Part shown: positions 1-64,000 of the stretch, in pieces | How positions within the stretch are numbered: position 1 is the stretch's first letter | Layout of the letters: each line of letters starts with the position of its first letter | Position numbers and translations under genes: made by a program | NCBI GenBank assembly: GCA_009885955.1 | Contig: VFJS01000049.1 | Coordinates: 44,091 to 108,090, forward strand | DNA length: 64,000 nucleotides | Direction: 5' to 3' | Origin: Spirochaetia bacterium | Lineage (GTDB): Bacteria; Spirochaetota; UBA4802; UBA5550 | The notes under the pieces: generated by a model | The model's database searches: none | The model's input: only the letters and a program-made list of their open reading frames with translations | Told to the model about the DNA's origin: nothing

Positions 1-298
1 GAAACAACCACTTATCAATTCTTTCTGTTTCAGGTGAATTTTCAAAATGAATTCCTCTGTTTCGAAATGTTGTACTCATCCAAAATTCATTATATTTTTT
101 TCTAAAAATTCCTGGTTTTGGATCTTCCTTAACATTATCCTGGCCTCTAAACCAGGGACATTCCATTTCATTATTCCTTTTCCATTTTTTTGTATCTTCC
201 TTAATAGCATTTAAATAATTACTTAAAGAAGTCACTTCAGTGCATGGAACATTTTTTGAATATTCTTTAATTAATTTATTCACGTTATCCCTCACCAT
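1..298 (-). CDS. FRG-domain protein, N-terminal part (truncated by window edge)
   Basis: Not in the supplied ORF list. Manual minus-strand translation from ATG at 298: MVRDNVNKLIKEYSKNVPCTEVTSLSNYLNAIKEDTKKWKRNNEMECPWFRGQDNVKEDPKPGIFRKKYNEFWMSTTFRNRGIHFENSPETERIDKWLF..., open to position 1. The WFRGQ...PGIFRK...E pattern is typical of FRG domains. Overlaps the end of the upstream helicase fragment by 7 nt. Confidence 0.8.
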   Translation of the reverse strand, partial: MVRDNVNKLIKEYSKNVPCTEVTSLSNYLNAIKEDTKKWKRNNEMECPWFRGQDNVKEDPKPGIFRKKYNEFWMSTTFRNRGIHFENSPETERIDKWLF

Positions 299-1527
299 CC
301 CTTCTGCAGATACTTCTTTTTCTCAAATGAATCCAGCACTGTTTCACAAGACTCCCAGTCTATATGCTCAACTGTGCTGTTACGGATTTCAAAGGGATGC
401 TGCTCTGGGACAGAATCAATTATACTCTTAGCGTACTCAATATCATTTTCCGCCACCTTAACCCATACATCTTCCAGGACATCAGGAATCTGGCCGAACA
501 TATCATATATACTCTTTAAGCGATTAGACAGCAGACTGTGTACCCTGTCTTCCACTGAATCCTTATATCTAAGATTATATATCCATACATCATCCATGAC
601 CTGCCCGATACGTTGGATCCTTCCTTTCCGCTGTTCCAGCCGAGTAGGGTTCCATGGAAGGTCAAGATTTATTAAAGTGCTCAATGTCTGGAGGTTGAGC
701 CCCTCTGAGGCAGCATCCGTACCTATGAGAAGCTTGAGCTCTCTCTTTTTTACAATACTCTTGATTTCTTCTCTGCTTTTTCTATGAAATTCCCCATTTA
801 CAAAAATTCCCGATTTCTCCCCACCGGCATATAATCCAATGTTCAAATCTTTTCTTTCATTAGAAATCATTCCAGCAATCCAATATGCAGAATCATAGTA
901 TTGTGTGAAGATTATACAGCCACGATTTATCCAGTCATCGCTAAATAATATTTTAAGAATTATATGATATTTAGGATCATACTGAGTATTGGTTTTTAAC
1001 TTTTCTACAAAAAGCTGAAGCTCCAGTTTTTCTGCATCAGTGAGTTGTTTGATATCGCTCTGGTCACTAGTATTCGATTTCCTTCCCCGTTTCTCAACCT
1101 CTTCCTCATATATCAGCGCTTCTACATCATCATCTTCATATTCCTCATATTCTTCAACTTTTCCCCATTCCCTCAACATCTTCTCAGCAGTTTTTTGTCC
1201 GGCAAACATAGAACTCCCTACTCTTTTCAAAAGAAGGGTCTTTAAAAAACCTCCGCTGGGTACCCGCTTTTTCAGCATATCGCAGAACTTTTCAGCATGC
1301 TCATAGGCTTCCTTTAAATATGCAGGCAATATAACTGCGCCATTTTCATCCTCTCCATACTCTTTAATTTCTGATAATACATTATTTTTCATAAACTCTT
1401 TTGACCTCACCCCGCCTCCGGCGCGCCCTCTCCTGGTCATTTCGGCTCCGCTCAATGACCGGCGAAGTCCAAACGACCGATAGGGAGTACCGCGCTTGCC
1501 TGTATTGTCCTCGTTAATTTTCTCCAC
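292..1527 (-). pseudogene. C-terminal fragment of SNF2/DEAD-like helicase (helicase C domain only)
   Basis: LLIGTDAASEGLNLQTLSTLINLDLPWNPTRLEQRKGRIQRIGQ is a helicase C-terminal domain (motifs V/VI). No Walker A or DEAH in the ORF. The first ~45 aa (TGKRGTPYRSFGLRRSLSGAEMTRRGRAGGGVRSKEF) read through a GC-rich intergenic-type repeat. Recognisable helicase sequence starts near MKNNVLSEIKEY (ATG at 1392). Confidence 0.65.
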
Positions 1528-1580
1528 ATTATATCAATCAATTGCCGAGGCCACGGACGGCCGAGTCAATACATCGGTAT

Positions 1581-2039
1581 TCATTTGCATTTCAACACCA
1601 AACTCACAATTGATACTATCAGGGCAATAATTGAAATAATCAAAGACAATAACCATGATTTATTCTCTCTTATAACTGTTGTAAGCCAGCATTTGTCAGT
1701 TGCTGCAAGAATACCTTTTTCTGTTATATCAATTTGATTATTTGAATCTTTAATAAATTCACTGCTGTATAATCTTAAAATGGCCCTTTTATATTTTGCA
1801 TCAATTCTTTTATCCTTCTTTTCAATACTGTTTAGTTTCTTGATTTTTAAAGAAATACAAAGTAATTCAAAAGAACCAAGTTGAAAGCCGTCTTTTCCAA
1901 AACGGTCTTGTATTTCGTACTTGGTTATACCTTTATAAGCGGGAGATTTCTTGTTCAATAATACTGCAAGTTCATCCGGCGCTTTCCAGTATTGATAAAT
2001 GACAATAAGGATTTTTCTTTCAAAAATACTTATTGTCAT
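1581..2039 (-). CDS. Small protein with C-terminal transmembrane segment (tail-anchored), coupled to the methyltransferase
   Basis: 152 aa; ATGA-type overlap with the stop of the upstream methyltransferase ORF (2036-2039). C-terminus WLLSLIISIIALIVSIVSLVLKCK is one hydrophobic helix. N-terminal part looks helical, possibly winged-helix-like. Confidence 0.7.
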   Translation of the reverse strand: MTISIFERKILIVIYQYWKAPDELAVLLNKKSPAYKGITKYEIQDRFGKDGFQLGSFELLCISLKIKKLNSIEKKDKRIDAKYKRAILRLYSSEFIKDSNNQIDITEKGILAATDKCWLTTVIRENKSWLLSLIISIIALIVSIVSLVLKCK

Positions 2040-5000
2040 TGGTTTTCGCCTTCAACGATTTTTATCTCCTCCGGGGTTAAACCATACAGCTCATACACCA
2101 TGCGGTCAATTTCCTTTTCGTATTCTTTGACCTTTGTTTGTTTGCTTGGGTTTTGTTGATAGCCGTCGGATTGGGTGAGGGAGAGGATTTTATTGACGAT
2201 ATTGATGAATGGTTTTTGGTCATTGATACTTTGATAAATAATTTTTGGTATTGGTATTTGTGTGATATAATAATCGATAAAATGCATTGTCCGAATAGCT
2301 CTATTATATATAAAATTATAAGCATACCAGTTGCAAAAAGTTGATTGATAGTAAGCAAGTAAGAACTTTTTATCGATTTTATTATCTTTAACTTTTATTT
2401 CAACGCAAGTATCGTTTATCAATCTACGGTTAGCATCATAAAATATGGTAATACGAATGTGTGGGCATGGATTTTGGATATGAGCAATAATTTCCTGAGC
2501 AACAATTTTGTCTTCTTGATATTGTGACAAATATTTTTTTGCGATTGTTCCATTTAAAAATCTTATTTCTGATTTTAAACCATAATTATTAATATCTATT
2601 CCTTTTACACAAGCAACATTATTCTTAGGTTCAAATGATAAGTACTTTGTAATATTTGAAATCCCTATCTCTCCTTTAATAATATTTTCAGTATTTTCTA
2701 TTGAATTTTTAAATAATTTATTCATTAAACCAATTGGATAAAGCCCTTTATATATTTGTGCATTTTTTAAATCTTTTGAAAATATTTCTTTAATCTCAAA
2801 ATAACCATGATTATTTATACTGTTATCATTTTGATTTAATGTGATTATAGAAACATTATTTTTTCTTTGATTCTCTTTTATTAAAGAAAAAGAAACTTGT
2901 TCAAGTAAGACATTTTCAAATGCTTTGCTAACATCCATTAAATAAATTAATGAATTTTTAAGCCAAAGCTCTCTAACTTCTTTCCAAGATTGCCCATAAA
3001 GCGATTTCTTAGGAATTATTAATGTTAATATTCCATTTTTACTTGTTAATTTTTGATTTGAAAAAATGATAAATAATTCTGCAATATCACCCGAGGGAAA
3101 TGAAATGGATTTACTTTTTCTAAAATATTTCTTCTCTTCTTGACTTAATACATTTCTAAAACCATAAGGTGGGTTACCAATCACCACATCGAACCCTCCT
3201 TTAGAATGAAAAACCTCAGAGAAATATACTTCAAAATCAAACTCCGAGTGCCCGTTTGTAATCTGACTTATAAGGCCATCAATTTGTTTTTTATATTCCT
3301 GTTTCTTCGTAGGATTTGTTTCATTGAAATATAGCGGTTTTAATTTTTCCAGTTCCTCAAATAATCCGCTATTGAAAAGATTCTTTTCCACTCCCAGTAA
3401 TGAATTCCCGCAAACAATTTTATAATCCAGGTTTGGCAACGGTTTTATCTGTTTTATATCATCTTCATCAACAACAAGCGAAAGCCAGAGCCTAAGTTTT
3501 GCTATTTCTATGGCACCTGGATCAATATCAACACCGTAGAGTGATTTTTCTATACAATCTCGTTTGAAATGATAAACAGTTCTTCCTTGATCTTTAATAA
3601 AAGGGGTAAGGGCATTACGTGCCCGCACAATCTCGCTCATCATGCCAACTGGAAAAGCACCACTACCGATTGCTGGGTCGCAGACTTTTATGCCGGCAAG
3701 TTTTTGATCTATATCATCTGCTGATTTTCTAATGTTTTCAGGAATTTTATAGTAATAAGTGCCGGTTTCTTTACCCGATTTCTCCACATGAGCTTCGTTT
3801 TCGCTTACATGCTCACCATAATGCACAAAGGTTTCTATTTCTTCTTTCAGAATTTCAGGTTTAGAATTATGCGCAATGGTTAAATTAAGTTGTCCGGTTT
3901 TACCTTCGTTACCGAACATGTCAAATTGTTCATCACCGAGTTTTTCATAGGTGACTATGCCCTTATTCAATTCGGTATAAAGGTAATTGATAAGACTTTG
4001 CTGGCACATGTAATGTACGATTTCGCGAGGGGTATAATATACGCCATACTGCTTGTTAAATTTACTCTCATCTCCTTTTTTTCCGCTTTTTAAAGCCTTT
4101 TTAAATTCAGCATAATTATCCGGACGTATGGCATTAAATTTTTCATAAGCCTTGCCGAGAAGTTCCGGGTCAATGGCGACTTCTTTTTCCAGAGGTTCGT
4201 CTTCTTTAACGGTAAAATTATACCGGTCGAATATATCAAGAATACCGTCCCCGATATCGCCTTCTTTGGTTTTTTTGGTATTTGAAAAAAGCTCATTGGG
4301 AATAAAAATATCTGTATGCACCCAGTCATAGTTGTTCATGGGATCAAAAAGTCCGCCGTTTAAGAAAGGAATCTTGCAGTTGAAGTGGCTGTAATAGTGG
4401 TCATCGTGACTGCGGTCTATACGAAGCGCATCGTAAAAAAGTGGTTCGAGTATATCATTGAAAAAGTTATTAAATGTGCTATGTTTCTTTTTAAAAAGTT
4501 CGCGTAAAAATTGTTTTGAACCGGTTCCCCATTCAGAGTCTCTTTGTACTCCAAACCACCCTTTTTTTTGCAGAAAATAAAGAAATACTATTTGCCCCAG
4601 GAGTTTTTTGGCAAAATCAACGGTATTTACTCCTTTTTTATCAAAGTCATTTTTAATGATAGTATCATCTTTTATGACCTTATCAAGTTCTTCTTTTGTT
4701 TTAAGGAAAAGATCACGGTATTCTATAAAAAATTTTTTTGTTACTTTTTCAATATTGAATGAATCTTCAATTTCTGACAATGTCGGGTTATGGTCGTCGT
4801 TTGTTATAAGGGGCATAAGACGGCTTTGGGCAGTATGGCTGTTTTCATGAGTACCTACAAGAAATGACCATCGCCGTGCCGGAGTAAAATCCTCTATTAT
4901 TTTTGTTTTACCGTCTTTTTTCTCAAACCGGTAATCCATTTTAACCAGTGAAAATCGCCAGTCATCGTTGTCTGGGGAAACAAAAGCAACCAGAGCGGCG

Positions 5001-5323
5001 TCCTTCATCTCACCACCACGGCTGCCGTTCAAATACTTTGCGATATAATTTCTCTGCATTGTCCGGGCTCGTTCAATGGATGTTTCTTTTTTAAGCTGGA
5101 CTATGAGGATGTCGATTTTATGTTCGCCGTCGTTGTATTTGCCGATTCTTTCAAGGGATGTTATATGCTCTTTAAATGAATCATGGATATAATTCCCCTT
5201 GTAGGTGAATGGAGCCTCTTCAATTTGATTGAGAAGATTTTTTATGAAATATGTAAATCTGGTTTTATCAAATGAATTTTCAAATGTGACTTTTACAATT
5301 TTTGCCGCTTGCTTTTTTTCCAT
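2036..5323 (-). CDS. Eco57I-like class I SAM-dependent DNA methyltransferase / putative type IIG restriction-modification enzyme
   Basis: 1095 aa; VCDPAIGSGAFPVGMMSEI (SAM-binding motif I) and VVIGNPPYGF (NPPY catalytic motif of N6-adenine MTases); long N-terminal domain (HKIDILIVQLKKETSIERARTMQRNYIAKYL) and C-terminal target-recognition-like region. Confidence 0.85.
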   Translation of the reverse strand: MEKKQAAKIVKVTFENSFDKTRFTYFIKNLLNQIEEAPFTYKGNYIHDSFKEHITSLERIGKYNDGEHKIDILIVQLKKETSIERARTMQRNYIAKYLNGSRGGEMKDAALVAFVSPDNDDWRFSLVKMDYRFEKKDGKTKIIEDFTPARRWSFLVGTHENSHTAQSRLMPLITNDDHNPTLSEIEDSFNIEKVTKKFFIEYRDLFLKTKEELDKVIKDDTIIKNDFDKKGVNTVDFAKKLLGQIVFLYFLQKKGWFGVQRDSEWGTGSKQFLRELFKKKHSTFNNFFNDILEPLFYDALRIDRSHDDHYYSHFNCKIPFLNGGLFDPMNNYDWVHTDIFIPNELFSNTKKTKEGDIGDGILDIFDRYNFTVKEDEPLEKEVAIDPELLGKAYEKFNAIRPDNYAEFKKALKSGKKGDESKFNKQYGVYYTPREIVHYMCQQSLINYLYTELNKGIVTYEKLGDEQFDMFGNEGKTGQLNLTIAHNSKPEILKEEIETFVHYGEHVSENEAHVEKSGKETGTYYYKIPENIRKSADDIDQKLAGIKVCDPAIGSGAFPVGMMSEIVRARNALTPFIKDQGRTVYHFKRDCIEKSLYGVDIDPGAIEIAKLRLWLSLVVDEDDIKQIKPLPNLDYKIVCGNSLLGVEKNLFNSGLFEELEKLKPLYFNETNPTKKQEYKKQIDGLISQITNGHSEFDFEVYFSEVFHSKGGFDVVIGNPPYGFRNVLSQEEKKYFRKSKSISFPSGDIAELFIIFSNQKLTSKNGILTLIIPKKSLYGQSWKEVRELWLKNSLIYLMDVSKAFENVLLEQVSFSLIKENQRKNNVSIITLNQNDNSINNHGYFEIKEIFSKDLKNAQIYKGLYPIGLMNKLFKNSIENTENIIKGEIGISNITKYLSFEPKNNVACVKGIDINNYGLKSEIRFLNGTIAKKYLSQYQEDKIVAQEIIAHIQNPCPHIRITIFYDANRRLINDTCVEIKVKDNKIDKKFLLAYYQSTFCNWYAYNFIYNRAIRTMHFIDYYITQIPIPKIIYQSINDQKPFINIVNKILSLTQSDGYQQNPSKQTKVKEYEKEIDRMVYELYGLTPEEIKIVEGENQ

Positions 5324-5439
5324 TATATTTTTCCTGCAATAGTTAAAAATACTTGACTTCCAGATACTTGTATTGATATTTTGTTAGTAAGTCCTTGAAC
5401 AGCGAAAGCAGGCTCCATGCCTTGTGCGGCGAAAGTCGC

Positions 5440-6228
5440 CTAGCTGTCTAAAGGACTTATTTTATTTATATCAAATGGATTTTTAGAGTTATAATAATTA
5501 TTTGGATATTTCGCTGTATCAAAAATATCCTGGATCAAGATTACTTTATCTTTAATAAAATTATAATATCTCATATCTTTTTTTTCATAAGTACGGTTTA
5601 AAGACCATAACAAATAGTCGATAACCTGTAGTAGCGCAATGTGAGACGGTTCTTGTATAAAAATTCTTATTGAATTATTGCTTTCACTCCCCCATTTTTT
5701 TTGAAAAGTTTCTTTCGATTTTTCAAGCGCAGATTTCATATTTTCTTCACGAAGCACATTCCCCATTTTAGAAAAATAAATATCAATTTCGGAATAGAGG
5801 TGAAGACGATTTTCAAATAGTTTTTCTACCATGTATTCATAAAACCGGGATGTTTTATTATTAAACTTTTTTTTGAATTGATCTGCATTTTTTCGCCCAA
5901 CAACAACAAAACATTGAATGTCCATTTTTATGATCTCTTTAAATACTTTTTCACGAACCTCCGGGCAGTCATCTTTTGCATGAAAGTGTTTAATTGATTT
6001 TGACAATGAGGGTATTAAGGAGAGATAACGATCATTTTGTAAATCATTTCTTATTTTTTCCAGGGCTTTATGAATTACATTAGGATTCTTACATTCCAGA
6101 AAACCCACAATAAAAACCCTGCTGGCTTTGCCGGTTTTAACAAGATCAATCCCTTTTTTGTCAAAAAAAACAGTATCCCCGGATTCATCTACATAGTAAT
6201 ACATTTTTCCCATTTCTACAGTTTTCAT
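5440..6228 (-). CDS. DUF3800 domain-containing protein
   Basis: 262 aa; YYYVDESGDTVFFDK at N-terminus, IDYLLWSLNRTYEKKDMRYYNFIKDKV near C-terminus, typical of DUF3800. 16 nt downstream of the helicase stop. Confidence 0.8.
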   Translation of the reverse strand: MKTVEMGKMYYYVDESGDTVFFDKKGIDLVKTGKASRVFIVGFLECKNPNVIHKALEKIRNDLQNDRYLSLIPSLSKSIKHFHAKDDCPEVREKVFKEIIKMDIQCFVVVGRKNADQFKKKFNNKTSRFYEYMVEKLFENRLHLYSEIDIYFSKMGNVLREENMKSALEKSKETFQKKWGSESNNSIRIFIQEPSHIALLQVIDYLLWSLNRTYEKKDMRYYNFIKDKVILIQDIFDTAKYPNNYYNSKNPFDINKISPLDS

Positions 6229-6244
6229 GATACGTCAATCCCGG

Positions 6245-9200
6245 TTATTTCCCACTCAGATACATTGAAAGAATGACTTCCCGTTTACCTGAGGTATGAG
6301 GGTTTTGTTCAACATAATGTCTTTCCAAAAGTCTTGAAGGTATATTGGTTTGTAATATTGCAAGGACTTTTAATGGATTTTGCATTTCAGCATCAAGTTC
6401 ATTAAGGGCTTTAAGCGTTTCTTTTGTTGTTTGCTTAGGAAGGCCGCCTTCTTCGAGACGTATAAATATTTTTTTTAAATACATTTCCTGATCGTCCGTA
6501 AGCTGCTTTGTTGTTTTAAAAACAGCTTTTATTATTTTTAAAATTTTGAAAGCACTGTCTTTCCCACGCCGAGATTGCGGGTCAATCATGTCTTCTGTTG
6601 TGGTAATGGTGAAAGCCTCTTTGTTTTTATCGAGAAAATCGTAAATATGTGCGGGTAATTTCTGACGTTTTTCTGTTTCTAAACATTCAATCATTTCAGC
6701 AGCGCTTAGAAAATCAAGTTCCTTTGTCTCAATGTTTGCTCCAGACATGAAAAACTTTTGTAATTTACCACGTCGGAAATAGGTAATAAGAAAATCTTTA
6801 TTATTTATATCGGTTTTAGCAGAGCGAGCTTTCTTGGGCAGTCGTTTAATTACCTCAAATAGATCAGGTTTTTTATCCCGTATTTCCTTAATAATTTGTA
6901 AATATTTCAATTCGCTTGATTCGTTCTCATCTTCTCCAGTAAGAGTCTTTTTAGAAATGAGCCGGTTGAAAAGTTCGTGAGACCCAACCGGTTCACCTTC
7001 GGTGAGAAGCGCAGCGTCTCCGCCGAGAAGTGTTAAAAATGCGTTGATTTTTGCTTCAGCGGCTTCTTTTAATTTTATCTGGTCATTCGATTGTTTCGTT
7101 GGAAAAAAGTTAAATGTGTAAATAACGTCAAAAATCGTATCAACACGGTTAATGCGGCCGACCCTTTGCATCATCCGAGTCGGGTTCCATGGAATGTCAT
7201 AATTGATTACAACATTGGAACGATGCAGGTTAACGCCTTCAGATAATACTTCGGTTGAAATAAGAATGCGGTAATCATCTTTCGGATGACGAGATTTAGC
7301 ATCAAAATTTTCAATGACTTTATCTCGAATAGCTTCGCTGGAACCACCTGAAAAACAAAGAGCGGTGTTCGGAAATGATTCGTTAATATGGGTTGAAAGA
7401 TATTCAGCCGTTTCCTTTGATTCGGTAAAAATTATGAGTTTATTTTCTTTAAGAATTTTGTTTTTATTGAGTTGTAATTTAAAAGATATAAGTTTGGGAT
7501 CACGATTGATTCTTTGCCATAATACTTTTATATTCTGTAATATTTTCAGATCGTTTTGTAAATCATTGATGAACTCTTCTCTGAATGAATCACTTGAATA
7601 TTTTTCAGCTTTACCCTCATCAATAAGCCGTTGGATAGCTACGTCATCATCATTTTCAAGAAACTCAAATATTTTATTTGTATGTTTCTTGCTTACATAA
7701 ACATTACCTTTTTCAAATTCCTTAATGAACATCTCATAGGAATAGATAAACCTGTCCACGGAATTCTTAAAAGCAAAAAAACTACTTTCAAGCCTCTTAA
7801 TGAGAAGAATTTTCATGAATTTTCCCATATTTTTTTGAGACTGTTCTTCAAGCTGGTCGAGACCACTTATGGAATACAACATTGGCATATAGCGGGCATA
7901 AGTAAATTTCTGAGATATCAGTTCAATTGTTGTGGTAAATATTTCGTCTTCTTGCTCATTAAGTTCATAGAATAATGGTTCCGGATTTTCCACTTCAGGG
8001 AATTTTAAATTCTGTGTTTTCAAATCATTGGAAAAAAATTTAACTATCTCGGTTCTGGTTCTTCGAACCATAAGGTACTTTAATACTTTTTCCCTTATTT
8101 CACGGGCATTTTCTTTTATTGTTTTGATGAATTCAGTGTAATCACGCTGGCGGTCAAGATTCTTTAGTTTCTTATCAAGACTGTTAAAGAAAGATTCAAG
8201 GTCTGGCAAGTTGGGTATAGTGCTTTTCCGGGAGTTTTGAAATAATTTAATTTGAGCTAATATATCTTTTGGTGAATTATTATATGGAGTAGCGGTAACC
8301 AGTATGACCCGTTTTCCTCGGCAAATCTCAGCTAATTTTTCATATGTTATTGTAGTTTCAGTTCTGAAACGGTGAGCCTCATCAATGATTATATTGGTAT
8401 ATTTTTCAGTACCTTTATTAATAATGTCATCGAGTTTTCCGATTGATTCAAAGTCTGCTGGTGTTCTGAAATCAGAAAAAGCATTAGGCCATGACCCTGG
8501 ATTATCTTTATTAAGTAGTACAGGAGGTGCAATAATTAATGTTCTACCATTAAGTTGTCCGGACAATAATGTTGCAATGTAAGTTTTACCAAGACCAACA
8601 ACGTCTGCAATAAAAACACCACCGTATTCTTCCAATATTTTTTTTGCATTTAATACGGCCTGTTCCTGATACTCAAGTTTCATGAAGTCTTGGGGTAAAT
8701 ACTTTGCAAATACTTCATCGGATTGACTCAATTCATCTTTGAAATATTCATAGAGTTGTTTTAAATAAAGCTGGTGAGGCGTAATATTTTGATTCAGCCA
8801 TGTTTTATTCTCAATTGTCTGGATATATTTTTCACTGACATCAACTGAATCCTTCCAGAGGTCTTCAAATTTATTTTTGGCGAAATGATAATCAGCGCTG
8901 TTTTTTAATTCGACATTAAATTCAAGATTATCTACAAGCCCAGCCTGTGTTAAATTACTTGAACCGGTTATTACCCTTCCTACATCTCTGTCTCCTTCTT
9001 TAAAACTTAATAGATAAAGTTTTGCATGAATGTTCGCACTTGGATAGGCTCTGATTTCAAGTTTTTTGCTGTGAATCCATTCAATAAATTTTACTACACC
9101 ACGCTCAACATTACTATTATCCTGGGAATCTTCCAGTTCTTTTTCAATATAACCCTCAATAACCTGTTTTGTTTCTGCATGAGAAAAAGGTAAGGATTGT

Positions 9201-9436
9201 TGTTGATCGTCGTTACCAACGGTTATTAAATCATATATTTTTCTGTCTGTACTAATTCCAATAAGGATTCTAATTTTTTCTGTATTTTCCAATGAATTAT
9301 AAATTGCATAAAATCCACTTGTAAAAAAGTACCCTACGAGGCAGTCAAAAAGTTTAGAATCTTTAATCAAGACTTCAAATCTTTCTTTAAGATGTTTGCC
9401 TTCCTCATTTGTTATAAAAGTTAGGTCTGTACTCAC
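6245..9436 (-). CDS. Phospholipase D-like domain + DEAH/SNF2 superfamily 2 helicase (defence-type)
   Basis: 1063 aa, GTG start. PLD/HKD-like IHAKLYLLSF...ITGSSNLTQAGL; Walker A VVGLGKTYIA; IIIDEAHRFR; STEVLSEGVNLHRSNVVINYDIPWNPTRMMQRVGRINR. Confidence 0.88.
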   Translation of the reverse strand: MSTDLTFITNEEGKHLKERFEVLIKDSKLFDCLVGYFFTSGFYAIYNSLENTEKIRILIGISTDRKIYDLITVGNDDQQQSLPFSHAETKQVIEGYIEKELEDSQDNSNVERGVVKFIEWIHSKKLEIRAYPSANIHAKLYLLSFKEGDRDVGRVITGSSNLTQAGLVDNLEFNVELKNSADYHFAKNKFEDLWKDSVDVSEKYIQTIENKTWLNQNITPHQLYLKQLYEYFKDELSQSDEVFAKYLPQDFMKLEYQEQAVLNAKKILEEYGGVFIADVVGLGKTYIATLLSGQLNGRTLIIAPPVLLNKDNPGSWPNAFSDFRTPADFESIGKLDDIINKGTEKYTNIIIDEAHRFRTETTITYEKLAEICRGKRVILVTATPYNNSPKDILAQIKLFQNSRKSTIPNLPDLESFFNSLDKKLKNLDRQRDYTEFIKTIKENAREIREKVLKYLMVRRTRTEIVKFFSNDLKTQNLKFPEVENPEPLFYELNEQEDEIFTTTIELISQKFTYARYMPMLYSISGLDQLEEQSQKNMGKFMKILLIKRLESSFFAFKNSVDRFIYSYEMFIKEFEKGNVYVSKKHTNKIFEFLENDDDVAIQRLIDEGKAEKYSSDSFREEFINDLQNDLKILQNIKVLWQRINRDPKLISFKLQLNKNKILKENKLIIFTESKETAEYLSTHINESFPNTALCFSGGSSEAIRDKVIENFDAKSRHPKDDYRILISTEVLSEGVNLHRSNVVINYDIPWNPTRMMQRVGRINRVDTIFDVIYTFNFFPTKQSNDQIKLKEAAEAKINAFLTLLGGDAALLTEGEPVGSHELFNRLISKKTLTGEDENESSELKYLQIIKEIRDKKPDLFEVIKRLPKKARSAKTDINNKDFLITYFRRGKLQKFFMSGANIETKELDFLSAAEMIECLETEKRQKLPAHIYDFLDKNKEAFTITTTEDMIDPQSRRGKDSAFKILKIIKAVFKTTKQLTDDQEMYLKKIFIRLEEGGLPKQTTKETLKALNELDAEMQNPLKVLAILQTNIPSRLLERHYVEQNPHTSGKREVILSMYLSGK

Positions 9437-9613
9437 GTTTTACCTAAAAAAATTTACATGCCATTTAGTAATTTGAATTATGAACCTTATCAAAAGTACA
9501 TGGGTTTATTTAATAATAATTTAGAAATCATAACATGACAACCATTTGTCAAGCCTTATAAATATTTTTAATGAGTACCATATCATGATGTTATTAATGC
9601 ACCCTCCCCCCCC

Positions 9614-9754
9614 TCAGCACACGTCCTCTTCCGAATTGTCCCAAAAAATCTCAAGGATCATCCACTGGTCTTCAATGTATTTATTAATTCCCCCGGCATA
9701 GGCTCCGGCGTTTATCAAAATGGTTACAATCAGAATAAAAAATTTTGTTTTCAT
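9614..9754 (-). CDS. Possible small secreted peptide
   Basis: Internal start of ORF 9614..9841: MKTKFFILIVTILINAGAYAGGINKYIEDQWMILEIFWDNSEEDVC, signal-peptide-like N-terminus, purine-rich GGGAGG upstream. Confidence 0.35.
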   Translation of the reverse strand: MKTKFFILIVTILINAGAYAGGINKYIEDQWMILEIFWDNSEEDVC

Positions 9755-9854
9755 AAAACGCCCTACCTCCCGGCCGCCGGCAAAAATTATAACCGGGGCT
9801 GATTTTTTTATATTTTTGAGCGGCCATTCACGCAATTCCAATATACCCTATGAC

Positions 9855-9875
9855 ATAGGACAAATAGTGTCCTAT
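9855..9875. promoter_or_regulatory. Operator-like perfect inverted repeat ATAGGACA-N5-TGTCCTAT
   Basis: 8-bp perfect arms with 5-nt spacer in the intergenic region between the defence operon and the SEC-C gene. Confidence 0.4.
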
Positions 9876-10013
9876 ACATTAATGGTGTTGTCATTAAAAC
9901 GATAATTCAGGATAATTTATCTATCATAAAAATTAAAAAATCATGTAAATACCCTTAATTTTTGGCCTGTGAGCGGGGGAGAGTCGCAGATATGTATTAT
10001 CAGCAAATTATTA

Positions 10014-11180
10014 TCATTCAACCAGCTTTAAACCTGAGCAGCACTTTTTATACTTTTTGCCGCTGCCGCAGGGGCAGGGATCATTCCTTCCGGTTTTTTC
10101 CTTAAATTTATTTTCAGCGTTCTTCAGATTTAAACTGTCATTATAGCTCTTTATAAATTCATCCATGGCTTTTCTCTCCATTATATCAACACCCGCCTTT
10201 ACCGCTTCATTCAATAAAGTCTTCCCGATGCTCCAGTTTGCGGGATTATTTGAATTTCTTATCAGCTTTTTTTCAATCCCCAAGAGCTTCCCCGCAATCA
10301 TACGGCCGTCCTTCACGATGCCTTCGTCTGAAAGAAAATTGAAAAAGGATGCCAGCACCGGCGCCACGGATCTGAAAATATCATCATCATTACTCATGAT
10401 TTTCCCGGGCATGATATTAAGGCAGCAGTCCAATGTATCATTAGCATTCCATTCCTGCGTCGCAGAGAGATATTGAAGGTACATGAAATCGCCGAAAGAT
10501 GTAATGATAAACTCGGCATGATCCTTGCAATCAGCAGAGAGGCCGTTATAATCCGGACCCTTCATAAATTTTTTTATATATTTTTTAATGGCCTTCTGAA
10601 TAACTTTAAAGTCTTTCTCGGAATATTGTTTTTCATATTTATCATATGCTCCCCATTTATCTTCATCAAGAACCAGGCAGTCGACAGTAGTTTTCAAATG
10701 AAATGCCATAGTCAGCAGCGCTTCATTCCGTATATTTCCCGTGTAATTATCGGGACTGTTGAACATGAGGCCCATCAAAAAATTGATTAAATGCGGCTGA
10801 TCATTGAATTTATAGCATAAATCATAAAAATGTTTATCGACTTTTTTTTTCGATGTGAGGGTCTTCTCAAACAGGTTAAAATTTCTCTCCAGTTGAGCCT
10901 CTAAAAAATTATCGCTGATTTTCTGGCCGCGCCTGCCGTTTTCCCTGATTATATGCCATCCGATAAGATTGGCGGTTATCAATAACTCCTGTTCATCCTG
11001 ATTCAGTTCGCTCTCACTCATATCATCATTTAAAAAAAGAAAATCATAAACGGCAGGTTCTTCCCTGCGCAATTTTTTGATTAGACTCCTCAAAGGATCT
11101 TTATGCTTTTTTTCCATATCCGCAATGGCCATGTTGATATCATCAGGCATTATTAAATTCATGTTTTCTTCCTTCTTCAA
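10014..11180 (-). CDS. SEC-C metal-binding domain-containing protein
   Basis: C-terminal KTGRNDPCPCGSGKKYKKCCSG is a canonical SEC-C motif. Confidence 0.85.
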   Translation of the reverse strand: MKKEENMNLIMPDDINMAIADMEKKHKDPLRSLIKKLRREEPAVYDFLFLNDDMSESELNQDEQELLITANLIGWHIIRENGRRGQKISDNFLEAQLERNFNLFEKTLTSKKKVDKHFYDLCYKFNDQPHLINFLMGLMFNSPDNYTGNIRNEALLTMAFHLKTTVDCLVLDEDKWGAYDKYEKQYSEKDFKVIQKAIKKYIKKFMKGPDYNGLSADCKDHAEFIITSFGDFMYLQYLSATQEWNANDTLDCCLNIMPGKIMSNDDDIFRSVAPVLASFFNFLSDEGIVKDGRMIAGKLLGIEKKLIRNSNNPANWSIGKTLLNEAVKAGVDIMERKAMDEFIKSYNDSLNLKNAENKFKEKTGRNDPCPCGSGKKYKKCCSGLKLVE

Positions 11181-11467
11181 TCTTCTCTTTTCAGCAAACC
11201 AGGAGCCACTTTCCAGTTTTCCCCGTCATCCGTTCTGATGGATACGGTTTTTTTGTGCATTGCTGTGATAGTCCCGGTTTTAACACTCCCATAAGGACCG
11301 GGGAAATTAATTCTTTGATGTATATGATATTCGGCCATTTTCTCGCTGGAACGGACCTGTGATAATATTTTAAGCCGTTCGACAATCAGGCGGTTCAAGT
11401 ACAATAAATCTTTTTCATTTAATTTCTTTATAAAGTCTTCTATTCGCGGTATGTCAATATCCTTCAT
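11177..11467 (-). CDS. Hypothetical protein, ATGA-coupled to SEC-C gene
   Basis: 96 aa ORF overlapping the SEC-C gene start by 4 nt; no recognised domain. Confidence 0.6.
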   Translation of the reverse strand: MKDIDIPRIEDFIKKLNEKDLLYLNRLIVERLKILSQVRSSEKMAEYHIHQRINFPGPYGSVKTGTITAMHKKTVSIRTDDGENWKVAPGLLKRED

Positions 11468-11719
11468 AGCTTTTCTCCATTATTAATCGAATATAAATTG
11501 AAACATCTTCAGGAAATTATTGATAATCTGTATCAAAATATAAATTATTTATGCAAGCTATTTATTATTTTGAATAAAGGCAATCTCATATACGGAAACC
11601 TCGAATAATTCAATTTTGTCTTACCCTTGAGTACTCCACTTTAATCATCAAAATTAATTCTTGACATATCAGTCTATTTAATGTACCATATTCAGACTGT
11701 TAAAATAAAGGAATATAAT

Positions 11720-11995
11720 ATGAAAATTAAAGATGATATCAGACCTATATCCTATATAAAGTCTCATACTGCGGATATATTAAATCAGGTGAACAGAACA
11801 CACAGGCCGGTATATGTCACGCAGAACGGGGAAGCCCGTGCCGTTCTTCTCGACACCGAAACCTATGAAAAAATGAATAATGCCATCGGCCTTTTAAAAT
11901 TGATTGCCCATAGTGAAAAGGATATTCTGGAAAAAAATTATTCCAGACAGGAGAATTTTTTTCCATTAATAGAAAAACGGCTGTCTAAAAAATAG
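11720..11995 (+). CDS. Type II TA antitoxin, Phd/YefM family
   Basis: IRPISYIKSHTADILNQVNRTHRPVYVTQNGEARAVLLDTETYEKM is Phd/YefM-like; followed 7 nt later by a ParE/RelE toxin. Start placed at the internal ATG (MKIKDD). Confidence 0.85.
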   Translation: MKIKDDIRPISYIKSHTADILNQVNRTHRPVYVTQNGEARAVLLDTETYEKMNNAIGLLKLIAHSEKDILEKNYSRQENFFPLIEKRLSKK

Positions 11996-12002
11996 AGCTT
12001 CA

Positions 12003-12332
12003 ATGCCCTCAAAATATGATGTTTTTTGGACTCAGACTGCTCAGGAAGACCTGATTACAATCATTGATTATATCTCGGCAGACAGCATAGATAATGCACT
12101 GAATATTTTTAACAATATTAAAAAACAAACCAGCAAATTAAATAAATTTCCAGCAAGGGGGCGTATAGTCCCGGAATTAAAATATCAGAATATAAATAAA
12201 TACAGGGAAATAATAATCTCTCCCTGGAGAATAATATATAAAATTGAAAATGATTCAGTCTTTGTCTTTGCGGTTTTTGACGGCAGAAGAAATTTAGAGG
12301 ACCTATTACTCCAAAGGCTGCTGATAAAATAA
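12003..12332 (+). CDS. Type II TA toxin, RelE/ParE family
   Basis: 109 aa; FWTQTAQEDLITIIDYISADSIDNALNIF...PARGRIVPELKYQNINKYREIIISPWRIIYKI. Confidence 0.85.
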   Translation: MPSKYDVFWTQTAQEDLITIIDYISADSIDNALNIFNNIKKQTSKLNKFPARGRIVPELKYQNINKYREIIISPWRIIYKIENDSVFVFAVFDGRRNLEDLLLQRLLIK

Positions 12333-12599
12333 TACTTACTGCTCTTTCCCCCCTATCTGTATTTAAAAAAATGATAAATATTTATTATTTAACCAGTCCT
12401 AACCACTGGACTTTCAAAGCACAAAGCGGGAGGCAGCCCGCACAAACCCTTCCAGTGGAACTCAAAACTCCAATATTCAAAAAACTCATACTATCAGCCT
12501 GGACATGTATGTTCAATATATATATTCGCTACATAATATATTGACAAAAAAATTCAATGCTGTATCATAGATTTAAATATTAAATACCCGGAGGATTAC

Positions 12600-13646
12600 A
12601 TGGATCTTGAAGAAGTAAGAAACCAGGCCAGGATAAAGATGAAGGGATTCTGCGGTGTATACAAGGAATGTGACGGCGACCCTTCAAGGCTCTGCCAGGG
12701 CCATAGCTATGGAGGGCTGGGAATTGGCGGCGTGGGAAGCGGGGCCAGCTTTGCCAATAATGTCAAAGCCCTGAAAAAATACAGCCTGAGGATGAGAATT
12801 GTTGATGATAACTCAGAGCCCGAAACCGGATTTGATTTTTTTGGATTCCGGGCCTCCATGCCGGTATTCGGCGCACCGGTCACCGGGGTCAACAGCTTCG
12901 GCGGAGATGCCGTTATCACCGAAAAAGACTTCTGCCATGCCACGGTGATGGGCTGCAGGGATGCCGGTACCATAGGCTTCAGGGGCGATACCTACACCTA
13001 CGACTATTCCAACCCCGAAACCTGCCACTGCCTCGCCGCATTTAAAAGCGCCGGAGGCACAGGCGTTAAAATCATGAAGCCCAGGGAACAGGAGGTTATA
13101 CTCAGGGAGGTCAGGCGATACGAGGACCTGGGAATTCTTGCCTTTGGAATAGATATAGACGGCTGCGGGTCAGTCATGATGAACAAACATGGCAAGCCTG
13201 TTTTTAAAAAAACTAAAAATGAACTCAGGGAGCTTGCCTCATCCATAAAGCTCCCTTTTATTGTGAAGGGCATCATGACAGTTGAGGATGCAGTGGCTTG
13301 CGTTGAATCCGGTGCAAGGTGCGTGGTGATTTCCAATCACGGCGGCAGGGTCCTTGATCACACACCCGGTACTGCCGAGGTTCTCCCTGAAATAGCTGCT
13401 GCTGTTAAAGGGAAGGCCATGATAATAGCCGATGGCGGGATACGGAACGGGTATGATGTTCTGAAAATGCTCGCCCTCGGCGCTGATGCGGTGCTTATCG
13501 GAAGGGACATCGTACGGGCCGCCGCAGGCGGAGGCGTCACGGGTGTTAAGCTGCAGATGGATATGTTCAGGGACACCCTTTCAAAAGCAATGATGATGAC
13601 CGGATGCAGGTCCCTCGGGGATATAAACCGGGAAATATTAGCATAA
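12600..13646 (+). CDS. FMN-dependent alpha-hydroxy-acid oxidising protein
   Basis: 348 aa; IVKGIMTVEDAVACVESGARCVVISNHGGRVLDHTPGTAEVLPEIAAAVKGKAMIIADGGIRNGYDVLKMLALGADAVLIGR. Confidence 0.85.
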   Translation: MDLEEVRNQARIKMKGFCGVYKECDGDPSRLCQGHSYGGLGIGGVGSGASFANNVKALKKYSLRMRIVDDNSEPETGFDFFGFRASMPVFGAPVTGVNSFGGDAVITEKDFCHATVMGCRDAGTIGFRGDTYTYDYSNPETCHCLAAFKSAGGTGVKIMKPREQEVILREVRRYEDLGILAFGIDIDGCGSVMMNKHGKPVFKKTKNELRELASSIKLPFIVKGIMTVEDAVACVESGARCVVISNHGGRVLDHTPGTAEVLPEIAAAVKGKAMIIADGGIRNGYDVLKMLALGADAVLIGRDIVRAAAGGGVTGVKLQMDMFRDTLSKAMMMTGCRSLGDINREILA

Positions 13647-13760
13647 CAGGAATTTTCCCGTCCAAAAAAGGCTGCTGATTTTTTAAATCATCTTCATGAT
13701 TTATTATTGCTATTATTTATAAATTTCAATAAATTGGCATAATTGGAAATTATATATAAA

Positions 13761-13782
13761 ACCCTGACAATCACATCAGGGT
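13761..13782 (+). terminator. Hairpin ACCCTGA-N8-TCAGGGT before the next gene
   Basis: Perfect 7-bp stem followed by a short T-rich tract; just upstream of GGAG SD of the 13798 gene. Confidence 0.4.
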
Positions 13783-13797
13783 TTCTTGGAGAATAAA

Positions 13798-14055
13798 ATG
13801 AAACAGGATACCAACCAGGAAATGAAACAGACAATCTCCCCGGAACTGAGTTTTAAGCTCATGCAGATAGGACAGCTCGTGCTGGAGCTTGAAGAGACAT
13901 ATATTCATACCTTCGGAAGGGAGACCCAGGAGAGGCTTAAGATGATAGCCCTGATGTTGAGGGATCTTGCCAAGGAGATGGACGGCAGCACAGGAGAGCG
14001 TATGCTCAAATGGAAAGAGGAAGTGAGAAAAAATACAGCCATGGGATTTTTTTGA
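13798..14055 (+). CDS. Hypothetical small protein upstream of gltB
   Basis: ATG preceded by GGAG at ~7 nt; MKQDTNQEMKQTISPELSFKLMQIGQLVLELEETYIHTFGRETQERLKMIALMLRDLAKEM...; coding-like composition. Confidence 0.6.
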   Translation: MKQDTNQEMKQTISPELSFKLMQIGQLVLELEETYIHTFGRETQERLKMIALMLRDLAKEMDGSTGERMLKWKEEVRKNTAMGFF

Positions 14056-14174
14056 TAATATTATCAGGGAATAATCGTAACTCAGCACTGCATAGTTTAT
14101 TAACCCCGAAAAACAGTTTTCATCCAATGAATACAGAAATTTCATGCCGTTATAATAGCAAGGAGTAAGCAATT

Positions 14175-17100
14175 ATGTTTAATACAGAAAAAAAGGGACT
14201 CTATGACCGGGCCTTTGAACATGATTCATGCGGCATCGGCTTTGTAGCTCATATAAGGGGCCAGAAATCCAATGATATAATCAAAAGGGGCCTGGAGGTC
14301 CTTGAAAGGATGTCCCACCGCGGAGCTGAAGGCGCCGACAATAAAACCGGGGACGGATCGGGGATACTTATGCAGATACCTCATTCCTTTTATAAAAAAA
14401 CAGTAAAAGACCTTCCCGAAGCCGGCAGTTATGGAACAGGACTTGTTTTTCTCCCCAGGGATAAAAAGGACGCCCAATTGTGCATCGATGAGATCAGTGA
14501 AGTCATTAAATCTGAAAATCATAAAATAGCAGCATGGAGAGATATAAAAACCGACAGTTCCAAAATAGGTAATATTGCGCAGATGTCCGAGCCTCAGATA
14601 AGGCAGATTTTTATCACCGGGGCTGAACGGCAGGATCAGGCAACACTTGAAAGAAAACTGTATATTATCAGGAAGGTCATAGAAAGCAGGATAAGAAACA
14701 GATCCATAGCAGGAAGATCAGCCTTCTATATTCCTTCACTTTCCTCAAGGACCATTGTGTATAAGGGCATGCTCACCCCCGGACAGGTGAGGGAGTATTT
14801 CGAAGACCTCCGGGATGAGGGTTTGGAGAGCGCCATTGCGCTTGTTCATTCCCGTTTCAGCACAAACACCTTTCCTTCATGGGACCTTGCGCAGCCATTC
14901 AGAATCGTGGCGCATAACGGGGAAATCAACACAATTAAAGGGAACCGTTTCTGGATGTCGGCCAGGGAATCATACTTCGAATCCGATTTGATAGGGGACG
15001 ATATAAAAAAAATACTCCCGGTCATTGAACCGGGTAAAAGCGATTCGGCATCCTTTGACAATGCGCTTGAAATGCTTGTTGCCATGGGAAGATCCCTGCC
15101 CCACGCAATCATGATGCTGATCCCGGAATCCTGGAATGAAAAGAATCCTATTTCCGATGACCTGAAATACTTTTACGAATACCATGCCACATTCATGGAG
15201 CCATGGGACGGCCCTGCTTCCATGGTATTCTGTGACGGCAGGTACGTGGGGGGGATACTGGACAGGAACGGGCTCAGGCCCTCACGGTATGTCATAACCA
15301 AGGACGACCTCATCGTCATGGGCTCAGAGGTTGGCGTGCAGAACTTTCCGCCTGAAAAAATCGCATACAATGGAAGACTCATGCCCGGCAAGCTCCTCTT
15401 TGTCGACACTGTGGAAGGCATCATCATCCCGGATCATGAAATAAAGGACGGGATATGCAGGAGCAGACCCTACAGGCAGTGGGTTGATAATAACAGGATT
15501 GACATTGCATCAATACAATTGGAATCCGAAGCCGGCGTATCCATCCAGGAAGACAAGCTCCGCAAATTGAAACATATATACGGCTACACCAGGGAGGATA
15601 TTGAGGACATCATAACCGAAATGGCCGTTACCGCGCAGGAACCTACAAGCTCCATGGGCACAGACACCCCGCTTGCCGTATTTTCCGACAAACCCCAGCG
15701 CCTCTTCAACTATTTCAAACAGTCCTTTGCCCAGGTTACAAACCCGGCAATTGATCCCATCAGGGAAGAGCTTGTCATGACACTGACCACCTTCCTGGGC
15801 GACCAGAAGAACCTCCTCTCGGAAACAGCAGCGCACTGCAGGAGCATTAAACTCCTGAACCCGGTTATAACAAATACCGAGCTCAAAAAAATAAAATCAC
15901 TGGATACGCAGAACTTCAAATCTGCCTCCCTTCCCATGGTCTTTAAAAAGGATAAAGGGATTAAGGGGATTGAAGAGGCAATGGATGAACTGAGCAGAAA
16001 AGCCGAGGCCCTGATTGACGGAGGCTGCAGCATCATTATACTCTCCGACAGGACTGCAGATGAGTACAATATTCCCATCCCGTCCCTCCTCGCATGCTCA
16101 GGTATCCATCATCACCTCATCCGCGTAAAAAAAAGGACTAAAACAAGTCTTATCATTGAATCGGCAGAGCCAAGGGAAGTAATGCACTTCGCCCTCCTCT
16201 TCGGCTACGGCGCCAGCGCCATCAACCCCTACGGCGCGGTTGCGATAATCTGCGAACTCCATGGGAGAAAAAAACTCCCGGGCATCAGCCATTTCGAAAC
16301 GGCACAGGATAACTACATCAAGGCCCTGAACAAGGGCATCCTCAAGGTCCTCTCCAAAATGGGTACATCAACCCTCAGGAGCTACCGGGGAGCGCAGATT
16401 TTCGAGGCATTGGGGCTGGACAGGGAGATGACAGAAAAATATTTCACCGGGACAGAGTCGAGGATAAGCGGGATTGGACTTCCGGAGATCGCTTTGGAAG
16501 CCATTGCCCATCACGACAGGGCCTATACCGGTAAAAAAGCCCTCCTGGAATCGGAAGGCGTCTACCAGTACAGGAAAAGCGGCGAGAACCATGCATGGAA
16601 TCCGGAAGCAATACACCTCCTGCAGCTTGCCGTAAGGACAAACAGGTATGATAATTATAAAAAATTCGCCGACTCTGTAAACGGATACAATAGAAAACCA
16701 AATGTCATACGGGGCCTCTTCGAGTTTAAAAGCCAGGTTCCGGTTCCTGTTGACGAGGTTGAGTCCCCTGACAAGATCTTTAAAAGGTTTAATACCGGCG
16801 CCATGTCCTTCGGATCCATAAGCATCGAAGTCCATGAAGCCATTGCCAAGGCAATGAACGCCATAGGAGGAAGAAGCAACTCCGGCGAGGGGGGCGAAAA
16901 CCCTGAAAGGTTCCAGAGACTGCCCGACGGTACACTGGCCAGGAGCGCCATAAAGCAGGTGGCATCGGGGCGGTTCGGCGTCACGATACATTATCTCGTC
17001 AATGCCGACGAGATTCAGATAAAAATATCCCAGGGGGCAAAGCCCGGTGAAGGCGGGCAGCTGCCGGGGCACAAGGTGGACCGGCATATCGGGAAGACCA

Positions 17101-18710
17101 GGCATTCAACACCGGGGGTCTCCCTCATATCCCCGCCGCCTCATCATGACATCTATTCAATAGAAGACCTGGCCCAGCTTATCTTTGATCTTAAAAATGC
17201 CAACCCTTCCGCGCGAATCAGCGTCAAGCTGGTTTCGGAGACAGGAGTCGGCACCGTTGCCGCCGGAGTGGCCAAGGCCCATGCCGATAACATCGTCATC
17301 AGCGGCTATGACGGAGGGACAGGGGCAAGCCCACTCAGCTCCATCAAGCATGCCGGCATTCCCTTTGAAATCGGCCTCTCTGAAACACACCAGACCCTTG
17401 TCATGAATAACCTCCGCGGCCGCGTAATCCTCCAGACCGACGGACAGCTGAAGACAGGCCGTGATATAGTCCTTGCGGCCATGCTTGGAGCCGACGAGTT
17501 TGCCTTTGGCACTGCCGCGCTCATTATCATGGGCTGCATCATGATGCGCAAATGCCACTTGAACACATGCCCCGTTGGGGTTGCCACGCAGGACCCGGAG
17601 CTGAGAAAAAAATTCAGGGGCAAACCTGAATATCTGGTAAACTACTTCACTTTCATGGTGCAGGAAGTGAGAGAGATCATGGCACAGCTGGGTATAAGAA
17701 AGTTTGATGAACTCATAGGCAGAACTGACCTCCTGGAAATCAGGAAAATCGACCATTGGAAGGCAAAAACCGTTGATCCTTCGCTGTTACTATTCAGGCC
17801 CGAGGAATCCTCGATGTATGCCACACACTGCTGTGAAAAACAGATCCACAAGATTGATAACGTCCTCGACAGGACTCTAATTGATAATTGCAGGGAGGCT
17901 CTGGATCACAAGAAGATAGTATCACTTGAAATGCCGATTATAAACAGAGATAGGGCCGTGGGTACCATGCTTTCAGGCCAGATTGCCCTCCGCTACGGCG
18001 ATGAGGGACTTGCCGATGACACCATCCAATGCACCTTTACCGGGTCTGCCGGCCAGAGCTTCGGAGCATTTCTTTCACGGGGGGTCACATTCCGCCTGGA
18101 AGGCGACTCCAATGACTACTTCGGGAAGGGGCTCTCCGGCGGAAAGCTGATAGCCGTTCCTCCGAAAAGATCAAATTTTGTGCCCGAGAACAATATTATT
18201 GTCGGCAACACGGTGCTCTACGGGGCAACCAGCGGCGAAACCTTCATACGCGGTATCGCGGGCGAACGATTCTGCGTAAGGAACAGCGGCGCAATCGCCG
18301 TAGTTGAAGGGACAGGGGACCATTGCGCAGAATATATGACAGGCGGGAGGATCATAGTCCTGGGTAAGGTTGGCAGGAACTTCGCCTCCGGCATGAGCGG
18401 CGGGATAGCCTATGTCTATAACGTGGATGGGAACTTTCACTATTTCTGCAACAAGGGAATGGTGGAACTTTCTCCAATACTGGAATTTGAAGACCAGGAA
18501 TTCATCAAGAAATGGCTGATAAAACATATTGAATATACCGGAAGCACGGTTGCTGAAAAGATTCTTAAATTCTGGCATGAGAACATGCCGAAATTCATAA
18601 AGGTTATGCCCCTTGAATATAAGAGGGCGCTGCAGGAGATGAAAATTGAAGAGCTTGACAACAAGCTGAAAGCAATAAGGGAAAATGAACAGCTGGGGGT
18701 ATCAATATAA
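14175..18710 (+). CDS. gltB: Glutamate synthase large subunit
   Basis: 1511 aa; HDSCGIGFVAHIRGQKS N-terminal glutaminase, HNGEINTIKGNRFWM, FMN domain NPSARISVKLVSETGVGTVAAGVAKAHADNIVISGYDGGTGASP, C-terminal GXGXG-type domain. Confidence 0.97.
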   Translation: MFNTEKKGLYDRAFEHDSCGIGFVAHIRGQKSNDIIKRGLEVLERMSHRGAEGADNKTGDGSGILMQIPHSFYKKTVKDLPEAGSYGTGLVFLPRDKKDAQLCIDEISEVIKSENHKIAAWRDIKTDSSKIGNIAQMSEPQIRQIFITGAERQDQATLERKLYIIRKVIESRIRNRSIAGRSAFYIPSLSSRTIVYKGMLTPGQVREYFEDLRDEGLESAIALVHSRFSTNTFPSWDLAQPFRIVAHNGEINTIKGNRFWMSARESYFESDLIGDDIKKILPVIEPGKSDSASFDNALEMLVAMGRSLPHAIMMLIPESWNEKNPISDDLKYFYEYHATFMEPWDGPASMVFCDGRYVGGILDRNGLRPSRYVITKDDLIVMGSEVGVQNFPPEKIAYNGRLMPGKLLFVDTVEGIIIPDHEIKDGICRSRPYRQWVDNNRIDIASIQLESEAGVSIQEDKLRKLKHIYGYTREDIEDIITEMAVTAQEPTSSMGTDTPLAVFSDKPQRLFNYFKQSFAQVTNPAIDPIREELVMTLTTFLGDQKNLLSETAAHCRSIKLLNPVITNTELKKIKSLDTQNFKSASLPMVFKKDKGIKGIEEAMDELSRKAEALIDGGCSIIILSDRTADEYNIPIPSLLACSGIHHHLIRVKKRTKTSLIIESAEPREVMHFALLFGYGASAINPYGAVAIICELHGRKKLPGISHFETAQDNYIKALNKGILKVLSKMGTSTLRSYRGAQIFEALGLDREMTEKYFTGTESRISGIGLPEIALEAIAHHDRAYTGKKALLESEGVYQYRKSGENHAWNPEAIHLLQLAVRTNRYDNYKKFADSVNGYNRKPNVIRGLFEFKSQVPVPVDEVESPDKIFKRFNTGAMSFGSISIEVHEAIAKAMNAIGGRSNSGEGGENPERFQRLPDGTLARSAIKQVASGRFGVTIHYLVNADEIQIKISQGAKPGEGGQLPGHKVDRHIGKTRHSTPGVSLISPPPHHDIYSIEDLAQLIFDLKNANPSARISVKLVSETGVGTVAAGVAKAHADNIVISGYDGGTGASPLSSIKHAGIPFEIGLSETHQTLVMNNLRGRVILQTDGQLKTGRDIVLAAMLGADEFAFGTAALIIMGCIMMRKCHLNTCPVGVATQDPELRKKFRGKPEYLVNYFTFMVQEVREIMAQLGIRKFDELIGRTDLLEIRKIDHWKAKTVDPSLLLFRPEESSMYATHCCEKQIHKIDNVLDRTLIDNCREALDHKKIVSLEMPIINRDRAVGTMLSGQIALRYGDEGLADDTIQCTFTGSAGQSFGAFLSRGVTFRLEGDSNDYFGKGLSGGKLIAVPPKRSNFVPENNIIVGNTVLYGATSGETFIRGIAGERFCVRNSGAIAVVEGTGDHCAEYMTGGRIIVLGKVGRNFASGMSGGIAYVYNVDGNFHYFCNKGMVELSPILEFEDQEFIKKWLIKHIEYTGSTVAEKILKFWHENMPKFIKVMPLEYKRALQEMKIEELDNKLKAIRENEQLGVSI

Positions 18711-20134
18711 TGGGAGATCCCAAAGGTTTCGTAAAGATAAAAAGGCAAGAGAGCGGCTACCGTCCTGTTGAAGAGAGGATACGGGACTATGGCGAAGTTG
18801 AAATGCAGCTTCCCGATGATGCGAGGATACAACAGGCGTCACGATGCATGGACTGCGGAGTGCCTTTCTGCCACTGGTCCTGTCCCGTGGAAAATATCAT
18901 GCCCGAATTTCAGGACAAGGTTTACAAAAGAGAATGGGAGGAGGCCTATGCCATACTGCAAGAGACGAACAACTTTCCTGAATTTACCGGCAGGGTATGC
19001 CCGGCCCTTTGTGAGCCTTCATGCGTTTTATCTATAAACAGCGAACCGGTAACTATAAGGCAGAATGAACTTGCCATCATTGAAAAGGCCTTTCAGCTGG
19101 GCCTTGTTAAACCGGAACCGCCTGAAAAAAGAACATCGAAAAAAGTTGCAGTCGTGGGCGGAGGCCCGGCCGGGCTGGCCTGCGCCGACCTGCTTAACAA
19201 GGCGGGCCACAGCGTGGTACTGTATGAATCCGAGGAACATGTGGGAGGGTACCTCCGGTACGGCATACCGGACTTCAAGCTCGATAAAAAAATAATAGAA
19301 CGCCGCGTAAACATTCTCACCGAAGAGGGACTGGTAATAAAAACCGGCGTAAAAGTTGGAAGGGACATTGAGACGTCAAAGCTTGCTGATGATTACGACG
19401 CGCTCTGCATATGCATTGGCGCCAGGGAACCCAGGGCGCTCAGCGTGGAGGGGAACGGATTAAAGGGAATACATTATGCCATAGAATACCTTTCACAGCA
19501 GAATAATATCGTGAGCGGAAAATTAATCCCGAAGGAGGAGCTCATTATTGCCTTGGACAAAAATGTCATTGTCATCGGCGGCGGAGACACGGGTTCCGAC
19601 TGTGTCGGGACCGCGAACCGCCAGGGCGCAAGGAGCGTTACACAGATTGAACTGCTGCCCAAACCCCCTGAAAACAGGAGTGAAAATGAACCCTGGCCGC
19701 TCTGGCCTAAAATTCTGAAAACATCAAGCTCCCATGAAGAGGGGTGTGTACGGCTCTGGAACATGCAGACAACAAAAATCATCGGCGAAAATGGGAAGGT
19801 GAAAAAACTTCTGGCTGAAAAAGTGATATGGGAAAAAAACGCTGCCGGCGGAATGCTGATGAAGGAAATTCCCAATTCCGAAATAGATCTTGATGCCGAC
19901 CTGATACTCCTTGCCATGGGATTTGTCCATGTTGTTCATGAAGGCTTTGTAAAAGAGCTCGGCCTGGCACTGGACGAGAGGGGGAATATCAGGATAGACG
20001 GCATGAATATGACAAGTAGAAAAGGGATCTTTGCCGCAGGAGATTCACACAGGGGTGCATCGCTCATAGTATGGGCCATACAGGAGGGGAGAAAGGCTGC
20101 TTTTGCCATTAATGAATATCTGAAAAATTTATAA
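18710..20134 (+). CDS. gltD: Glutamate synthase small subunit
   Basis: 474 aa; CMDCGVPFCHWSCPVENIMPEF and KKVAVVGGGPAGLACADLLNKAGHSVVLYE. Confidence 0.96.
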   Translation: MGDPKGFVKIKRQESGYRPVEERIRDYGEVEMQLPDDARIQQASRCMDCGVPFCHWSCPVENIMPEFQDKVYKREWEEAYAILQETNNFPEFTGRVCPALCEPSCVLSINSEPVTIRQNELAIIEKAFQLGLVKPEPPEKRTSKKVAVVGGGPAGLACADLLNKAGHSVVLYESEEHVGGYLRYGIPDFKLDKKIIERRVNILTEEGLVIKTGVKVGRDIETSKLADDYDALCICIGAREPRALSVEGNGLKGIHYAIEYLSQQNNIVSGKLIPKEELIIALDKNVIVIGGGDTGSDCVGTANRQGARSVTQIELLPKPPENRSENEPWPLWPKILKTSSSHEEGCVRLWNMQTTKIIGENGKVKKLLAEKVIWEKNAAGGMLMKEIPNSEIDLDADLILLAMGFVHVVHEGFVKELGLALDERGNIRIDGMNMTSRKGIFAAGDSHRGASLIVWAIQEGRKAAFAINEYLKNL

Positions 20135-20224
20135 TATTGTTTAGATAATTCCATAGAAAAAAAAGTATTCGCCGGATTATAAATTTTACATTAACTCTTT
20201 AAAAAATGAATGACAATAAACCAT

Positions 20225-20252
20225 ATTCCGGTTATATTGATATAACCGGAAT
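20225..20252. other. 12-bp perfect hairpin ATTCCGGTTATA-TTGA-TATAACCGGAAT
   Basis: Perfect inverted repeat with tetraloop after gltD; no T-run follows. Confidence 0.5.
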
Positions 20253-20298
20253 GAAAGTCGATGAATAACCCTTCCGGAAAAATTTCAGGCTTGAAGAA

Positions 20299-21003
20299 AT
20301 GTTTGATATTAAAGAATATTACAGTAACAGTAGAGAGGCTCAACAAAATGTCGGGGAATTCAGCATTCATACTGATTTGTCCAATATCGAAGAGGATATA
20401 TCCAGGGATATGGATTCCCTTCTGGCCGGCAGGTTTGGAAGCCTTTACCTTACCGATAGATACAAAAACAGTGGAATATCGGCGGAAATATTATATCCAA
20501 AACTAACTTACCCTGGAAACAGGTCTCTGATAATAACCCCGGATAAAATAAGATTCCTTCTCTCTTTTTATCCTGAAAAAAGTGAAATTAAATTAATTGA
20601 GAAAATTGTAATCAGGCCAAGATACATTGAAATAGAAAATGTTGAGTTAGTTTCACTCTATATTGCCAGGAACAGGCTTCTTGTTCTCTATCTTACCCAT
20701 CCTTTTTTTTACAGGCTGGATGACGGCGCGAAAAATAAAAAATTCCTCTCTGCTGATATACAGAACTTTATCCGTACAAAACTTCTCGGGAATAAGTTCG
20801 ATGCAAAAGAATCTTACAAAATAAAGGCGCATCCCCTCTGGTATATAATATCAACCATCAGCCAATCAGCAGGAGATACGGCAAATAAAGCCGGGGAAAA
20901 TAACGGCATGGAAAAATTCTTTGTAAAGAGAAGCGCTGTAGACAATATCACCTATGAATCGCTGAATGACATATCGCTGTTTTATTCGCGTCATGGATAT
21001 TAA
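20299..21003 (+). CDS. Hypothetical protein
   Basis: 234 aa; coding-like, 1-nt overlap with the following PHP phosphatase gene. Confidence 0.7.
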   Translation: MFDIKEYYSNSREAQQNVGEFSIHTDLSNIEEDISRDMDSLLAGRFGSLYLTDRYKNSGISAEILYPKLTYPGNRSLIITPDKIRFLLSFYPEKSEIKLIEKIVIRPRYIEIENVELVSLYIARNRLLVLYLTHPFFYRLDDGAKNKKFLSADIQNFIRTKLLGNKFDAKESYKIKAHPLWYIISTISQSAGDTANKAGENNGMEKFFVKRSAVDNITYESLNDISLFYSRHGY

Positions 21004-21806
21004 TGGGGCTCATCAACTACCACACACATACACCCCTCTGCTCCCATGCAACAGGAACCACTGAAGAATATGTGAAGTCTGCCATTGAAAAAAACCTGAG
21101 TGAACTCGGCTTTTCCGACCATGCCCCTCTCCCTGAAGAGATGAGAAAAGGGATTACCATGGCCCCTGAGGAACTGGAGCAATATATGGCCTGCATTCTG
21201 GAATACAGGGAAAAGTACCATGACCGTATTTCCATTAAACTCGGATTTGAAGTTGACTACCCTCTTCAACATACTTTTGACATGAAGTATTACAATGACC
21301 CCAGGATCGATTACCTCATGGGATCCTGCCACTTTATTGAGAGCTGGCCCTTTGACCAGGATCCATACAGGGATGAGTACAGGAACAGGGACATAGACGC
21401 TGCCTATGCCGCATACTACACCATAGTGGAATCCATGGCCAAAACCGGGCTCTTTGACATCATTGGGCATTTCGATCTGATAAAAAAATTCGGATTCAGG
21501 CCGGTAAAAAATTTCTCCGGCCAAGTGGAAATAATTGCCGGCATATTGTCAGTGAAGGGAACAGCAGTGGAGATCAACACTTCCGGCCTCCTCAAACCGG
21601 TTGGTGAAATGTACCCTTCCGATGAGATCATTAAAATCCTTTTTGAAAAAAATGTTCCTGTCACAACGGGATCGGACTGCCACTCTCCTGACCTCATAGA
21701 CTACATGCTCAGGGAGGCCGTGGTTAAACTTAAAAAAGCAGGTTACAGAAAAATTTCCGGCTTTGAAAAAAGGAAGAGATATGACATCGACATCGATGAA
21801 ATCTGA
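21003..21806 (+). CDS. PHP-domain histidinol-phosphatase
   Basis: 267 aa; NYHTHTPLCSHATGTTEEYVKSAIEKNLSELGFSDHAPLP ... FDIIGHFDLIKKFG ... TGSDCHSPD. Confidence 0.88.
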   Translation: MGLINYHTHTPLCSHATGTTEEYVKSAIEKNLSELGFSDHAPLPEEMRKGITMAPEELEQYMACILEYREKYHDRISIKLGFEVDYPLQHTFDMKYYNDPRIDYLMGSCHFIESWPFDQDPYRDEYRNRDIDAAYAAYYTIVESMAKTGLFDIIGHFDLIKKFGFRPVKNFSGQVEIIAGILSVKGTAVEINTSGLLKPVGEMYPSDEIIKILFEKNVPVTTGSDCHSPDLIDYMLREAVVKLKKAGYRKISGFEKRKRYDIDIDEI

Positions 21807-22515
21807 TTGCGGTATTTTCGAAACGGTCCATGATATCCCAGGCCTGTCAATCGGAATCATCGGCAAGATGTGCAACCGTATTGATTATGGCAGGGATCGC
21901 GAACCTGTCAGGAGTGATGAAAGGATTCTTCTTTCCGGTACTACAGGCCTTCAGGGAAAAAATATTATCTTCCTTAACCAGGTGCATGGAGATGATATCC
22001 TGTCAGTTGAAGCCTATCCTGAGAGGGATTTAGTTACAGCCGGTGATGCCGACGGAATAGTGACGAACCTCCCGGGACTCTGCCTGGTCATCAGGACTGC
22101 GGATTGTGTTCCCGTATTTGCCTGCGACCCGGTGAACAGGATTATCGGAGCTGCACACTCAGGCTGGAAAGGTACAAAGCTTGCCATATCAGCAAAACTC
22201 GTACGGGAGATGAAGAAAAAATTCAACAGCAGCCCTGCCGATATCAGAATTTTTATTCTCCCCTCCATAGGCCCTGAATCCTATACCGTGAACGACGATG
22301 TCGCCCGGTTTTTCAGCGGTTACGTGAACATCAGGAAAAACACAATCTATCTCAGCCTTTGGGACCACATTGAAGACTCCCTTACTGCTGAAGGGATATC
22401 CAGGGAGAATATATTCAACCATAGAATATGCAATCATATCCGGAACGGTGATTTTTTTTCGCACAGGAAAGGTGACATCGGAAGAAATCTTAATTTTGGA
22501 TATTTTACAGGATGA
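21781..22515 (+). CDS. pgeF: Peptidoglycan editing factor PgeF / polyphenol oxidase family (laccase domain)
   Basis: INFLNQVHGDDI-like, TRADCVPVFACD-like (IRTADCVPVFACDPVNRIIGAAHSGWKGT), ILPSIGPESYTVND. Start likely the internal MTSTSMK. Confidence 0.85.
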   Translation: MTSTSMKSDCGIFETVHDIPGLSIGIIGKMCNRIDYGRDREPVRSDERILLSGTTGLQGKNIIFLNQVHGDDILSVEAYPERDLVTAGDADGIVTNLPGLCLVIRTADCVPVFACDPVNRIIGAAHSGWKGTKLAISAKLVREMKKKFNSSPADIRIFILPSIGPESYTVNDDVARFFSGYVNIRKNTIYLSLWDHIEDSLTAEGISRENIFNHRICNHIRNGDFFSHRKGDIGRNLNFGYFTG

Positions 22516-22550
22516 AGCCCGAAGCATAATCGGGATCGTGTCTTGGACAC

Positions 22551-22593
22551 CTGACCTCACCCCCGGCCCCTCTCCTGGCAGGAGAGGGGTGGA
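22551..22593. repeat. Palindromic intergenic repeat CTCACCCCCGGCCCCTCTCCTGGCAGGAGAGGGG (class A)
   Basis: CCCCTCTCCTG/CAGGAGAGGGG inverted repeat; related segments at ~1405-1445, 22683-22727 and 55789-55812. Confidence 0.7.
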
Positions 22594-22811
22594 AGATAAT
22601 GGTACATTATTGTTTGTATGACAAAGGATAAATATTAGTACTAAATGAAAATTTAATTTTTGAATCACCTATAATTCATTCTACTCTCCCCTTCTCCAAC
22701 CTGGAGAAGGGGTAGGGGGATGAGGTCGGATCAGTTTAATGAAAAACCCTCACTTGATTCGAGAAAATGCACAGGACACCGTAACGTAATATATATTTTA
22801 GGAGTGTTAAA

Positions 22812-24014
22812 ATGTCTTTTACAAAATCCCAGCTTGAAAAGTATGCCGATGTGATCATTTGGGGGCTAGAAACGGCAAGGACCAAAAAGTTCAGGCCCTA
22901 CGATATCATTAACCTGAGATTCGAAACAGATGCCCTCCCTCTTGCGGAAACTGTTTCAAGAAAACTTATACAGATGAAAATGAATGTCTTTCCGCGGAGC
23001 CTTTTGAATCCGGTCATGGAAAAAAATTTCTATGAGTATTCCGATAAAAAACAGCGGGCCTTCATTGGAAAGTGGGAGGACAACTTCGCCGAAAGCATGA
23101 ACGGGAATATTCTCCTATCCGCCCCGGCTTCTCTCACCCACTTGAAATCAATTGATCCAAAAAGAATCAATGAGACTGCTATTGCAAGAAAAAGGCTTAG
23201 AAAAATAATGGAGAAGCGTGAGGAGCAGGGACTTTTCAGCTGGACATTATGCACCTATCCGACCATGGAACTGGCAAAGCAGGCAGGCCTCACAATAAAA
23301 GACTATACCGGGCAGATTATTAAGGCATGCCTGCTTGACAGCAAAGACCCGATAGCCAAGTGGAAGGAGATTTATGCCGAGAGCGGTGCCATAAAAAAAT
23401 GGCTTGGGAGCATGCCGATAAAAACAATCCACGTTGAATCAAATTCCTGTGACTTGAAAATAGCGCTGGGAGAGAAAAGGAGATTCCTGGGAATTTCCGG
23501 CCACAATATCCCTTCCTTTGAAATTTTCACATCACCGGACTGGAGGGGAACTGAAGGGAGATACTACGCCAACCTCCCATCCTTCAGGACAGGAAACATT
23601 GTTGAAGGAGTTTCCCTTGATTTCAAAAAAGGTGAGATAGTGAAAGCCGGTGCAGAAAAAGGTGAGGCCTTTCTTAAAAAAATGATAGAGATGGACAGGG
23701 GTTCTAAACGGATAGGTGAATTCTCAATGACAGACAGGCGTTTTTCAAGGATAAACAGGTTCATGGCCGATACCCTCTTTGACGAAAACTTCGGAGGTAA
23801 ATTCGGAAACTGCCACCTTGCCATAGGGGCATCCTATTCAGACACCTACAGCGGAAAAATATCGGAACTTACTCAGGCTAAAAAAACGGCACTGGGATTC
23901 AATGATTCAGCCCTGCACTGGGACCTGGTAAACACGGAGGACAAGAGTGTATCTGCCGTTCTTGCAGGCGGAAAAAAAATAACCGTGTATGAACACGGCA
24001 TGTTCAAATACTGA
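22812..24014 (+). CDS. M29-family (thermophilic metalloprotease) aminopeptidase
   Basis: 400 aa; EGRYYANLPSFRTGNIVEG, GNCHLAIGASYSDTYSG, FNDSALHWDLVN, typical M29 features. Confidence 0.8.
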   Translation: MSFTKSQLEKYADVIIWGLETARTKKFRPYDIINLRFETDALPLAETVSRKLIQMKMNVFPRSLLNPVMEKNFYEYSDKKQRAFIGKWEDNFAESMNGNILLSAPASLTHLKSIDPKRINETAIARKRLRKIMEKREEQGLFSWTLCTYPTMELAKQAGLTIKDYTGQIIKACLLDSKDPIAKWKEIYAESGAIKKWLGSMPIKTIHVESNSCDLKIALGEKRRFLGISGHNIPSFEIFTSPDWRGTEGRYYANLPSFRTGNIVEGVSLDFKKGEIVKAGAEKGEAFLKKMIEMDRGSKRIGEFSMTDRRFSRINRFMADTLFDENFGGKFGNCHLAIGASYSDTYSGKISELTQAKKTALGFNDSALHWDLVNTEDKSVSAVLAGGKKITVYEHGMFKY

Positions 24015-24031
24015 AAATACCGGCTGCTTTG

Positions 24032-25270
24032 TTACTTATAGCTGAGCAGCCTCTGCTCTCCAGTCAGTTTTCTTTTTGCGGTGAGGTCCTGTGATACTTC
24101 CAGGGTACCCAGGTATTCATTGTTCACGCCTCTCAGCGCAAAGTATTCAATATGTATAAAACGGCCACCCAGGTTAATCCAGAATGCGGCGCTCTCCTGT
24201 TTGCCCGATTTGAAATCGTCCAATATCTTTTCTACGACATGGACGCTTGCCGGGGGATGGCAGAGCTGTATTTTCCTTCCGACGATGGCCCTGCTCCTGT
24301 CAAAGATACGGTCCCTGCTTTCTGAAAAGTATCTCACGGTGTCGGTGCTGTCAACGAATGTCATGTCCACCGGCAGGATATTCAGGACTTTTATGAGTTC
24401 ATCAACCGACATGCTGCCGCTCGGGAGCCTGATCCTCCCTTCATCCTTTTTATCCGCCCCGTCCTCATGTTTCATATCTGCCGGGATCCATTCAATCCTT
24501 GCGTCGTAGAGACAAAATCCTATATCACTGCTCTGCCTGTATATCTCATGCCAGTCCGCCGCATCGAGGGTGTCGAGGCTCATGGGTAACAGTACACTCT
24601 CCTCCTTGTCAATCATTTCAAGTACGGAGTCTACCGCCTTCTGCACAATTGGAACTGATGTAACCAGATCGTCCCTGCCCCATTTCCTGTCTGCGGCCAG
24701 TTCCGCCCGGGCTTCTTTCAGGAATTTTCTCGCCTCATCATCCTTGGCCCACATAACCTTTGACGGACCGGTTATCCCTTTCTTCTCAAGATAAGGGAAC
24801 AGGAGATTCTCCTTCCTCCTGTAGTGTTTGTCGATGTCGCTCAGGGAATTCAGGCGGAGCTTGAGTTCATTTAATATATCATTGATAATAAAATCACTCC
24901 CGGTCTCCAGTATATTGCTTAAAATCCTCTGTATGGATGCCGCTTCCCATGTAACAGCAATGTTCTCCTGCAAAAATGTATGGACAGGATGCCCCGGTTC
25001 AGCCTCTATTTTCGGTTTTTCAATATTTCCTTTTAAAACCGCGGAGTGAATATCACAGAGCTTCAGTATCTCATCCTGTGAGATTCCTTCATTCATAAGC
25101 TCCTGCTCGGCCTTCACCACGTCGGCGTAGGGAACCTTCCCCAGAAGCTGTTCCAGTTCCTTCCTCACCTTTTCCTGGGTCCCGTTGACATGAAGGCTCC
25201 TTATAAGGTTTTTCAGTATATCCTTTCTTTTGTCTGAATCCATCATCAACTCACTCATATCAGCCTCCAT
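24032..25270 (-). CDS. DUF438 / hemerythrin HHE / PAS domain protein
   Basis: 412 aa; LIRSLHVNGTQEKVRKELEQLLGKVPYADVVKAEQELMNEGIS (DUF438), HYRRKENLLFPYLEKKGITGPSKVMWAKDDEAR, PAS-like FVDSTDTVRYFSESRDRIFDRSRAIVGRKIQLCHPPASVHVVEKIL. Confidence 0.88.
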   Translation of the reverse strand: MEADMSELMMDSDKRKDILKNLIRSLHVNGTQEKVRKELEQLLGKVPYADVVKAEQELMNEGISQDEILKLCDIHSAVLKGNIEKPKIEAEPGHPVHTFLQENIAVTWEAASIQRILSNILETGSDFIINDILNELKLRLNSLSDIDKHYRRKENLLFPYLEKKGITGPSKVMWAKDDEARKFLKEARAELAADRKWGRDDLVTSVPIVQKAVDSVLEMIDKEESVLLPMSLDTLDAADWHEIYRQSSDIGFCLYDARIEWIPADMKHEDGADKKDEGRIRLPSGSMSVDELIKVLNILPVDMTFVDSTDTVRYFSESRDRIFDRSRAIVGRKIQLCHPPASVHVVEKILDDFKSGKQESAAFWINLGGRFIHIEYFALRGVNNEYLGTLEVSQDLTAKRKLTGEQRLLSYK

Positions 25271-25312
25271 AAAATATAAAATTTGGATTATCCATCTATG
25301 ATAAATATTTAT

Positions 25313-27361
25313 TCACGGATTTTTTTCCAGCAGCTTTCTCACCTCGTCCGGTTCTGTGACAGGCATGCTGCATGCCTGATCCCGGCAGATATATACAGCA
25401 GTCCTCCCGCCCTGTTTGACCCTTCCCCTGAGGAGGGGGACCGGGTTGTCAGATCCGGCATCATCAGGGGAATAGGCAATTACCATTCCAGGCCTGAACA
25501 CACTGTTTAATACATTCAACATCTCTCCGGTTGCCGGGGAATCGCTGTCACCTACAACTGCCGCGCCGGTAATCCCGCCGGCTGACAGGCAGAGGGCATT
25601 CAGGGCCTCTCCTGACATCATCGGATACCGAAACATGACCGGCATAAGTTTATTTAAAACAGCGCCCGCAGCTTCTGCAAATCTGCTGTCGCCGCTGTAA
25701 CACCATAGCCTCAGGAGCTGTCTGGCCATCATAGAATTCCCGGAGGGTACTGCATTGTCCTGAATATTTTTAGGCCTCATAAAAAGTTCCTCATGGCCGC
25801 TACCGGTGTCAAAGAAAAGTCCGTCACCGGAACTAAAATTTTCGATGACATATCCGGCATATCTGAAAGCATGGTCGACCCACTTCCCGTCAAAAGTCGC
25901 CTGGTAAAGCTCAATGAAGGCATCAATCACGCTTCCGTAATCATCAAGGAAGCCGTTAATTTTTGCTGTCCCGTCCTTGTATATATGGAATATGCCAGCC
26001 TGCCCGGAGCCGAGTTTATCAATAATAAAATTTCCCGATTTTACAGCAGCCGCCAGGTAATCCTTTCTCCCGAGTATCCTGGATGCTTCGGCAAGGCTTG
26101 CCGTCATCATCCCGCTCCATGAGGTAATTATTTTATCGTCCAGGCCCGGCCTGGTACGTTTTCCCCTCTGGTCATAGAGGATCTTTTTTATCATCCTGAT
26201 CCTCTCCCTCAAGTCCTTCTCAGTGAGATTGAACTTTTCAGCAGCCGATTTTTCATCATGGGGAATATTGAGGATATTACCCCCCTCAAAGTTGGGTTCA
26301 TCTCCTATGCCCCAGTAGAACGAGGCCAGGCTGAAATCATCTCCCAGTATCCCCCTGAGTTCCTCCCTGTCCCAGACGAAGAACCTACCCTCTTCACCAT
26401 CGGTATCTGCATCGGTGGAAGAATAAAATCCGCCATCAGGCGAGGCCATCTCTCTTACTACATACTCATAAATTTCAACCGCAACATCTTTGAACACTTC
26501 ATTCCCGGTCATCTGCCAGGCATGGAGGTAGAGGCGGCTGAGCTGGGCATTATCATAAAGCATTTTTTCGAAATGAGGGACAAGCCACTTTTCATCAACG
26601 CTGTATCTGTGGAAGCCTCCGCCCACCTGATCATAGATCCCGCCACTGCTCATCTTCACCAGCGTACCGATTGCCGCATCAAGGGGTTCTCTTTTCCCTG
26701 AAATAATAGAATATCTTAACATGAATTCATATATGCCCGGACTTGGAAACTTCGGCGCCCCTTTCATCCCGCCATAGACACTGTCCATGTTCCTGTTGAG
26801 TATATCCCAGGCTGTATGTAAGATGTTCATTCCGTCCTGTTCAGAATCCTTAAGGGTACCGAAAATATCGGCCTTGAGGGTATGCCCGATGTTTTCAGCA
26901 GCAGCATCAACGTCCTTCCTCCTGTTCCTGTAGGCGCTGCTGACAGAATCCAGCACTTGAGCAAATGAAGGGAGGCCATGGAGAGGCCGCGGCGGGAAAT
27001 AGGTTCCGCCGAAAAAAGGACGTCCGTCGGGCAGGAGAAAAACCGTCATGGGCCACCCGCCCCGCCCGGTAATTGCCTGAACAGCCTGCATGTAGATACT
27101 GTCAAGGTCAGGGCGTTCCTCCCTGTCCACTTTTATGTTTATAAAATGCCTGTTCATAATATCTGCAGTATCATGATCTTCAAAGCTCTCCTTCTCCATG
27201 ACATGGCACCAGTGACAGGCACTATAACCAATACTCAACAGTATGGGCCTGTCAGATTCCCTGGCCGCCAGTAAAGCCTCACTCCCCCATGGGTACCAGT
27301 GAACCGGATTCCCGGCATGCTGAAGAAGGTAAGGACTCGATTCATTTTTCAGCCTATTCAT
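25313..27361 (-). CDS. Thioredoxin-domain protein (DUF255 / YyaL family)
   Basis: 682 aa; [26 protein letters not shown]...[27 protein letters not shown]. Confidence 0.93.
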
Positions 27362-28322
27362 TGTCCCTCTTTTTCTGCGCGTCTTCCATCATCTTTTTCA
27401 GCTTCCTGCTGCCCGAACCTATCATCACCGTGCTGGTGCGCCAGTTCCTGCAGTCCCGGTAATATTCCGTGGATATGCCCAGGGCTTCGTACGATGGAAT
27501 GAACATGCCGGCACCCCCGATTTGGATCCTTTCGGCATCTCCGGTATAAATGCAGTAGGCCATGACATTCTTCATAAGCCGCTTAATGAGGGCGTTGCTC
27601 TTTTTTACTTTCCTGCATTCATTGAAAAAATTATAAAGCTTCCCTGAATTAAATTTTACAATGCATGCATTGCCCTTCATGAAATATATTTCGCGCTTTT
27701 CCGGATTTAATTCATAGCGGTCAAAATCCCTGATGAGCTTCAAATCGCCATTTTTTATATAGCCGCCGCCTACATATATAACCAGAGAAAGCTTCACCTG
27801 GTTGATATAATATTTTTCCAGAAAACCGGCATGCTCCTTTTCCAGATCCGCCTTGATTCCATCATTGATACCGGGACACTCCCTGTTCTTTCCCCTGATC
27901 ACATCATCCAGATTTTCTGACATTATCGGGCCGGATTTTCTGAATCCGAAATCAACATCACTGAGCGGATCCAAAAGGTCATCTCCCGACATTAAGACCC
28001 GGTACCAGTATTTCATTCCAGGCGCGGCGCTTTTATCCGTGAAAGCATTTTCTCCGGCAGTTCCAACTTCATCAAAAGGGCCATTCTGAAAAATAGATCG
28101 ATAAATAATAAAAGTATTTTCTCCGGGCGGTGAATTCCATTTCAGAGCAATACTATCGGCTGAAGATCCCCTGGATAGAGTAAATCCACTTATTGCCTTA
28201 TCAGGTATTTTCTCCGGAACATTTGATAAATTTTTTTTCTCGCGGCCGGCATTCTCTTCCGGGATCAAAGGTAACGGCATAATGATGCATGACAGTAAAA
28301 ATAATAATATCAAGAATCTCAT
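27354..28322 (-). CDS. Hypothetical secreted protein with fibronectin III-like domain
   Basis: 322 aa; N-terminal signal [21 protein letters not shown]3-like [52 protein letters not shown]. Confidence 0.7.
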
Positions 28323-28546
28323 GAACTTACGCCTGCCGGTTGTTAATGTACCTGGATTTGATACTATTCATTATACCTGTTCTTCATAAAATCCGGTTAG
28401 TATCGGTATCTAATGCAAACTAATAATATTTCTGATTTGCAAATAACAGGTTGTCAATAATAAAATCAGTAAATATACCGATTATATCTTTATGAAATTT
28501 TATTTTTTTATTGTACAATTTTACCTACATAAAATTATCTGTATTT

Positions 28547-29845
28547 ATGATACGCTATTTAATCAGAAATATCAAATTTTTCATCAAAGACCTTACTAAA
28601 AACATTGCCAGGGCCCTGATATCAAGCTTTGGAATTCTTTTTCTCATGGCATTTCTTGTTCTCTACCTATCCATGAGGCAGTCGGTGAAGCAGTTTATCA
28701 GCGAAAAACTCTTCGGCTCCCTGTCAATTAATGAAATCACCATATCACCCAGGACCGGCTCGGGAAGGGATGTCATCTCCACTGCGGCATCTGCTGAAAA
28801 TACAATCAGGCCATGGGCCGTTCAAAAAATCAGGGCCATGAAGGAGCTGACTTCGGTTTACACCCTCACAAAACTCAACTATGAATCTAAGTTGAATGTG
28901 GACATGCTCGGAAAGATAAAAACACCCCATGCGCCGGTGTTCGGAATGGATACAGGATTCTTCAGCGGTAAAATACCGCGCTGGGAACAGTTCAGGAACA
29001 GGAAAGTTCTGCCGGTCATTGCGCCTAAAATTTCTCTCAAACTTCTGAATAACTATGCCGCGGTGAGGGGGCTCCCGCAATTCACGGAGAACATGCTCAC
29101 CGGTTATCCGGGAGAAATTCAGATCAGGACAACCGGTTACGGTACGGCAAAAAGTGATGAAAAAAAGTATATCATCCAGGCGGAGCTTCATTCCTTCACC
29201 GGGGATGTTGATTTCTACGGCATCCTCCTTCCCAATGAATTCATCTATGATTTTGTAAAAATCCACGGTGGCGACAATAAGGGAGTAGAGGGATTTTCTT
29301 ATATCAAGATCTTTGCAAAAATTAAAGACGCGAAAATACTTCCCGAAATTACTAAAAAAATCAGTGAGATGAACCTGAGCGTTGAATCGCAAAGCGATGT
29401 ATCAAGGAAGATGAACCAGGCCCTTGATGTCATAGACGGGCTTTTCCTCCTCATAGGAATGGTAATTCTGATCCTCACTATCCTTGCCATTTTTAATTCA
29501 TACCTTATCATAGTGCAAAACAGGAGCTACGGATTCTCGCTCAAAAGGGTCATCGGGGTTTCCAAATTCCGCATCGTTTTTAATTTCATCATAGAAGCGG
29601 GCCTCATAGGGGCCCTTTACGGAGTAATCGGTTTTTACGCCGGAGTATATCTTACCAAATACCTGTCGATCAATATTTCCACATGGATTCCGGTTTTACA
29701 GGGTCTGATAATTGAACCTGCAGGCAATGATATGCTCTTCAAGGCAGTCATGATATCCATCATCATATCATCGTCAGCCGCTTTTATCCCGGCGGTCTTC
29801 GCATCAAACATGAATCTGTTCAAGGCGGTGAAAAAAGTTGGATAG
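28547..29845 (+). CDS. ABC transporter permease, FtsX/MacB-like
   Basis: Membrane segments at N- and C-terminus (FtsX-like LIGMVILILTILAIFNSYLIIVQNRSYGFSLKRVIGVSKFRIVFNFIIEA) followed by the cognate ATPase. Start at MIRYLIRN preferred. Confidence 0.85.
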   Translation: MIRYLIRNIKFFIKDLTKNIARALISSFGILFLMAFLVLYLSMRQSVKQFISEKLFGSLSINEITISPRTGSGRDVISTAASAENTIRPWAVQKIRAMKELTSVYTLTKLNYESKLNVDMLGKIKTPHAPVFGMDTGFFSGKIPRWEQFRNRKVLPVIAPKISLKLLNNYAAVRGLPQFTENMLTGYPGEIQIRTTGYGTAKSDEKKYIIQAELHSFTGDVDFYGILLPNEFIYDFVKIHGGDNKGVEGFSYIKIFAKIKDAKILPEITKKISEMNLSVESQSDVSRKMNQALDVIDGLFLLIGMVILILTILAIFNSYLIIVQNRSYGFSLKRVIGVSKFRIVFNFIIEAGLIGALYGVIGFYAGVYLTKYLSINISTWIPVLQGLIIEPAGNDMLFKAVMISIIISSSAAFIPAVFASNMNLFKAVKKVG

Positions 29846-29878
29846 CCGTGAAATCATAGGGCTGGAGCATTCAGGATT

Positions 29879-30589
29879 ATGTTAAAAATTGAAAATATCT
29901 GCCTCTCCTTCGGCAAACGTGAAATATTAAAAAATGTTTCGCTCCACGTTAATGAAAAAAAGATAATCATCCTCACAGGAAAATCCGGCGCGGGAAAATC
30001 GACACTTCTCGGGATAATATCGGGGCTGATGAAGCCCGACAGCGGTACAGTATTTTTCAATAACCAGAACATATTCAAATGGAGCGATCTAAAAAGGTCC
30101 AGGTTCAGAAACAGGGGGATGGGATTTGTTTTCCAGTTCTTCAGCCTGTTCCCTGAAATGACTGCCTATGACAACATCCTTTATCCGGCTATATTCAACC
30201 CGTTCACATCAAAGAACATCAAAAAGGAAATTTCGGAACTTGTTGATTTCCTCGGGCTGAGCGGAATCATCCACCAGTATCCATCTACCCTGTCCGGAGG
30301 CGAGAGGCAGCGTGTCGCCATAGCCAGGGCAATAGTCAACAACCCCAAATTCATCCTTGCAGACGAACCTACGGGAAATCTTGACAACGAAACAACACAG
30401 GATATCATCAAACTTTTTATAAGGCTTAAAACTGAGAAAGGGATTTCCACAATAATCGCCACACATGAAAAGAAATTTGTGCGGATAGCCGATGAATCAT
30501 ATAATATCAGCGATGGCAGCCTTACAAGAATAGATGGTAAAAATTACAAAAAAAAATCGGCCACGGAGACACAGAGTCACAGAGTATAG
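29879..30589 (+). CDS. ABC transporter ATP-binding protein (LolD-like)
   Basis: GKSGAGKSTLLGI Walker A, LSGGERQRVAIARA signature, FILADEPTGNLD Walker B. The last residues (KKSATETQSHRV) and the stop are supplied by a palindromic repeat. Confidence 0.92.
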   Translation: MLKIENICLSFGKREILKNVSLHVNEKKIIILTGKSGAGKSTLLGIISGLMKPDSGTVFFNNQNIFKWSDLKRSRFRNRGMGFVFQFFSLFPEMTAYDNILYPAIFNPFTSKNIKKEISELVDFLGLSGIIHQYPSTLSGGERQRVAIARAIVNNPKFILADEPTGNLDNETTQDIIKLFIRLKTEKGISTIIATHEKKFVRIADESYNISDGSLTRIDGKNYKKKSATETQSHRV

Positions 30590-30638
30590 TAATATTGATA
30601 ACCATTATTATTTCTCCGTGTCTCTGAGCCTCTGTGGC
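30560..30638. repeat. Palindromic intergenic element (class B): GCCACGGAGACACAGAGTCACAGAG ... CTCCGTGTCTCTGAGCCTCTGTGGC
   Basis: ~25-bp imperfect inverted arms; second copy at 55663-55893. Confidence 0.8.
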
Positions 30639-30677
30639 AAAATCTTTTAAATTCCTTATAAACGCACTATGGCTCGT

Positions 30678-32792
30678 TTATTTATCCGATATCCTGGAAA
30701 AATCCAGAAGATTTACGAAATTGCTTAATATGTTTTCCAGGAGGTAGAGCCTGTTGTCACGTATCTTCTGGTTACTGTCCATGACAAGGACTTTGTCAAA
30801 AAATCCGTCTATGATATTCTTCCCGTCAATGAGGAGCTTGAAGAGTTCAATATAGCTGCTCGTCTTTATCAGATCGCCTATTTTTCCCTTTCTCTCGTGA
30901 AAAAATGCATGGAGCTCTTTCTCCTCCTTTTCAACAAGAAGTGATTGATCAAACATCAGATTGTAATCACTGTTTTCCTTTCTGAAACCTGAAACGATGT
31001 TGTTCATCCTTTTGAAACCAAGGAGCATTTCAGAAAATTTATCATTCTTCCTGAATTCATTAAGGCTCTTTGCCCTTCTGAACTGCTCCAGATAATCAGT
31101 GTTTCCAACTGAGAGGCAGGCATCGATCTCATCATACTTGAATCCGCATTCAGTGAAATAGGTCTTCACCCTTGCATCAAAAAAATCAATAAGGTTATCG
31201 ACATGGCTTTTCCCATTCTTGTAATTAACCGAGACATGTTCAAGAACCTCCTTGATATTAAGATTAATATCATTCCTGATGAGCATCTCTATGACAGCAC
31301 CGGCCTGCCTCCTGAGAGCATAGGGGTCCTGGGAGCCCCTGGGGATATTGCCCACCGAGTATGATCCGAAAAGATTGTCGAATTTTTCTGCAAGCGATAC
31401 AACGATTGAAACCCTGCTGTCCGGAAGCGGGTCCTCCTGTGACCTGGGACGGTAATGCTCTTCTATGGCATCGGAGACCTGGCTGTTTTCACCGTCAAGC
31501 TGCGCATAGATCCTGCCTATCTTTCCCTGGAGTGACGGAAACTCAAAGACCATGGCAGTGTTCAGATCGGCTTTTGACAGATGTACCGCCCTCTCAATAT
31601 TATCCTTTTCTTTCTCTTCAATGGTAAGCCTGTCCGAAATGAACCTGGCGATAAATCCCATCCTCTCCACCTTGTCATGGATGGTTCCGAGCTCCTTATG
31701 AAACATCACGTTCTTCAGGGACTCGACCCGTTCATGGAGCTTCAGTTTCCTGTCTTCCCGGTAAAAGAACCCCGCATCATTGAACCTTGCGGTGATAACT
31801 CTGACGTTCCCAACCCTGACATTATCGTTCACCGGGTTGTTTGATGTAACAAGGAAGCGGGATGTGAGTTTCCCGTTTTTATCGAGTACGGAAAAATATT
31901 TCTGGTGCTCCTTCATCTCCGCGATGAGGACAACATCGGGAATCTCGAGAAAATCCCTGTTGAATTCACATACGGCAATATAGGGGTATTCCACAAGAAA
32001 TGTCACAATGTCAAGGAGAGCCTCATCTTCATTGAGTACTCCTCCTGCTTTAACGGCAGCCGAAATAAGCTCTTTGCGGATTAACTCTTTCCTCTCATGG
32101 TGGTTGATGATGACACCGTTATTCAAAAGAACTTTTTCGTAATCAGATATTCTGGTAACCTCGAACATACCGTCGTGCTGTATATAGTGGCCCCTGGTTT
32201 TATCCGATGAATTGATACCGTCCATCTCAAAGTCGACAAGCCGGTCGTTGAAAAGCAGAAGGAAATAGGAAATGGGCCTGGGAAAATATACTTTTTTATC
32301 GCTCCATTTCATCTGCTTCGGAAATTTAAGATTTTCAATGATATGTTTGATAATGACCGGTATGATTTTCTCTGTTTTCCCCGATTCAAGTTTTTTAGCA
32401 GCATAGATATAAGCGCCCTTCTCAGAATCTTTGGTGAAAACATCAGCCATGGTGATGCTGTTTCCCTTGAGAAAACCATCCAGTGCTTTTGTCGGCTGCC
32501 CGCCGGCATCATATGCGGCCTTTACCGAAGGCCCCCTTACCTCTACCTGTTCCGAGCGCTGGCTCTCTGCCATTCCCGATGCCATGAATGCGATTCTCCG
32601 CGGCGTGGCATAAACTTCAATATCGGCAAAATCAATCCTGCTCTCCTCGAGCTTCTGTCTTAAAATTTTTTTTATGGACTCAATGGCAGCAGGAAAATAT
32701 CCCGCAGGGATCTCCTCGGTTCCAATTTCACAGAGAAAGTTTGAATCTTTCAGCATTTCAGGCTCCGGCACTTGTTTGAATTTTAAATGCAA
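30678..32792 (-). CDS. glyS: Glycine-tRNA ligase beta subunit
   Basis: 704 aa; FLCEIGTEEIPAGYFPAAIESIKKIL, FPKQMKWSDKKVYFPRPISYFLLLFN, VGNIPRGSQDPYALRRQAGAVIEML. Confidence 0.95.
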   Translation of the reverse strand: MHLKFKQVPEPEMLKDSNFLCEIGTEEIPAGYFPAAIESIKKILRQKLEESRIDFADIEVYATPRRIAFMASGMAESQRSEQVEVRGPSVKAAYDAGGQPTKALDGFLKGNSITMADVFTKDSEKGAYIYAAKKLESGKTEKIIPVIIKHIIENLKFPKQMKWSDKKVYFPRPISYFLLLFNDRLVDFEMDGINSSDKTRGHYIQHDGMFEVTRISDYEKVLLNNGVIINHHERKELIRKELISAAVKAGGVLNEDEALLDIVTFLVEYPYIAVCEFNRDFLEIPDVVLIAEMKEHQKYFSVLDKNGKLTSRFLVTSNNPVNDNVRVGNVRVITARFNDAGFFYREDRKLKLHERVESLKNVMFHKELGTIHDKVERMGFIARFISDRLTIEEKEKDNIERAVHLSKADLNTAMVFEFPSLQGKIGRIYAQLDGENSQVSDAIEEHYRPRSQEDPLPDSRVSIVVSLAEKFDNLFGSYSVGNIPRGSQDPYALRRQAGAVIEMLIRNDINLNIKEVLEHVSVNYKNGKSHVDNLIDFFDARVKTYFTECGFKYDEIDACLSVGNTDYLEQFRRAKSLNEFRKNDKFSEMLLGFKRMNNIVSGFRKENSDYNLMFDQSLLVEKEEKELHAFFHERKGKIGDLIKTSSYIELFKLLIDGKNIIDGFFDKVLVMDSNQKIRDNRLYLLENILSNFVNLLDFSRISDK

Positions 32793-33183
32793 TAGTTGAA
32801 TGTAACTGATTTTTATTCAAATAAAATTCTGTTGTTTAGATGAAATTTATGGATCAAATTCTAAATACTTTTCATCTGTTTCCCCAATAATATTCATAGC
32901 TGACGTTCCGGAATTCCCACTACCCTGTCACCCGGGAACTGCCGTCTGCCGGAAAAGATGAAAAAAGGGGATTAGGGGATAGTCGAGATAGGGGGGATAA
33001 AAAAAAATATTTTTGGAATCCTGCTAATGAAAATGTATCTGTATTGGGACTTTGACTTTTACCTAAATTTGTGAAAGGGAGACTGGTTTAGAAAAAATGT
33101 TAAGGAAACAGGGAAAACAAAATAAAATTCCCATATCATCATGAAATAAAATGATTCAATAAAACAACAATTTTAGAAGAATC

Positions 33184-33423
33184 TCATTCATAAACATCTT
33201 TCCGGTGACCTATTTTCAATATTGTAATTATTCTTCTTTTGGTATCAATGTCAAATAGTATCCGAAAATCACCGGAACGAAGCCTGTAGTCTGCAACAGG
33301 ATGCCGGATTAGTTTCTTAATATTTACTATATCAGGAAAATCAGTCAGTGATACAATATCATTTTTAATATCAGGGAGAGCAGATTTATCAAAATTCTTT
33401 AGGTTTAAGGACTGACCGGACAA
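33184..33423 (-). CDS. RelE/ParE-type toxin
   Basis: FDKSALPDIKNDIVSLTDFPDIVNIKKLIRHPVADYRLRSGDFRILFDIDTKRRIITILKIGHRKDVYE; TTG start overlapping the antitoxin region end. Confidence 0.8.
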   Translation of the reverse strand: MSGQSLNLKNFDKSALPDIKNDIVSLTDFPDIVNIKKLIRHPVADYRLRSGDFRILFDIDTKRRIITILKIGHRKDVYE

Positions 33424-33431
33424 ATTGTATT

Positions 33432-33644
33432 CTAAAGTTTAGCTTTTTTCCAGAACTCATCATTGGTTAAAATTTTGCCCGATTTTTTTTCTTTCCTGCG
33501 CTCATCAATATCCTATTTCAAGGCTGAAAGTTTATCATCTTTTTTAAGCAGGCGGGCGTATCTTTCCAGCTCCTTCTGTTTTTCAGGATCTAGCTGGCTG
33601 TATATTTTAATAAATCTCTCCGATTGATGTCCGGGACTTTGCAT
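33432..33644 (-). pseudogene. Cognate antitoxin-like ORF interrupted by an in-frame TAG (33513-33515)
   Basis: Manual translation: MQSPGHQSERFIKIYSQLDPEKQKELERYARLLKKDDKLSALK*DIDERRKEKKSGKILTNDEFWKKAKL*. The post-stop segment stays in frame up to the toxin gene and is antitoxin-like. Confidence 0.65.
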
Positions 33645-33754
33645 AGGATACCTTTTTTTTTCAATTATTTTACGATTATTACATTTAACGGATAACATTT
33701 CATGAGTCAAGAAAATAATTATATTATTTTCTCCATGCAGCAATTTAAGCATAT

Positions 33755-33833
33755 GGGAGATTGATTGAGAAAAAAAAGTTGAATGGGCGGGGTAAATAAA
33801 AAGATAAAATATACTCCACCGGAACCTTCAGTG
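33755..33833. repeat. Dispersed repeat E, copy 1
   Basis: GGGAGATTGATTGAGAAAAAAAAGTTGAATGGGCGGGGTAAATAAAAAGATAAAATATACTCCACCGGAACCTTCAGTG, similar to 34867-34942. Confidence 0.75.
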
Positions 33834-34020
33834 CCCCGGCAAAGCAGAAAATATTTTCAACCAGTTAGCATGCTTCTATCTGATCATGCTGCATACCTGA
33901 CGTTTCCGGCTTCCTGATCAATAGAAAACAGCGCATGAAAGGTGATTTCGCCGCTGCCTGAATAACGGTTTACACTTCATTGAGCAAACGAACATGCAAT
34001 TTTCCAATTAATCTAAAAAA

Positions 34021-34422
34021 TTACATGTCAAAAGGATTTATAATTTCCACACCAACACCGGTAAAATCATAAACATTCGCAGTTACCAGGATTAAACGAT
34101 AAATTTTAGCGGTTGCCGTAATAATGGCATCAGGAATTTTAATCGAATATTTTTGTCTGATTGATATTGTTTCTTCAGCTATTTTATTATCAAGATCCAG
34201 CACATTTCCGATATCTATAAATTCCCTGGCGCTTTTATTTTGACGATCATTTCCCCGATAACCCGCCCAGCCCAGGTATTCAATCTTTGACACTATCGAT
34301 ATATTAAAACTTTCTTTGAACATTTCTTCAATGACCGGCTTTTCATTAAGCATTCCATTAGAATAATAAATCAATACATTAGTATCTAAAAGATATTTAT
34401 CTTCCATTCCGCTCCCATTCAT
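34021..34422 (-). CDS. PIN-domain toxin (VapC-like)
   Basis: YLLDTNVLIYYSNG...IVSKIEYLGWAG...IRQKYSIKIPDAIITATAKIYRLILVTANVYDFTGVGVEIINPF. Confidence 0.88.
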   Translation of the reverse strand: MNGSGMEDKYLLDTNVLIYYSNGMLNEKPVIEEMFKESFNISIVSKIEYLGWAGYRGNDRQNKSAREFIDIGNVLDLDNKIAEETISIRQKYSIKIPDAIITATAKIYRLILVTANVYDFTGVGVEIINPFDM

Positions 34423-34615
34423 CTCTGATGATCATGAGATCACGATCTATTTCATCCTTTGAAATATGAAAAATATCAGAATATTTTCGCGGATCAATTT
34501 TTTTCCTTTGAGGCAATGAAATAATTACTTCCAGTTCCTTATGTTCAAATTCATGGGGAATTGGAACAATCTGCTTTAATTTATCTGCCTGTATCAAAAT
34601 CTTATATTTATTCAT
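34397..34615 (-). CDS. VapB-like antitoxin
   Basis: 72 aa immediately upstream of and overlapping the PIN toxin gene. Confidence 0.7.
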   Translation of the reverse strand: MNKYKILIQADKLKQIVPIPHEFEHKELEVIISLPQRKKIDPRKYSDIFHISKDEIDRDLMIIRDEWERNGR

Positions 34616-34866
34616 TTTTTATCTCACTTTGTGACATTTATAAATGAATAATCCATAATAATCAAACATTTTTTTATCATATTTCAAATATGAAACATGA
34701 TACAAGGCGACCATCTTTTAGTTTATTTAAAAAAGGGGTGGAACACTCTGTAGTCATAAATCCCCTCTCTCATGAATACAAAATAGGGCAAAGGCTGATT
34801 AACTTCTTTGAGCGTAATGTCTTCAATAAAACTCAGATCCTGAGTCTTATGCATAAATTTGTGAAT

Positions 34867-34942
34867 GGAAGATTGATTGAGAAGAAAGGTTAAGGCAGGG
34901 TAAATTATTGGATAAAAATCTACCCCGCCGGAACCTTCAGTG
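34867..34942. repeat. Dispersed repeat E, copy 2
   Basis: GGAAGATTGATTGAGAAGAAAGGTTAAGGCAGGGTAAATTATTGGATAAAAATCTACCCCGCCGGAACCTTCAGTG; contains the stop codon of the NHL-repeat gene. Confidence 0.75.
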
Positions 34943-35707
34943 AGTGATTTTTCTGATTTTATTATTAACAGTATCAGCAACATAAACATTGCCGGTAGAA
35001 TCTACTGCTACTCCAACTGGACTGTAAAAAGAAGCAGCAGTGCCTGTGCCATCTGCACTTCCGGCAGTTCCAGAACCGGCAAATGTAGTGACAACACCTG
35101 CTGTCGTGATCTTTCTAATTTGATTATTAACACTATCAGCAACATAAACATTACCGGTTGAATCTACTGTAACTCCATATGGTCTGTTAAAAAAAGCAGC
35201 AGTGCCTGTGTCATTTATGCTTCCTGCAATTCCTGAGCCAGCAAACGTGGTGACAATTCCAGCAGGAGTGATTTTTCTGATTTTATGATTATATCTTTCA
35301 GCAACATAAACATTGCCGGTAGAATCTACTGCTACTCCAACTGGACTGTAAAAAGATGAAGCAGTGCCTGTGCCATCTGTACTTCCGACAGTTCCGGAAC
35401 CGGCAAATGTAGTGACAACTCCAGCAGGAGTGATTTTTCTAATTATATTATTACTAGTATCAGCAACATAAACATTGCCGAAAGAATCTACTGTAACTCC
35501 ATTTGGATTGTTAAAAGTAGAAGCAGTACCTGTGCCATCTATGCTTCCTATAGTTCCAAAACCTGCAAAGGTGGTGACATGAACAAGGCTATTATAGATA
35601 CTCTTCTGATCATAGGGATTATCCCTCGGAGCTTCATCCAATGCCTGGTCACAGGACAGGGATGTTAAAATAAAAATTGAACAAATAAGTGCATATATTT
35701 TTTTCAT
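34937..35707 (-). CDS. NHL-repeat lipoprotein with four near-identical ~54-aa repeats
   Basis: Lipobox-like MKKIYALICSIFILTSLSCDQ, then VVTTFAGSGTVGSTDGTGTASSFYSPVGVAVDSTGNVYVAERYNHKIRKITPAG x ~4. Confidence 0.88.
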   Translation of the reverse strand: MKKIYALICSIFILTSLSCDQALDEAPRDNPYDQKSIYNSLVHVTTFAGFGTIGSIDGTGTASTFNNPNGVTVDSFGNVYVADTSNNIIRKITPAGVVTTFAGSGTVGSTDGTGTASSFYSPVGVAVDSTGNVYVAERYNHKIRKITPAGIVTTFAGSGIAGSINDTGTAAFFNRPYGVTVDSTGNVYVADSVNNQIRKITTAGVVTTFAGSGTAGSADGTGTAASFYSPVGVAVDSTGNVYVADTVNNKIRKITH

Positions 35708-35831
35708 TCAAAAACTCCGGTGAACGTACATTTTTTTATAAAATACAAATTGTATTACTGGTTGATAATTTAATTTTCTCCCCTCTCCTATATCCCCCCT
35801 TGATGGGTGATTATTGGGGCAGGTCAATTAC

Positions 35832-36722
35832 TCAGAACCTCATCAACATCCCGCAGCCGAAAAAGTTCCTGTCACTATTCCTCTGCCCCGGCATGGAATA
35901 GCCTGAGAAGATGAGGGGGATGATTTCATTTTTTTTATATTCCAGTGATGCGCCCGCTGCCGGGGCGTAGGCAAAGTACCGGTAGAAAAAATATCCCGAG
36001 GTCAGTAATGATGCTGCACCGATCCCGTAGGAGATGTTCCGGTAAAGGGAGAATTTGTCGGAATCCTTCTTCTGCGCGTCCATCTTGTCGCCAAGGGCCG
36101 TGGCCTGGGCTGAATTCGTGGAGGTCTTGTAGAGGGCAGAGGTCTTGCTGTAGTCCGAATTCACCGCGGCAACTTTCATGTTGTAGTAGTATCCCCCGCC
36201 GAAGGAGAGGAGGGAAAATCCCGTAAATCCAAAAGCAGGGAATGTATAAGGATTGGATGATTTTAACTCAGCGGGAGTTTCATCCTGCTTTTTCTTCTTT
36301 TCAACTTTCACGGTGTTCGTATCACCGGAGCCTATCCTTGCAGTCAGGTCCCTGGTAAAGGCGATGACCGCAGTGTATATCTCCTTCTGAGAATCGGCCA
36401 CCCCCTTCTCGCTGAAATCCACTGCGCCGCTCTGCACATCAACAATCCTGCCGGTTATGATTTTCTTCCCCTGCATGTTCATGACAGTGCCTATGAGCAT
36501 TTTATTGGCGCTTAAAATTTTGCCCAGCTCCACGGCGCACGATATGTCAGTGCAGCCGCTCTGCTGGAGCCCCTGTTCCTTCAGGATGTTCCCCATCTGC
36601 ACCCTTTCAATGATAATGAAACTTCCGGAGTTTGCCATCTCGTTTCTAATGAGTTCGGAGACCATTTCTGCATCGGCCTTTGAAATTTCCTTGGGCTGGA
36701 AGTCCATAATGGCTATGCGCAT
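35832..36722 (-). CDS. CsgG/LpoB-like protein; natural 5' end probably at ATG 36808, currently frame-shifted by a (CT)n repeat
   Basis: MRIAIMDFQPKEISKADAEMVSELIRNEMANSGSFIIIERVQMGNILKEQGLQQSGCTDISCAVELGKILSANKMLIGTVMNMQGKKIITGRIVDVQSG is a CsgG-like fold signature. The upstream in-frame sequence encodes a hydrophobic signal region interrupted by the SSR. Confidence 0.75.
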   Translation of the reverse strand: MRIAIMDFQPKEISKADAEMVSELIRNEMANSGSFIIIERVQMGNILKEQGLQQSGCTDISCAVELGKILSANKMLIGTVMNMQGKKIITGRIVDVQSGAVDFSEKGVADSQKEIYTAVIAFTRDLTARIGSGDTNTVKVEKKKKQDETPAELKSSNPYTFPAFGFTGFSLLSFGGGYYYNMKVAAVNSDYSKTSALYKTSTNSAQATALGDKMDAQKKDSDKFSLYRNISYGIGAASLLTSGYFFYRYFAYAPAAGASLEYKKNEIIPLIFSGYSMPGQRNSDRNFFGCGMLMRF

Positions 36723-36764
36723 CTTTTCAGCGGAATAGGAAAAACTAAATGAAATTAGTAGAAC

Positions 36765-36795
<31 letters not shown>

Positions 36796-36995
36796 ATCCT
36801 CTTGCCATAAATAAATCCTTAATTTGTGTTTGCTGGATTGCTTGCTTGCTTAAATCTAACATAGAAATAGGATAGGATTTGTCAATAATTTAATAAAATA
36901 TTTCTAATTTTGTACACTTTTTTTTACTGTAACTTCCCATGAAAAAATTCATAATAAGGATTGCAAATAAATATAAGATTAATTAAATTACAGAA

Positions 36996-37238
36996 ATGAG
37001 CCCTTCAATATTCAGAGAAAAAGGTTATCGGTTTTACTTTCTTTCGAATGAAGAGGATCGCATGCATATCCATGTTACCTGTGAATATGGTGAGGCAAAA
37101 TACTGGATAGAACCAATAATTTCTTTAGCTGTCTATCATGGTTTAAATTCAAAAAAATTGAGGGAAATTCAAAAGATTGTAGAGGACCATCAGGATGAAA
37201 TCATTAAAGCATGGAAAATCCATTTTAATAAGCGTTGA
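36996..37238 (+). CDS. DUF4160 domain-containing protein
   Basis: MSPSIFREKGYRFYFLSNEEDRMHIHVTCEYGEAKYWIEPIISLAVYHGLNSKKLREIQKIVEDHQDEIIKAWKIHF is DUF4160. Confidence 0.85.
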   Translation: MSPSIFREKGYRFYFLSNEEDRMHIHVTCEYGEAKYWIEPIISLAVYHGLNSKKLREIQKIVEDHQDEIIKAWKIHFNKR

Positions 37239-37485
37239 GAACATAACTCCCTATGGTATCTGGATTTATTTAAAAGAAAGGGAATACTTTCTAAACTATG
37301 ATGATTACCCCTTCTTCAAGGATGAGACTATACATTCAATTCAGAATGTTCAACTGCTCCACGGCTATCATCTGCATTGGCCTGATCTTGATGTGGATTT
37401 GGAGATAGATAATCTTGAAAATCCCGAAAGATATCCTCTGAAGTCAAATATATTGAAGAAAAGTGTTAGAAGTAAATCCGGTTGA
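37195..37485 (+). CDS. DUF2442 domain-containing protein
   Basis: NITPYGIWIYLKEREYFLNYDDYPFFKDETIHSIQNVQLLHGYHLHWPDLDVDLEIDNLENPERYPL is DUF2442; overlaps the DUF4160 gene. Confidence 0.85.
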   Translation: MKSLKHGKSILISVENITPYGIWIYLKEREYFLNYDDYPFFKDETIHSIQNVQLLHGYHLHWPDLDVDLEIDNLENPERYPLKSNILKKSVRSKSG

Positions 37486-37487
37486 TC

Positions 37488-38549
37488 CTACTTTCCCGCG
37501 GTCTTGAGAAATGTATAGGGGTTCCGGTACTGGCCGTTCTGGATAATTTCAAAGTGGAGATGGGCGCCGGTGGATCTCCCGGTATTTCCTGAAAGCCCTA
37601 CATACTGCCCCTGTTTCACATACTGCCCGGGCCTCACATAGATTTTTGCAAGGTGGGCATAGAGGGACTTCACCCCGTTGGGATGGGACACGACAATGGC
37701 GTTCCCGTAGCCTCCCAGCCAGCCGGCATAGGTTACCTGACCATATTTCGTGGCCCTCACCTGCTCAAAGGATGCTTTTATGTCAATGCCCTGGTGAAAT
37801 TCCTTCTCATTCCAGTTATAGGGATTCCTCCTCCAACCATAACCGCCGGTAATAAACATGCTGTTTACCGGCCATAAATATCCGGGGAAGATATTCTGCG
37901 GCCGCGCGTCAGGGATGAATATGGTCTGCCCCACCGCTACAAAATCGGGATTCTTTATATCATTCTGGTCAATAATTTTCTGGGTTGAAACCTTATATTT
38001 TTCCGCCAGGGACGCAATCCTGTTCCCCTTCTCCATTTTATGGAGGATCCCTTCCTTATTAGGGATGATAAAAACCGTACCCTCGTGGATCAGGTCATAG
38101 GACTGGAGCTTGTTGCTGCCGCAGATAGTATCCATTGAGACACCGTACTTCTTGGCTATCTCGCTTAAATTCTCGCCTTTTTTTACTTTGTGCTGATGGA
38201 GAACCAGCGCCTTCCCCTCTTTCTGCGTTAAAAAATCAGTTTTAGCAGATTGGAGAAGGGCATTTTTTTTGTCGTTGTCTGACAGCGCGGGATTTGCATT
38301 AATTTCATCTTCAATGCTTTTTGATGATTCCCTGACGCCCATATTTTCCCTGGGGCTGCTGTAAAACCATACAAGTCCGATGATGCATATAATAACAGCG
38401 ATATAGGAACTTTTGATTGCAAACAGGCTGTTGAAGCGTATTGTTTTAAAATAAATCCTTTTCTGCCCGGCAAATACGAATAGAATTCCTTTCCTTAAAA
38501 ATGATATGGAAAATCTGCCGATTGAAAACTTTCTGGAGGATTTACTCAT
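37488..38549 (-). CDS. M23 family metallopeptidase with LysM domains
   Basis: LysM HKVKKGENLSEIAKKYGVSMDTICGSNKL and HKMEKGNRIASLAEKYKVSTQKIIDQNDI; M23 YGWRRNPYNWNEKEFHQGIDIKA...GQYVGLSGNTGRSTGAHLHFEI. Confidence 0.93.
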   Translation of the reverse strand: MSKSSRKFSIGRFSISFLRKGILFVFAGQKRIYFKTIRFNSLFAIKSSYIAVIICIIGLVWFYSSPRENMGVRESSKSIEDEINANPALSDNDKKNALLQSAKTDFLTQKEGKALVLHQHKVKKGENLSEIAKKYGVSMDTICGSNKLQSYDLIHEGTVFIIPNKEGILHKMEKGNRIASLAEKYKVSTQKIIDQNDIKNPDFVAVGQTIFIPDARPQNIFPGYLWPVNSMFITGGYGWRRNPYNWNEKEFHQGIDIKASFEQVRATKYGQVTYAGWLGGYGNAIVVSHPNGVKSLYAHLAKIYVRPGQYVKQGQYVGLSGNTGRSTGAHLHFEIIQNGQYRNPYTFLKTAGK

Positions 38550-38677
38550 GGGAAAACTCTTTCATTCTTTTTATTCATCAACATCATATTTTGCAAACAT
38601 TCAATGATATTATCGATATTTTTACACTATTTTTTAATATTAATATCCGGTTTAAACGCTTTTATTGATAATTCAGC

Positions 38678-39082
38678 CTATTTAGGGACATGTTTATGTA
38701 CAGTTCCGCTGAAGGAATCTTCAATCAGTTTTTTAGTATCCTTATTCTGCCCCCCGGTAATATTCACTTTCCCCAGGGATACAACACCGTTCTGGATCGT
38801 TAATAATGGAGTGGTGATGTCGCCGAGGATCTTTGCTGTTTCAAGAAGCCTTACCTCTTCGGAAGCCCTGATATTGCCGATGACAGTCCCTGCAATGACA
38901 ACAGATTTGGCAACAATGTCAGTTTTAACCTTGCCGGTCTCACCGACAACAAGTTCATTATCTGTCTTAATTTCCCCCTCAAACTTACCGTCTATCCTCA
39001 AAGATCCGCTGATATAGAATTTCCCCTCAAAAACAGAGCCGGTACCGATGGTGCTATTAATGCTGTCTCCCTTTGCTGCCAT
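38678..39082 (-). CDS. Bactofilin family protein
   Basis: STIGTGSVFEGKFYISGSLRIDGKFEGEIKTDNELVVGETGKVKTDIVAKSVVIAGTVIGNIRASEEVRLLETAKILGDITTPLLTIQNGVV. Confidence 0.92.
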   Translation of the reverse strand: MAAKGDSINSTIGTGSVFEGKFYISGSLRIDGKFEGEIKTDNELVVGETGKVKTDIVAKSVVIAGTVIGNIRASEEVRLLETAKILGDITTPLLTIQNGVVSLGKVNITGGQNKDTKKLIEDSFSGTVHKHVPK

Positions 39083-39130
39083 TATGTTACCCCGTCATAG
39101 ATACAATATTTTACTATTCGCCAAGAATTC

Positions 39131-40390
39131 TTACAGTTCAAGGTTCAACTTTGTATAATCATACCCGTTAAGTTTTCCCACGGATATAAGAGAAAACTTT
39201 TTATTTTCGAAAATATTTTTAGTTATTCTGTAAAAATCGTCAAGCGTAATACTGTTCAGTTCACTAATTATTTCATCAAAACTGATAATCTTTCCATAGG
39301 TCATTTCATTTTTCGCCAGCTGCCCCATCCTCACCTCAGTGCTTTCATAACTCAGCGCCAGGTTCCCCTTGATATAGGTCTTTGAATCGTCGAGCTCTTC
39401 TGTGAGGATTCCGGCTTTCAGTATCGTCCTGCACTCTTCCATGATGAGCTCCACGGCCTGTTCAAATTTATCAGGCGACGTGGCGCAGTAAATCCCGAAT
39501 ATTCCATTGTCGCTGTAGGAGGAGTGAAATGAATATATTGAATAGCTTATTCCCTTCTTTTCCCTGATGTTCTGAAAAAGCCTGGAAGACATGTTGCCGC
39601 CCAGTATGGTGCTCATGCAGTAGAGGGCCCACCTGTTGTCGTCATTTCTCTTTATCCCCTCAGTTCCCAGGCAGAAATGGATCTGCTCCAGGTCTCTTTC
39701 AATGTGGTTGTGATACAATCTCTTAGGCTGGGGATAATGTAACCCGGCCTTTTGGCCCCGGTCACTTTTTTTATTGAAATACCTGTCTATGAGTTTCCTG
39801 GTGTCGTCAAGGTTGAACGCGCCGGCAATGACAAATATGGAATTGTTTTCCCGGTAATTTTCATTGTAGAAATTGACGACGCTTTCCCTGGTTGAACCGG
39901 ATATGCCTTCGATGGTCCCGAGTATCGAGTGGCTCAGGGGATGGCCGTCCAGCATACTCTCCACAAAAATATCATGGATGAATTCATCCGGCGTATCTTC
40001 ATACATCCTGATCTCTTCAATGATGACATTTTTCTCTCTCCCCAGCTCTTCAGGGTCAAAGACTGAATTGGCGTACATGTCCGCGAGAATTTTAATGGCG
40101 AGCTCAAGATAATCGGAGACCACATTTATATAGTAACAGGTATATTCCCTGTTTGTAGCGGCATTGTGCTGCCCGCCTACCCTGTCAATCTCCCTGGCAA
40201 TGTCCTTTGCCGACATGGCGGCCGTGCCCTTGAACAGCATGTGCTCAACAAAGTGGGCATAGCCGTATTCACTGGCCTTTTCATCGCGGGAACCTGAATT
40301 TATCCAGAGGCCCGCGGAAATAGAGGCCACCTCTTTCATAGGTTCCAGCATGATAATCAGGCCGTTTTCATTTACATATTTTTCTGCCAT
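39131..40390 (-). CDS. M16 family (insulinase-like) zinc peptidase
   Basis: GYAHFVEHMLFKGT (HXXEH) and conserved M16 organisation; adjacent to pnp. Confidence 0.93.
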   Translation of the reverse strand: MAEKYVNENGLIIMLEPMKEVASISAGLWINSGSRDEKASEYGYAHFVEHMLFKGTAAMSAKDIAREIDRVGGQHNAATNREYTCYYINVVSDYLELAIKILADMYANSVFDPEELGREKNVIIEEIRMYEDTPDEFIHDIFVESMLDGHPLSHSILGTIEGISGSTRESVVNFYNENYRENNSIFVIAGAFNLDDTRKLIDRYFNKKSDRGQKAGLHYPQPKRLYHNHIERDLEQIHFCLGTEGIKRNDDNRWALYCMSTILGGNMSSRLFQNIREKKGISYSIYSFHSSYSDNGIFGIYCATSPDKFEQAVELIMEECRTILKAGILTEELDDSKTYIKGNLALSYESTEVRMGQLAKNEMTYGKIISFDEIISELNSITLDDFYRITKNIFENKKFSLISVGKLNGYDYTKLNLEL

Positions 40391-42472
40391 CTACTGCCGT
40401 TTCATGGCTTCCTTTCTGCTCAGGTCTATTCTCCCCTGCTTGTCAATATTTATGACCTTCACATTGACCTTGTCCCCGACATTCAATACATCGGTGACAT
40501 GCCTTACACGCTCGAAATCAAGGTTTGATATATGGATAAGCCCCTCTTTTTGAGGAATAATCTCCACGAAGGCGCCGAACTCCACAATCTTCTTCACCGT
40601 GCCCTCGTATATCCTTCCAACTTCAATCTCTTCTGTGATCATATTTATATATTTGATGGCCTTGTTTATCGATTCATCGTTATCTGCATATATTGTGACC
40701 TGGCCTGTATCCTCTATATTTATGCGTGCCCCGGTATCCTCAACGATCCTCTTTATCACCTTCCCGCCGGGTCCAATAACCTCGCCAATCTTTTCAGGGA
40801 CAACAAACAGAATATGAATCTTAGGCGCATAGGGCGATATGTTCTTCCTCGGTTCTGCGATTGCCTTCTTCATTTCCCCGAGGATATGGAGCCTCCCCTC
40901 TTTTGCCTGCTGAAGGGCGTTCTTCATTATTTCAATGGTAATCCCCTCGATTTTAATATCAAGCTGAAAGGCAGTAATGCCGTCCTTTGTACCGGCCACC
41001 TTGAAATCCATGTCGCCAAGATGATCCTCAATGCCCATAATATCGCTCAGAATGCTGTACCTGTCTCCTTCCTTTATGAGGCCCATGGCTATGCCGGCTA
41101 CGGCATCTTTTAGAGGCACTCCGGCATCAAACATTGCAAGCGAACCGGAACAGACCGATGCCATGGATGATGACCCGTTGGACTCCAGGATCTCAGACAC
41201 CTGGCGTATTGTATAGGGGAACGTGGTCGTCTCAGGGAGGACATATTCAAGGGCCCTCTCTGCAAGCATCCCGTGCCCTATCTCCCTGCGGCCGGTGCCG
41301 CCCACCCTTCCGGTTTCGCCTACGGAAAAAGGCGGGAAATTGTAATGGAGCATGAAAGCTTTTTTTGTCTCGCCTTCGATATAATCGAGCCTCTGTACTT
41401 CATTTATCATGCCCAGTGTTGTAACCCCGAGGCTCTGTGTCTCACCCCTTGTGAATACAGCGGAGCCATGGGTTCTTTTCAAAAATCCCACGTTTATGTC
41501 AATGGGCCGTATATCCTTCAGGCCGCGGCCATCAGCCCTTAAGCCGTCGTCGAGGATCCTGCCCCTCAATAATCCGGCATCTATGTCATTCAGTATTTCA
41601 CCGATGATCCCCTTGGAATCGGGATACTCCCCGCCGAACTCCGCAACCCCTTTTTCTATGATTGCATTGAAGGCGTCTTCCCGGTCCTTCTTTTTCATGA
41701 GATCTTTCAGTTTTTTTATTTCATCATAAAACCTTCCCTTCAGCTTCCCTTCCAGCTCGGAATTGGAATGCCTTGGAGTATAGGTCATGAGCGGCTTTTT
41801 CGCAGCCTTCATCAGCTCTTCCTGGGTATCGCAGATCTTTTTGATATTCTCATGCGCGATTTCCACGGCCTGAATCACGTCCTCCTCGGAAATATTTTTT
41901 GACGAACCCTCGATCATTGTCACTGCTTTCCTTGTGCCGGCCACGACGAGGTCAATGTCGCTCAGCTTTGATTCGCTGAACGTGGGATTCACTATCCAGC
42001 TGCCGTTTACCCTGCCGATGCGGACAGCGCCCACAGGCCCGTTGAACGGTATACAGGAAACGCAGAGCGCAGCGGATGCGGCGTTTATGGCAACAATGTC
42101 CTGCTGATTCTCCTTGTCCACTGCCCACACATACAGAATTATCTGCACTTCATTTATTAAATCTTTCGGGAATAACGGACGCAGGGGCCTGTCGGTAATT
42201 CTGCAGTTGAGTGTCTCCCTGTCGCTCGGCCTGGACTCTCTCTTAATAAATCCGCCGGGTATCTTTCCGCCGGCATAGGACATCTCCCGGTATTCCACGG
42301 TAAGAGGGAAAAAATCCTGCCCCTCCCTTACAGATCTCGATGCAACCACAGAAGCGAAAACAACCGTCTCGCCGTATGTTGCAACAACTGAACCATCAGC
42401 CTGTTTTGCCAGGTAGCCTGTATTGAAATTCAGTTTTTCCTTTCCTATAATCAAATTGTAATCTATACTCAT
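40391..42472 (-). CDS. pnp: Polyribonucleotide nucleotidyltransferase
   Basis: 693 aa; RPLRPLFPKDLINEVQI, RGETQSLGVTTLG, KH and S1 domains at C-terminus. Confidence 0.97.
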   Translation of the reverse strand: MSIDYNLIIGKEKLNFNTGYLAKQADGSVVATYGETVVFASVVASRSVREGQDFFPLTVEYREMSYAGGKIPGGFIKRESRPSDRETLNCRITDRPLRPLFPKDLINEVQIILYVWAVDKENQQDIVAINAASAALCVSCIPFNGPVGAVRIGRVNGSWIVNPTFSESKLSDIDLVVAGTRKAVTMIEGSSKNISEEDVIQAVEIAHENIKKICDTQEELMKAAKKPLMTYTPRHSNSELEGKLKGRFYDEIKKLKDLMKKKDREDAFNAIIEKGVAEFGGEYPDSKGIIGEILNDIDAGLLRGRILDDGLRADGRGLKDIRPIDINVGFLKRTHGSAVFTRGETQSLGVTTLGMINEVQRLDYIEGETKKAFMLHYNFPPFSVGETGRVGGTGRREIGHGMLAERALEYVLPETTTFPYTIRQVSEILESNGSSSMASVCSGSLAMFDAGVPLKDAVAGIAMGLIKEGDRYSILSDIMGIEDHLGDMDFKVAGTKDGITAFQLDIKIEGITIEIMKNALQQAKEGRLHILGEMKKAIAEPRKNISPYAPKIHILFVVPEKIGEVIGPGGKVIKRIVEDTGARINIEDTGQVTIYADNDESINKAIKYINMITEEIEVGRIYEGTVKKIVEFGAFVEIIPQKEGLIHISNLDFERVRHVTDVLNVGDKVNVKVINIDKQGRIDLSRKEAMKRQ

Positions 42473-42701
42473 AAAGCTTTCCCCTTTTAATAATAACTAT
42501 GTGTAACAATTTCAAGCCGTAAATCGACATGCATATGGCCAGCCATACATATATTGCCATTATATGCATTATACGTATGTTAATATAAGCTGAGCCTTAA
42601 CATGTTTTAATTCAAGAAGCATCAAGAGTCATTTCACAGGAACCCGATAAACAGGAATCCGGCGGCTTTGAATATGTTACATGCTGCAGATCTATTGATC
42701 T

Positions 42702-42959
42702 TTATCTCCTGAGCCCGAGTGACTGTATCAAATTCCTGTATCTTGTTATATCCGTTTTCTTCAGATATGTCAAATGACGTCTCCTCTGGCCGACCATTTT
42801 TAAAAGACCCCTTCTTGAATGATGATCTTTTGCGTGACCCTTAAAATGTTCTGTCAAATTATTGATTCTTTCAGTCAATAATGCCACTTGAACTTCAGGT
42901 GAACCTGTATCGGTTTCATTTTTCCTGTATTTTTCAATTGTCTCTTTCTTGTTGATCAT
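42702..42959 (-). CDS. rpsO: 30S ribosomal protein S15
   Basis: [71 protein letters not shown]. Confidence 0.98.
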
Positions 42960-43020
42960 AATGCGCCTTTATTCCTCCTGTTAGGTAATTGAATTTTCAA
43001 ATTTAATTATATTCTCATTC

Positions 43021-43971
43021 TCAACAATTTTTGTTAAAAATATTAAGATATTTTACATTCCATTGAATAAAATTTATTTCAGCCAGTGCAAGAATGTTCC
43101 TGCTTTTATCCATGATAATAGATAAATTGCCGTTCAAACTATTAATCTCAATTACATCCTCTTTCCTGAAATAGGCGCCGTTAATTATCCTGAATATGAC
43201 ACTGTCGTTCACGGTTATTGAGCTGAAACCCTTTAATGCATCTTCCGGGTTCACCATGAAATCCTTTTCTGTTTCCCTGCCTTCTATTCTATCTTTTACG
43301 TCTTCAAGTGATGCGGCATTTTCAATGGAAAAAATACCCGATGAAATTCTTCTCAGGGCCGCAAGATGGGCGCCGCATTTTAATATTGAACCTATGTCCC
43401 TGGCCAGCGCCCGTATATATGTCCCCTTAGAGCAGTGTACCGAAATTGTCAAATCCCCGGTCTCACTGTTATAACTTTCAAATAGTATGCTGTAAATCTC
43501 TATCTCCCTGGCCTTGAGATCAACACTTTTCCCTCTCCGGACAAGGTCAGAAGCCCTCTTACCGTTAATCTTCAGCGATGAATAATCGGGAGGGATTTGC
43601 ATGAACCTCCCGGTAAATTTCGATAATGCCTGGTTTATACCCTCAAGTGTTATCCCGTCAATGGGGAGTATTTCAGTGACATTCCCTTCCATATCGCATG
43701 TATCCGTGGAAACGCCAAGCTTAATAACACCGTGGTATCTCTTATCGTTTTCAAGAAAAAAACGGGTAAACTTTGTTGCAAACCCGGTACATATCACAAG
43801 CAGCCCCGAGGCAAATTTATCCAGTGTCCCTGAATGGCCCACTTTATCCACACCAGCCATCCTTCTTACTGCGGCAACAGCATGAAATGAAGTTAATCCC
43901 GGAGGTTTATCAATCAGGAGCACCGAATTATTCAAAATTTTAGCATCCACAGCCAGGCAGTTTTCAATCAT
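43021..43971 (-). CDS. truB: tRNA pseudouridine(55) synthase
   Basis: LLIDKPPGLTSFHAVAAVRRMAGVDKVGHSGTLDKFASGLLVICTG. Confidence 0.95.
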   Translation of the reverse strand: MIENCLAVDAKILNNSVLLIDKPPGLTSFHAVAAVRRMAGVDKVGHSGTLDKFASGLLVICTGFATKFTRFFLENDKRYHGVIKLGVSTDTCDMEGNVTEILPIDGITLEGINQALSKFTGRFMQIPPDYSSLKINGKRASDLVRRGKSVDLKAREIEIYSILFESYNSETGDLTISVHCSKGTYIRALARDIGSILKCGAHLAALRRISSGIFSIENAASLEDVKDRIEGRETEKDFMVNPEDALKGFSSITVNDSVIFRIINGAYFRKEDVIEINSLNGNLSIIMDKSRNILALAEINFIQWNVKYLNIFNKNC

Positions 43972-44350
43972 CCCCGTTCACTTCATGATCAACAGAATTT
44001 TCCTTATCATCTTTTTTAACCAGGCCTTCAAGAAAAGCGACCATCTCTACCCCGTCAGCAATAGATGAATCGAGAAAAAACTCCACAATCGGGGTAATCC
44101 TTATACTCAATGCCTTTCCAACCCTGTGCTGGATAAATCCCGCGGCCGATCTTAATCCATCCATGGATTTTTTCTCAATTTTTCCGTCTCCAATTACTGA
44201 GATACCGATCCGCGCATATTTTTTATCACTGCTCAACGTAACACCGGTAACCGTTACAAAACCAATCCTGGGATCCTTTATCTCTTTCAGGATTAAATCG
44301 GATACGATTCTCTTTATTAATTCCTCAAGTTTTTCTTTTCTATGTGACAT
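43964..44350 (-). CDS. rbfA: Ribosome-binding factor A
   Basis: DLILKEIKDPRIGFVTVTGVTLSSDKKYARIGISV; syntenic position. Confidence 0.93.
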   Translation of the reverse strand: MSHRKEKLEELIKRIVSDLILKEIKDPRIGFVTVTGVTLSSDKKYARIGISVIGDGKIEKKSMDGLRSAAGFIQHRVGKALSIRITPIVEFFLDSSIADGVEMVAFLEGLVKKDDKENSVDHEVNGDD

Positions 44351-44386
44351 AGGCGCTGAATATCAAATGAAACTTATTTTCGCTGA

Positions 44387-46759
44387 TTATAAGTTCTTTT
44401 TAATCTCCTTCAAAACGAAGGATTCAAATTTATCTCCAAGCTGAATGTCATTAAAATCGGGAAACATGAAGCCGAAATCCTGCCCTGCTACAACCTCCGA
44501 GACATCATCCTTGTATCTCTTCAGTGTCTTGATATCGCCCTGGTGAATAACAACTCCTTCACGGATAACCCTGACTTTAGATTTACTCCCTATTTTGCCG
44601 GACAGGAGGACTGCCCCGGCCGCGTTACCGACCTTGGATATTTTGAAGACTTCCTTCACTTCGCCCGATCCCTGCAGTTCTTCCTTGAATACCGGCTTCA
44701 GCATTCCCTGCATGGCGGCCTTCACATCATCTGTGGCTTCAAAAATTATATTATAGAATTTAATGGAAACATTCTCTTTTTCAGCGAGATCCGCCACCTT
44801 CCCGGTGGGCCTTACATGGTATCCGATGATAAGCGCATTTGATGCTGAGGCAAGCATTACATCGGAATCATTAATATTGCCTGTACCTATATGGATAACC
44901 TTCACTCTGATTTCATCACTGGAAAGGTTTTCCAGGGACTCTTTAAGAGCCTGCGCGGAACCGTCAACATCGGCCTTCACTATGACACGGAAATCCTGAA
45001 TTTCACCTTCACGAATCATGTCGTTAAGGGATTCCAGTGTTACCTTCCTTACCTTCTTAGCCGACTCAATCCTCTTATATTCAAGCCTTTTCTGGGATAT
45101 CTGCCTTGAAAATTTTTCAGACTCTACTCCCTCAAAGGGATCACCGGCTTCAGGAACTCCCGATATGCCCAGAACCTCAACCGGTGTTGATGGACCGGCT
45201 TCTGTAATAGAATCCCCCTGGTCATTGAACATAGCCCTGACCTTGCCATGATAAATGCCGGCTACAAAGGGATCCCCTATTCTCAAGGTTCCGTCCTGGA
45301 CGAGTATGGTGGTTACGGGCCCCCGCCCAATGTCAAGCTTTGCCTCAAGGACAGTGCCTTTGGCTCTTTTTTTCGGGTTTGATTTAAGTTCAAGCATCTC
45401 TGTCTGTATAAGAATGAGGTCCAGGAGCTCTTCAATGTTAGTCCCCTGTTTCGCGCTGATTTCGGCATACAGTGTTGTACCGCCCCATTCCTCAGGGGAA
45501 AGTCCGTAATTGGCCAGCTCCTGCCGAACTTTCGCGGGATTGGCGCTGGGGACATCTATCTTGTTTATTGCAACGATTATGGGGACTTCTGCATCCTTGG
45601 CATGGTCAATTGCCTCGATTGTCTGAGGCATAACGCCGTCATCCGCGGCAACAACGAGTATTACTATATCGGTTACCTTTGCCCCGCGCGCCCTCATGGT
45701 TGTAAATGCCGCATGGCCCGGAGTATCGAGAAAAGTTATTTTTTTATCCTTCACCGGGACCATATATGCGCCTATGTGCTGGGTTATACCGCCGTGCTCC
45801 TGGGCGATAACATTGGTCTTCCTTATGGTGTCGAGGAGTCTTGTTTTCCCATGATCAACATGGCCCATGACAGTGACTACCGGAGGAGCTGAAACATAAT
45901 CCTCCTTGTTGTCCACTTCGTCATCATGGTTAATGACAGTTTCATCATACAGTGATACAATCTTTACCGCTGTATTATATTCTGCGGCAAGTATTTCCAC
46001 GGTATCCATTTCAAGGGCCTGATTTATTGCCACCATCTCTCCAAGCTTCATGAGCCTGGCAATAACATCGCTTGCCTTGATATTCATTTTTCTGGCAAGC
46101 TCTCCTACGGTTATTCCCTCGGTTATTGTTATTTCTCCCGGTGTGACAATTTCTCTCTTCTGGGAGACAATCGGTTTTTTTCTTATTGATAATGTTTTTT
46201 CAGCCCATTTCTCTTTTATATATTTCTTTTTATCTTCCTTCTCCTTGTCCTTGCCCTTCTTCCTTTTCTTCGACGGGTCTGTCTTTTCAACTGCTTCAGG
46301 AGCGGCCTTTACATCGGTAATCTTCAGAATTGATTTGTCTTCAGCAGGCTTTGCAGCAAATTCCTTCGGCCTGACAAGGGGTTTACCATCCCTGTCCCTT
46401 GGAGGATAGGGCCTTCTGCTATTATCGGTGACAGGTTTCTTCAGAAACTTGGATTTTTCCGGACTTACAACAGGGGGATGCTCCTTCTCGATTTTAACAT
46501 GCTCGCCGCTTCTTATATCTTTTATCTCCTTGGAGATATTTACCTTTCTCTTTAATTTAATCTTGTTTCCGAGCTTACTTTTTTCAACCTTCTGGATTTT
46601 CTTAATCTTCAATACTTCAATCTTCTTGTCCAGGAGAAAGAGATCCTGGTCTGTCAGCACAGTATCTCCGCTTTCACAGTTGATTCCAAGATCCTTGCAG
46701 ACCTCCAGGAGGTCCTGCATGGTTATATGATTCTTTGTTGCTATGTCTAAAGCCTTCAT
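44387..46759 (-). CDS. infB: Translation initiation factor IF-2
   Basis: [41 protein letters not shown]. Confidence 0.98.
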
Positions 46760-46791
46760 GCAAATCCTTAATTTAAATATTTATAATATTA

Positions 46792-48111
46792 TTATTCATT
46801 TTTATCATTTTCGCTCTCTTCATAATCTTCAAGATCAACCGTTTCTGCAATCATGTCAAGAATCTTCTGGGCCGTCTTTTCCCCGATACCATCGATTTTC
46901 AGGAGATCCTCCAGGGAACATTCCACGAGGTCCTCTATGGAAAGAATCCCGCCGTTTTCAAGGAGTTTTATTGTCCGTGCATCCAGACCGGGCAGTTCCT
47001 CAAGGGATGTTTCATCCTCATTTGAATGCGAGAAGAGCTGCTCCACCACAGCCCTGGAATCGCTGGAGCTGAGAAACTCCCTGTACTGTTCTTCTGTTTT
47101 AATATCAATGTCAAAACCGCAAAGTTTCGATGCAAGCCTTACATTATGGCCGTTCCTTCCCACCGCGAATGAATAGTGATCATTTTCTACCACTGCGACA
47201 ACATTCCCGTTATTCAGTTCAATGACCTCCTTCACCCTTGCCGGTGTAAGGGCATTTACCGCCATTATCTTCTTGTCGTTGAAATATTCCACCACATCGA
47301 TCTTTTCGCCTTCAAGCTCCCTGACTATTGACTGTATCCGTATCCCCCGCATACCCACGCAGGCTCCGACAGAATCTATATCGTCCCTTTCGCTTGTCAC
47401 AGCCACCTTGGTCCTCATGCCGGGCTCCCTGACCACCTGAACAATCCTGACAATTCCGTCATATATCTCGGGAATTTCCATTTCAAAAAGTTTTTCAATG
47501 AATTTGGGATTGGCCCTTGAGAGGACAATATTCGGTCCCTTTGAATTCTTGTTCACAGAGAGAATCAGGGCCTTTATCCTGTCTCCAATCTTGTAGTGTT
47601 CAAGGGAAGACTGTTCGCGCAGGGGTATTATCCCTTCAGCCCTGCCCAGCTCAATAAAAAGGGCATCCTTTGATTTCCTCTGGAGAAAACCGTTAATAAG
47701 CTCACCTTCCTTCCCCTTAAATTCATTGAATATAATATTCTTTTCAGCTTCCTTAATTTTCTGAATAATAACCTGCTTTGCGGTCTGGGCAGCAATCCTT
47801 CCGAATGATTCAAGCGGATTTTCCTCAACAAAAATTTCATCACCAAGCTTTACATCGGGTCTGAACTTAGAGGCGCTTTCGTAGGAAATTTCCTCAGCAA
47901 GATTTGCAGGTTTCTTCACAACCATTCTTTTGGAGACAACGGCTACATTATTATTAACCCTGTCAAATACAACTTTTACATTATCCACGAGGCCGTACTG
48001 CTTTTTGAATGCAGAGAGCATGGCCGACTCAACAATGGACTCTATCTCCTCACGGGGAATACCCTTGTCTGTCGCAATCTGGTGTAATGCCTCAAAAAAA
48101 TTACTACTCAT
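46792..48111 (-). CDS. nusA: Transcription termination/antitermination factor NusA
   Basis: GACVGMRGIRIQSIVRELEGEKIDVVEY, S1/KH organisation, C-terminal HhH. Confidence 0.96.
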   Translation of the reverse strand: MSSNFFEALHQIATDKGIPREEIESIVESAMLSAFKKQYGLVDNVKVVFDRVNNNVAVVSKRMVVKKPANLAEEISYESASKFRPDVKLGDEIFVEENPLESFGRIAAQTAKQVIIQKIKEAEKNIIFNEFKGKEGELINGFLQRKSKDALFIELGRAEGIIPLREQSSLEHYKIGDRIKALILSVNKNSKGPNIVLSRANPKFIEKLFEMEIPEIYDGIVRIVQVVREPGMRTKVAVTSERDDIDSVGACVGMRGIRIQSIVRELEGEKIDVVEYFNDKKIMAVNALTPARVKEVIELNNGNVVAVVENDHYSFAVGRNGHNVRLASKLCGFDIDIKTEEQYREFLSSSDSRAVVEQLFSHSNEDETSLEELPGLDARTIKLLENGGILSIEDLVECSLEDLLKIDGIGEKTAQKILDMIAETVDLEDYEESENDKNE

Positions 48112-48125
48112 GTTAAAACACCTTT

Positions 48126-48566
48126 TTAATAATCAAGATATGCATCTGAAATGCTGCAATAATTAATTTTTAATTTCTTGTTTTCCGTGTTTAATTCAAT
48201 TATATCTTCAGAAATACCCATTATTATGCCCTTATAAGTCCTGTTCTCATCATCAATCCGGCAGATTAACTTCATCGGCTCCCCCTGGAAGCGCCTGATT
48301 TCATCAAGAGACTTCAATTTTCTGTCCAGGCCCGGAGATGAAATCTCCAGCATATACTTGGGGAGAATTTCAGAATATTCAAGAAGTTCGCCCAGTCTAT
48401 TGCTGAACATTTCGCAATCCTTGTGAGTAATTCCGGGTATTTTATCAATTTTTACCGAAATCTTTGTATTCTCGCCCTTAAGATAAATGGAATAATCATA
48501 AACCATATATCCCAGTTCATCTGCCGCTTCGTTAATATACTTTTCTATTTCACTTTTTAAAATCAT
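48126..48566 (-). CDS. rimP: Ribosome maturation factor RimP
   Basis: YMLEISSPGLDRKLKSLDEIRRFQGEPMKL; upstream of nusA. Confidence 0.93.
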   Translation of the reverse strand: MILKSEIEKYINEAADELGYMVYDYSIYLKGENTKISVKIDKIPGITHKDCEMFSNRLGELLEYSEILPKYMLEISSPGLDRKLKSLDEIRRFQGEPMKLICRIDDENRTYKGIIMGISEDIIELNTENKKLKINYCSISDAYLDY

Positions 48567-48663
48567 TGCAAATTAAAAACCATAGAGTCTCTAAGTTAAA
48601 TGATTCATGTTTTTTTATGTATATAATATTTATTATGGATACTATTGTCAAATCCATATACCA

Positions 48664-48694
48664 AAAAAGGAGAGTGGCGCCCACTCTCCTTTTC
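48664..48694. terminator. Strong hairpin GGAGAGTGG-CGC-CCACTCTCC flanked by A/T runs
   Basis: Perfect 9-bp stem, AAAAAA before and TTTT after (bidirectional). Confidence 0.65.
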
Positions 48695-48883
48695 ATGGTT
48701 GTACATAAAAAGAATATCAAAACAAATCATAATGACATTACTAAAAATGTGTTAAATATTTCAAGCATTTTTTTAATATTCTATTTATCAAAGAAATTTT
48801 AAAAAATATAAATTTTTTTAATAATATTATTGACATTTCAGCTCATTGTTTTCTTATGGTTAGAAATTAGATAAAGAAATTTA

Positions 48884-49001
<118 letters not shown>

Positions 49002-49017
49002 TTTAATAAAAACACTT

Positions 49018-49043
49018 AAGGTGCCGTAAGGTGCCTTTTTTAT
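49018..49043 (+). terminator. 5S rRNA terminator with GUAA tetraloop
   Basis: AAGGTGCC-GTAA-GGTGCCTT (two G.U pairs) followed by TTTTTT. Confidence 0.7.
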
Positions 49044-49082
49044 TTATCCCCCTGAATAATAGAACACCGGAATTCTGAATTA

Positions 49083-49814
49083 TTAATTATCAAGCAGGCT
49101 CATAAATTTCCTTATCCTCTTTGCATTTGTTCCAAGGTCACCCCTGCCAACTCTGGAAAGGGACCTGATATCGACAGTGGAACCTTTGTCACCCGGTAAT
49201 ATCCTGATGACAATATCATCCTTAAATCCGAACATCAATGTGGTGTCAACGGCTTCAATCCTTCCTGCAGTCAGATTTTCATCCACAATTTCCCATCCAA
49301 GGGCCCTGGCAGTTTCAAAGGATTTTTTGAATGCCGCATCTTTCCCCAGGCCGAGGCGTATGGTCCTGATATCAGGATATGCGGAAAGCTGTTTTCCTGC
49401 AATCTCCTTACCGCCATACTCAGCAGTATTAACAGCATTCTTCCTCAATGCCGTAAGGGAAACAAATTGCGGGGGATTTACCGTATCGGTAGATATATCA
49501 TGTATCGCAGGGGCATTCCTTGCATGGAACCCCAGGAATACGATTATCCCTGAAGAAAGGGCGCCCGCGATGAGTCCTGTGATAGCATGGGGAATATTCT
49601 GATTCCCTGACATAAGGGTTATTATAGATACAATGACCGCAGCTATTCCTGTAAACCCGCCGGCCATCATCATGGCTATCCCTGCAGAAAAGGGATAGAG
49701 ACCCATCCTGCTCCCGGGTCCGGCAATGATGATCAGGGTGATGGATAAAATTCCAATAATACACCCGGTGTACTTTATAAAAATATTCATAGTTCCCGGC
49801 GCCTCATGATACAC
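49083..49814 (-). CDS. DUF1499 domain-containing membrane protein
   Basis: N-terminal membrane helices; C-terminal YPDIRTIRLGLGKDAAFKKSFETARALGWEIVDENLTAGRIEAVDTTLMFGFKDDIVIRI...RSLSRVGRGDLGTNAKRIRKFM. Confidence 0.85.
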   Translation of the reverse strand: MYHEAPGTMNIFIKYTGCIIGILSITLIIIAGPGSRMGLYPFSAGIAMMMAGGFTGIAAVIVSIITLMSGNQNIPHAITGLIAGALSSGIIVFLGFHARNAPAIHDISTDTVNPPQFVSLTALRKNAVNTAEYGGKEIAGKQLSAYPDIRTIRLGLGKDAAFKKSFETARALGWEIVDENLTAGRIEAVDTTLMFGFKDDIVIRILPGDKGSTVDIRSLSRVGRGDLGTNAKRIRKFMSLLDN

Positions 49815-50389
49815 TTCCAGGCAGGCGGAGGTTCTGGCCGCTTCGAGTCCATTTTTTCAGCCGATAGTTCAAGGATCATGAAATAAGGCTCAACTGTCTT
49901 TACGATGTCTCTAGCTGAGAGCATCGGCGGCCCGGTCTCCCTGGGAGGGCTGTCGCAGCTGCCGATGATGCTGAGCCACAACCCGCCCTTTCCCAGCACA
50001 TCCCTTATCCTGGACGCGGCCCTGGACTGTGCCCTGGCTGAACCTAAAGAGTGGAAAAATCCCCTGTCAAATACAAAGGAGAACTCCCCTTCTTCCATAG
50101 GCTCTTTTAAAAAGTCCATGCAGAGAAACCTGGCCGGCTTTGATGCGCCTGAACTTTTTTTTACCGCTGTCTCAATTGCCAGTTCTGATATGTCCAGGCC
50201 GGTTACATGGAAACCCTTCTCTGCAAGCCACAGGGAATTGGTGCCGGTACCGCAGCCCAGCTCCAGCGCCTTTCCCGGATTGATTGGAAAATCATCAATA
50301 GTCCGGACAAGGATACTGTCGGGGCTTCCCGTGTCCCAGGGAATTTCATTTTCACGGTAACGGTTGTTCCAGAATTTTTTGTCTGACAT
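49787..50389 (-). CDS. Class I SAM-dependent methyltransferase
   Basis: FWNNRYRENEIPWDTGSPDSILVRTI...KALELGCGTGTNSLWLAEKGFHVTGLDISELAIETA. Confidence 0.9.
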   Translation of the reverse strand: MSDKKFWNNRYRENEIPWDTGSPDSILVRTIDDFPINPGKALELGCGTGTNSLWLAEKGFHVTGLDISELAIETAVKKSSGASKPARFLCMDFLKEPMEEGEFSFVFDRGFFHSLGSARAQSRAASRIRDVLGKGGLWLSIIGSCDSPPRETGPPMLSARDIVKTVEPYFMILELSAEKMDSKRPEPPPAWKCIMRRREL

Positions 50390-50500
50390 ATGAAATGGCT
50401 CCTGAATTGCAATTTTAGCAATTCTGCGTTTTATACAATTGAATGAGTTGTATATATTTCATGGATATTTTTTTGCAAATACAATTTATATTCAGCCGGT

Positions 50501-50576
50501 CGTTTCGACTCCGCTCAACGGCCACTGATTTCCTGCTCCCTGATCGGAGAGGTCACTGAGCGGAGCCGAAGTGTGG
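50501..50576. repeat. Palindromic intergenic repeat (class C): CGTTTCGACTCCGCTCAACGGCCACTGA ... TCACTGAGCGGAGCCGAAGTG
   Basis: Inverted arms; related segment TTTCGGCTCCGCTCAATGACCGG at ~1440-1463. Confidence 0.75.
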
Positions 50577-50718
50577 ACCTGAGCCTGTCAAATCGTCGAA
50601 GGGAGTCAGATGAGAGTTCAAACATATAGGAACTCCATATAGGGAGGAAATTCCTATGACAAAAAAGTTTATGCACTCTGCCTTATCAAATACCTGAATT
50701 AATGCAGGGATTTTTTTA

Positions 50719-51093
50719 TCAATCTTTTTGTGTTAATGGCAGGACTCGAATTCTGGAATGCAATTTATCAATGGATATCAGCGCTCCTTGTACCAGCAGC
50801 TCTTCATATTTTTTAACAGAATTAATAATTAAATTCTCAATCTTATCCGGCATAGTATCGGTAGTCCGTATTTGTATTACACTGGGGCCGGTTTCCGAGG
50901 AAAGTGCAAGGAGAACACTGAAATCAAGATCATGAGTGAAAATAATATATTGATGAGCAGCAGCATATATGAATATTTCCGAATCAGAGGCTGCTTTATT
51001 CCCAATTTCTGACCAGTGTGTGGCATCCCACCCATATTTTCGGAAAACCTCACACCATATAGGTGAGAGGTTCATATCTATAAGGAATTTCAT
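50719..51093 (-). CDS. DUF5615 family PIN-like protein (putative toxin)
   Basis: MKFLIDMNLSPIWCEVFRKYGWDATHWSEIGNKAASDSEIFIYAAAHQYIIFTHDLDF. Confidence 0.88.
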   Translation of the reverse strand: MKFLIDMNLSPIWCEVFRKYGWDATHWSEIGNKAASDSEIFIYAAAHQYIIFTHDLDFSVLLALSSETGPSVIQIRTTDTMPDKIENLIINSVKKYEELLVQGALISIDKLHSRIRVLPLTQKD

Positions 51094-51320
51094 TCGGTAA
51101 TAAGGGGGTTTTCGAATTCTTCGACCCTGTTGGCTGCAAAAGTCAAGGCTTCTTTTATATCATCTTCTTCAAGATAGGGAAATGCGTTTAGTATTTCTTC
51201 TTTAGTTCGTCCGGAAGCCAACAAATTAATAATATTACCCACGGTGACGCGCATACCGCGTATACACGGTTTACCGCCCATAACTTCAGGATTAAAAGTA
51301 ACTCTTGTTAATGTTTTCAT
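51090..51320 (-). CDS. DUF433 domain-containing antitoxin
   Basis: VTFNPEVMGGKPCIRGMRVTVGNIINLLASGRTKEEILNAFPYLEEDDIKEALTFAA; ATGA overlap with the DUF5615 gene. Confidence 0.9.
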   Translation of the reverse strand: MKTLTRVTFNPEVMGGKPCIRGMRVTVGNIINLLASGRTKEEILNAFPYLEEDDIKEALTFAANRVEEFENPLITE

Positions 51321-51901
51321 AGATTAAATACTGTAATATTTTATAATATATTTCAAGCATTTTTTTTACTCAACCCGCCTTACTGAACCAAATCAGCATA
51401 TCAAGGAATGTGGATTCGAAGATATTAAGGGTTTCGCCGGGCCTGCGGACATGGAACCCATGATATTTTCAGGTTTTCTGATGAATATTATTTAACGGCA
51501 TATACGTTAATGGAGCAAAGATCTGTGAAGGCATCATAGTAAATTTGTTACAAAAAGGTCACCTGCCAAATTTATTTCCATCCCATATAAGAATGGTTTT
51601 ATTATTTTCTTTAAGGACATAATCATTATTTCCTATATCAATTTTCATGAAAATAAGAAAGTTTATGCACACTGCCTTAAAATTTGCCCGGCGGTGAATC
51701 AAAATTAATTTTGCTCAATCCGGAATATTGTGGAAAAAATAATAATGCATATATATATATTCAATAAATAATCAACATATCGAGTCATCGGATACGCCAT
51801 ATTGATTTGCGGGATTTTTTTGTTAAATTAAAGTGAACTGATTATTAAAAAATCCCCTGCGCGAGGGGAAGTTTTGAGAATAATAACTAATAATTCTCTT
51901 T

Positions 51902-52306
51902 CTAAATAAATACAGCAGGGGAAACTGAAAATTTTTTTGATAACTCTTTTATTTGACGGATGTTCAATTCCCGTTTTCCATTTAAAATTTCAGAAACAAC
52001 CCCCTGAGTGCCTATTTCTATTAAGTCACTCTGATTTAGCCCGCGCTCTTTCATGAGATATTTAAGAGCATTTATTCCATTCGATTCCGGCATTGGATGA
52101 TATTCTTTCTCATAATCTAAAATAAGAACGCCGATCATCTCCATATATGAAGCAAGGGGATGATTTTCATTATTTCCCACTTCATCGATCAATTCATCCA
52201 ATTGCCCGCGCAAGTGTTCATATTCGATCTTTGTATGAGGAACATATAAATCTTTTGAAACCTTAGGCCATGTATGAATTATTTTTTTAAATTTAATTTC
52301 CGGCAT
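51902..52306 (-). CDS. HigA-like antitoxin (XRE HTH)
   Basis: NGINALKYLMKERGLNQSDLIEIGTQGVVSEILNGKRELNIRQIKELSKKFSVSPAVFI; start at internal MPEIKF. Confidence 0.88.
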   Translation of the reverse strand: MPEIKFKKIIHTWPKVSKDLYVPHTKIEYEHLRGQLDELIDEVGNNENHPLASYMEMIGVLILDYEKEYHPMPESNGINALKYLMKERGLNQSDLIEIGTQGVVSEILNGKRELNIRQIKELSKKFSVSPAVFI

Positions 52307-52310
52307 TATT

Positions 52311-52598
52311 TTATTTCTTCCATTTTTCCTTATCATACTCATCATGCGTTAGAATATGACGAAAATAAATAATTTGAGTATTATAATGAATCGCGGCAAT
52401 TAATCTGAATTTATTACCGCCAATGTTGAAAACTGTTAAATTACCAACATTATCCGCACTCGAAAAAGTATCCTTCAATTCGGAAAATGATTTGAATTCA
52501 CAACGAATAACAATTCCGTACCAGTCTTCAAGGGCTTTCGCGCTATTTTTATTAATTTTCGAAAAATCAATAATTTTTTTATGAGATATTATTCTCAT
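52311..52598 (-). CDS. HigB-family mRNA interferase toxin
   Basis: ALEDWYGIVIRCEFKSFSELKDTFSSADNVGNLTVFNIGGNKFRLIAAIHYNTQIIYFRHILTHDEYDKEKWKK. Confidence 0.88.
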   Translation of the reverse strand: MRIISHKKIIDFSKINKNSAKALEDWYGIVIRCEFKSFSELKDTFSSADNVGNLTVFNIGGNKFRLIAAIHYNTQIIYFRHILTHDEYDKEKWKK

Positions 52599-52766
52599 TT
52601 ATTAAATTTATCTCATGATGAGATAAATGTCAAGTATAATTTTTTAGGATTTATAGTTTTATTAGTGAAAAAGAAAGCTGATGAAAATGGTATCCCCTAT
52701 CAAACATTGATTGGGTACCTCATCCATCAATACGCGTCTGGGAAAATTAAAATATCTATCATATAG
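52581..52766 (+). pseudogene. Fragment of a CopG/BrnA-like antitoxin (C-terminal part)
   Basis: ...VKKKADENGIPYQTLIGYLIHQYASGKIKIS resembles the C-terminal half of CopG-type antitoxins (KKKAxExGIPYQTLIxxLIHxYxSGK); the N-terminal half of the ORF has no such similarity. Confidence 0.5.
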
Positions 52767-53043
52767 GAAATAGCATTTAACTATATGTAATTACACTCTG
52801 GTTATCAATAAAAAAGTCAGGGAGTATTTGTTACAACACCATTCAAGAGACTTGTGCATCTTATAAACACCAAATCTATCTCAAATGAAAAGATTTATGG
52901 CGCCTGCCTTAAAATTTACGCCCTCCGAGTGAGGCATCTTTTTTTGTGCTTTTCGTGATTTTCGTGGTTTCAATTCCTATTCGAGTTGGAGGCAACAGAC
53001 CTACTCAGGAAACCCTGTCCTGTTCCCTATTCTCTGCAAATAG

Positions 53044-53074
53044 AAAAGCCCCGGTTATTCAGCCGGGGCTTTTT
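53044..53074 (-). terminator. Rho-independent terminator (bidirectional) AAAAGCCCCGG...CCGGGGCTTTTT
   Basis: 11-bp stem with T run, 25 nt past the 53099 gene. Confidence 0.85.
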
Positions 53075-53098
53075 GTTAACAATAAATTGTGCTTTAAC

Positions 53099-53551
53099 TT
53101 ATTTTATATCAGCTGCAGAAACTTTTTTCTTAAGGCCTTTAGCTTTAACTTCATACACTACTTCACAGTTGTCTTCGGTATCATAGGTGGCTTTTATTAC
53201 AGATCCGCCGGCAACAACGCCTGCAACCTCAGAAGCAACGGCAACGCCTGTCATTTCGAAGTCTGACATGCCCGAGGCGGCTTCAGTTTTCGCGCCTTTG
53301 AATTTCTCAAGAATTTTTCTTCTTGCATCTAAAACGGCTGCTTCCTGAGCGCTTGCTCTTCTCTGAACCTTATTTGTCAATGTCTTTTTTGCAACACCCA
53401 TGGTAACTAATCTGAAAGTATCATTATCAACCCAACCTTCTGTTTTAAATGACTCTCCCTTCACCTGGCCGCCCATAGATGGACCGCATGATGTAAATGA
53501 AAAAACAACCAGGCAGGTAAAAATAAAAGCTAAAGCAAAATACTTCTTCAT
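53099..53551 (-). CDS. Lipoprotein with GWVDNDT motif
   Basis: Lipobox VVFSFTSCGPSMGG; TEGWVDNDTFRLVTMGVAKKT...AVLDARRKILEKFKGAKTE. Confidence 0.75.
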   Translation of the reverse strand: MKKYFALAFIFTCLVVFSFTSCGPSMGGQVKGESFKTEGWVDNDTFRLVTMGVAKKTLTNKVQRRASAQEAAVLDARRKILEKFKGAKTEAASGMSDFEMTGVAVASEVAGVVAGGSVIKATYDTEDNCEVVYEVKAKGLKKKVSAADIK

Positions 53552-53756
53552 AAAAAATCCTCCTTAAAAAATAAAAATTACAATCTAATTGTAATTATTT
53601 AGATATATTCTATAAAATATTCTTCTATAAAATATACTTTTATAATCTCATGGGTATTCAAAACCCCACAAGTTTCTCGATAAATCATATTAATGTTTAC
53701 CGAGAAACAAACTAATAATAAAAAGGTATATCGTCAACTTAAAAATCGATGTTTTT

Positions 53757-54290
53757 TTATTCTTTTATGAGTTCAATTACAATATTTCCGATAAATATTG
53801 ACAAAATAATTATATTGAGTAGAAAAAACAGGGAATAAATATGAGATAAACTTCTCCAATTATACATAAGAGCCGTACCAAGGCCAACACCGTATCCGAG
53901 AATTATTGCATCACTGAACCTGTAAACCAATCCTGTTAACGCATCGGAATAGGTTTCAGGGCCGGTAACATGAAATTTCTCGTGATTATTTTTTATTACC
54001 GGTAGAACAAAAAAAAGAATAATAAACAGGATTGATGAATTTGTTATCCAGTGGGTTATTATCATGGGGATTAGAATTCCGGAAAATGATGAAACCAGGA
54101 GCACAGACCAGAAAGTCGCGCCGGGATAATTATCATTTATACTGCTGATAAACTTCGAGATAAAGGGAAATACAAGTTTGAAATCATCCCTTGTATAAAC
54201 ATCCTTTGATGTGAATAGTGTAAAATAGTATGATCCGGCTAATATAAGAAAAAAATAGCATAGATACACTAAAACAATTTCAATAACCAC
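53757..54290 (-). CDS. Hypothetical integral membrane protein
   Basis: 177 aa with several hydrophobic helices. Confidence 0.6.
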   Translation of the reverse strand: MVIEIVLVYLCYFFLILAGSYYFTLFTSKDVYTRDDFKLVFPFISKFISSINDNYPGATFWSVLLVSSFSGILIPMIITHWITNSSILFIILFFVLPVIKNNHEKFHVTGPETYSDALTGLVYRFSDAIILGYGVGLGTALMYNWRSLSHIYSLFFLLNIIILSIFIGNIVIELIKE

Positions 54291-54550
54291 CTGGTGCTCC
54301 GGAAAATATAGATATAATAAAAAATATTTTTGATCTAAAACCGTCGGTCTTTATATAAAAATAATTAAATGAAAAAAGTCAACTGAAATACTGAATGTAA
54401 ATCCAATGAATTTTATACTTGAAATGATCATGTTATTATAGTATGTTACGGTTTAGAACATCATGCCGGACGGCGCTAAAAACCGGCAGATTAAAATGCA
54501 CTTGATTTTCACGACATTGTAAAGTTTTAATATATTAAAGGAAGTTTTTT

Positions 54551-55006
54551 ATGCTGAAAATAGATAAATCAACGGTTTCAATCATTTTACTTTCAGTTTT
54601 TGCAATTATGCTGGGATGCGCAACCGCAGAGAAAAAATCTGTAACAACGGCTGTTGATAAAAATGAAAAAACCGCAGAGGTAAAAAAAGAAGCGCTGCCG
54701 GAGAAAAAAACTGAATATGCAGAGACAAAAACCGGATGGATCGACAATGACACCTACATAGTCCAGGTATCCTCTTCTGACCTTCAATCAGCCGTGGATG
54801 CTGCAAAAACAAAAATTTTGAAGGATATTATTTTCGTCCGGGCAAAATTATACGGGAGCTATCAGAAAATCACCGAGGTGAAGCAGGAATTTCAGGACCC
54901 CCTGAAAAATGGCGAGATTGTAAAAAAGCGTCAGATAGAAAATGGGATTGAGATATATTATCAGATACGGGACAGGGAATTAAGAAAAAAATTCGAAAAA
55001 AAATAG
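54551..55006 (+). CDS. Lipoprotein with GWIDNDT motif
   Basis: Lipobox FAIMLGCATAEKK; TKTGWIDNDTYIVQVSSSDLQSAVDAAKTKILKDI. Confidence 0.75.
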   Translation: MLKIDKSTVSIILLSVFAIMLGCATAEKKSVTTAVDKNEKTAEVKKEALPEKKTEYAETKTGWIDNDTYIVQVSSSDLQSAVDAAKTKILKDIIFVRAKLYGSYQKITEVKQEFQDPLKNGEIVKKRQIENGIEIYYQIRDRELRKKFEKK

Positions 55007-55011
55007 GAATA

Positions 55012-55620
55012 CTATTTTATCACAACAGACTTGCCCACAATTTTCAGCCTGCCTTCGCAGAAATACTTCACAGCCAGGGGGAGAATCCTGTGCTCCTCCC
55101 TTAAAATTTTTACCGACAGCGAGGTCAGCGTGTCCTCTTCATGAATATGGACCGCTGCCTGGAGAATGATAGGGCCTGTATCTGTCCCTTCATCGATGAA
55201 ATGGGCTGTACACCCTGTTATTTTCACGCCGTATTTCAAAGCCTGGTTCTGGGCCTCGGCCCCGGGGAAGGAGGGGAGGAGGGCTGGATGGATGTTTATT
55301 ATCCTGCCCCTGAACTTCCCGACGAAATAGGGGGAGAGTATCCTCATATATCCCGCTGCAACGACAAGATCCGTTCTATGTTCATTCAATAATTTTTCCA
55401 TGGCAATTTCATGATCCTTCCTCGATGAATAGAGAGCAGGGTCAACGAAAAAGGAGCCCATCCCGAAATCAGGGGCAATTTCAAGGGCCTTTGCTTTGCC
55501 ATTATCTGATATCACAACCCCCAGCCTGGCATCGATTTCACCGCTGATAATTTTTTTGGCCACTACAGTGAAATTTGACCCGCGGCCGGAGACAAGAAAG
55601 GACACGACCTTTTTTTTCAT
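55012..55620 (-). CDS. purN: Phosphoribosylglycinamide formyltransferase
   Basis: VVSFLVSGRGSNFTVVAKKIISGEIDARLGVVISD...LVVAAGYMRILSPYFVGKFRGRIINIHPALLPSFPG. Confidence 0.95.
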   Translation of the reverse strand: MKKKVVSFLVSGRGSNFTVVAKKIISGEIDARLGVVISDNGKAKALEIAPDFGMGSFFVDPALYSSRKDHEIAMEKLLNEHRTDLVVAAGYMRILSPYFVGKFRGRIINIHPALLPSFPGAEAQNQALKYGVKITGCTAHFIDEGTDTGPIILQAAVHIHEEDTLTSLSVKILREEHRILPLAVKYFCEGRLKIVGKSVVIK

Positions 55621-55662
55621 ACATTTACCATTAATCCTGAAAAGGCACAAAATAATAAATCA

Positions 55663-55893
55663 GCCACAGAGGCACAGAGGCACGGAGTATGATTGGATTA
55701 ATTATCATGTTCCTTATTTGACCTCACTTTCTGTACATCGAATGCTTTTCGGACATCCTGTCTGTGTGCAACGCTAAAGCATCCTGCTTGCCGCCTCTCC
55801 TGAGAGGAGAGGGATGACTCTTTACTGTGAAAAAACCTAAGATAAAAAATTAATATTACAAATCCTTTCTCTGTGCCTCTGTGCCTCTGTGGC
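55663..55893. repeat. Composite palindromic element: class B arms enclosing a class A-like repeat
   Basis: GCCACAGAGGCACAGAGGCACGGAG (55663-55687) and CTCTGTGCCTCTGTGCCTCTGTGGC (55869-55893) flank ...GACCTCAC...CGCCTCTCCTGAGAGGAGAGGG.... Confidence 0.75.
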
Positions 55894-55950
55894 AAAACTC
55901 TTTTAGCGTTCTGAAAAGCCCATTAAATAATTTCGGCCGGATAAAATTTA

Positions 55951-56952
55951 TCAGATCCTGATGGAATTCAGGGTATCATCATCAACCGGGTCCCCGGCCT
56001 TTATCGTTCCTGAAAGAATCCCTGATGTATATACATCAATGTCATTTCCATTTTCCAGAGGCTTCCCATGCCTTGCCATAATTTTTCCAATAAACATAAA
56101 GTCAGTTTCTTTAAGATGCCCCTTCACATAGATATGGGGTCCCCTGAAATTCGGGATAAAAAAATAATCAGCCCTGGCCATATACTTTTCCAGCGCATGG
56201 TTTTCCTTTTCATTCTTTGATACGATTATTTTGATGCCAGGGGCGGTCCTGTAATGCCTCCCCACGGTCATCAGGTAATAGTCCACGGGATCAAGGCCCT
56301 CTTTGTTCTCCACTGCATCCCTCACCCTGCGCGACAGGAAGGGATCGGTAAAGTGGCAGCCGCCGGCCGGGGAGGCAAATTTATCAATCCCCAATTCCCT
56401 GACAAGTTCCATCTGCCTCTTCCGGGACCTGCCGCTTATGTCATAGAGCCTGTCCCTGTCGACATGGCCCTCCGCTTCCGGCTTTGTAGGCTTCAGGAGC
56501 TTTGCGCACAGGGGCCTGAGGAGCCTCCCTTCAAGGTTAGTCACTTTTTCTATATGGTTGAGCATATGTTTCAGCTGCGACATGGGCCTCTGCCCCATGA
56601 CCTCGCCAGTGGCAACAAAATGGGCGTTCTCTTCTTTCATCAACTCGCCGGCTTTTTTAATGAAATGTATCTTGCAGTCAACACAGGGGTTCATGTGCCT
56701 GCCGTATCCATGGGGCGGGTTGTTCACCATTTCCAGGTATTCCCTGCCGCACCGGTAATAGACGAGCCTGAGGCCGATCTGTTTTGCAAGGATTGACGGC
56801 TTCAGTTCAGCAGGGTCCTGGTCCGGATGTACAAAAGGAAGGATGCAGTGTAATCCGATAACTTCTATCCCCTGGTTCATCAGAATTTTTGATGTCAGGA
56901 GGCTGTCGAGGCCGCCTGAAAATAAAACGATGCCTTTCCCGCCGGACATCAC
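55951..56952 (-). CDS. ThiI/MnmA-like tRNA sulfurtransferase-type ATP pyrophosphatase
   Basis: GIVLFSGGLDSLLTSKILMNQGIEVIGLHC (PP-loop SGGxDS), MNPCVDCKIHFIKKAGELM, HFVATGEVMGQRPMSQ. Confidence 0.85.
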   Translation of the reverse strand: MMSGGKGIVLFSGGLDSLLTSKILMNQGIEVIGLHCILPFVHPDQDPAELKPSILAKQIGLRLVYYRCGREYLEMVNNPPHGYGRHMNPCVDCKIHFIKKAGELMKEENAHFVATGEVMGQRPMSQLKHMLNHIEKVTNLEGRLLRPLCAKLLKPTKPEAEGHVDRDRLYDISGRSRKRQMELVRELGIDKFASPAGGCHFTDPFLSRRVRDAVENKEGLDPVDYYLMTVGRHYRTAPGIKIIVSKNEKENHALEKYMARADYFFIPNFRGPHIYVKGHLKETDFMFIGKIMARHGKPLENGNDIDVYTSGILSGTIKAGDPVDDDTLNSIRI

Positions 56953-58172
56953 ACCTCTCCATGCTGTATAAGCTGTACCATGACTTCATCTCCAGGGAGC
57001 GCCTTTTCAATATCCTCAGGGAGGATGATGATGCAGTTTGCCCCGCTCATGGAGCTTAAAATTCCCGAACCCTGGGGCCCCGTGGTTGTAACATGGAACC
57101 TCCCGTCTTTGATGATAAACCGCCCGCGGATGAAATGCCTTCTCCCCGGCTTCTTTTTAATTTTCTCCATGAGAATGGCTTTTACAACCGGCTTGCGGAG
57201 TTTCGCGGCTCCCATCATTTTCAGTATGACAGGCCGTACAAACTGCATGAATGCTACCATCGTTGATACCGGATTGCCGGGAAGTCCGAAAAAAACTTTA
57301 TCCCCTTTTATACCGAAAACGAGAGGTTTTCCAGGCTTCATACTGATGGTTTCAATTTTTATGTCAACCCCCAGCTCTTGAATCACATCCTTGATAAAAT
57401 CATATTTCCCCAGGGAGACCCCTCCGGTGGTTATCACAATGTCCTTCGTATCAAACCCGGATTTCAATTTCTGCCTGAGCCCGTCTATGGTATCCTCTGC
57501 AATTCCCAGGTATTCAGGAACCACGTTCATACCCCTGACTAAAGACTGGAGGGTATAGGCATTGCTGTTTCTCACCTGGCCCCTGGCCATGGCCTCGCCG
57601 ACATCCACAATCTCATCACCGGTGGAGAGTATTCCTATCCTGGGCCTTTTATATACGCTGATTTCACCATGATTCAGAGAGGCAAGGAGCCCGGTCTCAG
57701 AGGATTTGACAATGTCCCCTTTATGAAGAACATCACTGCCTGCTGATATATCCTCTCCTATGAAACGGATGTTATCATCTTTTTTCACCGGTTTAAATAT
57801 CTTTACAGTCCCTTCACCTTCTTTTGTATCCTCAACGGGAATTACCCCATCGGCTCCACCGGGGATTACCGCGCCGGTCATGATGCATATGGCTGTACCG
57901 GATACAAGTTCAGGGCCTTCCCGGTAAATGCCGGCCTGTATCTCACTCAGCACCCTGAGTTCAACAGGCCTGTCACCTGATGCATTCAATGTATCTCCCG
58001 ACATGACGGCATAACCGTCCATGGCCGAATTATTGAAAGAGGGTATATCGATTTCCGACGCAATGTCCCCGGCGAGAATGCGGTCATAGGCTTCAAGGAG
58101 GGGAACTTTTTCCTCACCAAGCGTTCCGGCAAGGGACAGCATCAGGTTAAGGGCATCATCAACAGAAGTCAT
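56949..58172 (-). CDS. moeA: Molybdopterin molybdotransferase MoeA
   Basis: IDIPSFNNSAMDGYAV, IMTGAVIPGGADGVIPVEDT, ILSTGDEIVDVGE, VITTGGVSLGKYDFI, FGLPGNPVSTMVAF. Confidence 0.95.
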   Translation of the reverse strand: MTSVDDALNLMLSLAGTLGEEKVPLLEAYDRILAGDIASEIDIPSFNNSAMDGYAVMSGDTLNASGDRPVELRVLSEIQAGIYREGPELVSGTAICIMTGAVIPGGADGVIPVEDTKEGEGTVKIFKPVKKDDNIRFIGEDISAGSDVLHKGDIVKSSETGLLASLNHGEISVYKRPRIGILSTGDEIVDVGEAMARGQVRNSNAYTLQSLVRGMNVVPEYLGIAEDTIDGLRQKLKSGFDTKDIVITTGGVSLGKYDFIKDVIQELGVDIKIETISMKPGKPLVFGIKGDKVFFGLPGNPVSTMVAFMQFVRPVILKMMGAAKLRKPVVKAILMEKIKKKPGRRHFIRGRFIIKDGRFHVTTTGPQGSGILSSMSGANCIIILPEDIEKALPGDEVMVQLIQHGEV

Positions 58173-58206
58173 TGTACAGTCTCCATATAATTATTCAGCT
58201 GCTGTC

Positions 58207-59811
58207 TTATATTTCATCAATGATGACTGAAATAAGCTCCCTGACATCACTGATGTCATGCTTCAGCCTCTTAATGTCTATGAGCCTCTGATTATCCCTG
58301 GCCTTTTTGTATTTTTCTATAAGGCTGTTGTAGGACGCGGTGAATCTCTCCATTTCCGAATCAACCTGGGTGTATTCCTCGGGGACCTTGTATGAAACAA
58401 ATTGGGAGGAGAAGTGTTCCAGGTCTACAACCTCTCCCCAGTTCGGCACATAGGCGGTGAAGCCGAATTTCGATTCAATTTCGGCCTTCAGGTTCAGGGC
58501 TGCCTTTTCCTCTCCGTGAACCACGAATACCTTCATTCCGGGATTTTTGAAATTACCCATCCAGTCAAGAATTCCGTTTTTATCCGCATGCCCGGAAAAT
58601 CCTCCCAGGGTATGAATCTTCGCATTCACCGAAACGTCCTCGCCGTATATGCGCACCTGCTTTGCCCCTTCCACGATTCTCCTGCCAAGGGTCCCCTCGG
58701 CCTGGTATCCCACGAAAATAACGCTGGAGTTGCTCTTGTAGAGGTTGTTCAGCAGATGATATTTGATTCTCCCGGCCGTACACATGCCGCTGGCAGATAT
58801 GATTATGGTCCCCTTCGCCTCCTCGTTCAGCCTCTGCGATTCCTTTGTGGACTTGGTAAAATAAAGGTTATCGAACTCCAGGGGGCTGTCGCCGCTTGCG
58901 AACATATTTCGCGTCTCTTCATCAAAACAATCCTGATTTTTCCTGAATATTTCAGTTGCTGAGATGGCCAGGGGGGAATCGATATAAACCGGAATTTTGG
59001 GAATATCCCCGCTCTTAAAAAGATTTCCCAGGGAAAAAATTATCTCCTGGGTCCTTTCCACTGCAAAGGCGGGGATGATGATATTCCCCTCCTTATTGTA
59101 TGAATCAAGTATGATATCCTTAAATTCGGTGTAAGTATCCTCCTTGCTCTTATGGAGCCTGTCCCCGTAGGTCGATTCCACCAGGAGTATATCTGCTTCA
59201 GTGACGATTTCGGGATCCCTTATGAGAGCCTGATTTTTAGGGCCCAGGTCCCCGGAAAAAACGATTTTTGTCTTTTTACCTTTTTCCTCCACCCACATCT
59301 CGATGAAAGAAGAGCCAAGGATATGCCCGGCATCCCTGAACGTAATCTCAATCCTGGGATGGATCCTGACCCTTTTTCCATAGGCCACGGGATTAAAAAA
59401 TTCCAGGGAGTTCTCGGCATCTTCCACAGTGTATAAGGGCTCCAGCGGCTCTCTCTGAAGTTTATGGCTTTTTCTGTTTGTCTGGCGGGTATCCATCTCC
59501 TGTATATGGGCGCTATCGGGGAGCATCACCTGGCAGAGGTCCGATGTTGCAGTTGTGCAGTAAATCTTCCCTTTGAACCCGCGCTTCACCAGCCTGGGAA
59601 TGAGACCGCTGTGGTCAATATGGGCGTGGGTGAGAATGAGTATGTCGATGTCCTTCGGGCTGTAAATAATCTCAAGGAGATTCCGGCTTTTCAGCTCTCC
59701 CCTGCCCTGGAACATGCCGCAGTCTATCATGACAGTAAAATCGCCGTCTTTCAATATATAACAGGAACCGGTAACTGTTTTTGCGCCGCCGAGGAATTCA
59801 AGTTTCATCAC
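58207..59811 (-). CDS. MBL-fold/beta-CASP RNA-metabolising hydrolase
   Basis: LILTHAHIDHSGLIPRLVKRGFKGKIYCT...SGMCTAGRIKYHL...GFSGHADKNGILDWM. Confidence 0.92.
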   Translation of the reverse strand: MMKLEFLGGAKTVTGSCYILKDGDFTVMIDCGMFQGRGELKSRNLLEIIYSPKDIDILILTHAHIDHSGLIPRLVKRGFKGKIYCTTATSDLCQVMLPDSAHIQEMDTRQTNRKSHKLQREPLEPLYTVEDAENSLEFFNPVAYGKRVRIHPRIEITFRDAGHILGSSFIEMWVEEKGKKTKIVFSGDLGPKNQALIRDPEIVTEADILLVESTYGDRLHKSKEDTYTEFKDIILDSYNKEGNIIIPAFAVERTQEIIFSLGNLFKSGDIPKIPVYIDSPLAISATEIFRKNQDCFDEETRNMFASGDSPLEFDNLYFTKSTKESQRLNEEAKGTIIISASGMCTAGRIKYHLLNNLYKSNSSVIFVGYQAEGTLGRRIVEGAKQVRIYGEDVSVNAKIHTLGGFSGHADKNGILDWMGNFKNPGMKVFVVHGEEKAALNLKAEIESKFGFTAYVPNWGEVVDLEHFSSQFVSYKVPEEYTQVDSEMERFTASYNSLIEKYKKARDNQRLIDIKRLKHDISDVRELISVIIDEI

Positions 59812-60459
59812 ACGTCTCCATTAATTATTTTAACACGATAAGAGGCTGACAGACAATTCCCATCCACGCCCCTTTTCTTTATCACCTATGATTAATTTTA
59901 TGCCACCATCCGGTTAAAATACAAGAATAATTTATCATATTTACTATTTATTATCCATACTCCCTCTGGGGCCATGGCTCACTCCTCCATGTAAGAGTGT
60001 AAGATAAGGGGGATGAGGGGATAAAAAAATGTGATATGGAGATAAGATTATTATAATTAATTATTATCCCCGTAATCTCTCTTTCTTATCCCCCCATCTC
60101 CAGAAAAAAATTTTAATGTACACACAAAAAATGAGGGAAAAAGTCAGGTGATTCTCTGTATCATCTAATGATAAAAAAAAGTCTGAAAAATCAAAAAAAT
60201 TTCATTAAAGTTCTAAGGGAAAAAATTAAATATCCCGAAATACTGAATAGGTGATAATTTTCATAAAATATCAAAAATAGGATAAATCTATATCATATTT
60301 TTAAATAAATGCTTTTAACTGCTTTTTAATGCCAAAAACAGCCATTTTCAGCCTTTAATATCCATTCAAGCTATTCCGAACTTATGAAAGTCAGGGGAAA
60401 TTCCCTGAAAAGGACGGCACGGAGGCCGGCCTGGACGGAAGATTCATGGAGGAATCTGA

Positions 60460-61305
60460 ATGATTATCAACCACAACATTTCCGCTATTAATACGCACAA
60501 AGTACTGAAATTTCAGCAGTGGAACGTACACAAAAACATGGAAAATTTATCCTCCGGCTTGAGGATAAACAAAGCAGGAGATGACGCTTCGGGCCTGGCC
60601 GTTTCTGAAAAGATGCGCGCACAGATCCAGGGCCTGCGCCAGGCTGAAAGAAACACTGAAGACGGAATGTCATTCATCCAGACCACTGAAGGCTATCTTG
60701 CCGAAACCTCGGAAATAATACAGAGAATACGGGTGCTGGCAGTCCAGTCATCAAACGGAATCTATACAAGAGAAGACAGGCAGCTCATTCAGATCGAGGT
60801 TTCAGAGCTCATCGATGAAGTGGACCGGATAGCCTCCCAGGCTGAATTCAATAAGATGAAACTGCTCCTCGGCGATTTCGGAAGATTCAACAACACCGCG
60901 TCCATGTGGATTCACATGGGCCCCAACATGCACCAGAGAGAAAGACTTTACATTCAGACAATGACGGCCGAATCCCTGTCTTTAAAATACAGGTCAGGAA
61001 GGCTGATAACACTCTCCACGGCAAATTACGCCAACATGAACATCGGCGTCATGGACCAGGCCCTGCACGTTATCGCAAAGCAGAGGGCCGACCTTGGAGC
61101 ATATTACAACAGGATGGAACACGCGGCAAAAGGCCTCATGAACGCCTATGAGACTATCCAGGCATCGGAAAGCAGGATCAGGGATGCCGATATGGCTGAA
61201 GTTTCCGTTGATTTCACAAAGAACCAGATACTGGTTCAGAGCGGGACTGCTATGCTTGTGCAGGCGAACACAAAGTCGCAGTCAGTATTGCAATTATTGA
61301 GATAA
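60460..61305 (+). CDS. flaB: FlaB-type flagellin (copy 1)
   Basis: [80 protein letters not shown]; spirochaete-type ([11 protein letters not shown]). Confidence 0.95.
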
Positions 61306-61326
61306 TCTGATTTTTTTCCTTGAAAA

Positions 61327-61358
61327 CGGCCGGGATGTCATGCCCGACATCCCGGCCG
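61327..61358. other. 13-bp perfect hairpin CGGCCGGGATGTC-N6-GACATCCCGGCCG between flagellins
   Basis: Perfect stem, no T-run. Confidence 0.7.
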
Positions 61359-61533
61359 GATAAGTTCTTTGAAAACAAAAGTAATTACTTCAAGCAGACA
61401 GCCCTGTCGCTGACAGGTTTATATGGTTGCAGTAATGAACCAATAATAGGTATTCCCTGTTTTTTCTTACCATAACCTGGTATTACAACCCTGATACGGA
61501 GATTGGGGTATATTAACAAAGGAGTGTTAAACC

Positions 61534-62385
61534 ATGATTATTAATCATAACATGAGTGCGGTAAATGCAAATAGGGTACTAAAATTCAAGCAGTGGGATG
61601 TGAGCAAATCAACTGAAAAACTCGCATCGGGACTCAGAATAAACAGGGCAGGCGATGATGCTTCAGGACTTGCCGTTTCTGAAAAAATGAGGACCCAGAT
61701 ACAGGGCTTGAGACAGGCCGAAAGAAACACTGAAGATGGAATGTCATTTGTCCAGACGGCAGAAGGTTACCTGGACCAGTCATCAACCATTCTTCAGAGG
61801 ATACGCGTGCTTGCAGTGCAATCCTCAAACGGTATCTACACACAGGATGACAGGCAGCTTATCCAGGTTGAAGTATCGGCCCTTGTTGACGAAATTGACA
61901 GGGTGGCTTCCACGGCTGAATTCAACAAATTCAAGCTTCTCGTTGGTGATTTTTCCAGGACCAACCCAAAGGCCAGCATGTGGTTCCATATGGGGCCCAA
62001 TATGAACCAGAGGGAGAGGGTATATATTGGAACAATGACAGCAGCGGGATTGAAGCTGAAAGAAATGACAGGAAAATTTCTTGCGAATCTTGATACGGCA
62101 GACGGAGCAAACAGGGCCATCGGAATTGTTGACCTTGCCCTTCATACCATAGCAAAGCAGAGAGCGGATCTTGGAGCATACTACAACAGGTTTGAAGTCG
62201 CGTCAAAAGGTCTCATGGCAGCATATGAGAACATACAGGCTTCAGAGAGCAGGTTGAGAGACGCTGACATGGCTGAAACCATGGTGGAAATGACCAAGGA
62301 CCAGATCCTTACTCAGTCCGGTACAGCAATGCTGGCCCAGGCAAATATGAGAACAAGATCAGTTCTTCAGCTTCTTGGGGGCTAA
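61534..62385 (+). CDS. flaB: FlaB-type flagellin (copy 2)
   Basis: [80 protein letters not shown]. Confidence 0.95.
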
Positions 62386-62447
62386 TTGATTTAGCCGATA
62401 AATAAATAAAATAAATCAAAAATGTAGAGGGAATACCAGAAAACTTC

Positions 62448-62483
62448 AAGGGCCGGCCCGCACATGGGGCCGGCCCTTTTTTT
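62448..62483 (+). terminator. Rho-independent terminator GGGCCGGCCC...GGGCCGGCCCTTTTTTT
   Basis: Perfect 10-bp GC stem with 7-T tract downstream of flagellin copy 2. Confidence 0.92.
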
Positions 62484-62539
62484 ATTTAAAATCTTTTTAA
62501 ATTTTAGTGTAAAAAAGGCGGCGCCTCTGCAATCATATT

Positions 62540-63064
62540 CTATTTTGCAATATTTACTATCTTTAATTTTGAAATTAATGGATAAGTTGTTTTCAATATA
62601 TCTATATCTTTCTGGCTGTCATCAATGCGGTTGCATATGATATTCAATGATGCATCTTTGGCAATTTGAAAATGTCCTATATAATGGATACTCCCTTTTT
62701 CAATGGTAAATATTATATTTTCATTTTTATCAACAAAACCAATTTCAAATGTTTTTATTTTATATCTGCCCGGTTCTATTTTGAAAAAAAATATTTTCTT
62801 TTCCTTTGTTAAATCCAGTGTCTGGTCAAAGGATAAATTTTTTTCAACAGTTCCATCATTATTCAGTTTTTCAAGTTTTATTTTAAAGGGCGGTCCGATA
62901 AACATTTTCATAATTACAAAATAGTCTCTTATATAGGACCCGGCCAGGTATCCGGTATTCTGTAAATTACTGCTCTCCTGCAAATCAAAATTATTAAGAG
63001 GCTGCCTCATTGTGACGCATCCTGTAATAAGCAGAGATATAATAAATATTAAAAGTTTTATCAT
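62540..63064 (-). CDS. Hypothetical lipoprotein
   Basis: MIKLLIFIISLLITGCVTM lipobox; 174 aa. Confidence 0.7.
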   Translation of the reverse strand: MIKLLIFIISLLITGCVTMRQPLNNFDLQESSNLQNTGYLAGSYIRDYFVIMKMFIGPPFKIKLEKLNNDGTVEKNLSFDQTLDLTKEKKIFFFKIEPGRYKIKTFEIGFVDKNENIIFTIEKGSIHYIGHFQIAKDASLNIICNRIDDSQKDIDILKTTYPLISKLKIVNIAK

Positions 63065-63484
63065 ATTATTTACCTCATGTATATATAAAATTTCCCTCTA
63101 TCATTATCATGCTGATTTTCCCCAAGAGGAATTATTAATTGTAAGACCTGCAGGATCATTTTATGTTACTCAAATCTTGATGCTGATGATATTATTATCC
63201 CCAAACACCGCCATACGGCCTATATGGTCAATCCCGTAGTCTCATGCGGTTCAGGGAAATAAATTATACAATATCAATATTCTCCGATTTAAAATTTTGA
63301 TATATTCTCATTCGTTTTACTTAAAATTTTAGAACACAATTGTCTGGATCGGTAACTCCAGGTGGATAATACATTGTATCTCCATGTTGCCATATCATAT
63401 CCTTTGTTTTTTGGTCAGTCAACACTTCCATTGTGCCAATCAGCATTACACCACGAAAGAATCGTGTGTCAAAAAAATATTTTT

Positions 63485-63518
63485 ATCCCGCTATTGGTAA
63501 TTAGCGGGATATTTTTTT
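63485..63518 (+). terminator. Hairpin ATCCCGCTA...TAGCGGGAT followed by T7
   Basis: Perfect 9-bp stem with downstream ATTTTTTT. Confidence 0.7.
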
Positions 63519-64000
63519 GCAGCTACGCTAAGACTTCTATTAGTTAGGCGCAGTGCGAATATTCAGTTACTTTTTTTAAACTCAATAAGTAAATTTTCTG
63601 TTCGTAAAGGAATTATATCAAATGTTATTGCTAAAAGAATTTCAAAAGATTTACAAATTTCATCTGGTTCAAGATTTGATGGTACAACTCCAAGAATAAG
63701 TGATGGAACAGCCCAAATGATTATTTCTGGAGCAAATATTCCAGAGATAAAAATGATGCCACAAATTATATTAGATATTGATCGAGTTTTTGATAAATAA
63801 TTTAATATGAAAGTATCAGTAACATATTTTTCAGCTAATAAAATATTATTTGAACTTGAATAAAGTTTCAACTCATACTTAATATTATATGTATAACCTC
63901 AATTGCTTAATAATATATATGGAGAAATTGAATTATAGTTGATAAATGGCCAATATCCTTGATTATTGTTAAATAACGACAAATAACAAAACAAAGATAG

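Follow-up and report, generated by a model that had tools for sequence, protein, structure and literature searches.

Several described defense systems share features with the locus examined here; the nearest in print are Type-2 BR systems and the paired helicase and methyltransferase of DISARM and ARMADA. Type-2 BR systems, which overlap with Hma, carry an HKD (PLD) domain N-terminal to a Swi2/Snf2 helicase together with an N6-methyltransferase, and have Schlafen, MNT-HEPN, and other nuclease genes embedded near this core (PMC12839542). Beyond this core, BR systems depend on a DUF499 AAA+ ATPase and, in Type 2, on DUF3780 (PMC12839542). In DISARM class 1 (DrmD and DrmMI) and ARMADA (ArmA and ArmB; PMC12458937), a SNF2-type helicase gene lies beside a gene for a PglX-like adenine methyltransferase. 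CglI and NgoAVII comprise a PLD nuclease, an SF2 ATPase, and a methyltransferase, and perform ATP-dependent restriction in which nuclease and ATPase are coupled and depend on extensive ATP hydrolysis (PMC4267653). SauUSI is a single-chain fusion of a PLD nuclease with an SF2 translocase, but it has its own SRA-fold recognition domain, attacks modified DNA, and lacks a methyltransferase partner (PMC7913695). In PbeA and CxC-ABC ATPase systems, a PLD-SF2 helicase fusion stands beside a DNA-modification module (PMC6459918, PMC10853773).

The locus lies at the start of a 64,000-nt stretch of spirochaete DNA (the window; Table 1). A sequence-only reading had described it as a candidate defense operon of six tightly spaced minus-strand genes in an AT-rich block. 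The layout was borne out, with all open reading frames placed as claimed and a G+C content of 0.343 in the block versus 0.429 in the remaining window. Coordinates and domain matches (PLDc_2, SNF2, and helicase C; PF12686) likewise agreed with a GTG-start PLD-helicase gene (hereafter HEL) 16 nt from a DUF3800 gene, which is separated from the methyltransferase gene by 116 nt. The methyltransferase contained Eco57I and TaqI_C domains and a conserved NPPY motif. The promoter-like site upstream of HEL is of a kind common by chance (62 found versus 45 expected), and no mobile-element boundary was apparent from the inverted and direct repeats surrounding the block.

Table 1. Features of the locus in window coordinates.
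Feature	Position	Strand	Size and basis
HEL: PLD (HKD) nuclease domain and SNF2/SF2 helicase, core gene 1	6245..9436	-	1063 aa, GTG start; ORF call, domain matches
DUF3800 gene, predicted RNase HII-like fold, slot guest	5440..6228	-	262 aa; PF12686, DUF3800_VII, AF2/Foldseek
Eco57I/PglX-like N6-adenine methyltransferase with C-terminal TaqI-like specificity region, core gene 2	2036..5323	-	1095 aa; PDLC03596, Eco57I, TaqI_C
152-aa protein	1581..2039	-	ORF call; 4-nt ATGA overlap with methyltransferase gene
Helicase C-terminal fragment	292..1527	-	helicase C domain match
FRG gene	off window edge	-	overlaps helicase fragment by 7 nt; FRG domain match
Promoter-like site TTGTCA-17-TATTAT, 10/12 consensus match	9513..9541	-	upstream of HEL; consensus match only

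The six block genes, two genes upstream, and three genes downstream were scanned with PADLOC, Pfam, and NCBIfam. DrmA/DrmB, PglZ/BrxC, and HsdS/HsdM had gone unrecognized in the sequence-only reading, and the scans found none of them. For DISARM, matches to DrmA covered the generic helicase core only, neither DUF1998 nor DrmB occurred among the scanned genes, and HEL failed the DrmD model NF038317 (129.2 bits, cut-off 610). Unlike DISARM class 1 and ARMADA, the window locus is without a YprA-family helicase (DrmA/ArmC) and without DrmB/DUF1998, and HEL has a PLD domain of its own. For BREX, the scanned neighbors included no PglZ, BrxC/DUF499, BrxA, or BrxB, and the methyltransferase scored 59.7 bits against BREX-1 PglX (cut-off 500). 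The HKD-Swi2/Snf2 helicase and N6-methyltransferase of Type-2 BR and Hma are both present, but no DUF499 ATPase or DUF3780 was found among the scanned neighbors, the core genes are directly adjacent in many homologous loci, and the PADLOC HmaA model scored HEL at only 83 bits. In CglI and NgoAVII, the PLD and B3 DNA-binding domains are separate from the ATPase and recognition resides in the nuclease subunit (PMC4267653), whereas here PLD and helicase are fused, specificity appears to lie with the methyltransferase, and no B3 protein was found among the neighbors. The RE_NgoFVII model also stayed below its cut-off on this block (21.2 versus 23.8). The partners of PbeA and CxC-ABC systems (CxC ABC ATPase, DndE, a small protein, and sometimes Dnd) are absent from the window locus, as are HsdS, HsdM, and HsdR families of Type I restriction-modification (R-M) from the block genes. 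Membership in DISARM, BREX, BR/Hma, and CglI was rejected for components missing among the scanned genes. Neither the PADLOC models nor the literature open to full-text search gave a name for the HEL-methyltransferase pair or a description of it alone; the pair is apparently unnamed, although it may have a name elsewhere.

Gene neighborhoods indicate that the conserved unit is a widespread two-gene core of HEL and methyltransferase, smaller than the proposed operon. We searched a genome collection with a profile made from an alignment of HEL and four same-phylum relatives. The best 80 of at least 531 candidate genome stretches, whose record titles name Syntrophaceae, Nitrospirae, Chloroflexi, Bacteroidetes, Patescibacteria, archaea, and others, were combined with six viral contigs to give 86 HEL loci. 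The same methyltransferase followed HEL on the same strand in 69 of these 86. Contig edges interrupted 13 of the 17 loci without a paired methyltransferase. Two loci (L018, L094) showed an NYN-like gene and a toxin-antitoxin-like pair (assigned by eye) after HEL, followed by the contig end, and in L075 the contig stopped 339 nt past HEL. Only one locus (L059) was without a methyltransferase across 10 kb downstream; its contig begins 190 nt upstream of HEL.

A scan of viral contigs anchored on the methyltransferase placed HEL adjacent or one gene off in 15 of 15 loci, with HEL reduced to a 77-aa remnant in L172 and gene order reversed in L178 and L181. The two scans are partly dependent, as several viral contigs are common to both. 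In the phylum (395 genomes), 11 genomes had a HEL orthologue (>1000 bits) and 8 had the methyltransferase. Seven genomes carried both, adjacent in every case (hypergeometric P = 9e-12), and the eighth methyltransferase match was a fragment next to a transposase-like gene on a 2.7-kb contig. A related methyltransferase was also adjacent or one gene off for a HEL relative of 65% identity (G069) and for relatives at only 30-38% identity, in seven phylum genomes with enough contig, Prevotella, and Parabacteroides. More distant cyanobacterial, Thermus, and Deinococcus plasmids had the methyltransferase first and other genes in between.

Complete pairs on contigs classed as viral in IMG/VR (L096-L100, L170-L183) suggest that mobile elements or prophages may carry the system. 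The case for HEL as mainly a phage gene was weak, resting on three phage records at ~25-27% identity and six putative viral contigs with close copies. A Sulfitobacter dubius plasmid has what seems to be a decayed copy, in which fragments (L145:3027-4700) from the C-terminal part of HEL (43% identity) and the beginning of a methyltransferase still adjoin. One distant spirochaete pair has, after its methyltransferase, a 1047-aa protein (L149:1226-4369) that matched nothing in Pfam or PADLOC.

Divergence within the pair was compared across 52 pairs. Distances between HELs correlated with those between methyltransferase cores (Spearman 0.73), a value reached by 0 of 1000 permutations. Distances between C-terminal specificity regions, by comparison, were uncoupled from HEL (-0.02) and even from their own core (-0.06). 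Mean identities were 61% for HEL, 58% for the methyltransferase core, and 22% for the specificity region, and HELs 86-89% identical may carry specificity regions only 14-21% identical. This pattern is that expected of a predicted exchangeable recognition region on a fixed enzyme. The correlation of HEL with the core is no proof of a complex, because shared operon inheritance contributes to it. Of the sequence-only reading, the PLD-helicase and the methyltransferase are retained as a conserved and co-diverging R-M-like pair that fits none of the named multi-gene systems examined, as that reading had suspected; the operon of four to six genes is not retained.

HEL comprised PLDc_2, SNF2, and Helicase_C domains (Pfam/PADLOC), with PHROG 26785 spanning residues 4-1003. 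Its best PADLOC model was C3a139 (HKD+Snf2, 148 bits), while NF042964/PADLOC PLD_Helicase gave 134.8 bits, under the cut-off of 1100. The PLD residues H137, K139, G158, S159, N161, and N174 were invariant in 78 of 78 HEL homologues, and the Walker A (GLGKT) and motif VI (QR.GR) residues showed no variation across the same 78. HEL has one PLD motif, like BfiI and CglI, and would have to dimerize to cut. We infer that cutting lies in HEL.

The PADLOC match of the methyltransferase was REase_MTase_IIG (PDLC03596, 1133 bits), and the protein holds methyltransferase and specificity region in one chain, a type IIG feature. The SAM motif was kept in 53 of 53 homologues and NPP in 51 of 52. Foldseek neighbors of its model were CamA, BrxX/PglX, M.BseCI, MmeI, and BpuSI. 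In the AF2 model (mean pLDDT 79), the strands and helices of the N-terminal ~160 residues succeed one another much as in restriction enzymes, by our reading of the predicted secondary structure, and D71, R87, and R91 were conserved in this nuclease-like domain. In contrast to type IIG enzymes, canonical PD-(D/E)xK residues were not conserved (D71 in 48/52, but E76 in 1/52 and K78 in 19/52), and a helicase partner was nearly always present. As the canonical nuclease motif is not conserved, the type IIG label is probably misleading for this protein. A non-canonical (migrated) nuclease active site in the modeled N-terminal domain is possible. The DISARM-like logic invoked in the sequence-only reading holds as an analogy between helicase-methyltransferase arrangements and no further.

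Alternatively, the 1095-aa protein could be a self-contained type IIG enzyme, responsible for both cutting and methylation, with HEL a separate ATP-dependent nuclease alongside it or a processor of its products. The PADLOC score, the structural likeness to BpuSI and MmeI, and the nuclease-like N-terminal domain with its well-kept D71 lend this reading some credit, yet we consider it unlikely. The canonical E and K are missing in most homologues, and a self-sufficient enzyme would be expected in neighborhoods independent of HEL, of which the viral-contig scan returned none.

Exclusion without cutting, as in BREX, appears somewhat less probable still. In this case HEL would block phage DNA as a motor or remodeler, with the methyltransferase serving as a PglX-like sensor. 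The BrxX/PglX match does cover most of the length of the methyltransferase model, and helicase-methyltransferase pairs are known in BREX type 3, DISARM, ARMADA, and BR (PMC12839542, PMC12458937). Set against this, the BREX components listed above are missing among the scanned neighbors, and the invariance of the PLD catalytic residues argues for cutting.

Between the two core genes lies a variable slot. In 37 of the 69 pairs, the core genes were directly adjacent (gap of -20 to +61 nt). About 25 pairs held an identifiable guest: Schlafen AlbA_2 (9), Bro-N/KilA-N (7), Fic (2), NYN (2), MNT-HepT (2), AbiEii (1), DUF1016/YhcG (1), or DUF559 (1). Guests were assigned by scanning representatives with Pfam and PADLOC and the others via their BLAST cluster. 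The distant Prevotella pair, too, had a Schlafen gene in the slot. Mapped on the HEL tree, slot state turned over repeatedly, with at least 21 changes in presence or absence and 24 by type. Genes embedded in R-M and BREX loci have been proposed as back-up suicide effectors (PMC3710099, PMC12839542), and they are of the same kinds (Schlafen, HEPN-MNT, Fic/Doc, and RhuM-like); here they occupy one fixed slot of the pair.

In the window, this slot holds the DUF3800 gene. Its product passed PF12686 (47.4 bits, cut-off 21), D14 and E15 (the DE motif) were invariant, and its AF2 model (pLDDT 86.7) matched RNase HII in Foldseek (E 6.8e-06, TM-score 0.4-0.5). The modeled fold agrees with RNase H-fold DUF3800 accessories published for Cas12a2/V-A2 and VI-F loci (PMC10910872, PMC12669027). 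Searching by sequence for solved structures of DUF3800 proteins yielded no useful match, and DUF3800 appeared with restriction in the literature in passing mentions only. Co-occurrence of DUF3800 with the core genes, which the sequence-only reading had raised as the test of a conserved operon, was not observed: no relative of the window protein was detected in the 86 HEL neighborhoods (phmmer E <= 1e-5, a search blind to remote DUF3800 subfamilies), where the slot was empty or held other cargo. Its closest relatives (58-65% identity) were located away from the pair. By these comparisons, DUF3800 is best described as cargo, one of many interchangeable occupants of the slot.

The other block genes likewise lie outside the system and were not recurrent neighbors of the pair. 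The 152-aa protein had no family match in PADLOC, Pfam, or NCBIfam. Its only relative among 298 genomes was in one other genome, away from the pair and with an internal TGA in the match. The ATGA coupling claimed for its gene is real, while its "tail anchor" is a single hydrophobic C-terminal stretch read from sequence. The helicase C-terminal fragment is present with its helicase C domain, but it belongs to a different PLD-helicase family than HEL, corresponding to the last ~340 positions of NF042964 (555-895; 469 bits, cut-off 1100). A dispersed repeat (CGGTCATTGAGCGGAGCCGAAATGACC) at 1430-1510 overlaps its first ~50 codons, and this repeat has 8 near-copies in the genome compared with none for a reversed control pattern. 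As the fragment is without the Walker A lobe and truncated at the repeat, it is a remnant; a working subunit was rejected for want of the PLD domain and N-terminal helicase lobe. The FRG protein, 270 aa in full in the source contig, falls in the candidate family PDC-S15. An operon of four to six genes with DUF3800, the tail-anchored protein, the helicase fragment, and FRG all as working components is highly improbable, since only the tight same-strand spacing in the window (16 nt, ATGA overlap, 7-nt overlap) speaks for it, against slots that are empty or filled by unrelated genes, DUF3800 and 152-aa relatives that lie elsewhere, and a truncated helicase.

Further genes were observed around the block. 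Left of the window on the same contig, two genes come after FRG (L008:13604-15486), one for an AAA_21 ATPase of 419 aa and one of 225 aa, and these match PADLOC mad3 and mad4 (also HEC-01A/B); heme synthesis genes come next. By these matches, a second predicted defense-like pair adjoins the block. Upstream of the block, a SEC-C motif protein (388 aa, PF02810) is coupled to a 96-aa gene (10014-11467). Two small plus-strand genes (11681-12332) resemble, by eye, a Phd/YefM-type antitoxin and a ParE/RelE-type toxin.

HEL and the methyltransferase are probably partner subunits of a compact R-M-like system driven by ATP, with DUF3800 as a slot guest that would act as a back-up nuclease. We favor this because the pair is retained (69/86 HEL loci, 15/15 viral loci, and 7/8 phylum genomes) even at low HEL identity, because HEL and core diverge together while the specificity region does not follow, and because the PLD, Walker A, and motif VI residues of HEL and the SAM and NPPY motifs of the methyltransferase are conserved while its canonical nuclease residues are not. 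The variable slot with its known defense-type genes adds to this, as does the precedent for PLD-SF2 ATPase coupling in CglI/NgoAVII (PMC4267653) and SauUSI (PMC7913695). Shared operon inheritance as a source of correlated divergence and the nuclease-like topology of the methyltransferase N-terminal domain count against it, as does coverage of the genome loci by the best 80 of at least 531. In the proposed mechanism, the methyltransferase would bind its DNA sequence via the exchangeable C-terminal specificity region and modify host DNA, the likeliest mark being N6-methyladenine. On incoming DNA, a site without this methylation would recruit or license HEL, whose SNF2 motor would move on DNA using ATP and whose PLD active site, working as a dimer, would cut it. 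Once the core is defeated, DUF3800 may serve as a back-up nuclease, probably on RNA.

The chances seem evenly balanced that the pair represents a widespread, unnamed class of ATP-dependent R-M, in which cutting has moved from the "type IIG" chain to a PLD-SNF2 motor and an exchange slot houses back-up effectors, with DUF3800 as a new RNase H-fold example. PADLOC annotation would list only a solitary type IIG enzyme here and leave the helicase without clear assignment, though both genes are nearly always found together. The pair resembles a minimal version of the helicase-methyltransferase core common to DISARM, BREX type 3, ARMADA, and BR systems, and as such could reveal the role of this core without extra parts. 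The contents of the slot provide a ready list of candidate back-up effectors, and DUF3800 gains a testable role among them.
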